Assembly (NCBI RefSeq): GCF_037975245.1 | Contig: NC_092576.1 | Location: forward strand, 36,794,611 to 36,858,610 | Length of the DNA stretch: 64,000 nt | Direction of reading: 5' to 3' | DNA from: Apostichopus japonicus | Lineage: Eukaryota; Echinodermata; Holothuroidea; Aspidochirotida; Stichopodidae | Part shown: piece by piece, positions 1 to 64,000 of the stretch | How the letters are laid out: the number at the start of each line of letters is the position of its first letter | How positions within the stretch are numbered: position 1 is the stretch's first letter | Program-made: the position numbers and the translations under genes | Notes under the pieces: model-generated | Database searches by the model: none | Seen by the model: only the letters and a program-made list of their open reading frames with translations | What the model was told of the DNA's origin: nothing

Positions 1-15
1 CATCAGCTTACTGAT

Positions 16-590
16 GGGATGACTCTTATATGTACCTGTATCTTTATGAGAAGTAGAAGAGTGTTTTTAGTATAGATGTGTAGGGTATAGGATCATAATG
101 ACTCACAAAGTATGCTGTAGGCCACTGGTGGGATGACTCTAGCTATGTACCTGTGTCTTTATGAGAAGTAGAAGAGTGTTTTTAGTATAGATGTGTAGGG
201 TATGGGATCATAATGACTCACAAAGTATGCTGTAGGCCACTGGTGGGATGACTATAGCTATGTACCTGTGTCTTTATGAGAAGCAGAAGAGTTTTTAGTA
301 TAGATGTGTAGGGTATAGGATCATAATGACTCACAAAGTATGCTGTAGGCCACTGGTGGGATGACTCTAGCTATGTACCTGTGTCTTTATGAGAAGTAGA
401 AGAGTGTTTTTAGCATAGATGTGTAGGGTATATGATCATAATGACCCCAATACTTGTATGCTGTAGGACACTGGTGGGATGACTATAGCTATGTACCTGT
501 GTCTTTATGAGAAGTAGAAGAGTGTTTTTACTAGTATAGATGTGTAGGGTATAGGATCATAACTCATAAGGTTTGTTGTAGGCCACTGAT
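16..590. repeat. 115-bp tandem repeat, five units
   Basis: Five head-to-tail units begin with GGGATGACT near positions 16, 130, 245, 358 and 476, giving a period of 113-118 bp. Units differ by a few substitutions and short indels, and the array decays after about 590. The window may start inside a longer array. No coding content is seen. It lies upstream of ATG101 exon 1, probably in a 5' intron. Confidence 0.93.
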
Positions 591-808
591 AAGTACATTT
601 GGAATGTACTACAATCATGGTTGCTGTCAATAATGTTGGTTAAAATTGATCCTTTCAAATGAAGTTTACAGTAAATCTCATTAATGGATTCTCTTCTTAT
701 TTGAGAGCCGTGTTAATTACAGTACTTACTTTTATGTCATCCCTATATATTTTTGACCATGTTTATATCTGCAAGTATAATTTATTACTTCCAATTTTTT
801 TATTGCAG

Positions 809-893
809 CACAGTTAACTCAGACGTACAGGGCGAGCAGTGGAGAAGAAAACTTAATAGAAGGACGAATGCCAGATCTCAAGTCTTTGAACTA
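809..893 (+). CDS. ATG101: ATG101 exon 1 (start-codon exon, ACG in place of ATG)
   Basis: A pyrimidine-rich acceptor ends at 808 and a GTAAGA donor starts at 894. The frame ends in NARSQVFEL and joins exon 2 in phase 0, matching the family N-terminus that normally reads Met-Asn-Cys/Ala-Arg-Ser. The codon before NARS (864-866) is ACG. The frame stays open upstream to the acceptor for 18 more codons without a Met, so an upstream exon outside the window could supply a start. The ATG at 868 is out of frame and meets a stop at the splice junction. Confidence 0.85.
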
Positions 894-2001
894 GTAAGAG
901 AACAATATATTGATTTAATTGGTTGTTATTAAACCTACTTAGGAGTTACAGTACTACTTAGTGATATAAATAACACAATAAACAGTACCATGATACTGTT
1001 GACTGTAAGTCATTTTAAAGCATTGCAGGTATGAGAGTTAACACATTGACATTGGTAAGTTTGAATGTGCGCAGAGTTTTTTAATTGCTTAAAGTAAAAA
1101 AAAATATTCCTTTCTGGATGTACTGTACTGTACATCATCTGCGATTGTTCAGGCCCTCCCTCCCTGGAACTGACTTTTCCCTTTTAATACTCCCTGCCAT
1201 AAGTTACACTGTTCTCAATTAACATGTATGTGAACGTGATGTACAAAAAGCACCTTGAATGTTGCTTGATAGTTCTGTAAGTTTCAGCAAATGTCGATAG
1301 ACCATGAATTTATGTTTTCGGTCACCTTTATTTGCAACCATATTTAATTTGACTAATGTTGTATCGTGTACAGTTTTGCTTTCTTTTATAACAGGTGGGC
1401 CTACTGTATATGAATAACATTTGGTCTAGGCTATGTTACTGTAGGTTAGCTTGTGCTAATTTGAAGTATTGCCATACACGTAACAGGAGGGCCTATATGA
1501 ATAATGCTATGTTAGGTTAGCTTGTGCTTATTTATTGAACTTCCTGGGCTGGTGCTTATTTGTGCAATAAAATAGTTCACTGCGATTGGGTACTGTAGTT
1601 CTTAGCTTTGGAGGGCGCATCGGGACTGGAGGGTCATCACATGTTATTCTTTAGTTTATATTTAAATAGAAACAATACAGTACCTATGGGTGAGGAGGGG
1701 TGATAGGGGAAACGACCTCAATGGGAATGCGGTCATACTATACTGTTATGTTATACTGTTAAGGAGGGAACAGTGGGAGTTCTGTATCATCACATTGAAC
1801 CAATGGTTATACTGTATGTTCCTTTCTGTCACTGTGAGACACCACACTGGTCCAAAACACACATTATTGGTAATTTGTTAGCCCATCCTTCTCACCTTAA
1901 TCAAGCTGATAATTTGTTACAAGTCCAACAATTTATTGTTTTGCATTGAATTCCATTTCATTTTGGATCTTTTTCTCATTCATTTCTTCTCTTTTTTTCA
2001 G
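894..2001 (+). other. ATG101 intron 1
   Basis: A 1.1-kb intron bounded by GTAAGA and a CT-rich acceptor. I see no gene, transposon terminus or tandem array in it. There is one short CTGTACTGTAC run near 1122-1135. Confidence 0.7.
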
Positions 2002-2079
2002 ACTGTTGAGAGCAAGCAGCTAGAGGAGGTTGTCAACAGCATATTTCATACCATACTTTTCCACAGAACCACAGGAAAG
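2002..2079 (+). CDS. ATG101: ATG101 exon 2
   Basis: This exon has 26 codons in phase 0 on both sides. The peptide begins TVESKQLEEVV and ends HTILFHRTTGK, aligning with human VEGRQVEEAM...HTVLLHRSTGK. The acceptor is TTTTTTTCAG and the donor is AAGGTACAGG. The last 18 bp of the exon plus this donor are repeated eight more times in the following intron. Confidence 0.95.
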
Positions 2080-3415
2080 GTACAGGAACACTTTCCAGTT
2101 ATCCATTTCTGTGTGTAACACTCTTACTGTACTGAAGACATGTAGTGAGATGTCTGTACATGTACTCATATTACAGCAATGTTTCCTGTCCCGAGTTACA
2201 CACTTTGTAAATAACACAGAACCACAGGAAAGGTACAGGAACACTTCTAATTTTCCATTTCTGTGTGTAACTTGTTTTTACTGTACTGTAGACATGTACT
2301 GTAGTGAGATGTCTGTACATGTACTCGTATAACAGCAATGTTGCCTCTACCGAGTTACACACTTTGTAAATAACACAGAACCACAGGGAAGGTACAGGAA
2401 CACTTCCAATTATCCATATCTGTGTGTAACTTGTTCCTACTGTACTGTAGACATGTAGTGAGATGTCTGTACATGTACTCATATTACAGCAATGTTGCCT
2501 GTACTGAGTTACACACTTTGTAAATATAACACAAAACCACAGGAAAGGTACAGGAACACTTCCAATTTTCCATTTCTGTGTGTAACTTGTTATTACTGTA
2601 TTGTAGACATGTAGTGAGATGTCTGTACATGTACTCATATTACAACAATGTTTCCTGTCCTGAGTTACACACTTTGTAAATAACACAGAACCACAGGAAA
2701 GGTACATGAACACTTTCAATTTTCCATTTCTGTGTGTAACTTGTTATTACTGTACTGATGTCTGTACATGTACTCATATTACAGCAATGTTTCCTGTCCC
2801 AAGTTACACACTTTGTAAATAACACAGAACCACAGGAAAGGTACAGGAACACTTCTAATTTTCCATTTCTGTGTGTAACTTGTTGTGTACATGTACTCAT
2901 ATTACAGCAATGTTGCCTGTACTGAGTTACACACTTTGTAAATAACACAGAACCACAGGAAAGGTACAGGAACACTTCTAATTTTCCATTTCTGTGTGTA
3001 ACTTGTTTTTACTGTACTGTAGACATGTAGTGAGAATGTGAGATGTCTGTACATGTACTCGTATAACAGCAATGTTGCCTGTACTGAGTTACACACTTTT
3101 TAAATAACACAGAACCACAGGAAAGGTACAGGAACACTTCCATTTTTCCATTTCTGTGTGTAACTTGTTATTACTGTACTGTAGACATGTAGTGAGATGC
3201 CTGTACATGTACTCATATTACAGCAATGTTTCCTGTCCTGAGTTACACACTTTGTAAATAACACAGAACCACAGGAAAGGTACAGGAACACTTCTAATTT
3301 TCCATTTCTGTGTGTAACTTGTTATTACTGTACTGTAGTCATGTAGTGAGATGTCTGTACATGTACTCATGTTACAGCAATGTTTCCTGTCCTGAGTTAC
3401 ACACTTTGTAAATAA
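2062..3415. repeat. About 150-bp tandem array containing nine copies of the exon 2 splice donor
   Basis: Nine units run from the end of exon 2 through intron 2. Each carries CAGAACCACAGGAAAGGTAC or a close variant, which is the last codons of exon 2 plus its GT donor. GT dinucleotides equivalent to the real donor fall at about 2080, 2233, 2392, 2548, 2702, 2841, 2964, 3126 and 3280. Unit length varies from 123 to 162 bp through internal deletions. The repeat must have expanded from a unit that included the exon edge. The open frames inside the array (mostly minus strand, repeating one peptide) are artefacts of periodicity. Confidence 0.94.
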
Positions 3416-3450
3416 TACATCCGTAAATAACCTTTAAATTGTTCTTGCAG

Positions 3451-3534
3451 TTTCACTACAAACAGGAAGGTGCTTTCCTCATCGGTACTGTCGGTGTGGT
3501 CGAGACTGATTGTGACTTTGTTGATTTGACATAT
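3451..3534 (+). CDS. ATG101: ATG101 exon 3
   Basis: This exon has 28 codons in phase 0 on both sides, between GTTCTTGCAG and GTAAGT. The peptide begins [15 protein letters not shown] and ends DCDFVDLTY. Human has FHYKKEG...IGTVG and DCDFIDFTY at the same place. This is one of the most conserved parts of the family. Confidence 0.96.
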
Positions 3535-3899
3535 GTAAGTAAAACATTCATACATGTTTCATTATCTTTGGTATACATGTGTGTAAAAGAGCTATATAGT
3601 CGAACACAAATAGATCCTTCAGATGTCCGTTGCAACCTCCATACAATTGGGTGCAGCATATATCCAGAGGCAGGGGGTGGTGGGGGTGTATTCCATCTCC
3701 ACTTTTCAACACCACAGACTAATTAAAAGTAGATATTGGCACAAGCCTTGTATATATCTGATCTTAAGACCTAATTTTACAGCCTTTATATCCCTCATAA
3801 TTCACAATTGCACAACTAAAAACTTAATTCTGTTTGGCAGATAATCTCCAGATCCCCCTACATATAGATACTGTATATATCGATAGTCCACTTCAACAA

Positions 3900-6620
3900 C
3901 CCGCACCCAGAAAGATTACTGTACTGTATAACTGTAGACGATACAGTAGTCATTACTGCACTGCTCCTTACACAACCAGAGGTATTACTGTACTGTATAA
4001 ATGTAGACACTGTGTACAGTATACAGTCATTGAGTACTGCACTGCTCCTTACACACCCAGAGGTATTACTTTACTGTATGCCCTAGACAATACAGGAGTC
4101 ATTGACTACTGGACTGCCCCTTACACAAGGGCGGCGGAACCGGGGGGGCACAGGGGGCACGTGCCCCCCCATTTTTCCTCAGGTTAAAAATGTGCCCTTT
4201 TTCACATAAAAATTGAGGTGTCTCAAGTTAGCAAGAGGCCAGGGAACCAGAATGAACACTCGGGGAGGGCCATTTCCGGCCATCTGAGGGGTTTGTAAAA
4301 CCACAAATTTTCTTGTTCACTCCGCGCCAACCGATGGTGGTGCTCCGCTCAGATAGTCGTGCATACAACTTTGCAAATCCTGGCTACGCCCCTGACTTTT
4401 AATGAATTACTGTGGGTCAAACTCAAAGCTATTTCGAATGGAATAAATTGTTAAGATATTAACAAGAAATAAACTCTAAATTCGAAGATTCCTACAATAC
4501 ATAAGCAACTAGCATGATTTCACCTCATTTTGTCTCAAAAGAAAACTGGTTCCTTGTTTCCCAATTTGCACATTGGATATTGCAGTGCTAGTATGCATAT
4601 TTTCCTTGAAGGGGGGGGGGGGGGGAGGGGGGTGTTGATGGAGTGATTTGTATACGCAAATAAGATAATACAATAAGAGTTATAAAGGTAATATAAGGCT
4701 GCATCTAATCGAATTTCTGCAAAGTGCCCTTTGATGTTGGTGCCCCCCCCCAGATTAAAAGTGCTTCCGCCGCCCTTGCCCTTACACACCCATAGGTATT
4801 ACTTTACTGTATAACTCTAAACACTACAGTAGTCATTGAGTACCGCACTGCTCCCCTACACACCCAGAGGTATTACTTTACTGTATAACTGTATGCCCTA
4901 GACAATCCAGTATTCATTGAGTACTGCACTGCCCCTTACACACCCAGAGACCTGTATTACTTTACTGTTTAACTGTAAACACTACAGTAGTCATTGAGCA
5001 GTAGTCATTGAGTACTGCACTGCCCCTTACACACCCAGAGACCTGTATTACTTTACTATTTAACTGTATGCCCTAGACAATACAGTAGTCATTGAGTACT
5101 GCACTGCCCTTTACACACCCAGAGATATTACTTTATTGTATAACTGTAGACAATACAGTAGTCATTGAGTACTGCACTGCCCCTTACACACCCAGAGGTA
5201 TTACTGTACTGAATAACTGTATGCCCTAGACAGTACAGTAGTCATTGAGTACTGCACTGCCCCTTACACACCCAGAGGTATACTGTACTGTATAACTGTA
5301 GACACTACTGTAGTCATTGAGTACTGCACTGCCCCTTACACACCCAGAGGTATTACTTTACTGTATAACTGTAGACACTACAGTAGTCATTGAGTACTGC
5401 ACTGCTCCCTCCACACCCAGAGGTATTTCTTTACTGTATAACTGTATTCCCTAGACAATCCAGTATTCATTGAGTACTGCACTGCCCCTTACACACCCAG
5501 AGGTATTACTTTACTGTTTAACTGTAAACACTACAGTAGCTTACTGCACTGCCCCTTACACACCCATAGACCTGTATTACTTAACTGTTTAACTGTATGC
5601 CCTAGACAATATAGTAGTCATTGAGTACTGCACTGCCCTTTACACACCCAGAGATATTACTTTACTGAATAACTGTATGCCCTAGACAATACAGTAGTCA
5701 TTGTGTACTGGACTGCCCCTTACACACCCAGAGGTATTAATTTACTGTATATCTGTATGCCCTAGACAATACAGTAGTCATTGAGTACTGCACTGCCCCT
5801 TACACACCCAGAGGTATTAATTTACTGTATATCTGTAGACAATACAGTAGTCATTGAGTATTGCACTGCTCCTTACACACCCAGAGATATTACTTTACTG
5901 TATATCTGTATGCCCTAGACAATACAGTAGTCACTGAGTACTGCACTGCCCCTTACACACCCAGAGGTATTACTTTACTGTATAACTGTATGCCCTAGAA
6001 AATACAGTAGTCATTGAGAACTGCACTGCTCCCTTACACACCCAAAGGTATTTCTTTACTGTATGCCCTAGACAATACAGTAGTCACTGAGTACTGCACT
6101 GCTCCCTACACACCCAGATGTATTACTTTACTGTATGCCCTAGACAATGCAGTAGTCATTGAGTACTGGACTGCCCCTCACACACCCAGAGGTATTACTT
6201 TACTGTAGACACTACAATAGTCATTAAGTACTGCACTGCTCCTTACACACCCAGATGTATTACTTTACTGTATGCCCTAGACAATGCAGTAGTCATTGAG
6301 TACTGCACTGCCCCTTACACACCCAGAGGTGTTACTGTACTGTATAACTGTAGACAATACAGTAGTCATTGAGTATTGCACTGCTCCTCTACACACCCAG
6401 AGGTATTACTTTACTGTATAGCTGTAGACACTACAGTAGTCATTAAGTACTGCACTGCTCCTTACACACCCAGAGGTATTACTTTACTGTACAGTATGCC
6501 CTAGACAATGCAGTAGTCATTGAGTACTGAACTGCCCCTTACACACCCAGAGGTATTATTTTACTGTTTAACTGTAAACACTACAATATATCATTGAGTA
6601 CTCCACTGCCCCTAATTCCC
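3900..6620. repeat. 75-bp minisatellite in ATG101 intron 3 (interrupted by a hAT MITE)
   Basis: More than 25 variable units carry CATTGAGTACTGCACTGCC, CCTTACACACCCAGAGG and TATTACTTTACTGTATAACT. Higher-order variants differ by inclusion of a TATGCCCTAGACAAT segment. The array is split by a MITE at 4126-4778. Unit length is about 70-95 bp. Short open frames inside are periodicity artefacts. Confidence 0.93.
4126..4778. mobile_element. hAT-type MITE, copy 1 (653 bp)
   Basis: The inverted termini are CAAGGGCGGCGGAA and its complement, flanked by a perfect 8-bp duplication CCCTTACA (4118-4125 and 4779-4786). An 8-bp target site and CA(G)GGGCGG-type ends are hAT features. No transposase is present. 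The target was a unit of the minisatellite. It matches copy 2 (15292-15759) in the opposite orientation, including the CACGTGCCCCC block near the end and an internal hairpin around 4320-4350 (GCGCCAACC...GGTGGTGC). Confidence 0.92.
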
Positions 6621-7031
6621 ACAGGCACATTCTCCTGTTTAATTAAATCTTGGATCCACAGTCAGGCTACAGCTTAACAGCATGCAGTAGTGTTACGACT
6701 TATAGAGTAGTACATTACGAACCAAACATGCAATCAGTGCATTAATATAAACTGTTATCCAAGATGGCAGAATTAGAACCAGAATTGTGGTTTGTCTCTT
6801 CTGGTACTGGTATGTTAGCAAATTTACCGTAAACATACTCGTCAACGTGAATTTTTATAAGATCCTTCTTTTTTAACTTGTCATATCTAGGAACTCTAGT
6901 GTCAAATATGTACTCATAGTCATATTGATTCTGTTAGTACTCATACCCCAAGTCTGATTGAAAACCACCAAAATAACATGTAATTTATTTGACATAAAAT
7001 TCACAAATCCCTCAAATTTCCCCCCTCACAG
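6621..7031 (+). other. Remainder of ATG101 intron 3
   Basis: Unique-looking intronic sequence up to the CCCCCCTCACAG acceptor. No further feature is recognised. Confidence 0.6.
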
Positions 7032-7139
7032 GTCAGATGCAATTCTCCAACTTTAGACAAAAACCTCCGACGAGAAGTCTCAGCATTTAAAGATGTCTTA
7101 CGATCCACAGATGTCAACGCAGGTCTCTAAAGTGGACAG
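7032..7139 (+). CDS. ATG101: ATG101 exon 4 with in-frame TAA
   Basis: This exon has 36 codons in phase 0 on both sides. The peptide starts VRCNSPTLDKNLRREV and continues with AFKDVLRS, aligning with human VRVSSEELDRALRKVV...FKDALRNS. Near the end the frame reads Gly-Leu-TAA-Ser-Gly-Gln before GTGGGT. The TAA is at 7128-7130, where the family has an ordinary residue. Using the upstream GT at 7123 would skip the stop but shift the frame of exon 5, so it does not rescue the gene. Confidence 0.9.
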
Positions 7140-7274
7140 GTGGGTTTCTCTGTTGCTATGACGACTGTATTAAAGTTTTCCAGCTGTAGGATTCGACTCA
7201 GTGATGTTGGCATTGGTGGTGAAACTCCATGAAATTTAAAAATCAATATTAATTAAAAGTTAAAAGTCTCAATC

Positions 7275-7349
7275 AAGTGAGATAAAGTGCCTTGCCCAAG
7301 GATACAACGTAATGACCAGTCTCGGCAAGACCTTCTGACATGACTTTAT
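7275..7349 (-). repeat. SINE fragments at the left flank of the Academ-like element
   Basis: GATAAAGTGCCTTGCCCAAGG with following bases (7281-7330) matches the middle of the full SINE at 13470-13823. CATGACTTTATAAC (7339-7352) matches the SINE's distal end, which resumes at 11210 after the transposon. So the transposon sits inside a SINE copy, next to a fragment of another copy. Confidence 0.7.
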
Positions 7350-7885
7350 AACAGTTAGTAGACTTGCCCCAAGTCTCTCACGTGATTCTCTCTTCCACCT
7401 CTCATCTAATGCCTGTTCCGATCCTTCTCTCAGTGACTCCATAACATTGTACCGCTATAATCAGCCTACTTCTACTGTTCCTTGCAACACCCCCTCAGCT
7501 CACACGTACTTGTTTCAAATGGTTCGTGTGCTTTCTACATGCACACGCACGTAAGTTGACGTAACGTACTGTTACTGAAGCGGTACTGTTCGATCGAGCT
7601 GCCTGTCGTGAGAGACTTGTCTCTTTTGGTTCTGTTGACGTCATCATTTTAAACTTATTTATTGTTTTCGTCCCTCAAATTTCGGTGAAACCAATCAGCT
7701 TCGGTATTGTATGACAGTTGCTGCATATTCATTAATTAAGATAAATATTCACATCTTGCTGTGAACGTCCACCCCACCGCGTCGCGACGCACGATCTCGG
7801 AATACTGGACATAAATGTACATAGGCCTATACAAACGTACACAGAGCAAGTGTTGTAAACTAATAATTATGTCTAATCCAATGCA

Positions 7886-8487
7886 ATGGACGAGGCACTC
7901 ATCTTAAACTCCATACAATTTGCCTCTTCGAAGTTGGGAATACCAAAAGAAAACGTTCACGATGAGCAAAGGGATGCGTTGATTGGTTTCTTAAAGAAAA
8001 GGGACGTTTTCGTCGGATTACCAACAGGGTACGGCAAATCACTAATTTTTCAAGCTGCGCCGATCGCATTAGATTTCATTTACGATGTGAAAAATAACGT
8101 TAGTAGTGGTAACACGAGAGCTGCTAACAGTAATAATAATAGTAATACTAGCAACAGCAGTGCAAGTGGGAATAATTCGGCCAGTTGTAGTACTAGTTGT
8201 AGTAGTAAAGTTACTACTCTGAGGTCCATTATTATAATAATTTCACCTCTTGTATCACTGATGAAAGATCAGGTTACATACCTATGTGATAAAGGACTGA
8301 ACGCTTTTCATCTGGCCGGCCCTTCTTCGGCAGAACAGAAACAAAAACTTGAACTCGGCTATTACAATTACATTTTCACTAGTCCTGAGCAGTTATTCAA
8401 ACAAGGACTGGAACTTCTAAAGAAAACGACATACAAAGAGAGGCTGGTTGGCCTTTTTATAGATGAAAGCCACTGTGTAGCAAAATG
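7886..8487 (+). CDS. RecQ-like superfamily 2 helicase, first exon (transposon-borne)
   Basis: ATG at 7886 opens about 200 codons ending at a GTGAGT donor (8488). RecQ-type motifs appear in order: a motif 0-like HDEQRDAL (25-32), Walker A GLPTGYGKS (44-52), motif Ia IISPLVSLMKDQV, TSPEQL, and Walker B DESHC (193-197) followed by VAKW, comparable with DEAHC...QW in RecQ. A Ser/Asn-rich, low-complexity insertion sits between Walker A and motif Ia (about 75-110). The second RecA-like lobe is absent, so the exon cannot make a working helicase alone. It lies inside an inverted-repeat-bounded element within an ATG101 intron, which fits a captured transposon gene. The start is the first ATG in frame. 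Confidence 0.85.
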
Positions 8488-9976
8488 GTGAGTAGCCTAG
8501 GCCCAGGGCCTAGGCTAGGCCTGTAAGTTGTAAAGACTAGTAGATGATCCTAGCCTAGGCCTATATTATATTTCTCATCAGTAGCAATTGCAAAACATGG
8601 TACCCTGCTACAGACTAAGTCCTTAAACAAAACTCTGTGTTACCTGTTTTCTCGGCACTAGATGCATGGTACAGAGTAGGTTTCACCGTGCTGTGTAAAA
8701 GAGCAGCCCATCCTACCCCGCCTTTTCCCACCCTGACACTCTTTTACCCATCCTGCCCGATTTCTCTAGGTTTCTAAAATCTTCCAGTGCAAGAATTGTG
8801 TAGTAGACTGTCCTATTTCCTAAAACTTAAAAGGCTCTTGAGAATCATGTGACAGTAGTTTTCTCACTCAATTGTACAATTTACGAGGAGCAACTGCTTG
8901 GCTTACCTTGAATGTGTAATATTTATGTCCTAGAATATCATAAAAGGTACTGTACTTGGAAGAGAAATGAGAAAAAATTTGTGACATTTGTGACATAGTT
9001 AGCTATTGCTTCAAAATAAGTTTGGGGCAACTGCTTTTGACCTTAAAAGAAAGCACACTGTGTGTTTGCCTTGTATGATTGCTCATGCTCAATTACAAGG
9101 TTACATGCAGTCATTATGTTAAAAGAATCAAATTTATGTTTGCTGTGTAGGCTTCAAATCATAACAGCACAACATTTTACATGTACACACTTGCCTTATT
9201 GATTATTCTTCACCCTTCCCCCATTGTAATGAAATAAAGGGTGTGTATTCTGTTGGTCAGAGGCCATTTTCAAGCTATGAAGAACATTTTAAAACTCCAA
9301 AGTAGCATTGAAAGTAGTCAGTTTTTGTTTTATCCTACTGCACTATTTAAGCAGTAATTGTTTCTACTCAGTAGCAGGTAGCTGCTGGAGAAAATAATGC
9401 TGTGACACATTATCAACTGCGTTCACAAAAATCATCACCACTTTCAAGGTATGGTTTCAAGTTCATTACATTAAATATTACAAATTTTGGTGGAGGAGTG
9501 AGGGTTGATATGTGACATGAGTCTTGAGTTTGTCCACACCTAAGCAAAAACATTGCAACAGTTTACCATGGTAAAAATACAAATTTACCATGGTAAACCA
9601 TGGTGAATTTTTTGCTTCTAGCTATGAATTGTCTAACCTATATTTACTGGCAATGTACTATGTATTGTATCAGGATATATGTTAAAAGCACAACCCTGTA
9701 GTTTAGTAAAGTCCTGCACTACTAGGCTATGTCTTCATGATGGCAATTAATATACCACAACCAAAAATTACAGACCAGTTGCATGCTAGTGCTAAATTTT
9801 ACCACATGCTTCAAGAATGGCATTGAACAGCAGCTATACTCACTGTAGCAGATAAAATGATGATCACATATTGAAAGTCTCAGGCAAACAAACCTCATGC
9901 TCATTACCATCTTACTTTCGTACAACTGATATGGAGTTAATTTTTATATATCAAGAAAATGTACAAATAAACCCAC
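8488..9976. other. Interior of the Academ-like element without recognisable exons
   Basis: About 1.5 kb between the two facing first exons. It should hold downstream exons of both genes but none is seen. One notable structure is a cluster of TTACCATGGTAA-type palindromes at about 9564-9604. The rest is AT-rich unique sequence. Confidence 0.6.
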
Positions 9977-10558
9977 CGGTGTTGTTTGGTTTCGTTTCTC
10001 GTATGAAGAATTAACAATGGTGCTGTCAGTGTCAGGCACATGGGTGAGACTAGCCCTATCCGTATCAGCAGTATCTGCGTAAGCTAACTGTCGACGTTTC
10101 GATGATGGTTTAATTGCATGGGGAGGTCCTCTACCAGCCCCTGTCATGGGACTATTGACCATTCTTTTCGAAACGATAACATCTTTACTTGATCTTGCTA
10201 ATTCATAAGAAGATTTTAAACTTTCTTCTACCTTCTTCAACTTTTCAACGTTGTCGAGTTTCGTTTTGCATTTATTGCAAATATGTCTAGCAACAGCGAG
10301 TACGTCTTCTTCCGTTGTTTGCAATACGTTAGCAAGTCTCTTCAATAACGTTAGTGGGGAATCTGATGAATTTCTCGGTGAAGGAATTAACGAAAAATAT
10401 TTCTTCGAAAGCAATAGGTCTTGAACACAAATGACGCATTTGCAAAATCTTACATCTTCCTGTCTACCAACTCTCCTGCTGTATAGTTTTACTGGAGTTT
10501 TCGCATCCATTTGCCTCGATACACAACGACTTCGTTTTACCAGTGTACACAGTGCCAC
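9977..10558 (-). CDS. Cys-motif protein, first exon (possible Academ transposase N-terminus)
   Basis: On the minus strand an ATG at 10558 opens about 194 codons to a GTGGGT donor (complement of 9971-9976). A second Met is codon 17. Two cysteine pairs that could bind zinc are visible: CKCVIC at about residues 39-44 and HICNKC at about 92-97, separated by a Leu-rich stretch. The tail is Ser/Thr-rich and basic. No catalytic acidic triad is present in this exon. Its mirror-image placement to the helicase exon inside the same inverted repeats suggests the second gene of the element. Reading it as the transposase N-terminus is inference; I do not recognise the family from this exon alone. Confidence 0.6.
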
Positions 10559-11200
10559 TTCAGGGTCTAGGCTAGGCTATAGGCCTACAGTATGTATTTA
10601 TACACACATTCCCTGACCACATTGTCTGTATTTACTATACTAAGAACAGGTGGAAGATTCATTTATCGCGTGCACTGTACAAATTTCCCCACACAAATAG
10701 CACGCTTATATTAGATGTTAATCATATCAATGCTTGCTAAAAATAATTATTGACGTACAAAATATTAACTTTTGTGTGAAATTTATTTCAAAAGGCATTT
10801 TAAGTTAAATCATTTATAAAATAATAAAGGATCACCTTTAGATAATGAACTGTCTGTTTACATATTGGAAACTTTTCATTGGCTACAGAAAATAGTTGAA
10901 TATTCATATTGGAATACCACCGGCTCAAAATGTGACGTCACCAAGACCAAACGTTACAAGTCTCTCGGGGGCGTATAGTATGAGTGTAGAATAACAGCCC
11001 GCTCGTATCATATACGCTCGCTGTGCGTGTTGGTCGATATGGAACATGAGAAATTGTCGTGCTTGGTGGCGGTGCAGTCGGAGAAGCCTTGAGAGGGTGT
11101 CATTATAAAGAGAGTGGACAGTGGAAGAGGAGGGGAGAATCATATAAATCCTATTAGCTGCAGTGGGAGAGAAAATCGCGAGAGACTTGGGGCAAGTCTA

Positions 11201-11430
11201 AACAGTTAGCTGCTGGTCATTGGTAATTTGTCACACCCACACATCCAAGTTTGCACAATTTAAACAGTCACTCCACAGTGTGTCACATTCATGTGTTCCC
11301 CTTGGGGGACTTCCCATAGGGTGCAGCTACAAACCATGGCATGCAACCCTATGTACATGATACCTCTCAGGTCCCAATCGATTCACCTGTGTAAAGAGCA
11401 GTGGAGAAAAGGACTTGGTTTTAATAGCTA
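11201..11430 (-). repeat. SINE copy interrupted by the Academ-like element
   Basis: GGTCATTGGTAA, TTGTCACACCCACACA, GGGGGACTTCCCATAGGGTG and the following bases match the SINE at 13470-13823 closely. The match resumes directly after the 9-bp target duplication, so the DNA transposon inserted into a resident SINE. Confidence 0.8.
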
Positions 11431-11752
11431 TGCACTGTTAAGTTCAAATCAGTTTAGCAGGGTACTGCAACTTGCCTTGTTTATATCACTTTGCTTGTAT
11501 GATTAAATTAAAAATGAAAAAAAAATCAGTTTGTCTTCTATGGTGTGACTAAAATCTTACTTTTCTGAAATGTCAGATATTTTACTGAGTAATATGCAAA
11601 TGTCTTACAACAGTATTCGAAATTTTTTGCAAAGACCAGTTCAGACGAATAAGAGCCAACTGTATGCACAAGAATTTTAGAACTGTTCATAGAAAAACGG
11701 AAAAGAACCTAAGCTTTGAGAGGCATTGATATTAATTTCCATTATTTGATAG

Positions 11753-11867
11753 ATTTCCTTGGAGTTCTATCAGAAGAAGAAGAACAGGTGGCCTTTTCCT
11801 GATGAGAGCATTCCTTGGGAAGTTTGGACTTTGAAGATTAACGTCATATCACTGTCTAACGAGCAAG
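11753..11867 (+). CDS. ATG101: ATG101 exon 5 (WF finger)
   Basis: The exon spans 115 nt, phase 0 to phase 1, from acceptor TTTGATAG to donor GTAAGT. The peptide [18 protein letters not shown] is followed by [19 protein letters not shown]. Human has [18 protein letters not shown] and IPWEVWTVKVHVVAL. The Trp-Pro-Phe of the WF finger, used to recruit downstream factors, is intact. Confidence 0.96.
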
Positions 11868-12656
11868 GTAAGTGAAGACAAATGCTCTTCATTTTATTAT
11901 TGTTTTGTCCAACTAGTATAAATGTTTCGTGAAGGTGAGAACATTCCTTGAGAAGCATGAGCTCTAGTATCAAAAGTGATATCACTGGCCAATCTTATTC
12001 TTATTTTCATTTTATCTTTCTTACTTTTGTGTTGTCATTTTCTTTTTGTGGTGATTTGCCAACTTGCTCAAACTAACAAGTACACCTTGACTGAGAAAAG
12101 ATAAATAGATACTGTTGATGTATGGTAGTTGTTATATGTATACCATCGTGAAGGTATACAATATTCTTGTTGTAAAGAAGAAGTTGGAGCGAAGAGACTC
12201 TCGCTTGTGTCCCGCAGAAGATCATTGCATATTCATGAAGGATATACAGTATCTGTCGAGCCTCTTAGACCTGTATTTAGTTATTCTGAGCAGAGGAAGG
12301 GGTGGAGAGGGGTTTTCCGGCACAAACAGTTAATGGAGGGGTAACTTGTAAAGTTCTGTCACTAGTGCAGATATTTTTTTTACATTTTACAGGGAATTGA
12401 TGCAATTAGTGTGGTACAGTAGTAAGCATTTGGGAGGGAGAGGTAGGATGTGCGACCTGGCCTCGTTAACAAAATTTGCTGTTCGTGTGTTAGGTGTGAT
12501 TGCCAGGGTCAACCAGAGGAAAGTGGAAACCCTTTCAATATAGCTCTGAATAATTATATACTATTACTGATGAGGAGAACATGATTGACCACACACAAAA
12601 GCAGTTTTTAATTGACATTTGACCTCACTGTTTGTTTTTGTGTTTGATTCATACAG
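11868..12656 (+). other. ATG101 intron 5
   Basis: A 0.8-kb intron. No repeat or gene is recognised. The short open frames here do not resemble known proteins. Confidence 0.6.
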
Positions 12657-12703
12657 AGAGGCAAGCATACAGGGAAAAGCTTGGAGAAATCCTGAATGCT
12701 AAG
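12657..12703 (+). CDS. ATG101: ATG101 exon 6
   Basis: A 47-nt exon in phase 1 to 0. With the preceding G it reads ERQAYREKLGEILNAK, matching human ERQICREKVGEKLCEK. The acceptor is ATTCATACAG and the donor is GTACTA. Confidence 0.92.
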
Positions 12704-12889
12704 GTACTACTCAGTAATACTTCTTCTTTATCATTTCTCCAGTTAAAATTATTCTGGTAACCTTTACTCTGGAAGGTCTGGAACATGTTGTAATTGTGTT
12801 ATTTTGCCAACTTTGTTCCCCTTTTGTATGCTATAACATTCTTAAAGCAGCTTTTGAACGAAAGGGTTCATGCTGTTTTGTATTAAATC

Positions 12890-13050
12890 AGTAGTAATTC
12901 CTAGATAATTAACTAGAAGTAATTAGTAGATTAAAAGTAGTAGTAGTACTAATTACTAGATTAGTAGTAGTAGTCATTACTAGATTAGTATGAGTATTAA
13001 TTAGCAGATAAGTACAGTAGAAGTAGTAGTAATATCTAGAATATTGGTAG
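12890..13050. repeat. TAGTAGTAATT-rich simple repeat in intron 6
   Basis: An irregular run built from AGTAGTAGTAATTACTAGAT words. It looks like a degenerate microsatellite with no coding content. Confidence 0.75.
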
Positions 13051-13469
13051 TAGTAATTAGAAGAATCAACAGTTAAATGTTGCATTTAAAAATTGAAAAT
13101 ACCGAAGTAAAATTCCAAACTGGTTTGCAGGATCCCGTATTTGCTTGATGAAGATGATACATAAATGACCTCATTTGACACATTTTAGGCTCCTAAGTCA
13201 CAGAGACAATTTGTTGTAGCTACAAGCTCCACTGCATCAAGTCTTATTCCAACAATAGAGGTTATGATGGCAGTGCCTGTTGTGTGAGACTATAGCAGAA
13301 TACATGAATGTCCTACACAGCCTTTCCCACCAGTCACCACCCTAACATAAAAGGATATACTTTTGACAAGGTGCCTTGTTGAGGGTAACTGATGATTTAT
13401 ATATGAATTATATATTTGAATTTAAACACTGCAGTCATGTAAAGTAAAGTTGAAGGTTTACAGTCTTGT

Positions 13470-13823
13470 ATGAGGCTAATGCCTCCTCACATGACTTTAC
13501 AACTTAACTCCTGGTCATTGGTAACTTGTCACACCCACACACCAAAGTGTGCACAATTCAATCAATCTCTCCCGGGGCACCACAGTGCACCACAACCACG
13601 TGTCCTCCGGGGGACTTCCCATAGGGTGCAGCCACAAACCGGCGCACGCAACTATATGTACAAGTTACCTCGCAGGTCCCCATTTATACACCTGGGTGAA
13701 GAGAGGCAATGGAGATAAAGCGCCTTGCCCAAGGACACAACGCAATGATCTGGCCAGGGCTCGAACCTGTAATCCTTAGATCACAAGTCCACTGCCTTAA
13801 CCACTTGACCACAACGCCCTCCT
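13470..13823 (-). mobile_element. tRNA-derived SINE (minus strand)
   Basis: Read on the minus strand, the element starts near 13823 with a tRNA-like head. It has an A-box-like TGGTCAAGTGG (complement of 13801-13811), then a B-box-like GGTTCGAGCCC (complement of 13757-13767). The body carries the TTGTGTCCTTGGGCAAGG block common in marine-animal SINEs and ends in a conserved region shared with the copies at 7275-7358 and 11201-11430. No protein is encoded. The tRNA of origin is not clear (Leu/Ser-like). Confidence 0.85.
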
Positions 13824-15291
13824 ATGTACTTTTTAACATTTCATAAAATCAGTAACTCGATGCACTTCCTTATGTGCTACTCAATATTTTCTTATATTTA
13901 TTTTGATGTGTTATTGTGTGTTAATTTATGTTTATTGTATACAAAGTGTATACTGCTATCCCTTGAATATATTCAAACCAACTTTTTCATATCTCATGAA
14001 CTATATAGGGCAGGTCCAAGCTATTGTATCCCTAGAAGCCAAATTTTAAACTTTACTGAAGCACCCTAAATGTGGTGTCATGTTAAAGCTGAATTATTGA
14101 AGTTTCGGATTTTCATAATTTTTTTTAATTGTTTTGCCTATTCGAATAATTACAGCCAGCTAATTTGCATAAATTCAAATTGCAGTGTGACTAACGGGAC
14201 ATTTGGAATCCTATTTCCCTGCCAGCAATATGAACTAATTGAATATAAGTTATGTGGGACATGATACACCCTTCCTTCCAATAATTTTGACATATTATGT
14301 TGGGGGTCCATCAATTAAATATGCTTATTAGCTAGTGTCCAAATACTGATGTCCCGTACGTCACAATTTTCAGCACTTTTTTCAAGTTTTGATATGGACG
14401 AACAATTTTTTTGTTGGTGATATTTTGTAAAGTTCTAATTAAGAACATTGTTCAACAAAATCCATCCCAAAAAAATTGAAATAATATTCACAGCAAATCT
14501 AATTATCAAAATTAAAAATGTGACGTACGGGACAAAATGTGACGTACGGGACATAGTGTGGGGAAACCCTGTATTTATACATAATAAACATGCATGGGCT
14601 CCAATGGGGACCTCTACTGGAAACCTTCCAATGCTTACAAATTTATTTTGTTGAAAGATGGTAGTTGCAACTAATAATCCCTGCATGCCTGAAGAGCACA
14701 TCATGGCTTCAAATAAACTATTGACAGATGACCACCAACAGCCCAGGTGTTGTTCAATAAACTATCGGGAAGTCAATTGTGTGTGTGTGGGATACAGAAT
14801 CATCTACAATGCTATTCAACATTGACATTGAATGAAGACGACTTCAAGAATGTTGAGTTTGCATTTCAACATGTCGTAGGCCTATTGTGAAGTGTGACTA
14901 TCATGACTGTGCAACAATGTTCTTGTGTCCTGAACTTAGATAGTAGACATTGAAATTTTTAGTTACAAGTGTAGAGTTACGCTCGCCCAATTTTTGCAGA
15001 GGACAATCACTCATGAGTTTGTTCAATAATCAGTGTTAGGTCTATAGAGTTTTCTTCGTTGTAGTGTCATACAGTAGATGGACATTACGAATGGCGTTAC
15101 TGTGGAGATTTTGATATGTTTTGAATGGGATGGATCATATTTCAACTTCAGGGTCAATAGTGGGGAGTATGATACAGTGTTGTACAGTATATATACCAAA
15201 ACAGTTTTGGACCAAAACTTTGCATCTTGAATCATTTGTGGTCTAACAAAGCTAGAATTGATGTTATGAGTATTTGGTCTGGTAACCAGTG

Positions 15292-15759
15292 CAAGGGCGG
15301 AGGAAGCACTTTCAATCTGGGGGGGCAACGACATCAAAGGGCACTTTGCAGAAATTCGATTGGACTGATGCAGCCTTATATTTAGTACCCTTTATAACTC
15401 TTATTGTATTATCTTATTTGCGTATACACATCACTCCATCAACGCCCCCCCCCCCCCCTCAAGGAAAATATGCATACTAAAACTGCAATATATTAGCCAG
15501 GATTTGCAAAGTTGTATGCACGACTATCTGAGCGGAGCGCCACCATCGGTTGGCGCGGAGGGTACAAGAAAATGTTTGGTTTTACAAACCCCTCAGATGG
15601 CCGGAAACGGCCCTTCCCGAGTGTTCATTCTGGTTCCCTGGCCTCTTGCTAACTTGAGACACCTCAATTTTTATGAAGAAAAAGGGCACATTTTCAACCT
15701 GAGGAAAAGTGGGGGGGCACGTGCCCCCTGTGCCCCCTCCCCCGGTTCTGCCGCCCTTG
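15292..15759. mobile_element. hAT-type MITE, copy 2 (468 bp)
   Basis: The termini CAAGGGCGGAGGAAG and complement are flanked by a perfect 8-bp duplication AACCAGTG (15284-15291, 15760-15767). It is the same family as 4126-4778 in reverse orientation, sharing the CACGTGCCCCC block and the internal GCGCCACC...GGTTGGCGC hairpin (about 15537-15558). It inserted at the junction of two satellite units. Confidence 0.93.
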
Positions 15760-16197
15760 AACCAGTGTTAGGTCTATAGAGTTTTCTTTCTTGTACTAGT
15801 TTCATAGATGGACATTATGTGGACGTTACTGTGGACATTTTGGTATGTTTTGAATGGGATGGATCATATTTCAACTTCAGGGTCAATAGTGGGGCGTATG
15901 ATACAGTGTTGAACAGTATACCGAAACAGTTTTGCATCAAAACTTTGCATCTTGAATCATTTGTGGTCTAACAAAGCTAGAATTTAAGTTATGAGTATTT
16001 GGTCTGGTAACCAGTATTAGGTCTATAGAGTTTTCTTTCTTGAACTAGTTTCATAGATGGACATTACGTGGACTTTACTGTGGATTTTGATATGTTTTGA
16101 ATGGGATGGATCATATTTCAACTTCAGGGTCAATATTGCCATAGTGGGGAGTATGATACAGTGTTGTACAGTATACAGTATATATACTGTCACCGAG

Positions 16198-17119
16198 ACG
16201 ACGCTCAATGAAGCTGAACAAGGTTGTTGTATGTTTTAGCCCATTTATTCACACGCGTGGTTTGAACAAGACCACGGTGAAAACTAGAAAGTAAAGATAT
16301 CAATACATCAATATACAAACATTGGTGAAATAAACACATGAATTGAACAAATCAATAATATCATAATAATAACATAATAATAACATAATAATGCATCATA
16401 TTTCTTCTTATAAAACAATGCACAAAAAGGAAGAAGTATAACAAATAACATTTGGTAACATGAAACAAGACAGAGAGAAAGATTGGCGACAATTACATTC
16501 TTGATAATTAACTTACAATCGTTACCGGGCAAAACCAACAGCACGACAAACTGCGGTGTACAGGGGTTTACAGGGATTAACGGCGGCTTTCTGGGGTTTA
16601 CGGCGGCTTTCTGGGGTTAACGGCGGCTTTCTGGAGAATGTACAGAACACCAACAAAGTAATAACCTCTGGCGATATTTTCTACTCCAGATACTCTTACA
16701 AATAAGCAAACAACAAATACACAGCAAAAAAGGCAATAATAAATAACAGGCACGAGCATGCAGCAACATCACATTAAAGGCAAATATTTATAATGCGATA
16801 TTAAAAGAGATATACAATTACAATATCAAACCCCTTAATACTTATATAAAACAATTAGAATACTTACATACAAAGGAACAGTGCTACAGGAACACATGCG
16901 ACGCCTCTCTGAGCCAGGAGAGGAATGAAGCATGTGCACTTCAAAATACGCAAGTATACATCGATTACGTAATTATGCATCGATTACATAAGTATGCAAA
17001 TCGAGGTGGATATAAAAGGCAACTAGTAAATGGGCAGTATTGACCTCTGCCCGACCTCGACCAAGCGAAAATTTCCATTTGTGGCGCTAAGCAAATAGCA
17101 CACATCGGCAACGATGACA
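16198..17119 (+). mobile_element. Solo LTR (922 bp)
   Basis: The sequence begins TGTCACCG and ends GATGACA, with TG...CA ends, and is flanked by a perfect 5-bp duplication TATAC (16193-16197, 17120-17124). A TATAAAAG box lies at about 17010-17017, about 100 bp before the 3' end, which suits a U3-R-U5 layout in + orientation. No primer-binding site, polypurine tract or gag-pol sequence adjoins it, so this is a solo LTR left by recombination. Three GGGTTTACGGCGGCTTTCTG-like units near 16565-16632 form a small internal repeat. Confidence 0.85.
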
Positions 17120-17742
17120 TATACCAAAACAGTTTTGCATCAAAACTTTGCATCTTGAATCATTTGTGGTCTAACAAAGCTAGAATTAATGTTATGAGTA
17201 TTTGGTCTGCATGGTAACCAGTATTAGGTGTATATAGAGTTTTCTTTCTTGTACAAGTTTCATAGATGGACATTATGTGGACGTTACTGTGGACATTTTG
17301 GTATGTTTTGAATGGGATGGATCATAATTTCAACTTCAGGGTCAATAGTGGGGAGTATGATACAGTGTTGTACAGTACAGTATATACCAAAACAGTTTTG
17401 CATCAAAACTTTGCATCTTGAATCATTTGTGGTCTAACAAAGCTAGAATTGATGTTATGAGTATTTGGTCTGGTAACCAGTATTAGGTCTATATAGAGTT
17501 TTCTTTCTTGTACTAGTTTCATAGATGGACATTATGTGGACATTACTGTGGAGATTTTGATATGTTTTGAATGGGATGGATCATATTTCAACTTCAGGGT
17601 CAATAGTGGGGAGTACGTATGATACAGTGTTGTACAGTATATACCAAAACAGTTTTGCACCAAAACTTTGCATCTTGGATCATTTGTGGTCGAACAAAGC
17701 TAGAATTGATATTATGAGTATTTGATGAATGTGTCGAGTAGG

Positions 17743-19952
17743 TGGGCAGGGTCAAGCGGTAACGGAGGGACATTTGACTGTTTTCCTTACACATTTTGTC
17801 TATCTTTGCATCAGTTTGAGGGAGTATGTTGCAATTTCTTTTGTGGTTATCTTGACAGGTAGTTACTTGCTTCATACCCATAAACTTAATTCTTGTGGAT
17901 GTTACTGTAGGGAAAATATGGCATGAAAAACATCATGGTAACGGAGGGACACCAAATGAACACGTGTTTTCACACTTTTTTTGGAAGATGTCAAATCCAC
18001 TGTTCTTAAGTTGCACTGACCATGTAACTTATATCAGGTGTTGGCTGGTACATTGCTTCACATACACCAAGGAAAAATTAGATGAACAGGCATCAATTGT
18101 CAAATCTACAGCTGATTTCGTACAGTAACAGAGGGACAATTCCGATGGTAACGGAGGGACACAAATTGTTCAGTGTTGTTTAGTGCAGCCTTTTGCCTGT
18201 TTTTGCTGCTTAGATTCAATATTTTTATTGTTTTTGGACTAAAAGTTATATTACTTAGGGAAACAAGGATAAGAACATTAAACCAACAGCTATGTTCACC
18301 AAAACATTAGCAATTTTAGTGGTTAATAAAAATGTAAGAAAAAATAGTAAGAAATTGATTAAAAGAACAAGTTTAAACAGACCACTCTTCATCATTTAGC
18401 ACTCTGTAACTGCATTATTAGCAACTGTTGGGGGGGGGGGGGGGGGGGCTGGTGGCTAGTGCACTTCAAAACAAGTCAGTAAATCACATATTTACAGTAG
18501 ACAGTTCACAGGTACTGTACTGTACCATGTGCAGAAAGGAAATTTCATTACAGTAGTATGACAGTCACATTTTGTTTTCCAAATACTGCTAGTACTTTGC
18601 AGAAACCACTTGGTGCAGTATATACCTGATACTGGGCTTAAAAGTGAAATGCTGAAGTAACTTCTAACTTTAATGATAAAACCATACTGTAATAAGGCAG
18701 TGGTAGTATAACAATTTAACAACTAACAACAATAATAATACAAGTTTACATTTTGAGACATAACATGATACAGTTACAGTAGCTACTGTACTGCAGAAAG
18801 GTTCAGTATGCCTGAATGTAATATTTGTGGATTAGAAACTATAGTTGAATTAACTTCCTGTGATTATTTATAATAATTATAATAATAATTTATTTTAATT
18901 AATTATAATAATTATTTACAATATCATAAAAATAAAAAACAATATTCAAATCACAACTATGCTTTGAACATGTCTGCAAACTTTTCTGTTATTTTTAATC
19001 CTGATCAACAAATTTTGAGTTTGCTCTTGCTGAAAGAAAGTGGCTTTGGAAGCTCTTGCAAATTGAAGAAAATGTCCTTGATTCTCACAGCTGAAATATT
19101 GCTCACAGTTTTGAACTGGTTGGCAATCAGCAGTGTATGAATGAAAACTTCCATTCTGTACCTTCCAGCCAATGTTTGTGATGTGGTTTCTTTTTCTAAC
19201 TCAAATGTAGCTTTTCTTGACTTCCATGACTTCACATTCTGAGGAATTTATTAATGTTAGTCAAGCTGTTGTTCTCTTCACATAAACAGGAAGTCAAGAA
19301 TTCCATTTTAAGAACATAACTACTTAACAGGTAAACTCCCACTGGCAGGAATCTGTGCACAATCTTGCATTAAACAATTGTCCCTCCGTTACCAGTAACG
19401 GAGGGACACTACTTCACTTGTTCTTTATTTTAGCATAAAAGTAGCTAACTCCTTGGTTTAACATTTCTTTAGTGGTTAACCCTATGAAAGTGTTTTATAC
19501 AAATTATGAAATTTTCCAGCATTGAATGACTGAGAAATTTAAAAAAATGTATTTTTTTGGTAACGGAGGGACAGGTAACGGAGGGACAAATCAGGTAATT
19601 AGCAATTACTGCTAATTGACAATTTATAGACATTGAAGGGGAATTATTCCTGTGATATGCATAATATTGACCATGACTACTAGGCTGTGTAAGAAATCTT
19701 TCTAAGTCATCTTTGTACTTTGAGAAATTTGGTTTTACAAATATCCCCAAAATTCAATATTTTTTGGCATAACACAAGTGAAAATTGGCATGTGTTATAT
19801 ATGTCTATAACTTTTTATTAAATTAGTATATTTTTGTTCTGCAAGCACAGTGGTAAAATATAACTCTTTACCTATCTAGCCATACCAAATTTGACCATGT
19901 TCTGTACATTTCCAATTTCAACCCAATTGTTACATTTCCCTTGACCTTGCCC
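17743..19952. mobile_element. Inner related element with GGTAACGGAGGGACA subterminal repeats
   Basis: The ends TGGGCAGGGTCAAG (17743) and, on the other strand, TGGGCAAGGTCAAG (19952) form a 14-bp inverted repeat with one mismatch. Copies of (G)GTAACGGAGGGACA occur near 17756, 17938, 18127 (variant), 18146, 19378 (reverse), 19394, 19559 and 19574. The ends resemble those of the surrounding element (GGGCAGG..CAAGC), and both motifs finish in GGGACA. No transposase frame is present. A 20-bp G run lies at about 18429-18448. The exact borders and target duplication are uncertain. Confidence 0.6.
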
Positions 19953-20644
19953 AGATTTATACTTAGGCATTCTATGTTTATGTAGTGGAATGATCTCACA
20001 AGTACAGTCACTGCTCTTTTCGATCCCAAAAGAAGGAAATATGGCATTAAATTACAAATGACATTGTTCTGACATATCCAGATTAATGTTCATACGTAGA
20101 AATCAGCTTGTTATGGTATATTCAGAAATAAAAATATGAGTTTTCATAGTCAATTTTTATTTGGACAAATTGTCCCGTACGTCACATGTCCCGTACGTCA
20201 CAGGACAATTTTCATTTGTGTAATCACTGAACTGGAATGGCTTCATATTTTTTCTAATATGTTACAGCTTAGCCCTTGGAAGGTTAGGCTATTCACTAGT
20301 TATAACAGCTTGATCATTGCCCTCCTAATTTCAGAGCGATTTCAGCTTTGCTCTTTAGTAAAAAAATCACAAATTTCTCTGGTCCTGTACGTCACACTGT
20401 ACATTAATTAAGATGGGACCTAATTAAAGAAAGTGTAGGAAATCTTCATGAGTTTGTTATACAGTAGCAGCAATAACAAATATGAAAACCTGAAAAAGTT
20501 TCTGGAAAATAGATTTTTTATAACTTTTAGACACATTTAAGTCTCTGAAATGTCCCGTACGTCACAGTGCAAATAGCTTGGACCTGCCCTATAATTTCCA
20601 CACATTCTGACTATAATCTTCCTTTATTAATGGCCTTTTGGTAG

Positions 20645-20764
20645 ATAATATGCATCGTAGAAGCCATGAACAGAAATGATTACATTCCAAAGGCTCCTAA
20701 TCAGGCTCTATTGGATACAGTCTTCGACACCACCTGTCCAGATGTGCAGCCATTCTTATTCAAG
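20645..20764 (+). CDS. ATG101: ATG101 exon 7
   Basis: This exon has 40 codons in phase 0 on both sides, from acceptor TTTTGGTAG to donor GTAATC. The peptide reads IICIVEAMNRNDYIPKAP, later DTVFDTTCPDVQPFLFK. Human has IINIVEVMNRHEYLPKMP and DNVFDTGLRDVQPYLYK. The 6.6-kb transposable element ends only 53 bp upstream. Confidence 0.96.
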
Positions 20765-21584
20765 GTAATCATTTTGTGGTTTCTTTATCATAGATTCATT
20801 ATGACACTATAAACCAAGTCAGTTAATCCTGCTTGTTCTAACTGTGTTTTTGGTATTTGGTTATTTATATCCTTCCTGACTACTCAGCATATATCAGAAT
20901 TAAAAGACTTGAATCTGAATCAGATAAACACACTCATGTTCTAACTGACCACAATGCTTCTTTAGGGGTTACTCAGTCTGTGACACATCACACAGCAGTC
21001 AGTGTTTCTTTAAAGCTAATCTTTCATGGATGTACTCTCCATGATATTCAGAAAGTCATGTTGAAGTAAAAGCTACACAAAGTCAAGTTTTTGCTACGCA
21101 AGACTACTTGGCCAGTCAAAGCATTAAAGTATAAGTACTGTTATAGACTAAAGTGATTACAACCCAAAGCCACCCTTAACTTGACTGTTTAATATATAGG
21201 TGTCATGTCCCACAGACTCAGTGGTAAGCAATACCTTTATGAAGCAACTGACTGAACAAGAAAGCTGTTTATTGGGTTTAACGCTCTTCGCTGTGATTAT
21301 TCAAAACCAGAAGAAGCCTAGATGTTGTAGTTAAAAATAAACATATATACTTAAACAGAGCAGAATTCTTCATGACTTATGTAGAAGAGATATAGAAGCA
21401 CAAAGTTCTTTGGAAACATTTGTCACTCTGAAATGTTTCAAAATTACCTTTATCTCTGTTCTTACCTATTTTAATAAAGTACTAAATGGATTGGATATCC
21501 CCCTAGCCTAACTCTTTTCCACTTCCTACAATCATTGAAAATCTCATCCTGCATCCCAATCACTTTTCATTTAATATTTCCCAG
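20765..21584 (+). other. ATG101 intron 7
   Basis: A 0.8-kb intron from GTAATC to TATTTCCCAG. No repeat or additional exon is recognised. Confidence 0.65.
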
Positions 21585-21668
21585 ATTTCTTGTCAAAACT
21601 CTGGGCCGACCAATGCATCTGTTGGAGCTGCTGTTCGGAAGCTACTGCGAGATACACTGGCACTGTGA
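21585..21668 (+). CDS. ATG101: ATG101 terminal exon 8 with stop
   Basis: This exon has 27 codons plus TGA (21666-21668). The peptide starts ISCQNSGPTNASVG and ends VRKLLRDTLAL, matching human [27 protein letters not shown], including the exact C-terminal residues. The last codons and stop are duplicated immediately downstream in the 3' minisatellite. Confidence 0.95.
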   Translation: MSCQNSGPTNASVGAAVRKLLRDTLAL

Positions 21669-22070
21669 AGCAAGTGACTGATATATAAAAGCTCATTTCC
21701 TGACCAAATGCTTCCCAAGGCCTAGCCAGTGATCAGAAGCTGCTGCGAGATACACTGGCACTGTGAAGCAAGTGACTGACCATTTAAAGGCTCATTTCCG
21801 GACCAAATGCTTCCCAAGGCCTATCCAGTGATCAGAAGCATGGTAATGATGCTTTGTTAAAACAAGTGACTGGTATTTTAAGGCTCATTTAATGCCACAA
21901 TGCTTCCCAAGGCATAGCCAGTGATCAGAAGCATGAGAATGATGCTTTGTTATAAACAAGTGATTGGTTTTAAAAACTTAATTTATGCCATAATGCTTCC
22001 CAAGGCATAGCCAGTGATGAGAAGCATGGGATTGATAATGTTCTGTTTTAACAAGGGACTGGTATGGTAA
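21637..22070. repeat. About 97-bp tandem repeat spanning the ATG101 stop codon and 3' UTR
   Basis: About four and a half units run from the last codons of exon 8. Two units carry CTGCGAGATACACTGGCACT and the stop (21645 and 21742). Later units have diverged in that part but keep AATGCTTCCCAAGGC and AGCCAGTGATCAGAAGC. The real stop is the first. The array lies in what should be the 3' UTR. Confidence 0.9.
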
Positions 22071-23557
22071 GGAAGACTAGTGTTATAGTCCTGGCATTGC
22101 AAACAAGTGTTAGGCTAGTCAAAGCTGACTTAGGTAGAGAAAGTGCAATATTGGTGTTTGCTAAATAAGTGAATGGTGTTGAAGACAGCTTGCTATTGCT
22201 GATAAGGAACATTTTTGTGGTTTTATCAAGAGGTGAATGGAGAGATACTGTTATTTGAATGCCTCCAGTAACAGCCTAGTAATCAAAGAGATATCTAAAC
22301 TGCTATCCTGTGGGGTTTTTCATTGTCTTAATAACTCTTCGATCATAAAAAAAAAACAGAAGAAAGTTTTTTTTTGGGTGAAGATGTGTAGACTTGTGTT
22401 TCAGCCTCATCAGAGAAGAGTTTGCACTTTTAAGCCCACATGATAGAGGAATCTGTCCACCAAGATGCATTTAAAACCATTTTCTAGGCTTCAGGTTAAG
22501 GAGAGCTTTTGTCTATGAGATATGAGATTCTTTTTGAAACATCAGAACCAGAAACATTTCGTTTTCCAACCTTTTTGTTGTTGTAATTTCTTCGGAAGTC
22601 TCATACTTGTAATGGTTATTGTAATTAATAAGGCTAACAGTCAATGGCATTACGTTGTTTTTAGAAAGTCTATGTTAAGAAAAGTGGAAAAGGGAACATT
22701 AATAAGAATTTCACTATAATATAGTTACTATGTTTTACTTATCAACTTTAGCAAGGACCTGGTCATACCATGTGTGTCCTTAAAATCAGTGACACAGCCA
22801 TTATACAAGAAGAAGTAAATCGGTATTGTGAGCCTACCTATAGGGTCATCGTATAAATTAATCCTTAATATTGGAGAACAAGTGTAAAATCGATGTAAAT
22901 ACTGAAAAGCCTCCCTATCAATAAATCGAACAATGTTCCGTAAATCTGTGTTGTACATGAATAAATGTTACTCGTTTTGCCGTTGGATGTAAAACGACTG
23001 AAGTACCAAAAGCATTCACATTGACAGCATATGATCGCAAGCGAAAGTACCGCGATCATAAAAACAACATGTTCATGATGGTGGTTGTTGTGAAAGGCAA
23101 CGATAGATTTACACACAAACAACATGGTCATGATGGTGGTTGTTATGAAAGTCAATGAAAAATGTTGTTGTACATGCAAGATACGTACCTACACTTACCT
23201 TATATTGTAATTATCTATCATTACAATATTACTTCTCGTTCACTGTACCTCGCATGTATCAATCATCCAACCAAAGAAGTCAAGCAATTAGTTTAACGGT
23301 TGAGACGCGGTCTAACAAATGCTGGTGACAGTCAAGGTACGTTCGTTCCACTTTATACAGGTATATGCTGACAATGCAGACGACACTGAAGCGGTGCACA
23401 TAATTAGAAACAGGATATTGCAACAGGATTTATACAAACTATGACGAGTCAGAAAAAGCAGATGGGTTTCAACATGGGTTAACAAATGTGCTGTTCTTCA
23501 GTTTGGATTATATAATAACCCACAAACTGAGTATCATCTCAATGAAAGAGTAACAGG
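22071..23557. other. Intergenic stretch downstream of ATG101
   Basis: No gene is recognised. A possible polyadenylation signal AATAAA lies near 22962. A short two-copy tandem repeat (about 56 bp, AACAACATG..CATGATGGTGGTTGTT) spans about 23067-23150. Confidence 0.6.
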
Positions 23558-23605
23558 GTGGTCAGGATCCTGTAAAGTTGGAGAGAGTGAGATCAAATAG
23601 ATTTG
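23557..23605 (+). repeat. Interspersed-repeat terminus (GGGTGGTC family)
   Basis: GGGTGGTCAGGATCCTGTAA followed by AGTTGGAGAGAG recurs as a close copy near 25987-26045 and, reversed, at 48902-48993, where it continues into GTCGCGCGCCCTCTA. Three copies of one end suggest a transposon terminus. No partner end is found. Confidence 0.55.
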
Positions 23606-24070
23606 CCTTTAGGTGTAAAGCAACAGATTTATTATTCTAACTCATTCTTTTCTCGGTCTCCATTTCGCATATAATCACAGTGGAAAGGATAATTGAGAAA
23701 CAATGGTAAAACTTCTTAAAAAAAAAAGTACACTTTACCCTCATAGTAAACTGAAACCCAAACAATACAAACTAATGACACAACTGTTCAGAGAGTCCCT
23801 GAATGAGGAATTCATCAGTACACAATAATAAGGGCGCTCTCCTGGTTAATACGGTCTGCGCAAGTGTAGAACAATGTATATCAACCGTACGTACATCCAT
23901 ATTCATCCACAACCTTTGGTATTGACTTTTATAGTGATTGTAATCATTCGTAATTTTGCATCCTGGTAAAACACACATGTCATAAATTAACCTCGAAGCC
24001 CTCTAGCACTGGATTATCATAAGAATAACTAATGAAAAGGCTGAATTAATAATGAAATAACAAACAAAAC

Positions 24071-25648
24071 CAGTGGCGGATCCAGGATTTCGCCGAAGGG
24101 GGGGCCCAGATGGGAAATGCCTAATCGTCGTCCTGGGGGAGGGGTCTAAGGGGAGTGGATGCCCCCCTCCCCTTTGGGAAAATTTCACAAAATATGGAGG
24201 TCCTCGGTGCAATCACCTTCACTTTATCAGAATGATGGTGCACTCTTTTTGCAAATTTATTTTACAAAAAATTACACGCACAGTGGCGTAGCTAGGATTT
24301 TTTGAGTGGGGGGGGCATGGGGGGCTGTTCTTTCTTGTGGGGGGGGCGGAGTTTACTATCTAAGCGGAGCGCCACCTTGGTTGGCGCGGAGCGTACAGAG
24401 AAAATTTGAGATTTCAGCACTCCCCAGATCGCAGGAGATGGCACCTGTGAGGCAAAGTAGCAACCAAAAAGATGTGCAACTTTGGTGACAGAAATGCAAA
24501 AAAAGTTTTTTCTCTTTCATGCTGACTGGCCTTGCCAACTCAGCCAGACTTTTAACTTGGGGGAAGTTGGCATCATTTGTCGTTTCAAGCTGTCAAGGCC
24601 TTTCTCCCAACTCAAACCCCTGTGGGCTACCGGTAGATTTGCAGGATATGCTCACATGTGGACTTAAATAGCATTAGAGGAAGGGGTGGAAGACTAACAC
24701 GCATCGATGTTTCGGTAATGGTCCACATTGATCGCTCGGTGCTTATTAGGCCATTTATTGGGTTTCTTGAGGCAGCTGTCATCAGAATCTGGCTTTTTGT
24801 GCCAATCGATGACCGATAACATGTATTGGTATGTAAATTTCTTCTTCATATATCTAGCAACACTCTAAAAACAAATGAGTGGATTTCATTCCATTGGAGT
24901 GATCACTCGGCGCACTTCAAATTAAGAGTAAAATTTAACTCTATTGGAGTTAACCCTCACTCCTAATATGAGTGAATATAACTCTATTAGGAGTTAAGAT
25001 TTACTCCAATGGAGTGGAAATTCACTCTTATACCGGAATGTGCTCAGTGATCACTCCCATGCATGGAGTGAAATTCACCTATGTTTTTATCAGTACAGTA
25101 CAGTGCATATCATCATAGACGTACGTACGTACGTACTACGTACGTTCGTATATCAGACGCACTCGATACCCACGATACGATACGGTCCTGGAGAAACTAT
25201 TTCCACTCATCATTTTTTAAGGCGATACAGTAGTGAGTATTGAACAGGCACAGCCGCATGTTTGCAGGAAATTCAGAATTCCCAATATTTTATATCTCTA
25301 TACCAGTAGTGAAAATCATGTTTCGACAGTTTCGTGGACATAAAAATTGTTTTGTGAAATATTCAATGACATATCAGGGGCGGATGCAGGATTTGTGACA
25401 GGGGGGGGGTCTGACTGGGCCACCCGCGCCTGAACGTAAGACTATCTAAGCGGAGCGCCATCATCGGTTGGCGCGGAGCGTACAAGAAAAGTTTTGGCTT
25501 TACAAACCCCCCAGATGGCCGGAAACGGCACTTCCCGAGTATTCTAAGCAGCATGTACCTAGCCTGAAAATATGGATCTCCTGTCTGCAATTTCAGGCCC
25601 CCCGTAGCTACGCCACTGATCACGCATGGGGCACTTTCCCTCGAACGC

Positions 25649-25693
<45 letters not shown>

Positions 25694-25750
25694 GGATTTT
25701 CAAAAAGGGGGGGCCCGGGCCCCCCGGGCCCCCCCCTGGATCCGCCCCTG
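24071..25750. mobile_element. Nest of hAT-type non-autonomous elements
   Basis: The outer ends CAGTGGCGGATCCAGGATTT (24071) and the complement of CAGGGGCGGATCCAGG (ending 25750) face each other. An inner pair with CAGTGGCGTAGCTA ends runs 24281-25618, with flanking 8-mers TACACGCA and ATCACGCA (6 of 8 identical). A third left end, CAGGGGCGGATGCAGGATTT, begins near 25375. Two copies of the internal GCGCCA..TTGGCGC hairpin block occur (about 24369 and 25453). A 39-bp A run lies at 25652-25690. No transposase is seen. Pairing of ends is inference; the termini themselves are clear. Confidence 0.7.
24874..25080. mobile_element. Palindrome-rich fold-back MITE
   Basis: The left 45 bp (TTTCATTCCATTGGAGTGAT, then CACTCGGC) is repeated in inverted form at the right (GTGCTCAGTGATCACTCC, then ATGCATGG). 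Inside are several short palindromes, such as AACTCTATTGGAGTTA and AACTCTATTAGGAGTTA. The strand can fold back on itself over most of its length. It lies within the hAT nest. Confidence 0.65.
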
Positions 25751-25986
25751 AAAACAACCTTTTAGTGGCTATATGTGCAGGCGATCGTCGCCTCCTGGAC
25801 CATACTAACATACACACTTATAACATTAGGTCTGCTAATAGCGACGAATTACTTCTATCCTGGTATTAACTACCGTTGAGAGGCATTGACTCTAGGTTTG
25901 ATTTACCATTAGTTAGTATAGCAACATGTTTTACGTTTAATGATTAGTTTATTGTTTGTTAAATGACCATAAATATACATCAACAT

Positions 25987-26045
25987 ACCTGTAAAGTAGG
26001 AGAGAGCGATAACGTCTAGATATTGTCGCGCGCCCTCTATTATAG
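25987..26045 (+). repeat. Second copy of the GGGTGGTC-family terminus (partial)
   Basis: CCTGTAAAGTAGGAGAGAG, then TAACGTCTAGAT and GTCGCGCGCCCTCTAT, closely match the reversed copy at 48902-48993. The outermost bases are lost here. Confidence 0.55.
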
Positions 26046-26575
26046 CACGTACTTGATAGTTAAATTTTATGGGGGGGGGGGGGGGAGATAGATCAACACT
26101 GTTACAAAAGAATACTAAAAAGTGTAAGGAAGAAGACAAAGATCTGGGAGTTAAGATTCACAAATCACTCAAGAGTTAAAGGCATTGAAGACTCGCTCCA
26201 AAATGTAGACAGTAATGAAACATGATACCTTGTTATCTTTAGCTGGACCTGAGATGTCCATCGCTGTATCGTTTGTGCAGTATGTTGTGGGTATTGACCG
26301 CAGCTGTATGTACTGACTGACATTTGACTGTACACTTGTGTCTAATTACCGATGGTAGCAAGCTGTGTGTGTATTTTCTGGGATCGATGGTGGTGTCTAA
26401 CACTTCTGTTACACCGCATTCGAAACTAGGTTAGATTACCGGCATGATACGTTTCTTTGTGCGCGAGTCTTCACACCCTTTAACATTGTGAAGAAGCAAT
26501 TAAGAAGGCCAAATAAAGTTATGCAAATGATAAAAGGAAATTTAGTTCAGCAACTTTGATATTAAACCGGTTATA

Positions 26576-27045
26576 AACTTATACAACTTGTAAGACCTCA
26601 CATAGCTTATTGTATCCCAACATGGAACCATATCTTAAGAAAGACATTATTCTGGTGGATGCTTGGAGACGAAGGATATATGACAAAGCCAGTGTATAAG
26701 GTGAAACATCTAGAATGTGAATTAAGAAAGACTGTGTCTTTGTACATTTGACAACACTGGTACAACGCCATACGAGGCAGGACCTAATTACTGTATACAA
26801 TATCATGCATGGTAACATCGACATAGACCCAGAGAAGTACTCCAATCGTTTTGGACAAAAAAGCACCTGTCCTCACCTTTTTATCACTGGAGTTGCCTTA
26901 CATACGGGTCAGATACATGCGGTTATTCAAGCTGTTTCCAATATGCCTTTCTCATATTAAGTGCAACAGCAGGAACAAAATTATAGCAGTAAAGTCAAAA
27001 GTGCTACGCGCAGGGGAATTCCCATTTAATTTCTAGCGCTTACGT
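26576..27045 (+). pseudogene. Decayed LINE reverse-transcriptase C-terminal fragment
   Basis: Different frames give LVRPHIAYCIPTWN, then PYLKKDI, then RQDLITVYNIMHGNIDI, the order seen in the region after the polymerase domain of CR1/jockey-group LINEs (LVRPHLEYC..WNPYLKKDI..RGDLIEVYKI). At least three frameshifts or stops separate them. No 5' part or tail is present. It is a molecular fossil rather than a gene. Confidence 0.8.
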
Positions 27046-27139
27046 CATCCACAAATTCCCGTAGTCCTTGGTGCACAGAGACGCTTTGATACCGCCTAAT
27101 GCTGGTGTTAGGTCTGTGTTCTTTGACTATTTATTACAG

Positions 27140-27240
27140 CAAAACAGTAAGGAAAGATCAGTAATGGGCTGTTTGTTCTCAAAGGGTAGCGACCATGGTG
27201 AAGGGAAGGAAGAAGAAGAAGCCCCCAAGAAATATAGCTA
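27140..27240 (+). CDS. RP2: Candidate exon 1 of RP2 (XRP2, ARL3 GTPase-activating protein)
   Basis: A TTATTACAG acceptor precedes a 24-bp leader and an ATG at 27164, followed by 25 codons beginning MGCLFSKG and ending APKKYS, then a GTAATT donor (27241). RP2 proteins begin MGCFFSK, with Gly2 myristoylated and Cys3 palmitoylated for membrane attachment. They continue through an acidic Glu-rich stretch to KQYSW near the first exon boundary; the same order is seen here. If unspliced, the next codon is TAG. The tubulin-cofactor-C-like domain that makes up most of RP2 is not found in the window, so the rest lies beyond it, or this is an isolated exon. Another myristoylated protein cannot be excluded. 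Confidence 0.45.
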
Positions 27241-28560
27241 GTAATTTCAACCTGTTTACTGCTTTAGCTTGCTCAACATTTCTGGTCAATCAGTAATATT
27301 TGATACTGTGTACGGACAGTAACTAATATTGCTACTGTTACTAACTGAGTGTTAGTGTTGGGCGGGTTGTAATATATAGGCGTAACGTTACGAGCGCTAT
27401 ATATGTTAGGATACATTAGACGTGTGGTTTTCACAGTAGTTCAGTTATGCAAACCTCCAATCGTAACTTCTCAATAATACGCGAATAATATGCATATTTA
27501 AAAATCCGACTTCTTAAAAAAATAAAATTCTACTCTAGGCGAGCATGTGCTAGTGACATATCCTGGTATAATATAGGCATGAGGTTACATCAAATCAGGA
27601 GAAATTAGACTTTAGGGAGTATATGGAGAGCAACAATAAAAGTAAATATTATTGATGCCCTTACAGTTCTGTAACAACTGACTCCATGGTTATCATTGTG
27701 ACATTATATTAATGCACAAATCTTCTGTTTTTGTGAAGCAAATAATTCATGATATGTAAATACCAGACTATCACCTAATATTTTTCGTTTTAACATCCCT
27801 TCGTAATGTGCGTGGTTTCGCCCTGCCTAAACGTGTTGTAAATATTCATATATTGATGCGTAGGCAAAGAAGTTTACGTACGAAAGTACGTACAACATGC
27901 ACATGCGCTAACAACTTTCTAACTAGTATATAGTTATCATATACATATATCCCGACGATGATCACACAGTCACAGTCCCGATGCAAGGGGACTGGGGCTG
28001 AGAGCGAATCAGTCGTTTGGTAGTTTGGTCTTCGTGCCCAGGTTCTTTCCTGGGAGACTTTTCCTTAAAAAAAAGTATATACGGTTCACTAGTAAAATAG
28101 TTATATAGTACACATGCCTACGTTGACAGTGAAATTGAACTACCATACTTATGTAACTTTTTTAACAGAGATTTGTGACACTTAATTACTGTTACCAGGC
28201 TTGCTGCTTAACAAGAATGAAGTATGACACTAGCCCATTATTTTTTATAGTAATTATATGCCTAGGCTAGCGGTATCCCACGTCAAATCTCTACTCTCCC
28301 CTTTCCAAGATGGAAACATGGGAAGAACCCGCCCAACAGATCAGCGATGCAGCCGCGTGTTGGACACAATGGTTCTTCGTAACTCACTGATAGTCACAGC
28401 ACCTTGGGGCCTGTCGAACACTCGCGCTACGAAACAACTAAACTAATATTAACTCGAAAATAAATCGTTTTTTGACCGATATATCATTAAAATAAAAACA
28501 GTTACATTAAAACGGTAGTGATTGCACTGTACATCGTCTTACTTTCCGTTTTCTATATTT
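27241..28560. other. Unannotated stretch
   Basis: No gene is recognised. A short TACGTACG-rich palindromic spot lies near 27876-27893. The open frames are short and unlike known proteins. Confidence 0.55.
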
Positions 28561-28564
28561 GGAA

Positions 28565-28890
28565 TATATTGCGTAACTTCAAACACCTAAATGTTCATTA
28601 TAATGTTGAAGTAAGCAGTTACACTCGATACTTTTGTTTTATCGACGCTCTTATTATTTTGGACATTCCTGTATACATTTTCGACACTTATATTACTGTG
28701 ACATGTTCCAATATTTATGACCATACTTATACTAGTATCGACATGTTTATATTAATTTGGAAATGCTCTTATTACTTTGGACATTTTGCAACAAATGGCG
28801 TGAATTCAAACGCAAAAATGTTCACTAGAAATATGAAGTTAGCAGTAACATTCGACTTGTTCATATATTTTGCAACACTCATATTACTTT
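28565..28890. repeat. Diverged tandem duplication (about 230-bp period)
   Basis: The block starting near 28570 (TTCAAACACCTAAATGTTCA, then GTAAGCAGTTACA and TCTTATTATTTTGGA) recurs near 28797 (TTCAAACGCAAAAATGTTCA, then GTTAGCAGTAACA and CTCATATTACTTTAG). A 124-codon open frame lies across it, but its composition is that of AT-rich repeat rather than a protein. Confidence 0.65.
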
Positions 28891-29240
28891 AGAAATGGCT
28901 CAACAGCAATGGCTATTATAAAATGTGTAATTACGGCAAAGGGAAATCTCTCAATCGAAATTTCTACGGAAAGCTATTTCAATATGCCAATATATTGATT
29001 AAACTCCATTCACATAAGGGGCCAATGTTTCCAATGAGGCTAATATCGATGTTGCTTACGATATATGTGATGATAGTATCATATCAATTGATGACAATAT
29101 AAACCATAGAGAAAACATTTATGCTTTTCAAATGGAATAGCTCTCCTAATTCCTATTACAATACTAAAACAAAAAATGTTCCAGGAGTTACAGGAAACAG
29201 TTTAACGCTTGATGATTAAGTTTTGTAACATTACATTAAG

Positions 29241-29600
29241 AGTTCAATAAGAATGTGGATCTCGTCACTGAATTTAGTAGACTAACACAATTAACAAGAT
29301 ATACGCTACTAAACATAGTTTCAAGAAACTACTCTCGGTGTTTTCTTTGACCTCTTTAAGGCTTTCGACAAGATTGTCCATCATATTCTACGCAAATTTG
29401 ACATTTCTCTCTACGAAATACTAATGCACATCTCTTGAAAACATCTACTTTTAGTTATCTTGAATATTCGGTGGTATACCCAAGTCCATGAACTATATTA
29501 TAGGTGTCGTACCACAATTAATCGTACCACTGACTTATACACTAAATTCGTCACTTTCAAAACCCTCTGATACATAGAAGTTTTCAATTGACATATCTTA
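29241..29600 (+). pseudogene. Decayed LINE reverse-transcriptase core fragment
   Basis: One frame gives VFFDLFKAFDKIVHHIL, the polymerase motif A region with its Asp. A later frame gives GVVPQLIVPLTYTLN, a decayed version of the GVPQGSxLGPLLF motif. Upstream is a trace of the QFGFRPGHSTE region. Several stops interrupt it, and YADD is not seen. It is probably the same broad CR1/jockey group as the other LINE debris. Confidence 0.75.
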
Positions 29601-30889
29601 TTCACCATTTGATATTGAGGTCCTGACCTGTCACGGCACTTGCAAATGTCTATATCATGACTGTTTAGACTTTGAACTGGAAAAGAAGCCAGTTTAGCAC
29701 ACTGAATCCCAGGCGGAGTAATATCCACATTGAACAAGTAGAAAAATGGTAAAATGTTTTATATCAGCTTCAATCATTATTTTATCACCATCTGTACTTT
29801 GATGTTAGTTCTTTCACATGGAGGCAGAAATGAAAAACAATGATGGTAACTGATAATATGCCAAAGCAAGCATTACAGTAGGTCATTTTAGTTTGTTGTT
29901 GTTGTTTTTTTTTTCTAGCGACTGTACATTACTGTTGTACCAATGGATCCACTGTTATATCTATCATTTACCTTTTTATTATGTCTTCAAATTCACAAGG
30001 AGCTGTTGTTTTCTGTAGAAATAGAATATATTTTAAATTAGTTATAGGAAAGTGACTGAGATATTTTAGACACTGGAAAAGCGGAGAGAACGTTATGGCT
30101 AGATTCCCGTTTTAATCATAACTTTCAGTGTTCGTTACAATATTATTATCGTTTAGAGAATATTGGCGTACCATCGCCAAAACATTATTTTGTCTAGAAT
30201 TGACAACATTGAAATAATGTTCGCTGTTAATAAGCTGTCAAGAATTATGATAAAACTAAGCATATGGTCATGTATAGTAATAATGCACACTTAAGTGAGA
30301 TTGAAATATATAAATGACATATATACTTTACAATAAGATTACAAGAATTGAGTCTACTCTAAAACGTTTTCTTTCTGGAAACATATTCAGAACAATATTA
30401 TAAAATATTCTATGATCGTCCATATACCTACCGTATTCTGTTCAATTATTTAGTCTGGTACGAGCAATTAAAACCTTAGAAGAATAATCCATGACATGTA
30501 AATGTAATTCTAGAAAGAAGAGAATATTAATATACCACAACGCACCATCTCTTAGGTAAATTGCCATACCATGTCAAGATAAATCTATAATTGAATAACT
30601 CTCTTAAGTAACATGTTTTTTTTAAGGTACGAACGATGATGTGACGTCATTATCGCACTTAGCGGAGGTACCATTCAAAATAGATCGGATCCCGTTTGAG
30701 ATGACACAATCCAACAATACACTCTTAATTTTTCCGGGTCACTTTTGTTACCCGGATTCCTGATAAAAATAGTTTCATCCTTTTCAGGATAAGTTTAATC
30801 CATTCCCGGATAAAATTCAACCATTCCCGATTCAATTTCATTAGGCATGGTATCATTTCACTGTACCGTTCCTGATCAGAACGTAGCGC
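29601..30889. other. Unannotated stretch
   Basis: No gene or transposon end is recognised. A CCCGGAT/ATCCGGG-type word recurs four times at about 30730-30835 (CCGGGTCAC, CCCGGATTCC, CCCGGATAAA, CCCGATTC), possibly a small degenerate repeat. Confidence 0.5.
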
Positions 30890-31075
30890 TTGATGCTATT
30901 GGCTGATGTACATCATGTGACAAAAGCTTTGATCGTGCTGCAGCTCTCGAACGAACGCTATTCGAACACATACGCCATCTTTTCGAAACTTTGCACTCAC
31001 GAAATGCTCTTATGGATCTCGCAGAAGCAAAATTACTTCAATGGGGATCGAAGAAGTACGTCAAGAATTTCAAAG
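30890..31075 (+). CDS. Candidate first exon of an unrecognised gene
   Basis: An open frame from ATG 30890 runs through a strong AAAG/GTGAGT donor at 31075/31076. Base composition here is less AT-rich than the surroundings, as in exons. The peptide is not recognised. It may join the exon pair at 32341-32773, whose acceptor follows 1.27 kb later. It could equally be a 5' untranslated exon. Confidence 0.25.
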
Positions 31076-32340
31076 GTGAGTTATTAGGCACTTTCCATTT
31101 CGTTTGTTGTGTTAATCATAAATAAAGTTAGTGCTTTGAAGAAGCTATGCTCAATCCGTCACGGGTTTAGTCTGGCCTAGCGTTATACAGTGTACACTAT
31201 AGTGTGTAGCGTGTGGTGTGAAAACTATAAACGCTTCAGACTGTACTGTACAGTATACTACAGTACTGTACATGCCTACACACAACAGTATGCAGTACTA
31301 TTGTGAAGCCTCTATGGTGCTACAGGGCAAACAGTATTACTGTATGGTGGGTTCTAATGTTCAGTTGCTACTTCACCACAAAGTGGATTGTAATTTTTCG
31401 ATAACCAAATGAATTAAATGACATAAGTAAGGCAGGCAAGGTCTAATAAGGGTTCCTGGTAATTTAGATTTAGGTAATGTAAGACTTGCCCACAGTGGGA
31501 ATCAGTCTTTCCCTTATATGTTCTATATAAGGTGATCATTTACAAATAAGGCATAGGCCTATATGCTACTGTAGTGTTGTGATTGGACTGGGCCCAGTAG
31601 TGGAGTGTACTGAACTGTACTTTTGCGTTGAAATGAAAACAACACTGATTTTTCGTACTTTCTTTTAATCAATATATAAATAAGTTTCTGCAAAAGAAAA
31701 AAACAGAGATGGTAATGTCGTCATTAATACATATACATTTAATACAATACATAATACAAATACATTTGTAGGCTAGTGTCCATAGGCTCATGGTATTGTG
31801 TAATAGTACAGTCGACGCTTGAAGTAGCGGTTCCGCGAATATTTCAGGTATACCCGGTTATACCGAGCAGGTATGCCGCTTTTTGTTAATGCTTATACCG
31901 ATGCACCTTAGCATAAAGTTGCTTATGGTCTTGCCTAGTAATGGCAAAAAGAGGGGCAAAATAACACACTAAATGGTATGCAGAAACTTCTTTGAATTCA
32001 TTATACTGTTAACTGTTCATGGAAATAGATCATAAGGATCTGAGATCCATATTGAAACGTTATGTAAACCTCATTTATGGCAATATGTTTTAAAATGCAA
32101 ATTAAGGTAAGGGAAAATTGGCCAAATACAGGTCTTTTCATATTGTGTTCATATACCATACTGTGTGCAAAAGTGGGTGCTGTACAGAAAGCTTGTGATA
32201 CAAATAGGCTCTTAATTGCATGAGGTCTGCAGATAAAAAAAATAAAAATTGCAGAAATGAAGTTTCATGGAGGTATTACTACAATGAATTTTTAGAGAAT
32301 TAACATTTTGCTATCATATGTTGTCTTTGCTAAATTTCAG

Positions 32341-32507
32341 GAAGTCTAGTTTTGTGCTGGCACAGGTCGCCATGAAGCAACAGGCTACTCAGAAAACCGA
32401 CTGCAATATGTGAGGAAAAAGGACCAAAATTAAGACAAAGAAGTCTGTTCGCGACCCTCATAAACCTTCAAAGCTGGTTGACACAACAGATTTGGAATTG
32501 ACATCAG
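32341..32507 (+). CDS. Candidate exon with in-frame TGA, unrecognised
   Basis: The exon lies between an AAATTTCAG acceptor and a GTAAAT donor. ATG at 32372, in the context GTCGCCATGA, gives MKQQATQKTDCNM, then TGA (32411-32413). The same frame then stays open through SVRDPHKPSKLVDTTDLELTS to the donor in phase 1. Codon choice on both sides of the TGA looks coding-like. No family is recognised. Confidence 0.3.
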
Positions 32508-32516
32508 GTAAATTAA

Positions 32517-32577
32517 AATTTATTTATTTATTTATTCTTTCATCCATACATCCATCCATCCATTCAATCATTCATGT
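32517..32577. repeat. (ATTT)n/(CATC)n microsatellite
   Basis: A TTTATTTATTTATTTATT run is followed by CATCCATACATCCATCCATC. Simple repeats only. Confidence 0.85.
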
Positions 32578-32636
32578 AGTTTTTGCATCTATTGACTTTT
32601 GTTGCTTAAAACAATATCAATGATTGTTCTTCACAG

Positions 32637-32773
32637 ATGATGCAGAGGAGTGTGTTATTTCAGCGATGGTAATGTGTCTGAAGACTGGAGTATCACAGAG
32701 CCTTTAATATCAGAGACAATAAGAAGAGTTCTGTGGGAGATATTCTCTCAGAAAATAAACAACAGATGGCATG
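32637..32773 (+). CDS. Candidate exon following 32341-32507, frameshifted, unrecognised
   Basis: The acceptor is TTCTTCACAG and the donor CATG/GTAAGA. From the phase left by the previous exon it reads DDAEECVIS and then hits a stop. Shifting one base at about 32656-32662 opens SDGNVSEDWSITEPL, then WEIFSQKINNRWH, to the donor. The CAGCGATGGTAATG stretch also contains possible internal splice sites, so the structure is ambiguous. No family is recognised. Confidence 0.25.
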
Positions 32774-33142
32774 GTAAGAGTTTTACTCAATACATGTGCT
32801 ATTCTTGACGAACAGGAACCCGAACTAAAGTGCCAAAAGCTTACTTGCTGTAAGACTTAAGAAGAGTGAATAATGCCACGTTGTAGGCTACACATTATAT
32901 ATCAACATTAATTGGGCCATAAGAGTATGGTATGAGTGTTTTGCTAGTCCTTTTCTAGCCTTTCCTTTGGGTACCTGTTAGGTTGATTGCAATTTTACTG
33001 AGCTTCAAAATCATGCAAATCTGCTTTTTCTCTTTCTTTTATGACTCTTCTATATTTAGTATTTTAAGTTAACGAAGGTTGCCTCACATTCTTAAAATCA
33101 TATATGTTTCTCAAAGAGAATGACCTAACGGTTATGAAATGA

Positions 33143-33295
33143 TTGAGAATCACAATGATAATGATGCATGGTGTTGGTGATGGTGGTGGTGATGATGATA
33201 GTGAAGATGGTGGTGGTGGTGATGATGATGATGGTAGTGTTGGTGATGATGGTGGTGTTGGTGATGATGGTGATGATGATGAGGAGGAGGAGCTG
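33143..33295. repeat. GATGRTGGT-type trinucleotide microsatellite
   Basis: About 150 bp of GATGATGGTGGTGGTGATG-type repeats. Asp/Gly-, Val/Met- and His-rich open frames here are all products of the repeat. Confidence 0.92.
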
Positions 33296-33299
33296 GTTG

Positions 33300-36200
33300 C
33301 AAAATTTCAAAATTGTGGCAATGTATGGTTGTATCCTTGTATGTCAGAATGTTGCAATTTGAAAACAAAAATGTGTAATGTCTCATTTATCTTTTCAATA
33401 GATTGGCACAAACATACCATCTGTCCTTGAAAAAGTTCAACAGCCACAGCCTTTCGTTTTGACATGAGGACCAAGAGAGCAACCAGAGCAGGTGTTTAGT
33501 AGAGTTGAAAAAAGGGGGCTACCTTGCCAATGACTTCTGCAGACAGTTGACATATGTTTTAAAATGCTTGAACTCAATTATACATGAGAAATAGAATGAT
33601 ACAACACCTGGGACTTTTTGAGAACTTTTTGAACCAGAAGACTGAGCAATCATCACCTTTTGTTTACCCGTCATGGTATTAATGGATATCACATTATCTT
33701 AGATAACAAATTTATCATAGTTTGAGTTCAGTTTGTCCACCCATTTTCAATATTGACACTTGACAGGTCAAATTGCACTGGAATAGTTCGGGTGAGCCGG
33801 TTGCATAATTTAATTGCAAAAATTCCTCATTGTTATGTGTGAGCTGTTCAGATTTTAAAGATGAATAGAGGGATGGTGTTATTTCTAGTATAAACAGTGA
33901 TTGATGCATTGGTACTTAACCTGCCCCCACTATCTCCCCCAACTCAAATCTGCTTATGCCACTCAAAGTAACAAGAGAAACATCATCAAGCATTCATACG
34001 TCATAATTCAAGCACTTGTTCATTTCCAAACATGTTGGTGGTTCAGTAAAATACTTAAGTTTTCGAAGTATTTTCATTTATTTTAATACATAGAACATTC
34101 GATGCAATTAATATTAATAAAATTTTGCAGAGGTAAACATAGTAAGGAAATAATTTTTACAAAGATTTTCTTATTCCCATGACAAATCACATCTCTATCT
34201 TTTCTGCTGTATGGAACAAAGATTTTGTGCATGCAATTTAAAGTCTTACCTATTGTTAAGATGTACAATATCAAAGTGGTGTCATTCTATAGTACTAAGT
34301 TATTTGTAGCAAACCAAAATATATCAAAGTATCATTATTTGGTAAATAATGTAAGACCATTCGTTGAGTGGCTGGTGGAGTAGCATTTTTCAGAATTTTT
34401 CATTATCCTGCAATATGTAGATTTCAAAGGTTATAGGTAAGTACAGAAGTTCAATTTGTTGAATAAGGTCCGTTTATCAGTACTGTAAGCTACATTTCTT
34501 TCATATTCGAAAATGCGCTAAAAATTATGCTTCAGCTCATAAACATTAAAATTAGGACCGACACTTAGAAATTTGAGTCTGTTCGCCGCCGACTGCTAGT
34601 GTTGACAACTAGGGCCATTACTATAAGTAATACTATTGGTATCATTGCAGAATGAGCGCCAAGCTTCCGTTAAACTAGACTTGAGTCTTTAATACAATAT
34701 ATTCGTCGCCTGAATGTGTTTGAGTGTATACGAGCACTGACCTATTCATATACAGCAAATGAAGAAAGTATACAAATGAAAGAACGTACATTCTATAAAG
34801 TCTTTGTCACAATATCGAAGAATACGTATTATACGGTGTCTTGACAAAATGAAAGAGTTATAGTAATGCTAAAGTTCACCTTCACAGTATAATTTCGATG
34901 TAATTTTATGTATAATATATGTGTTGCTTTCTGTCTGCACATCAATACACAGGTCTTCTGTCGTGATTTCACAACAGCTAACTCCCGCTAATGTATTACA
35001 TCATTTTGAAAACCACAACATGTGCATACTTACTATTCCCTGTGTACAACATACTATATGTTAACAAACTGTGTCGATGATCAAAACTTCAACTGTCTAA
35101 TTTTGTCATTTTTCATTGAGAACCCTTTTCACTAAACTAGGGAGTAATTGTCTCCCTGCGTTCGACCACGACACCCCTGTTTAATGCACATATCTCTCTG
35201 TTAAACGGTCGTATAAGCCAAACGTGTAGTAAGTTCGCGATGGTACTCCAATTCTAGCATATATACGTATTCGTCCTCGTGAATGTATACTTGCACTCAA
35301 ACTCTAAGATATACAACAGTATACAATATGAAGTACAAGTACTCTTGCCAATTAGTTTGTACTCGTCCTGGTACACACCAATTGGCATTACACTTGTATT
35401 TGTAATGATGATGTTGAACTTGATTGATTGTTTTACTCACCATTTAATTGATTATAACTCATAGAGATCAATTTTCCTAAAAATGTTACAATTCGTAACG
35501 AAACAAAAAGTGAAATCACACATCTTTTAGCAATTGTTATGAACAAACACTATTCCCTTTACATAATATAAGTAAACGTAAGAAACAATCACGTACATTG
35601 TAATTACTTACTGGTTGACTTAAAATATTATATGGTAAAATATGTTGATGCCAAGGGTAACCCGAGTTCTGTGAGGGGCGACCTTTTTCCCTAACCCTTT
35701 TTAGAAATGTGTATTTCAGTTAAGGGACCTCTATCCGTGCCTTAATTTGCCAGTGAGTAGTATGACTTTACGTTCATACATATCAATTGGTTGGTGACCT
35801 CTGATGCAGTTATTGCTAGAGACCAACCACATCATGACATATGGTCTGGTCTGGTATGTCTGGTATTGTGTTATAAATTTTAAGAAAAATAAATCGGGGT
35901 CTGGGGTTGAATGTGCCCCTATGCTTCCTGTGTATTGTATATGTTTCACCATTATGCACTAAAAGGGGCAGTAGCAGTTTTAAATGCCTGGCAATAACAT
36001 ACTGCTAAATGGCAGCTCCTTGGTTCACCAAGTCAAAATCTTAAAATACTTCACATAATTTCTTTTCAGAAATGTCCCCTTAAACTGTACATTAAACGTT
36101 GTGGGGAGTACTTTTTTTCAGCTGTAAATACAAATGAACCAGATATATTTACCTGATTTTAAATACATATAGCACTGGTTATTGATGATTTAGATTTTCA

Positions 36201-37080
36201 ATAGTTAACCTACCTTAAATATTGAACAAAACTCCTGTAGTATTTTATTTGTAACATAATCATAATGAACTACAGGTAACAGTTTTACAGTAAATACATC
36301 ATGTCGCTAAAGCTTAGAAACATATAAAGAAGATATATCATCATTTCTATTCGTGTGAACAGGTTTTGTTTTCCTCAACGTTGATATTTCTCTTTGAACT
36401 TAAACTACCTCTTTTTCCGTTTAAGTCATATTTCATGCTTTGCCGATGGTTTGTCGATTTATACCACACACATCAACATACGTGAACACGACGTTACAAA
36501 TATACAATTTGATATATCCATGGGTAGGAGAGACCGCTTACTCAGTGACACGTGCATTGTTCAGCATTCAGGCCGCACTTTCCCTGTTTTTGCATGTTGG
36601 AATGACATTTGTTAATAAATGTTTATAATATGATGTGATCTATATGTCATAATGTAGTTTGGCACAATGTTAGGCAACGGGAGACTGTTACTTCTCATGA
36701 CCGTGCTGTTACATCATTGATGACATCAACATGAAGTGAGGAGAAAATGTTGTTGTCAGTCTGTAAATTGTGCTTCAGATACTTTTTTCCTACATGTATT
36801 GAAAACGTAAGTTTTGATCTCCTCCCTGCTCGCTGTCCTCAAACCATATTTCATGTATCAAACTCTGTCGATCAGATTTTGTAGGAATGCTGTACTACAT
36901 CAACTTTATCGTAAATAAATACATCAAATGTTATGTTTTAACCATGGTTCATTCAATAATGAGCTTATTTGGGGATACAAAGCAGGGAGTAAACACTTCT
37001 AGTTTATAAATCAGACACAACAATAATACAGTTTTCAAGACGATCATTTTTCTTTTTTCGCTAAATAATAGGCAGCAAAG
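33300..37080. other. Unannotated AT-rich stretch
   Basis: I see no supported exon, transposon terminus or tandem array in this 3.8 kb. Open frames are under 75 codons and unlike known proteins. A poly-T/poly-G run follows at 37090-37117. Confidence 0.5.
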
Positions 37081-37699
37081 ACCAAAGCTTTTTTTTTTTT
37101 TTTGGGGGGGGGGGGTTTGTTGTGGTATATTACCCTAATATAGGAAACTAGGTAAGTCCACGCGGGAGCAATACGGACGATCCTTCGTTACGTGGAAACC
37201 TTTCCCCAACATCGCAGCGTAATTGCATTGTAAAGTAGCATTATGTGTTGAGTTGGTCAGTCTGTTGATATCAGATACACGCGTGAGAGAACAGTAGATG
37301 GAACAAATCATGGCTCTTCTATCAAAGCAGGACCGAGGAAATAACTCATAAAACCAAAAAAAATAAACCAAGAAAAAATCATACGTTTGCGACTGAAACA
37401 GAACATGGTAATGGTTTTTACACGAAATAAATTTGTATATTGTAATGGCTGGTGGAAAAAAAAAAAAAAACTGTTAATAGGTCTTTTAGATGAACTGAGG
37501 TTATCGAGGTTTGCCATGAATTCGACGCACTGCAAAATTGCAGGGGCGTCAATCTTAATTGAAAAATGTAAGGGGTGGGCACATGAATGACTGAACATGT
37601 ATACAACTGACGGAGTGTGCGCGTATCGCATATGGCGAGCGCCGTGGGGCAAAACCTCGGATGGGGTCCAGAGACAGGCCATAGGTCAATGTTTGGGTC

Positions 37700-37740
37700 C
37701 AGGGGCGAATCCCAGACGGCGCCTCAGGGGGAGCTCAGGG
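37700..37740. repeat. Possible hAT-type terminus
   Basis: CAGGGGCGAATCCCAG at 37700 resembles the CAGGGGCGGATNCAGG ends at 24-25.7 kb. The upstream 37560-37690 is G-rich in the manner of those MITEs. No partner or target duplication is identified. Confidence 0.35.
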
Positions 37741-38189
37741 ACGTCAAGTTTTTTTTCTGTTTGGTCCCTGAAGTGATATGTCGTGTATAAATATATTTTA
37801 GTCACATCTGACAAATGATTAGACTTATCATATCTTACCTTAATGAAGGACTTTATATCTGTTATACATCCGGGTGTCAATAAAATTGAGACTTAACCAC
37901 AAACGGAAACAATTTAAACTTTGCACACAAGAATAAAATCATCTTGTTAATACAGATGTCTACAATGTGCACACATATGGTATCATAACAACCTTCGAAA
38001 AGAACTAGTGGGTATCTGGGCACATTTTACTTGATCAGAAACATAAACATTTATAAACAAAAAGTATTCCAGGGCCATAGCCTGGGTAGATTCATTAGAA
38101 GGCATTTGAGGAACTTCGAATAGATGTATCATCTACATTTTACAAAGTGCTGTTTTATATGTGCGTATATAACAGGGCCTTATTGATGT

Positions 38190-38290
38190 CATTTTGAGTG
38201 GGTGGGCTAATTTCCATCATGACACTATGTAAGCGAAGCGCCACCTTTAGTTGAAGCGTAGTGTAGTCAGAAAGTTTCAACGTGGTACCC
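38190..38290. repeat. MITE fragment with the GCGCCACC block
   Basis: The sequence TAAGCGAAGCGCCACCTTTA, then GTTGAAGCG, is a diverged copy of the block seen in the hAT MITEs (CTATCTAAGCGGAGCGCCAC). Termini are absent. Confidence 0.5.
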
Positions 38291-38299
38291 TTTCGAGAC

Positions 38300-39150
38300 A
38301 ATTGCTGGATAATTTCTACAATTTTTCATTAAATTGTGTCGTTCTGAGATGAAAAGATAATGTTTCTTTAGTTTTTTTTTTGTAGATGATCGAACGGGGT
38401 TATAACCCTATCGCTGGATGCACTGTGCATACCGCCTTATGCATCGCTTGCATTGTACCCCATTTCGTGCTTTATCATACAATAAACACACGGTACACCG
38501 TTGATAAACACCTACTTAACAGACGGGATATTTAATAAATCCAAACAGTTATTGGTTGTCCCTACAAACCATGAAAACAGTCTCAATATATGTATAATGT
38601 TAATGGAGTCATGCTGGAAAATAGAAATAAGTGAAAATACTACAACATTAATTTTCTAAATGTTTTTGATTTTCAAGAGAGTGATAGCAAACAGAATACG
38701 TGGGACAATGGTAAGGTGTAAAGCTATCCGCTGAACGTGTTACACAACATACTGTACATATGTGTGTAATCAGTAACGAGAAAGCCGTAGTCAAGACCGT
38801 TAACGCTTTACCTTGATACCTTGACTACTGAACCGTATCATGCTTAAAGGCATTCTCTCAGCTAGAAATTTTTAGAAGGCGGGCCAATTTCATAGGTTTC
38901 GCTGGTACACCGTTACTCCACTTTCTGACTTGATCACGTGATACGGTACATGTAATATACTGCCACTGTACAGTGTATATCTTGTATGCAAGTGTACGTA
39001 ATGTATTGCACAGTTTCATGCAGTGTTAGCATAACACACGTAACGTGTGTATTGTGGTCGCCGCGCTGTTTAGGTTGAAGGCACAGGTTGCTTTATTGCT
39101 GGTCCCGATACCAAAAGCAGTAAGAGAAAAAGGGACAGAGAATTGCAGGC
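38300..39150. other. Region upstream of the 39.15-kb exon
   Basis: No gene is recognised. The last 200 bp have higher GC and CpG content, compatible with a promoter or 5' untranslated region for the exon at 39151, but no TATA box or other defined element can be named. Confidence 0.35.
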
Positions 39151-39286
39151 ATGAAAAGTGTACTTGAGCTGTTGCTACGTGGACTGGGTCTCCAGAACGG
39201 TCTACTGGAACAGAGATCGGGGATCGACAAAATAACCAATGCTACCTTCGCGGAGCATTTACTGGCATGGCAGATCATACGAGAAG
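39151..39286 (+). CDS. First coding exon of an unrecognised small gene
   Basis: ATG at 39151 gives 45 codons plus one base to an AGAAG/GTAGGC donor. The peptide begins MKSVLELLLRGLGLQNG and ends HLLAWQIIRE. Leu-rich, probably helical. The donor phase matches the acceptor at 44512 exactly (G plus TT gives Val), and the joined frame continues for 28 more codons. Codon use is less AT-biased than the flanks. The protein is not recognised. A 5'-truncated LINE sits in the intervening intron. Confidence 0.5.
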
Positions 39287-39489
39287 GTAGGCAGCACATT
39301 ATGCTAACGACTAACGTTATGTATTTACTATTTAGGCTACAGTGTACTGTTTACCGGCCGAAGTGTTTGGTCTACTCTAGGCTTCCTTGTTATATTATTC
39401 AATAGATCGACGCTAGGCCTACTTAGGAGTGGCTAGGCCGACAAAATAAGGCAACTAATACACCGAGAGCCATAGGCTAGTACTGTAGT

Positions 39490-39757
39490 AGTATAGTCAG
39501 TATTGCGAAGTTTGGAACACTGCGAAGTTTGGAACACTGCGAAGTTCGGACACCCCTAAGAAATACACGATTTCACCATGACAACAAGAGCAAGAGCCAA
39601 TTGCACGAAAAACTGAGAAGCTACAGTTATTTTCTCTCCAAAATGACCCAACCATATCAAGTATATTTTCAGGTGATTTATACCATGAGATATTGTTTTG
39701 GGTGCTTTAAGGCTTAGGTGTCCGAACTCCGCAGTGTCCATGTTTCTGCAGTGCAGG
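39490..39757. mobile_element. Fold-back MITE with CACTGCGAAGTTYGGACAC repeats
   Basis: The left end contains two and a half 17-bp direct repeats (GCGAAGTTTGGAACACT) leading into TGCGAAGTTCGGACACC. The right end is the inverse (GGTGTCCGAACTCCGCAGTG, with an outer decayed copy). The element is about 260 bp without coding content. Target duplication is not clear. The repeated ...GGNACA termini recall the subterminal motifs of the 14-20.6-kb elements. Confidence 0.65.
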
Positions 39758-40599
39758 CTGTTGTACTTACTGTAGTCTAGCCAAGGCCGAACATGTGTTA
39801 TATATGCTTTCTACTTATATTCGCCTAGTAAGCATTATCAGTATGGAAGTCTGTGGTATCATATGTGTTTGGTTTATGATTCGGTAGCTTTGCAAATATG
39901 AATTGGCCTTAGCCTACATCAGTGTAATATGGACATGGATTGGTAAGTAGATCTCCCCACAAGAAAAAAAAAAAACTTGAAACAAATGCAACTTCTCATG
40001 AGCAGAGCAAAAGTAGAACTACTGTAGCCTAGCTCCAGGCCCAGATTTATACAACGATGCACCATGCACCGTTAGTTTACCAGCACAATTATGGAGTTCC
40101 TTGCAACAAAAAAATTAGTCTGACAACTTGAAAATTTACTGCATATCTGCCTGCATGGTCATTCTCAGTTATAGACTACTAATATGTGTAGCCATTTCAT
40201 TTTTGTCTGAGCATGGGTTCTTAAATGGTGAAATAACCTCGAATCTGCTGAGCAACTTCAAGATGAATTAAGTTTCTAAGGCATTGGGTTCTTTTTACTT
40301 TTTAAAGTCTAATATGCATAGGCTAGGGTTTTAACTTTGCTTCACTTGCTTGTCAATCCGCATAGCCACTATAGCTGTGAATGATTCTTCACTTGCAAAG
40401 AAAAAAAGTACACATAAACTCTTCTATCCCGAATTAGAGTATTGCCTAATATCCCCAACTTGGTAGTAACTTAAAAAAAAAAACGGTAGCGGCTACCTCA
40501 TTTCCTAGTTACTGTAGTGGAAAGTGATATTTAAGTAAGTTTTCCAAATGGAAGTGTAAACTCAACAGCCTAGATGAATTGACACAAGTAGTATCATCT

Positions 40600-42591
40600 T
40601 ACATCAATTTTACAACTGATATCTGCATCCCTTAAAGGACAATGTCACACTCAGAAGTTATGAAGAGATTGCCAGCCGATGATAAGATCAAGCAGTTGGA
40701 GAAAGTGAAAAGGGAAGCAATTGATGATGGAGACACTGCTCTACGGAACAGGCTACAGAGGCAAATAAATAAATATGTGTTCAAGAGGAGGAATGAATAC
40801 TTCCAAAAGGTAACAACAGACAAACAGTCTCTCTGGGATCTACACAAATCAATACGGAAACCAGATGACCAGCATAGAAACTTGTTTAATGATGAGCTTG
40901 GCCAAAAATTAAGTCAACACTTTGGACGTTTTATTGATGCTTCGAGCAAAGATATTTCACTTATACTACCAGACCTATCAACTACTGAGCCACCAGTAAT
41001 ACAAGAGAAAGATGTAAAAAGACAATTTGGACTTGTTAAGATAGAAATTGCGTCTGGTTTTGATCAAATTCATTGGTGGGTGTGCAAGTATTGCTCTAAA
41101 GAATTAGCTGGCATATTCACTAATTTAGATAATGTAACTTTAAATGAGAATTCAATTCCGTCCCTATGGAAGCAAGCTAAAACATCACCTGTGCCTAAAA
41201 TCTCTATTTCAACATCTGTAAACGACCAATTGACATGTCCAGCATTGGTTTTAAATGTATGCAAAAATTATTATTTCCATACTTGACGCAGGCCATCGCA
41301 TCACACGGTGATGAAAACCAGTTTGCCTACAAAAAAAAAGGCGTGTCCTGCACAGATGCTATACTCAAGCTCGTACATTGTGTTGTTTCTGGTTTAAATC
41401 AGAGTGACACAACAGACACTAAAGTTTTATTTTTAGATTTTCCAAGTGCTTTTAATACGGTTTTACCAAATCGGTTAATCCAAGGTTTGTGTAGTTTTAT
41501 CGATGGGCCATGGCTTATACATCGGTTGGCTAATTTTTTACAAGGATGGTCCCGACAATCAAGCTACAGAAAGGTTATTCAGAGGAATCAAATATTACAG
41601 TGGGAGTCCCCCAGGGAGGTCCTCTATCTGCGTTACTTTTTACAATATACACAGATGATATACGTTCTTTTCTGGGGTGTAATGTAATTAAGTACGCTGA
41701 TGATACAGCTATATCCCGTAAAATTTCAATTAACTATAAATATATACTATAAATCATGTATTGATAATATGGTCAATTTGTGTGAGCAGAAGAACCTCTT
41801 GCTTAATCCTAAGAAATTTAAAGAAATAATTTTTGAAAACATTAACATTAAACATCAAGGTCTCATTCAGACCAGGGATCAGAAAACTTATGTTCAAGGC
41901 TCCTTTGTTGAGCGGGTATCTCATACTTTGTGCTTAGGAGTTGATATTGACGCCAAGTTAACTTTTACTAAACATATCTAAAATGATGTCTAATGTGTAT
42001 TATGTTGTATCAACGTTGGCATACATTATTCCTTATTTTCATTCTAATGTAAGAGATAAGGCTTTCAACTCATTAATTCTGCCAGTGATTGTGTATGCAG
42101 TTCCTGTCTGGTATCACCTTCTACTTGAAAAGGACAAGAAAAGAATCAGAAGTTTATTGAAATACTGCTCAAATCAATTTAATCTCGACTATGAAAGCCT
42201 GGTTGGTAAAGTAAACACTGCTGTTAAAAATGAATTCATAAGACTAGCTAAGAATATACATAGTTCTAAAGATCACTCACTTCACTCCGAGTTGATCTCT
42301 CTGTGCAATAGAACCAGCAAGTACAATATACGTAATCCTACCATCTTGTCAACTTTTAGAATTATGCTTTTTAAGAACTCATTTATCTACAGAGCAGCCA
42401 TTTATATTCAAATGGGTTCTTAGAATCTCTGTTATAATCCTTTTAATATTTAAAACTTCTAATCCTCCATCTTATTTTTTTCTGTTCATGCTTTCATGTT
42501 TGTTCATTTTTACGTCTTTTATGTTTCATTATTATGTGTCCTATTTATAAATTTTATACTTTATACTGGAATAAAGAAATTGAATTGAATT
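40600..42591 (+). pseudogene. 5'-truncated, frameshifted LINE (reverse transcriptase)
   Basis: Successive frames show a helical pre-RT region (40642-41286), then the RT fingers and motif A FLDFPSAFNTV (about 41430-41462), GVPQGGPLSALLFTIYTDD, KYADDTA with YADD at 41693-41704, and a C-terminal region (41983-42423) with AYIIPYF and ILPVIVYAVPVWY. The endonuclease is absent. At least four frameshifts or stops make it non-functional. The 3' end has AATAAAG (42570) and a short (ATTGA)n tail ending about 42591, a common LINE tail type. It lies in the intron between exons 39151-39286 and 44513-44601. Confidence 0.88.
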
Positions 42592-43186
42592 CTCAGAAAG
42601 AAGCTACACTAGCTCTACAGGCTCCTTTGTTGAATTAGTGAAGGATACTGTTCACATAATGATGCATTCATAACATGATATTTTGCTACAGTATCATCCT
42701 TGTTTAATCAGAAAATCGAGGACAATATAAACAAATCAATGTCACCAATAATTGTGAATGCCACCATTTTATGTTCGATAAAATTTATCACATTTAATTT
42801 AAAGGATACACCATGATATTTAGTTACATGGTACAGTATTCTGCAATAAGTCTTATAATCTACTCAATCTAAGATGTAATGCTAAAATACTAATCTATTA
42901 TAAAGTGTACTGGGTCCATTATATTCTTCTCTATTGTTCCAATAATTTTTGTGGTTACCATGGTGATAGTGTGTACTATTTAAGTCACATATTGCACAAT
43001 GCAGTAGAAACATTGTCTAGTGGATTACTCAAATCTCAGTGTTGGTTGAACTAACACATTATTGATCGTTCTAATGGACTGTTTAACCCAAAATAGGCGT
43101 GAATTATTGTTTCTCCTTAGTATGTTTTAATCTATTTTGACTATTAGGATTGCAGATGCCAGTAATGCACATGTCTAGCAATTGCA

Positions 43187-43455
43187 TGACGCACCCTCAG
43201 ACCCCTAGAATAGGTTAATTTTTACTTAATTATAAACATTGATGCACCCCTGCATCGTAGTGAAATTGACACATCATTGTATGTCTTTGACATACACCAA
43301 ATTAACATTTTGACCGATCGTTTGCTGACCATGATGGACCCTGCATGGCACATTGACGAGCACTGATGCACATATTGTAGTTGTAATGACGCACCAAAAG
43401 TGCGCTTTGATGGACCCCTTAGTAACACAATTCATCGCACATGACGCACCATACA
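43187..43455. repeat. Irregular TGAYGSACC motif cluster
   Basis: Seven occurrences of TGAYG(C/G)AC(C) lie within 270 bp (near 43187, 43240, 43330, 43364, 43385, 43406 and 43441), spaced 20-90 bp. There is no regular period. Nature unknown. Confidence 0.4.
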
Positions 43456-44512
43456 GGGGTCGTTGAGTCCGTCTTACAATAATTGATAATTTCATCATGA
43501 TATAGAAATTAAAGACATTTGCCAAAATATAACAACATCATAGGCTTCATAGCTCTACACATAATCTTAACATGCAGTTCTAAAAATTATACAAAAGGAA
43601 AGTGATACTACTGATTTGTGAGAGAACTGGAATGGTCGGCCATAAAATACCATATCATGTTTCTATGTTGTCTGTAAAAACTGTATTGTTCAGCAGTTCT
43701 GTAGAATATTCCGTAATTTTTAGTCTCGGAAATAAGCAAAGTCTAGCTATATTGTTAAAAAGCAATTATGCATCCCTGATGAAATTTGGTGACATATTAA
43801 TGTATGAACAAGCCTACTGGGACATTGCCATTGTTACATCAAACGTTATGACATTAAGTGAATGTAAGGTATTAGTAGATAAGTTATAATACTGCAGGTG
43901 TATACTACTAACATAAAAATAACACAATTAATAGAAATTGTTGCATATCACTAGTTTTTGCACCAGATTAGTAAATAAACCATTCTTGAATCCTTGCAAA
44001 GTTGACACTATACTATACTGTAAATCATAAAGCAGTAGGATGAATTGATGCTGCCAATAGCAAAGTTCTGTAACTAGTAGTGTGATAATTGTTCTGTGTT
44101 TGCAAAAATTGATGTGAATTGTTGACTATTTAGTAATGGGCAAAATGTGGTATTCAGTAATTTATGTTGCACCCAGCAGTTCTGAATGCCGCTCAGCACC
44201 AATAGTATTTTAACCTTTTCTGCTCGGCACGTTTTTGATGATAATTTAACACATTTTACAATAACCAAAATCTGGGATAATACTTGGCACAGATTAGGAA
44301 AAATAACACCACCTAAGCATACTTCATGTGCACAATTTTTCCAGTAGGGAGGGAGTACCCCACCTAAGAGATCACTCTCCCAGGATGTGGATCACACTAC
44401 CACATAATTTGCCTGGCACTAAAATATTCCAGAGCACATCCTGCTATGTGTACAGTATGCATTCTGATATAGTATTAACTTTGCACATTCCGGTATTATT
44501 TGTCTTTTTCAG
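43456..44512 (+). other. Rest of the intron before the second exon
   Basis: AT-rich sequence without a recognised gene or repeat; it ends in a TTTGTCTTTTTCAG acceptor. Confidence 0.5.
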
Positions 44513-44601
44513 TTGAAGGTGTGTGCCCAATTAAGAAACTCGAGAGGTTGGTATCCAAACTAATCCACCAGAAAAGACAACACCAGTTCCTCAGAGGCTG
44601 A
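44513..44601 (+). CDS. Second coding exon of the unrecognised small gene, with stop
   Basis: Following a strong TTTTTCAG acceptor, the frame set by the 39286 donor reads VEGVCPIKKLERLVSKLI, then HQKRQHQFLRG and TGA (44599-44601), giving a 74-codon protein in all. The C-terminal half is basic (Lys/Arg/His). A GTAATT at 44642 could be a donor for a non-coding 3' exon. Function unknown. The exact phase match over a 5.2-kb intron, plus an open frame on both sides, is the main support. Confidence 0.45.
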
Positions 44602-44659
44602 TGCAGCAATGCACTCCAGCAGCTGTACCCCAGTGGAGACTGGTAATTTTTTGAGGTAC

Positions 44660-47600
44660 ATACTGTAACCATTCCATGTTGCAACTTAGTCTACAATTCA
44701 ACTATGTCTGTAGTCTACTACAGTAGGACTGAATATGACTAACCGGATTTAGAACATTTGACACATTTATTCATAAATTGTATTATGTAATTTTAATGAC
44801 ATAGACATATAGTGCCAAATATGGTGCTAATACAGCCACTAGAGGTCAGTAAATGCGAAGGACCCAACAATGTTTCAACTCCACAGGTTAGTGATAACAG
44901 TAGTATTTTTCCTTATCTCTGAAAAATAAAGACATTTACCAATCTTTTAGAATGTGCTACCTACCTCTCTGAAGCAGTTTGTGTTCAAAAATTGCACATT
45001 TATTCTTTTCTTATGTTTTCTTTTTATGTTTCATGATGATGTGGCATTATTTGTACATACTTGCTCTGCTTAAAGATAGTTGCTCGTCAATGCCTATACT
45101 GCAGTTGTCATATAGTCAGGTTGTTATGTGCATATAGTTTAATATCAGCCAACACATTGACATTTTTGGCAAATTTTGAGTGTGAGCTATATTTCTAGTT
45201 TAACATGTTAGGGGCGGCATCATTTAGGGGTCTACTTTCTCCCAGATTTGAACAATAATTTTTAGTTATTACAATGAGTACAAGTTACAATCTCAGTGAA
45301 TAAACAAACATAACATTTGTGCTGGCTCCAACACAGTTACCTTGGCTATGAGCCTGAATGGAATGTCTCTTTTGCAATTAAAATCAAATGAATCATATCT
45401 TGGAAAATCATTTTAATTCAATCTTCAACAACAACAACAGGTATATCTTTGTAACACTTTTGTCCTCACACAAAGCCATAAATATTTTTTTTTTACCCTT
45501 TTCATTTCACATTACAGATGTACAGTACATCCTTTAGAGGAACAGCACAGCATATTGTTATGGCATGATGGATGTTTTGGAAGCAAATATACCTGTAAGG
45601 GTTGGAACTGGAAGTGTTTGTGTTCGATTGTTTCATTAATACATTAATAAACGTGTGCTTCTCTACTTATGTCAGATGATTGTCATATTTCTTGTTCTCC
45701 AGTGAGAGCTACGGATTTGCATAGTGAACGTTGTTAACATGGATACGGACAATTTTGAAATAGCTGATGTCAAAGCAGTTCCTCAGCTTGTTAAATACCA
45801 TACATCAAGGACACAAGAGTGGACAATGGAAGTAACAAGTATCCATAATGTATATATCACAAGCCTTCAAGACAATTGAACAAACTGTACCATAACGGAC
45901 AACAACAAACATGGTGTCTCAGTAAAATAAAGTCACTAAGCTAGTGCAATGTATCATAATAATGTATCTTTTTAATGATGTCAAACATTGGTTGTTGCAT
46001 TTAGTGCGTTATGTATCTTACTCCTTTCTGTAGTATAAACTACATAATTGATGTCATCAAAGTTACAACTGTGTCATATTAATAAACTAAATGACTGAAT
46101 ATTGGTTTCAATGCATACTTTATTGTACACCATTTGGCTTTCCATGATAACAATATCTGATCTGTTTAATTACTGTAGTTTGTTCAGTCATACCAGTAGT
46201 TCTAATGTGACATTGATCTTGGGTTATTTATTGTTGGCACAGAATAAATTGTCTTTATTTTGTATTATGTGAGATCAATTTAACATAACATATATTGTGA
46301 TGTCATGGAGTGTTGAAGATGTACTCTAACTTGCAGCTAGTAGTGATAACACAGTTTCACTCAGTGCTCTTATGATAACCCCAGTGGCAGATGGAGACAG
46401 TATCAGATGGAGATGTTTGAAACGCAGGGGACATTATAGGGTCTTTTTGAAGTTTTGGCAAAGTTGTGTTTGGATGTAAAGCTGCTATACTTATCATGGA
46501 CATGTCCACAACGGAGGCATGGCGTCTCCTAGCCTTATTTGGGTATATGTTCCTGCATTCCGTATTTGGAACACTACCCTACTTTTGTTTGTATTGCTTA
46601 TTCTAAAGTTAGGTAAGTCAGTACGGTATTGTAACATGTTTTTATTTTTAACACATCGATTGCATCTGTACAGTTCTATACATTGAGTTCAACTACAATA
46701 ACCATGAGCAGGGAAAACTTACCACTATTTCACTTGCATTTGTTTTTATGTTAAAGTAACCATATTCATACTTTAAACAAAAAATTTCTTCCATATTTAA
46801 TAGTGTTTATCCAGAGTAGGTTACAGGATATTTTAAAGGTAAGCTATGTAGTATTGGCCCCAATTTAGCATGCTATAATTGCTAGAAGATTTAAAAAAGA
46901 ACGTTACTAGAGGTCTTTACTTTCCAAATTGTTGCCAATAAGATGCCTGAATGTCTCAGTGAGGATAATTTCCTCGAAGGTGGTAATAAAACCAGTTTCA
47001 AAACCTTGACCAAAGGTAACCATATTTGAAGATCTGGTATATTTTGGGCCAATACAGCATAGCTGGTAGAGAGTTGCCGTGGAAGCCACCATATGTTTGT
47101 AGTAATTCAGTAAAATGAAGTAAAGACAGCTGGAGGAGTCCAGTTTACCCCTGTGCCGAAGGTCATTCATCTTTTTGGGCTTTCTCTCCCTTACCCCTCC
47201 CTCGGATTGGTACTTCCACAGCCTCATTTTGGCAATGTGGTTATACACTCACACACCCCTTACACACAAAAAGGCCTTATCTTAAAGCAGCATTTTTCGT
47301 TTTGTCGCCGTTTTCCACTTTTTGACAAGTTCATCAAGTTTTTTTTTTTCATAAATCAATCACAAAACAGCAAACTAAGATATTAGCCAAGTTTTTTCCC
47401 TGCCAAAAGCGTTAATTGGCGAGTAATTAAGGACATTTGTAGAATGAGAAAAGTGTCCACTGACAAATCCCACATTTTATATTAATTGCATACAGTTCCC
47501 CCAACCCACTAGTTTGAATCCAACCAATCAGAGATGCAGGTTTAGTTATGAGCCGTTGCTAAATATAGATTCAAACGTCGAGTTGGTAACTTGGTACAAC

Positions 47601-48900
47601 CAGCGAGCTGGACTCTAACAGCTCCCTGGTACAACTGCCATAGCCAATCTACACAAATCAAGCATGGTGTTGTATGACGTATTGGCCAATGGCGTTCGTA
47701 CCTTTAAAATATTAATAATATGGGCGAGGTTTATTTGGATCCCAACGGAAAATATCTTCGCGAAAAACAAAGTTGAAAGTTGTACATTTTTCGACTTTTA
47801 TGCCACCATTTGAAGTAAGATTTGAATAGATAAGCTAGTTATGTATGTCGTTATGGCATCTTGGAATCAGTGAGGTTGAGAAAAAACATAGAAAAGAACA
47901 CAAAATACTGCTTGAACAAAGAGTACCTGATCTTACCAATATCTAATCACCCCTTACTACAGAAACAGAACCCATGATATGAAGCCTGAATTAACTGGAA
48001 GAAATGTATACCAATGCACCGAATGAAGTTCTCGGATGACCGTCCCATTCATTAAATGGCGCAAATCATTCTATCGATATTGTTGTTTTCATTTTTTTTC
48101 AATTGAATACATACCGCGCCTATCTATTTGGCTACCGTAAATAGGACCTATCCAAACTGTACTGGGGCCATTTATCGCTATTTTTTGGAGGGGGGGGGTG
48201 GGGGTTGCCAGCAACAAAACTTAAAAAAAATGTGTACCCTTAGTTTACTACTATTTTTCTATCAAAGAGTTACGTAATGGATTAGAGCAACTATCACAAA
48301 GTAGCGATGCAATTATTTCGATCCCGCGGTCTGTAGCTGTCGTACGACATGCCAGAGAAAATCGGGAAAAGGGGTTTGCCCCCGTCGCATGGACGATTTG
48401 TTTTACCCTGACAAATGCATTGTTTCAAAGCCAATAGAAAAATTGTGCACAGCTATAGTGAATCAGCGGGAAGTTGCTCGCACATAATGCACACTACGAG
48501 TACACAGTAGGCCTATAGGGTACATAGAACTGAGATACGGATTGGAATTTCGGACACCTGGCTAACTTTGCGGTAACAGTGCCCAGATCCATATCCTGTT
48601 TAAAGCTAACGATGAGAATGCCACAATAAAGGAATGAATCTGTCGTCGCTAGGGCAGAGGGCGGCATTGCTTTTATTTTTAAATCGGGGAATACGGGGGA
48701 CATACTGGGAGACAAGATTAGCTGAGAGAATACATTTAACTACTTGATCCTCCTCGCGGGCTTAATATGAATAATCGCCCATATTGTGTTCTGAACAAGG
48801 CCTACGAGACCCTATGGAGCAACATTCTTGAGTTAGATGAGAGTTCACTCCATACAGGTGTAACAGGGTTGATTTATCACCCCCTTTAAAAATTAACTAA
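44660..48900. other. Unannotated stretch
   Basis: No supported gene. Possible polyadenylation signals (AATAAA) near 45650 and 46081 could end the small gene above. A 113-codon minus-strand frame (46907-47248) has no recognisable family. A G-rich tract lies at 48185-48210. Confidence 0.45.
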
Positions 48901-48901
48901 A

Positions 48902-48993
48902 AGGTATATGTGTTAATAGAGGGCGCGCGACAAAAAACGAATCTATACGTTACCTCTCTCTCCTACTTTACAGGATCTTGACCACCCTTTTAA
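48902..48993 (-). repeat. Third, most complete copy of the GGGTGGTC-family terminus
   Basis: Read on the minus strand: GGGTGGTCAAGATCCTGTAA, AGTAGGAGAGAG, TAACGTATAGATTCG, then GTCGCGCGCCCTCTATT. It aligns with 23557-23605 and 25987-26045. Likely one end of an unidentified transposon. Confidence 0.6.
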
Positions 48994-49799
48994 ACGTGTC
49001 AGTTGTTTGTAATAGGTTGTTGAGAAAAAGGGGGGGGGGAAGTCCCCTTTCAAACTTATGTATTTTGGGGGAATCTCTTTTCAGACGATTTGCTGTGGTA
49101 AACAACAGCTCATTATATAAGTATTAACATGCCCTGCTATTTCTACAAATGTTACAGAAGCAGGTCTACATTTTGCAAACAAATATTCTGAATTGTGTAG
49201 GATATTTACCTGGACCAAAGAGTAGGGCCCTCCGTAGTAATTGTGGGAATCATGCAAATTAATGTGTATACTGGTACAAGTCAACTTGGTGCAAATTAAA
49301 CCTGTGAACATGTATTCAGCAGCACCGTAGAACTTACAGGAGGTAACGAACACTGCAGCACATATGTATGTACTAGCAGAATAGTTCAGAAATATGCTCG
49401 GAAAAAGGGACAGTATATTTCATTTAAACAATCAATGTCACCTCCGAAACAATAGCAAAGACCACAGACAGAGTTAGCTAATATGTGAGACGCAGTAACA
49501 TTATACAAGGCTGAATAACCGATACAATGCCTTTTTATGTACTGAACTCGTAACATGTTGTGTTAGGTCCCTCTTTATAATGATGTACAGCAGTAAAGCG
49601 ACCAAAGAGATTTAAAAATATGTAGCCTGGAGTCTGCAGTCATAACTGACTTATCATCTTAGTAAAATTCACGTTATAGGAATAGCTGTGGTAGCAACTT
49701 ACAAGTCGAATTTTAACACAATATAAGTAAAATCAAAATAAAATAAAACTGTAAGCAAACTGCTTATCCACTAGAGAGCCTGTGTAATAGAATGTGTAA

Positions 49800-50500
49800 A
49801 AGTGTGTTGGCCTGACGTTTCGATCCTAGCAGGATCTTCTTCAGAGGCTAAATGACAAGTCCAGTAACATAAGGGACAAAAACACGCACAGAAAACAGAC
49901 AGGTTAATGAGCACGGTGTACACAATGACATGGATGAAAGGGGATTATAAGTAGACAATGAATGGTGAGAAGAGAGCAACAGGGAAAGAGGAGAGGTAGG
50001 AGATAAACAGTGGAGGGACAAAGAGAGGATTAAAGGAACAGGGTAGGGAATAAACTGGAGAGGGAAAAAGACAGAAAGGTGTGGAGAAAAAAAGGAGAGG
50101 AAGAGATCTGTGGGAGGATGAGTGAAAGGGCGGGGGGTAGGAGGGAACAAGGGGAGAAGGAGTGGGGGACAGAAGAAAAGTTAGTCATGTCCTTCCTGAA
50201 TGTTCAGCCCATGAGGTTGAATGGTGTGAAGGCGTTGCATCCAGAGCCTCTCTCTGCTGATTCGTACTAGGTCAGGGCGGCTACCCAAGGATTCAATCCC
50301 CTGTAGGGACATGTCGTTAATGGTATGGTTGGGAAGGTTAAAATGTTCTCCAACTGGGGTCTCAGTCTTCATGGTGTTGACTGTGGATCTGTGACCATAG
50401 AATCGCTTCTTGTTACTGTACTTGTCATTTAGCCTTGTCATTTAGAAGATCCTGCAAGGATCGAAACCTCAGGCCAACTTACTTTTACACACAATAGCAC
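49800..50500 (-). mobile_element. Penelope-like element fragment (GIY-YIG endonuclease C-terminus)
   Basis: On the minus strand, 50441-50181 encodes RFYGHRSTVNTMKTETPVGE, later NHTINDMSLQGIESLGSRPD and a stop, the end of the Penelope-like endonuclease. It is followed by a purine/pyrimidine-biased 3' UTR (complement of 49870-50180). Both borders carry the GATCCT..GGATCGAAAC..CAGGCCAAC sequence in opposite orientation (49809-49857 and 50435-50487), an inverted pLTR-like arrangement. The 5' part, including the reverse transcriptase, is missing. Same family as 56218-57535. Confidence 0.88.
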
Positions 50501-52080
50501 ACAAAAGTAATATAGTAACCAAGAAAAATTTAGTCAACGTACATCTATTAATAAGTCAAGCTCATTGGTAGTCGTATAATCCCCGGAGGTAACCATAATT
50601 GTAGCAGATGTGTTGACTTTGTTGGTTCGTTGCTTTCAACATTTTCAGATTGTGGTACCATTTACGATTTGTGCAAATATTTGAAGGGGATGAATATAAT
50701 TTAAAGGTTATCGCTTTACCCAGTCTTGCAATTGTGTTCTGACGAAGTTTCCAAACGTACTGAAAAATTGTTTTGCCTCACGACCAATACTTGCAGTGTG
50801 GTAAACAATGTTCAGCAGTTCAGGATTTATGTTTGCTTGAAACTAAGGACGTCGCTGGGTTTATATTTTAACGCAGACGGTCATTGTCTATAACAAAAAT
50901 TTCTAGCTTTCTTGATATCAAAGTTTAAAAAAATCATATTCGTTAAACAATCAACAATTCAACAGATAAAATGATCTTAAGGTAAATTATCCAAATGCAA
51001 AATCTGAAATTAACATCTTTTCGCTATGAATGCCGGTGAGCATTTGTTTGTGTAACCCGTGATGTTTGAAAAACGTAATGGAACTGTATTTGATAGATAC
51101 TTTCATTATGAGGTCAATCGCTTCCCTTCTAGCCTTATCACAATGTTGAGGTTATTTAGAAAAGGAAGTAATTTAGCTGTAAGTGCTGTCTGAGCGCGAG
51201 TTAAAACAAAAGACGGAACTTTAAGGTCAGCCGATATATAGGTACATTCGTTGCCGTTTACAGATTGTGCGCTTGAATCCAACCAATTCACTGTTATGTT
51301 GCATCGACTAAATATTACGTTATATCTGCGTATGTAATACGCCGTGTCTAGTATTGCGTGGTTACGGAGAGTGAAAATCGCGTGGAAGTTGGAAAAAGCG
51401 GTACTTCCCACTCGAAGATAATTACAAATGAATTACACGAAAACGTAAATCATTATAGAAACTGCTATACTTCTATCACGTCAAAGAAAGAGGAGGGGTT
51501 GGGGCTCCTTAACAACACTTAATATACTTACAAAACTACATCAATAATATCATGGAACACCCTCTGACAGCATGATCGTCCGATAGAACTTGTTTGTGAG
51601 CGAATCAAATAAAGAGGATCAGTCTAGGTATTGATTCATTTGCCAATGTTCTAAATATAGGACTGTACATAATGTACATGCTGTATATATTACTATGTAT
51701 ACGAAACTTCTCAAAACAGGAAACTATCTGTTCAGGGGTTGTAATACTTTGATTCTACAGGAAGTAATGAAGACGTTCTTTCATTCCATCACGTGTGTAC
51801 GTGGATTACATTGTATCACATCGTTACAGGAATAAACACAAGGAATCGTTCCGCGATTTTGTAATGTTAAATTTTTAGAGTGTGGAAAGTAAATGAAATA
51901 GTTCCATAAGAAAAAAACTCACCACACTGGAGCTTAGGAGGTTACGTGTTGACTTGATTCAGGTTTTCAAGAGTGTGTATGGTGTAACAATTTATCCTTT
52001 ACCGACTATCATAGTAGTTGTACCAGAGGTCATTGTCGTAAACTTCAAAAGTCACAAAGTATGATTAATATTCGGCATAA
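50501..52080. other. Unannotated stretch
   Basis: No gene or repeat is recognised. A 101-codon minus-strand frame (51106-51411) lacks any known motif and has no visible splice partners. Confidence 0.5.
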
Positions 52081-52081
52081 C

Positions 52082-52325
52082 GTTTTTTTTTTTGTTTTTT
52101 TTAATAGAGTAGTGAATGCGTGGAACGGTTTCCTGAGAAAGTTGTACTTGCAAGTAGTGTGGATGGGTTTAAGAATGCTTTGGACAAGCACTTTAAGCAT
52201 TGTAATCGGATCTGAGTGTTTGTGTTTTCAGTGTTTTTTCTCTCCGATAGGGTCCTTGGTGGGGACTTAAGTGTCCCTCCTGATCTTTCTTTTCTACTAA
52301 ACTAAACAACTAAACTAAACTAAAT
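52082..52325 (+). pseudogene. LINE 3' end with (ACTAA)n tail
   Basis: NRVVNAWNGF, then after a one-base shift PEKVVLASSVDGFKNALDKH, then FKHCNRI and TGA at 52213-52215. This is the C-terminus typical of CR1/jockey-group LINE proteins (NRVVNxWNxLPxxVV...SVxxFKxxLD). About 90 bp of 3' UTR and a CTAAACTAAA-type tail follow (about 52297-52323). A severely 5'-truncated insertion; upstream is a T run (52083-52102). Confidence 0.85.
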
Positions 52326-54640
52326 CGAAGTATAAGTAAGATTTAATTGACCATCAAAGAAAACAAAAATTCTAGCCATGCAGTTTTCATAAACACAATC
52401 ATTCCCAGTATTAGACTACAGAGCAAGATAACGTTAGTTTCTACCGTTAACGTAACAAGTAGGTTTGATTTGTATAACCAGTCTATGTTTTACATTACAA
52501 GAGGAGCTGTTTGCTTTCAAATCAATCATATTGATGCCAAAATGACCGTGACGTAGCAAGTTCCATAGAGTGAAAGTAATACATCAAATAGTTACTTATT
52601 TTTTATAAAATTTATTTCGTGGTTCAAACTGAAGGTGATAAGAAACTGTTAGATATTGTTTAGTAACCGTATTGTACTTTGAAGAACATTCATTTCATCA
52701 ATTTGTTTAACTACAACTGTAATATTACAACATTTATTAATTAATTAAGCTACAGTCATTCAGGAGAACTGTTGCATGGAGCCTATTGTTCTTGTAATAT
52801 ATTGCATAGTACATAAAACCCGTGACTATGTTTCTTTGTACTGTAATTAGAGAAGGAATAAATTGATTTAATTAAGAGTTCAACGTTAACGCAGTCGGCT
52901 ATGTGTTTAGGCACACATTTAGTGTAACTCGTAGTGCTGTAAATGATTATATTTACCGAACAATTTGTAATTTATTTCTTTACTCGGAACCGTGGGAATT
53001 AACGGGAGGAGATTAGAGGGTCAAAAGTGCAAAGGGTTATACAAATTGTAGGAGGTTAATAGGAACTTAAAGAAGGTATAACATCACTTCATGACGATAC
53101 CATAAGATGACCTCCGGCACCGGTATAGTGTAAGTTACATATTACATGATACATACATTTATATGACAGGAATTTTAAGTTATGTATTATATGGTACATA
53201 TTTAGTATGCAGCCATCGGTACATACTGGCAATAGGGGATGTTTGCCCTGAAGGGCTTTCTGACCCCTAAACACTCGGAAGTTTAGACGATTCAGGCTCG
53301 TTCACGGTAAAAGACCAACGCAATGAGAAATCGACAGGGAAAAAAAACCTCAAAGTATTGCGTCCCTGGGTACAACACGGAGAAATAATGTCATATATGG
53401 TATTGCCGATGAACAGACAAATCCCTGAAACACTAAATATCTTTTTATAAAAAAAACGTATTATTATTTTTGTTTTTATAATTTGTAAGTTCAAATAAAA
53501 ACACTTTATTTAAGTACCCTCCGTGACTTACGATGATAGAACATCAAACTACTTTCTTTAAAGTAAATATTTGATCTGCAATAATTTGAACAATGATTTG
53601 ACAGTGATTTTATAATCACAATTATGAAAAATAAGTTCATTTTGCATTGTTGAGTATTTGGAAAAGGAAAAACAGTCTTAATGTACCTACCTCTCGGCAT
53701 CCATATTGTTGGTAAATAATCAACTACAACAGACATTAATTTTAAGAATGCGCCTAACAACCACACTTGGCATGCAGAAACCAAAGAAACGTACTTCAAT
53801 CTGAGTTAAAAGGTAATAATAACGATACTCTGGCATAATCCAAAATATAACATACATCTCATACTTCTTAAAACACATTGCAATTTGTGAATTTCTTTAT
53901 GAACGTTTATGTCTTTTATCTTGGTTTGTTTCATTGTTCTATGTTTTTATCGTTTGTTTGGTTCCGATAGTGGGATCATCTCTTTTATTTATTCATTTTA
54001 GCTTTTTCCTCTCTTGAAAATCATCCCGCTGTCAGTATTGCTTTTAATAAGAAGATATAAATGAAAACGGGAAAAAAATAGAACTTTGCATTGTAATCGA
54101 TATATTGATTAATAACATAACATTTTTAATTAAAAAATAGTGAACAACTTGTGTAAAGCCCGCCACCACTTGTTAACTTACACCATAGTTATGACACCAT
54201 AACGATATTCACTTTAAGTATTTGTTCGACCGGAGATATATCGTTACTTCCTGCAGATCCGGAGAGCACGTATCAAATGATAACGTAAATTGATTCGCAA
54301 CGCAACACTGTATACACACGTAATGTTGGCTGTACTGTGTAATATAGCTAGCAAGCTGCATTCTCCGGGCTATAAGGCCGATAGCGATATTACCTGTGCA
54401 AACTTGCTATGCGTACTGTACAGTCCCGAGCCCTAACTGCGAACTAATTTCATCATTTTCTTTCAAATGCAACATACATTTCATCGCAATGTCATGTTTT
54501 GTGTCCCTATTGTAGTGGAATTGCATCCAGAAGCAAGCCATTCACAAGTAACAATTTTTCTTGTTTACAATCTGTTTTACATGATATGCGAAGTCTTCCG
54601 TTGAAACTAGTTTACAAATCGTACAAGGAGCAGTGGTGGA
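52326..54640. other. Unannotated stretch
   Basis: AT-rich; no exon, transposon end or array is supported. The short open frames carry no recognisable motif. Confidence 0.5.
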
Positions 54641-54880
54641 GCGCCGTGAAAGGCTCAACATGCGTTGCCTACTCAGCTAGCCTATGAAAGTGTAACTGTA
54701 AAGAGACTATATGAAAGTTTAAGTTGCAACGTCTAGTCATGTGGGTACCAGTGAGGGCGCATGTGAGCGCCATGACAGACTCAGAATAAGTTGCCTACGC
54801 AGCTTGCCTCTGAAACTGCAAATACACAGATATTATGTGAAACTTTAATTTGTGACGTCCAGTTATGTAATTTTCATTCA
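54641..54880. repeat. Diverged tandem duplication (about 126-bp period)
   Basis: GCGCCGTGAAAGGCTCA, GTTGCCTACTCAGCTAGCCT and CGTCTAGTCATGT at 54641-54740 recur as GCGCCATGACAGACTCA, GTTGCCTACGCAGCTTGCCT and CGTCCAGTTATGT at 54767-54868. Two copies, about 75% alike by eye. Confidence 0.75.
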
Positions 54881-55079
54881 CTTGGCAAGTAATGCCAATA
54901 TTGTAGCGCGCACACGCACTACAATAATGCTATAAACATATGTTACGTAACCATTGTGCCCCCTGGCTCTAAAAATAGTCCGTTGCCTCCACGGAGCTTA
55001 GAAGACGTTTACCTAAAACATACCATGGAGCTATAAACTGGGACAAACGAGTGGAAATCGCACAATTTGTTAACACGTA

Positions 55080-56217
55080 GTCTTTTTTTGCTACAGTATT
55101 TTCAAACCCTAAGCTTGAAGTGGTGTTGCAAGCAGGCATTGATAGTGCTTTGGATAAACGTCCGAACGCTTTCTCAAATACAACATAGAAAACAGGGCAA
55201 AAAAATCATTCCTTGGAATGCAAGTTCTACACAAGATATCACGGAAGTGAAAAATGAAGTCGAATCAATCGAGGATTTCTGTATTACAGCAATAAATTAA
55301 CTGAATCTATTCGATGAAACAGGCAATAATACTCGTCGCGCTTCCTATTATGTTGATGAGGAAATCATTGTTAGTTTCATTTATGATACTTGTAAGCCTA
55401 ATTCAATTTCTCATTCACTTCTCCAACATCTCAGTGGTAGGCTTGACTGAGACCAGGGTTCATAGTTAAACTTCAGTTAGTATTTCAAATAACAAATTAT
55501 AATTTCATACATGTTGGCAGTGAGGATTAAAGAGATGGTGGTGATGGTTTCTATATACATAGTTGTATCCATTTTACAGAAACGATCAGACATGGTATCA
55601 GACTCCACCCCCTTTGAGTCATTATTTATTGAAATCACGTACACTGATCGCAGTTTAGGCAGTGTCAGTGTTATTTACAGACCGCCAGGTGATTCTTTGT
55701 ATCTACATTCAGCAAGGATTTTACTCCTCTTTGGAAATCGACGCAGTTATCCAATAAAAATTGCTTTATCTAAGGTGATTTAATATTTATCTACTCAACT
55801 ATTCGGATGTGACAGCAATGTTTCTGGATTAATGTGTACAGCTGTTCGTTGATGCCATATATATCTAAGCCTACAATAATTTATGATACTCTGCTGCGCT
55901 AATTGATATCATATTGTGTAATGATGAAAGTTTACACAATATTTCAGGTATATTAATTTCTGTCGTCACTGATCATCTTCCTGTATACTACAATGTTATC
56001 AATTACAACGCACAATCCAGTGCTTACAAAGAAATAAATATTAACAACCGTGATATTCCTGCTCATAAGATGCTCAGCTTTATTCATGAGGTACGTAATG
56101 AAAATGTAGACAAAGTATATGACTTAACAGTTATTAATAACGCCTATAATTATTTCATTGATGCCATTAAGGATTTCTGTGCCAATAATTATCCACCTAA
56201 ATGTCACACAATTAAGA
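55080..56217 (+). pseudogene. LINE endonuclease region (APE-type), decayed
   Basis: Fragments in several frames follow the order of an APE-like endonuclease: GDGFYIHS, then RSDMVSDSTPFESLFIEIT, then VIYRPPGD (about 55676-55699), and later SGILISVVTDHLPVYYNV (about 55940-55998), whose DH is the catalytic-site signature (usually SDHxP). Stops and frameshifts are frequent. It ends abruptly where a Penelope-like element is inserted and resumes at 57547. CR1/L2-group LINE by motif style. Confidence 0.82.
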
Positions 56218-57535
56218 CAGGTTAACTTTCACGATGTGACTGTTCGCAAGGAACACGGTTCTCTCTCTACAGACTACACACCAAGCCCACAGACACACAC
56301 CAGTATCTCCATTCTTCAAGCTGCCATTTCCGACACTGCAAGTCTGGAAATGCCTACAGTCAAGCTCTTCGTCTTCGTCGCATTTGCTCTAACAATTCGT
56401 TTTTCATTAGCCATACAGATGCTTTGAAAAAAACACTTTTTTACCAGGGGCCATAGTGCCAGAAGGGTGCGTGAAGCCATCCAGAGAGTCCGCTCCCTTG
56501 CCAGATCATCTACTTTGGCAATGAAGGAAAAAATGGGCCGAGATTGTGACAACAAGCTCCCCCGGGTTGTTACTTTCTCCTCAAATCTTCCTCCTCCTCA
56601 GTCAATCACGTCTAACAACCACAACTTTCTCCACACTTCAGATAGACTCAAACGAGCCGTCCCTGAAAAAAACCATCATCGCCTACAGACGACCACGCAA
56701 CCCACGAGACCTCCTTATGCGTGCTGCTGTTCCACCTCTAACTGCTAACCCTACACCCATTCAGCATGGTACTTTCAAATGTGATCGCACTTCGAGATGC
56801 ATCGTCTGCAGCCACCACATTGTTGAATATAATTCCATCACCAGCCACAGCATGCAACTCAAGACTAAGGGTCACATCACCTGCACTACCATGTCATCTA
56901 TCTGATCTCTTGTAGAGTTTGCGGCATCCAGTATGTTGGAGCAACCATAACCACCCGCAAGAAGCGATTCTATGGTCATAGATCCACAGTCGAAACCATG
57001 GAGACAGAGACCCCAGTTGGAGAACAATTTAACCATCAAAACCATACCATGAGCAGCATGTCCCTACAGGGAACTGAATCATTAGGTAGTCGTCCTGAAC
57101 TAGTACGAATCAGCAGAGAGATGTGGATGCAACGCAACGATAATGGCTAAACATTCAGGAAGGACATGTCTAACTTTTCTTCTGTCTCCCACTCCTTCTC
57201 CCATGTCCCTCCCCCATCTACTCATCTCCGCATAGCTTTCTTTCTCTCATTTTTTCTCCAAACCTTTCTGTCTTTGTCCATCTCCAGTTATTCCCTACCA
57301 TGTTACTTTAATCCTCTCTTTGTCCATCCACTGTTTATATAATACCTCTCTACTTCCCCTGTTGCTTTCTTCTCTCCATCCTTTGTCTACTTATAATCCC
57401 CTTTCATACATGTCATTGTGTTCACCTTGCTCATTAGCCTGTCTGTATTTCTATGTGTGTTTTTGTCCCTTCTGTACTGTTATTTGTCATTTAGCCTCTG
57501 AAGAAGGATATAAACGTCAGGCCAACCTACTTTTT
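56218..57535 (+). mobile_element. Penelope-like element, 5'-truncated, inserted in the LINE (11-bp target duplication)
   Basis: The insertion is flanked by a perfect CACAATTAAGA (56207-56217, 57536-57546). In order it encodes the end of the reverse transcriptase, FHDVTV then HQYLHSSSCHFRHCKSGNAY (about 56288-56347), followed by QALRLRRIC. Then comes a Cys-bearing linker and the GIY-YIG endonuclease start, IQYVG...RKKRFYGHRS (about 56922-56990), then LGSRPELVRISRE and a stop. The 3' UTR is C/T-rich, ending in CAGGCCAAC. Several frameshifts make it inactive. The family is the same as the copy at 49.8-50.5 kb. Confidence 0.92.
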
Positions 57536-57720
57536 CACAATTAAGAGTTCTCGGTAAAGTCGTTCCATGGATTACTTCCGGTATTCTTTGTCCTTTAACT
57601 ACAGAACAAGGAGAAAAAATGCCTATCACGAATCATTCCTTCACAACCGCACTCCTTCAAACAAGCTTAAATACATCATCTACAAAACCAGATGGCAACC
57701 AGTATTCGCGTAGCAAATAT
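57536..57720 (+). pseudogene. Continuation of the interrupted LINE (linker region)
   Basis: After the target duplication the LINE resumes with VPWITSGIL and then, one base shifted, TRRKNAYHESFLHNRTPSNK followed by LKYIIYKTRWQ. This is the 'PWIT.GL..SI..KN.LY' linker between the endonuclease and reverse transcriptase. It breaks off near 57720. Confidence 0.75.
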
Positions 57721-59263
57721 GTATAACTTTACAAACATTTTATGTACATACATGACTGACCTCAAGAAAACTCGGGGAGCTAGTAAGGAATCATTGCCAA
57801 AACCAATGGATTCTACCCGAGTTCATCAACCCGTTTACATGTTATGATAATAGCATTGAGAATGACATTGAGGTCCCAAAACTTGTTGTAATGTTTACAT
57901 ATCTTATATTAATCAAACTCTTGGTGACAAAATTATATATTTATATATAAATGTATAAATTACATACATGAGAATAACAGAAGCTAACCGGGAGGGTTTG
58001 AACAATATAAAATAAAAAAAGAAATTTGTAGTGAGAGCTGGATTTGGACCAGAGGTCACCCGTTGTAGCCATACATGTCTTTGCTATTTTCAAAGATTTC
58101 ATTTTGTGATGTTCCTATTTCATCCTACCTTAGCGTTTCCAATCCTAATTCATTTTCATCTCCTCTACCGACAATATATATATATAGCTATCAAACATGG
58201 TAACAGTGTTAATTTTCGGAAACATGTTTAATAATATGCAATTGATCATTAAATACATGACACATCAATAACGACAAGCAACTAACTTGAATATTTTGCC
58301 CTCATATCAATAGCATATTGCTCGATGACTTATGTAATTACCTACGGAAAAATAAGTGGACTGTCCATACCTAGTCGGCATATCAGCACTACATTCATTT
58401 TAGGAATGTCTCTCATCGGAAAAGATCTTTGCCAGTTTTCTTTTGGCAGTGCACGAAGCAATATCAGCGTATTGCCCGAATTTCCACTAATATTATGTTC
58501 TTGATAGGAAGATTTTTTTTGGGGGGGGGGGTGGATGGGGTTGTGGCGAACTGCTGCCCCACCTCAATTCTTACGCCTATATCGATATATATTGTCCTAT
58601 GGCTACAACTCTAGAAACCTATATAAATGCACACAAAGTTTCGTTGTTCCTGTCACCATGGTCACTATGTAATCGTGGAGTATTGCATTCTAGATGCTTT
58701 CTGCAACCACAAAAGATCTGAATGATAAATATAAAACTACACTAAACAGGGGGCTGATATGTAATCACTTACAACGTATACATATACAAGGTAGAAACAA
58801 ACAATAAATCAATTGAAGTGTCTAGTGCAAAGTTAAAATATGAACTATTACCTGTTTAGAAATTAATATATTCAATCTCGTTATCATGTTTGCTCTCTAT
58901 TATAGAGGTTTGACAGATTAGAGTGTCTTTATGAATGATATAAATGTTTTCAAACTTAGATGTTGTAAACAATTATCAAACTAAGAAGACCTCTGTGAAT
59001 GTTTCTCCAGGTAGCAGACCCAACTTCTTCTCACACCTTTAACTTATTGCACCAGATAGTATACAAACAAGCAATAAAGTAGGTTACTGTTAACGCTTAA
59101 AGGTATACTAATACACAGACTGGTAAATTAAATATTTGTTTCCTTGTGGAACCCCAGAGGGGGAAGGGGGAGGGGTGACAGGGGCAGTTGACAACTAATA
59201 CCTGTCTCCGAAGGAATTCTCAAGTTACCCTAGATCAAACAGGGCAAATAATGAGCCTGCCAG
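57721..59263. other. Unannotated stretch
   Basis: No gene is recognised. G-rich MITE-like debris (a run of T then G, followed by a C-rich stretch) lies at 58505-58560, and a G-rich tract at about 59155-59185. Confidence 0.5.
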
Positions 59264-60646
59264 GGACCAACACAGGGAACATGGTCTCATCTTTATCACA
59301 GATAGGCCTACAATGATCTTCTTAGAACAAACCATGTGGCTCAATGACACGTCAATTGAGTATGTGAGAAAACATAACTATGTAGTAATCAACGAAGAAA
59401 GAATACGTGAATGTAAAGGAGTACAACGGATGGGTACATCATACGCAAAACTCACAATTAGACACAAATCTACGGAGTATTTTAATGTGCATGTTTTCGC
59501 ATTGGTATTTCATATAAACATAGAAGGGTCTATTAGTGCCAGTTCAACATCTTAATACATTTAATATTTTATATTAAAGATGGGTGGCTATGTTTCCATA
59601 TATAGTACTATTATAGTAAGTTCAATTGAGGTGATTCATTAGACATTATTTAACTTACAGCGGGTAAAATAGAAAATGAAACAGCTTATAAATTGTTTGG
59701 ATTTTTCCAAGTAGACTACAAGTCATTTAGTTTTATATTAGAGTCATAACATTGCGCTAAAGTTGTTGACATTACGGCTTGTCCATTAACTCAAACACAT
59801 ACATTTTTTTGTTCACTTTTCTTTACTACCATAAGTATAGACCTATATCATTGTTTTGTAGGATTGTTTGGGAGAAAAAGTAGCTACTGTCAATCACAGA
59901 TTTGAATGGGTGTCATTTTGTTAAAAAATATATATTTATCGTGACCTTATGGTGGGTTTTGAAAACTGTGTCAAGTAGGTTCCCTTTTTGCCACTCTTAG
60001 GTTTGTCCTCTTTCAAGAAGAGCGGCAGAGAGGGGACTATCTTCAATCATTTTCTGCCGAGAGGGAGCAAATGATGAAGATGCAATGTCGTTTTAATAGT
60101 GATTATATAAACTTCAATGCTGCCTTGAAAATAAATAAATAATATATATTCTTAAATAGAACATAATCTGAGGGAGTAAAGCCCATTACAATTAAAAGTT
60201 AGATGCATTTGAATTCCACTTATTAGTACTGGTTCTAATCAAAATCAATATGCATGTGTTTGCCTTAAATCATTAGTGCATAAGCTTTGTACCATATCGT
60301 GAAGCATTAAGCGTAAGTATTTGAAATATGCATGTGATATATCACCCGAGTTCCGTTATTGCGCACTAAATAAACTGTTGCGGAATAAGGAAGTGTATGT
60401 CGAAAGTACCATAGTAGCATATAGGCTAAAACTGTCTTCGTACAATGTAACGTACCGGTTATAAAACTGTCTTCGTACAATGTAACGTAACGGTTATTTA
60501 CCAATAGAAAAGAGAAACTAGTGACAAATAAAATGTTGTTTTACACAGTCTGACTTACAACCGTTAAAACTAGAACATAAATTTGAAATTAGGGATGATA
60601 GTTAACTGGTTCTGCTAAAAAAATAAGGATGTCACTTGTTCATATG
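59264..60646. repeat. Direct duplication, copy A
   Basis: About 1.38 kb with a close match in 60885-62821 in the same orientation. Anchors include CAGATAGGCCTACAATGATC, GGGTGGCTATG, CTTACAGCGGGTAAAATAGA, TACGGCTTGTCCATTAACTC, GAGCGGCAGAGAGGG and GGTTCTGCT. Copy A alone has an internal duplication of about 50 bp (ACTGTCTTCGTACAATGTAA, at 60430 and 60467). Neither copy encodes a recognisable protein. Confidence 0.85.
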
Positions 60647-60884
60647 CCCAACAGGCGCCTAGCCAAGGGGAGGGGGGGGGCGAAGGGGGAATCCGCCCCC
60701 CTTGAGCATATTTTTTCTATTTTTTTGTTTCATGTTTTTATGATATCGCTAGTATTTTCAAAAGAGAAAATGCTAAGATACAACTCACAAGGCCTGGGAA
60801 GTGTCATTTCCAACGATCTGGGAGGCATTTTCAGCCAAAATATTCTTGTACGTTTCGCGCCAATCATGGTGGCGCTACGCTTAG
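60647..60884. repeat. MITE-like fragment between the duplicated copies
   Basis: G-rich start (about 60660-60705, with GGCGCCTAGCCAAGGGGA) and a diverged GCGCCAATCATGGTGGCGC hairpin at 60858-60876, the palindromic block shared with the hAT MITEs at 4.1, 15.3, 24.4, 25.4 and 38.2 kb. Proper ends and a target duplication are not found. Confidence 0.55.
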
Positions 60885-62821
60885 ACAGGGAACAGGGTCT
60901 CATCTTTATCACAGATAGGCCTACAATGATCTTCTTAGAACAAACCATGTTGCTCAATAACACATCCATTGAGTAATGTGAGCATACATTACTATGTAGG
61001 GATCAACGATTAAAAAATACGTGAATGAAAAGAAGTAAAGCGGATGGGTATATCATACGCAAAACTCACAATTAGACACAAATCTATGGAGTATTTTAAT
61101 GTAATTGTTTTCCCATTGGTATTTTATATAAATATAGAAGAATTTCTGTGTGTCAATTCAACAGCTAATGACATTTAATATGTCATATTTACGATGGGTG
61201 GCTATGATTCCATACATAGTACTATAATAGTAAATTCAATTGAGGTGATTCCTTCGACATTTTACAAACACATTGTTTAACTTACAGCGGGTAAAATAGA
61301 AAATGAAACAGTTTATAAATTGTTTGGATTTTTTCCCTGCAAAGGAAATGACCGTGCGAGGAGTATATATCATAAATATATAACACGATGTTTGGATTAA
61401 CCTGTATTGCATCGTTCCGCCAGTTCAGCAGGCAGTGTATGTTAGACAGTATTGAACTCACATTATGATGATACTGTGTACGATATAGATATATTGCGTG
61501 AGTAAGCTATAACTGTTTAAGGACAAACTCTGTTCCGGGTTTGCGCTCTGCACTAAACTCTATGCTGCATTATGACATAGACAATGTAGCGTGACTTCAA
61601 CTATAAAGCTGTGTGCTGAAAGCCATAGTGATTATTATATACCACGGAACCGTTTTTTACTTTGGTTTATGAGAACATTGGATCAGGCGAATTGAAGTGT
61701 ACGTAGAAACTAAGCTACTTTTGACTTCATTGATAGGCCCAGTCATAATTAAATATCAGCTCAATCCAATTAGCGCAACGTTGTGCATACTGTATGTTTG
61801 CCTATATGTAGGCCATATAATTAAGCTAGTTATAGTAGTACTTTATTTACCTCTCTATCGTTACAGACCAGTCTGGTAGGCTACAACTTATTTTATTTTA
61901 TTTTAGAGTAATAACATCGCGTCAAAGTTGTTAACATTACGGCTTGTCCATTAACTCAGACACATAACTTTTTTTTCACAATTCGTAACTGCCATAGGTA
62001 GGCCTATATCAATTGTTAGGAATGTTTGTGATAAAAGAAGGAGCTACTTGCGATCTCAAATTTGAATGGGTGTCATTTTGTTCAAAAACATTTATTTATC
62101 GTTACCTTATGGTGGTGTTTGAAATTGTTTGTCAATTAGGTTCCCTTTGCCACTCTCAAGTTTGACTTCTTTCTAGCAGAGCGGCAGAGAGGGATTTATT
62201 TTGTAATTTTACTGCAAAGAGGGAGCAAATAATGAAGATACGATGTCGTATTTACAGTGGTTATGGACACTTCAATACTGTTTGAAAATAAATAAAGTAT
62301 ATGTATCCTTAAATAGAACATAATCTGAGGAAGTATAGCATATTACAATGAGAAGGTAGAATGCATTTGAAGTCCACTTAGTACTGGTTTTTATCAATAA
62401 TAGTATGCGTGTGTTTGCCTTATATCCTTAGTGCATAAGCTTTTTACAATATCGTGAAGCATATAGCGTATATACATGATATAGTTACGTGATCTAACAC
62501 TGTACTTAGTAATCCGTACTTATACGTCTTTTCTAGGGTGTTGTCCGTTCACCCGAGTTCCGTGATTGCGCACTAGAGAACCGTTGCGGAATAAGGAAGT
62601 GTTTGTCGAAAGTACTATTGTAGCATATAGGCTGAGGCTGTATGCATACAATGTAACGTAACGGGTATTTACGAAAAGAAAAGAGAATCTAGTGACAAAT
62701 TAAATGTTGCTTTACACAATCTGTTGTACAACCATAAAATTTTGAACAGAAATTTGAAATTATGGATGATAGTAAACTGGTTCTGCTGAAAATTCTAGAT
62801 GTCACATGTAAATATGCACAC
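60885..62821. repeat. Direct duplication, copy B, with a 0.53-kb extra segment
   Basis: Aligned to copy A throughout, but between about 61330 and 61865 it holds about 535 bp absent from A, so either an insertion in B or a deletion in A. The segment begins CCCTGCAAAGGAAATGACC and ends near CAGACCAGTCTGGTAGG. No clear inverted repeats or target duplication mark it. Confidence 0.85.
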
Positions 62822-63502
62822 CGACTTGAGAAGTTCCATCTTTGGTGGAGAACTATATTGAACGGTTGTATGGCTAATGGAGATACAAACACTGCTTTCC
62901 TGAGCTTAAAGGTTATGACAGCTATTTTTGCTATTTTTTACCATTATTGCTGTAGATTGTTTGCATCTTTAGGTTAAAAAACGACATCCTCATAGTACTT
63001 GAAAATGTGGAAATACGCATTCTAAATATGTGGGGTCTTATGCTGACAAATGTCAACAGTAAAATTAGTAATATCATTGTTGCGGGAAAATGTTTTTTTT
63101 TTCCCTATAAACTGTACATATCATTTGTCCCCAATAATGTTTTTGTAAACTGTTGCATAGTGATCACATGCTAAATGCCCCAAAAAACACATAAGAACAT
63201 TACAAATGTAACACACATCTTGACATCTGAAGTGTAAATCAACCAACGTTGAAGATGGTATTCTGAGATGTTAACACATATAACCATCTACACGTGATCG
63301 ACCAATTTTTGTAGTAGGGAACTGATTTCCTGCCCAAAATACTTTACATTCAAAGAACCATATCTAGAGTTAGGAATATTATAGAGATGGCATTTTCAAC
63401 TAAATAACTACATGTTACTTTCCCATGTTAACATCGCATGTTATCATTGCAACCGGTCTAACTTCATACAACAAACATGCACTATTTAGTTATGCTAAAA
63501 AA
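62822..63502. other. Unannotated stretch
   Basis: No gene is recognised. A T run lies at 63093-63102. Confidence 0.5.
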
Positions 63503-64000
63503 TAGCAAATGCTTTTAATAATTATTTTGTTGGCCTTGGTCCTTCCTTAGCCAGTTCCATTGATTCTAATGTTCATTTCAGTAGTTACCTAGGGGATTCC
63601 AATCCTTCCACTATTTTCTTTTTCCTGTGACTGAAAGTGAAGCTTTTAATGTCTCAAATTCAATTTTTGCTACTAAGAAATCGGCTGGTTCCGATAATTT
63701 CCGCCCGAACATTATAACATTGATAATACCTTTTATTGTAAAACCACTGACTTATATATTCAACCTCTCATTTACCTCGGGTATTTTTCCTGATATTCTT
63801 AAAATTGCCAAAGTCATACCGATATTGAAAAAGGGTGACGTTCATTTATTAAGTAATTATCGTCCCATTTCTATACTACCTTGTATATCGAATATCTTGG
63901 AACGGTTGATTTTTAACCGTCTCAATGCTTTCTTTGATAAGTTTCATGTTCTCAATGAAAACCAATTTAGTTTTCGCCCTGGCCACTCTACAGAACTTGC
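63503..64000 (+). pseudogene. LINE reverse transcriptase, 5' truncated, continuing past the window
   Basis: NNYFVGLGPSLASSID and FSSYLGDSNPSTIFFF lie in one frame. After a shift near 63624, a frame open from 63585 to the window end reads PVTESE, KKSAGSDN, LTYIFNLSFTSGIFPD, LKIAKVIPILKKGD, SNYRPISILPCISNILERL and NQFSFRPGHSTEL. These are the fingers motifs of a CR1/jockey-group reverse transcriptase, in order. The one visible frameshift suggests a relatively young but damaged copy; the catalytic palm lies beyond the edge. Confidence 0.9.

Follow-up and report, generated by a model that had tools for sequence, protein, structure and literature searches.

ATG101 (PF07855), the HORMA-domain partner of ATG13 in the ULK1 complex, is usually a single-copy gene in animals. 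Duplicated pseudogenes in tandem arrays belong to birth-and-death evolution. Passages of a Drosophila study describe ATG101 as required for autophagy in that insect (PMC4034400), and passages of another describe how tandem duplication in Drosophila yakuba yields chimeric and new gene structures (PMC5460883). Here we analyze a stretch of 64,000 nucleotides from Apostichopus japonicus (the window) that contains an ATG101 copy without an ATG, and compare it with related sequences across the 671.6 Mb of genome searched. A multi-copy cluster removes the paradox of a gene that is needed for autophagy yet apparently broken here: on the evidence of its sequence, the window copy is very probably a young duplicated, intron-bearing pseudogene, one of five gene-length copies in an array.

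Structure and identity of the window copy

Exons re-derived from sequence place the window copy of ATG101 in eight exons spanning 864-21668 (Table 1), with canonical splice sites throughout (GT after exons 1-7, AG before exons 2-8) and seven introns. The joined frame of 666 bases starts with ACG, holds one in-frame TAA and ends with TGA; owing to the ACG and to the TAA at codon 97, it is not an intact ATG101 reading frame. An earlier note on this DNA had reported the ACG initiator and the TAA in exon 4, both of which are present (at 864 and 7128-7130), but its extent of 864-7130 is too short, because exons 5-8 lie further downstream. Against the intact paralogue, copy H, its description of the gene as free of indels is exact; against 4wzg, a solved ATG101 chain, it is not, since there is one 3-residue length difference.

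Table 1. Features of the window that belong to, or lie within, the ATG101 copy.
Feature	Position	Strand	Evidence or remark
Putative 5' UTR portion of exon 1, 3' of splice acceptor	809-863	+	acceptor in 17/17 exon-1 copies; frame not conserved
ATG101 exon 1, codon 1 = ACG	864-893	+	ATG in other 16/17 copies
ATG101 exon 2	2002-2079	+	exon re-derivation, genome copies
154-base tandem repeat; begins within exon 2, repeats exon 2 end and donor	2062-3419	+	TRF; repeat copies seen in copy comparison
ATG101 exon 3	3451-3534	+	exon re-derivation, genome copies
Intron 3 tandem repeat, periods ~80 and ~153	4999-6613	+	TRF
ATG101 exon 4, TAA at 7128-7130 = codon 97	7032-7139	+	CAA in other 11/12 copies
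DNA transposon in intron 4; 34-base inverted termini, 9-base target duplication AACAGTTAG	7359-11200	.	termini, ORFs
RecQ-like helicase ORF inside intron 4 transposon	7877-8488	+	
Weakly zf-AD-like ORF inside intron 4 transposon	9947-10576	-	
ATG101 exon 5	11753-11867	+	exon re-derivation, genome copies
ATG101 exon 6	12657-12703	+	exon re-derivation, genome copies
ATG101 exon 7	20645-20764	+	exon re-derivation, genome copies
ATG101 exon 8, TGA stop	21585-21668	+	exon re-derivation, genome copies

The protein of copy H matches 4wzg, whose ATG101 chain we take to be human, from end to end (E 1.5e-80), a full-length match that excludes chance. Residues 1-221 of H are colinear with chain residues 1-218, with a single 3-residue gap that falls in exon 4, beside the site of the stop codon; since the other 11 exon-4 copies of the genome have the same extra residues, this length difference is ancestral and no lesion. 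Both H (154.2 bits, E 3.2e-45 against Pfam ATG101) and window residues 1-96 (73.5 bits) exceed the curated PF07855 cut-off of 26.5 bits. Exon 5 encodes NRWPFPDE in the window and in H, where the solved chain has SRWPFSDE, and the RWPF stretch holds the WF finger residues.

The proposal that an upstream exon supplies an in-frame ATG finds no support. The stretch between the splice acceptor and codon 1 has a 1-base insertion in copy H and in-frame stops in copy I and in four copies at 45 Mb, and because the copies do not conserve its frame, we read it as 5' UTR.

The transposon in intron 4 is peculiar to the window among gene-length copies: the same intron in the other four has a length of 738-779 bases and could not accommodate it. 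When 82 window ORFs with 69 or more residues were scanned against Pfam, seven families were returned at E up to 0.01; these ORFs came from 209 stop-to-stop ORFs with 62 or more residues, after removal of satellites, of most of the ATG101 stretch and of short ORFs. Matches to helicase, reverse transcriptase, GIY-YIG and zf-AD are transposon-like, and those to DUF5099, FHA and Tir_receptor_N are weak, DUF5099 and Tir_receptor_N falling below their cut-offs. A co-amplified neighboring gene was considered and rejected, there being no evident cellular gene among the 82 scanned ORFs, although short exons would escape such a scan.

ATG101 copies in the genome

Every exon of the gene recurs, and always on contig C16: exon 1 at 17 loci, exon 2 at 15 (in 16 rows), exons 3 and 4 at 12 each, exons 5 and 7 at five each, and exons 6 and 8 at no fewer than five each. 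A protein search of the genome gave one weak row off this contig (C19, E 0.69), which we took as chance. The window alone lacks the ATG (1/17 exon-1 copies) and alone has TAA at codon 97 (1/12 exon-4 copies). The earlier note had suggested looking for another copy and had listed, as one option, that this is a recently arisen null allele or a pseudogene accompanied by another copy; this option is right, and the other copies are many more than one, including H, which is intact by sequence.

Gene-length copies number five: the window copy, D, E, H and K. Copy H (36.949-36.961 Mb) has an open 666-base frame from ATG to TGA and all splice sites. Copy D has lost the exon 2 acceptor and has a 4-base deletion in exon 3; in E, an insertion of 7,590 bases, with a 5-base duplication, interrupts exon 2; and in K, an insertion alters the context of the exon 1 donor (the GT is kept) and exon 4 has an in-frame 3-base deletion. 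The lesions of K are perhaps mild, and this copy may still work. Both H and K carry F105L, and because the solved chain has F at this position, H may not be perfectly normal.

The other loci include an exon-2 piece at 31.2 Mb and 5' pieces of the gene, eight of these truncated copies in the cluster and four at 45 Mb. The truncated copies mostly have common breakpoints, in a satellite-rich tandem array, and A, C and I have one truncation in common; the longest stretch identical across these three is 249 bases. A fusion gene formed from A, C and I was rejected: read-through into intron 4 yields just 32-38 residues, frameshifted in C, and the next 14 kb of copy C hold 16 stop-to-stop ORFs with 60 or more residues on the plus strand, the longest of 115.

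Since the same chromosome carries a cluster with a copy intact by sequence, there is nothing out of the ordinary in the broken window copy taken alone; what is unusual is the cluster of ATG101 copies in an animal genome. Among the matches listed in searches of the literature on ATG101 duplication, pseudogenes, and A. japonicus or echinoderms, there was no report of an ATG101 array. The A. japonicus sex locus is placed on chromosome 4, in the numbering of that assembly, in a paper whose main text mentions neither ATG101 nor autophagy (PMC9128100).

Divergence, selection and age

Relative to a consensus of related copies, so that counts are not independent, the window copy differs, its two lesions apart, by seven synonymous changes and not one missense change (exon 2 of copy E, which is split, and the 31.2 Mb exon-2 piece were left out of such counts). 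This synonymous excess has P 0.001-0.003 under neutrality, and the neutral share of the window branch has a point estimate of 0.11 and an upper bound of 0.33; the transition/transversion ratio of 0.78 derives partly from non-homologous flanks, and neutrality tests at 1.5 and 2.0 had the same outcome. The window copy was therefore probably working until late. That both of its amino-acid changes are disabling would have a probability of ~0.0035 under plain neutral decay, though the finding was chosen because of these very changes.

The copies themselves are old and the lesions late, since the four largest distinct non-satellite blocks between the window and H (introns, flanks and enclosed exons; alignments under 250 columns and satellite alignments left out) differ by 7.6-12.7% mismatches. 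An interspersed repeat 22 kb downstream of the window copy shares 98% identity with its counterpart downstream of D, whereas elsewhere it is 79-94% identical among the matches listed and at most 86% at full length (40 scored of 483 candidates), which marks a segmental duplication.

Origin of the window copy

The window copy has the introns of its intact paralogue at the same places, inactivating lesions and a paralogue elsewhere, the features of a duplicated pseudogene. A processed pseudogene is contradicted by the seven retained introns, and a unitary one by the fact that there are five gene-length copies, among which H is intact by sequence. In the history that we propose, segmental duplication would have built up the tandem array, which extends over ~1 Mb of contig C16 with its units on the same strand; deletions, transposon insertions and, probably, unequal exchange within satellites would have reshuffled it. 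Purifying selection would have maintained the window copy during most of the time since it became separate, and only then would this copy have lost its start codon and gained the stop at codon 97, with H able to supply the protein. By this account H is presumably expressed and sufficient, and the window copy presumably makes no protein.

Another reading, which we consider improbable, is that of a mosaic gene distributed across units: a transcript would start in one unit and continue, by splicing, in the following one, so that a truncated copy would lend its exons 1-2 or 1-4 to exons 5-8 of a gene-length copy downstream, and the window unit, with sound exons 5-8, would be a donor of 3' exons and not a dead gene. 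All seven lesions of gene-length copies (two each in D, the window and K, one in E) do lie in exons 1-4 and their flanks, a restriction to the 5' half that has a chance of ~0.004-0.008 if lesions are distributed by length, and in all five copies exons 5-8 are unaltered in length, frame and splice sites, residues 105 and 106 being the only ones with missense changes; however, the lesion tests were devised after the pattern was seen. The eight truncated cluster copies, too, are free of stops, frameshifts and start losses in their retained exons, and keep 32/32 splice sites checked and 8/8 exon-1 acceptors. They differ by two nonsynonymous and eight synonymous changes (11 exon differences against the cluster consensus, 10 against that of all copies), and their exons are 0.86% different, as against 3.75% for flanks (flanks more than 20% different were to be dropped, none were, and the upstream flank of exon 1 was unused). 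The truncated copies at 45 Mb, distant from any exons 5-8, have nonsense codons in 2/4 and indels in 1/4, but this control is also below neutral (18 nonsynonymous of 37 differences, P 0.0004-0.0025), and one of its members, copy P, has no disabling lesion. The position of the lesions and the clean truncated copies thus allow splicing between units but do not establish it.

Exchange between copies offers another source for the clean 5' exons. Trees of the exon 1, 2 and 3 blocks conflict with the common downstream breakpoints (exon 1 of K, whose downstream flank is an insertion, was left out of the trees, and the 31.2-Mb piece and the exon 3 block of K out of the trees and divergences by block), so that 5' parts appear to have been exchanged between truncated and gene-length copies, and working genes may therefore have supplied the clean 5' exons recently. 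Neutral divergence since truncation is just 0.7-2.5% in A, C and I, with two amino-acid changes seen against ~6 expected, a shortfall that is not decisive, and seven synonymous changes seen against ~2 expected, a surplus that itself hints at exchange. A mosaic gene would also have to bypass the window's own exon 4, and there is no whole exon 2 between copy D and the window copy.

An error of assembly or consensus at the level of single bases, at either site or both, is very unlikely, and so is a mixing of copies in repeats. The region is satellite-rich and multi-copy, where assembly is hardest, but the rest of the window copy is clean and three sister copies carry their own, differing lesions, both of which argue against error; moreover, the published A. 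japonicus assembly, if that is the assembly here, was made from HiFi reads. We give still less credence to residual protein from the window copy, via ACG initiation, an upstream start or exon 4 skipping: the ACG context is acceptable (A at -3) and exon 4, at 108 bases, is a multiple of three, but two rescues would be needed together, the upstream frame is not conserved, and skipping would remove 36 residues of the HORMA domain. RNA editing or recoding would have to make opposite changes at the ACG and TAA sites, and nothing demands it; the observations can be explained with no appeal to assembly error, ACG initiation or RNA recoding.

Comparison with known systems

A gene model or knock-down that targets the wrong copy would lead studies of autophagy in this species astray. 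Compared with ATG101 as otherwise known, copy H aligns over its full length with solved chains and passes the Pfam cut-off, whereas the window copy lacks an ATG and has a stop at codon 97, and this genome has many copies. The 5' pieces of the array could behave like the chimeras of D. yakuba, a study in which expression was measured by RNA-seq (PMC5460883). The array resembles duplicated pseudogenes in tandem arrays, given the retained introns, the same-strand array, the one intact copy and the differing lesions in four of five gene-length copies; it differs from them in that the truncated copies found retain the 5' part of the gene, their exons being clean within the cluster, and in that gene-length lesions are confined to the first half of the gene.

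ATG101 copies in the genome and the window copy

The autophagy gene ATG101 is present on contig C16 in five gene-length, eight-exon copies (D, E, F, H and K, the window copy being F) and in a larger number of truncated 5' copies. Single-exon searches of the genome (671.6 Mb, 35 contigs) recovered exon 1 at 17 loci, exon 2 at 15 (in 16 rows, one copy being split), exons 3 and 4 at 12 each and exons 5 and 7 at five each, and a protein search placed exons 6 and 8 at at least five loci each. Every accepted exon locus lies on C16. Of the exon-1 loci, 13 occupy the + strand between 36.2 and 37.2 Mb and the other four the - strand between 45.2 and 45.7 Mb; a lone exon-2 piece sits at 31.2 Mb. A weak protein-search match on C19 (E 0.69) was taken as chance. 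Upstream of the first exon-1 copy, C16:36140242-36141558 resembles the region just 3' of exon 8; the searches placed no ATG101 exon next to it.

Rebuilding all eight exons of the window copy bore out the ACG initiator and in-frame TAA described in the earlier note: its seven introns all have GT and AG ends, and the frame is broken solely by ACG as its first codon and TAA as codon 97. Both lesions are private to this copy, as it alone among the 17 exon-1 loci lacks ATG, and the 11 other exon-4 loci carry CAA at codon 97. It spans ~20.8 kb, versus 8.8 kb in D and 12.5 kb in H, partly because a DNA transposon occupies intron 4, an intron that in D, E, H and K measures 738-779 bases. Because a satellite begins inside exon 2, intron 2 contains eight extra copies of the exon 2 end and splice donor, a pattern seen likewise in other ATG101 copies. 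Tandem repeats (93-99 bases) follow the stop codon at 21638-22036, one unit repeating the end of the last coding exon. Two further ORFs with weak domain matches are probably retroelement remains.

Features of the window (C16:36794611-36858610), in window positions
Feature	Position	Strand	Remarks
ATG101 exon 1	864-893		rebuilt gene
ATG101 exon 2	2002-2079		rebuilt gene
Intron 2 satellite	2062-3419		154-base unit; starts within exon 2
ATG101 exon 3	3451-3534		rebuilt gene
ATG101 exon 4	7032-7139		rebuilt gene
DNA transposon, intron 4	7359-11200		34-base inverted termini, 9-base target duplication AACAGTTAG
Transposon ORF, RecQ-family helicase match	7877-8488	+	E 1.7e-21, under the model's whole-protein cut-off
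Transposon ORF, weakly zf-AD-like	9947-10576	-	under cut-off
ATG101 exon 5	11753-11867		rebuilt gene
ATG101 exon 6	12657-12703		rebuilt gene
ATG101 exon 7	20645-20764		rebuilt gene
ATG101 exon 8	21585-21668		rebuilt gene
ORF, weak reverse transcriptase match	41199-41684		just under Pfam cut-off
ORF, weak GIY-YIG match	56869-57147		just under Pfam cut-off

An intact paralogue and late inactivation

The genome search for another ATG101 copy proposed in the earlier note found many on C16, of which H (36.949-36.961 Mb) is intact, with ATG, all splice sites, 221 codons and TGA; its protein matches PF07855 at 154 bits, and its full length aligns with that of a solved ATG101 chain apart from a single three-residue difference. 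Copy K (37.203-37.220 Mb) may still be working, since an insertion that alters its exon 1 donor context retains the GT, and its loss of 3 bases from exon 4 is in frame. In copy D (36.414-36.423 Mb) the exon 2 acceptor is missing, as are 4 bases of exon 3, and exon 2 of copy E (36.660-36.677 Mb) is split by a 7,590-base insertion with a 5-base duplication. This ~7.6-kb insertion (C16:36661105-36668694) has a target duplication and palindromic-looking ends.

Relative to the copy consensus, the window copy differs by 7 synonymous changes and 2 nonsynonymous ones (loss of the start and gain of the stop), when ~19 nonsynonymous changes would be expected had its branch been neutral throughout; the neutral share of the branch is estimated at ~0.11 and bounded above by 0.33 (ts/tv 1.5). 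Window and H differ by 7.6-12.7% in the four largest distinct aligned blocks, which lie outside satellites and are chiefly intron and flank. This mismatch and the scarcity of nonsynonymous changes point to an old duplication and a late inactivation. The window copy is, as the earlier note had offered among several explanations, a young duplicated pseudogene, at least one of its paralogues being intact, and its anomaly is an ordinary one.

Growth of the array

Homology of the truncated copies A, C and I (exons 1-4) to D and H ends 423-430 bases into intron 4, beyond which the three have several kb of sequence in common. In B, G and J (exons 1-2), the intron 2 satellite gives way to intron 4 at base 77-78 of the latter, some 10-25 bases around the junction being left unassigned, and the sequence then runs into that of A, C and I. 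The exon-1-only locus at 37.036 Mb enters this sequence at a different point, the one at 36.590 Mb has no match to it, and the four truncated 45-Mb copies carry it at 81-84%. From these common breakpoints and downstream sequence, 11 of the 12 truncated exon-1 loci go back to one truncated ancestor, later duplicated and further deleted. Downstream of D lies a repeat 98% identical to the interspersed repeat at window 43600-45700; among the 40 of 483 candidates scored, the other places reach 79-94%, full-length ones at most 86%.

The exon 4 block tree groups A, C and I, and trees of the exon 1, 2 and 3 blocks are discordant with the truncation breakpoints. The likeliest account of this discordance is that 5' parts were exchanged, which would have occurred in the satellites detected upstream of exon 1 and in intron 2.

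Lesions along the array

All seven lesions of the gene-length copies fall in exons 1-4 or their splice sites (chance by length 0.004-0.008, in a test made after the pattern was seen). Exons 5-8 retain length, frame and splice sites in all five, with missense changes at residues 105 (H, K) and 106 (D) only. The 1,284 coding bases kept by the eight truncated cluster copies (A, B, C, G, I, J and the two exon-1-only loci) are free of disabling changes and show 2 nonsynonymous and 8 synonymous differences. The splice sites of these copies are sound (32 of 32 checked), and differences are much rarer in their exons than in flank (11/1,284 versus 145/3,864). Among cluster copies, exons 1 and 2 hold two synonymous differences, both in K, and exon 4 holds many.

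Nonsense codons occur in two of the four 45-Mb copies and indels in one of the four; together these copies show 18 nonsynonymous differences and 19 synonymous ones. They are only a partial control, because their nonsynonymous share is below neutral (P 0.0004-0.0025) and one of them, copy P, has no disabling change.

Recent replacement of 5' parts by those of working genes would explain the lesion pattern, and the discordant exon-block trees favour it; splicing across array units would explain it as well. In A, C and I, which offer the cleanest comparison, neutral divergence since their common truncation is 0.7-2.5%; by our own arithmetic, ~6 amino-acid changes would be expected against 2 seen, and ~2 synonymous changes against 7 seen. 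No published report of an ATG101 array was among the literature matches listed, and this multi-copy array is of more interest than the broken copy in the window.
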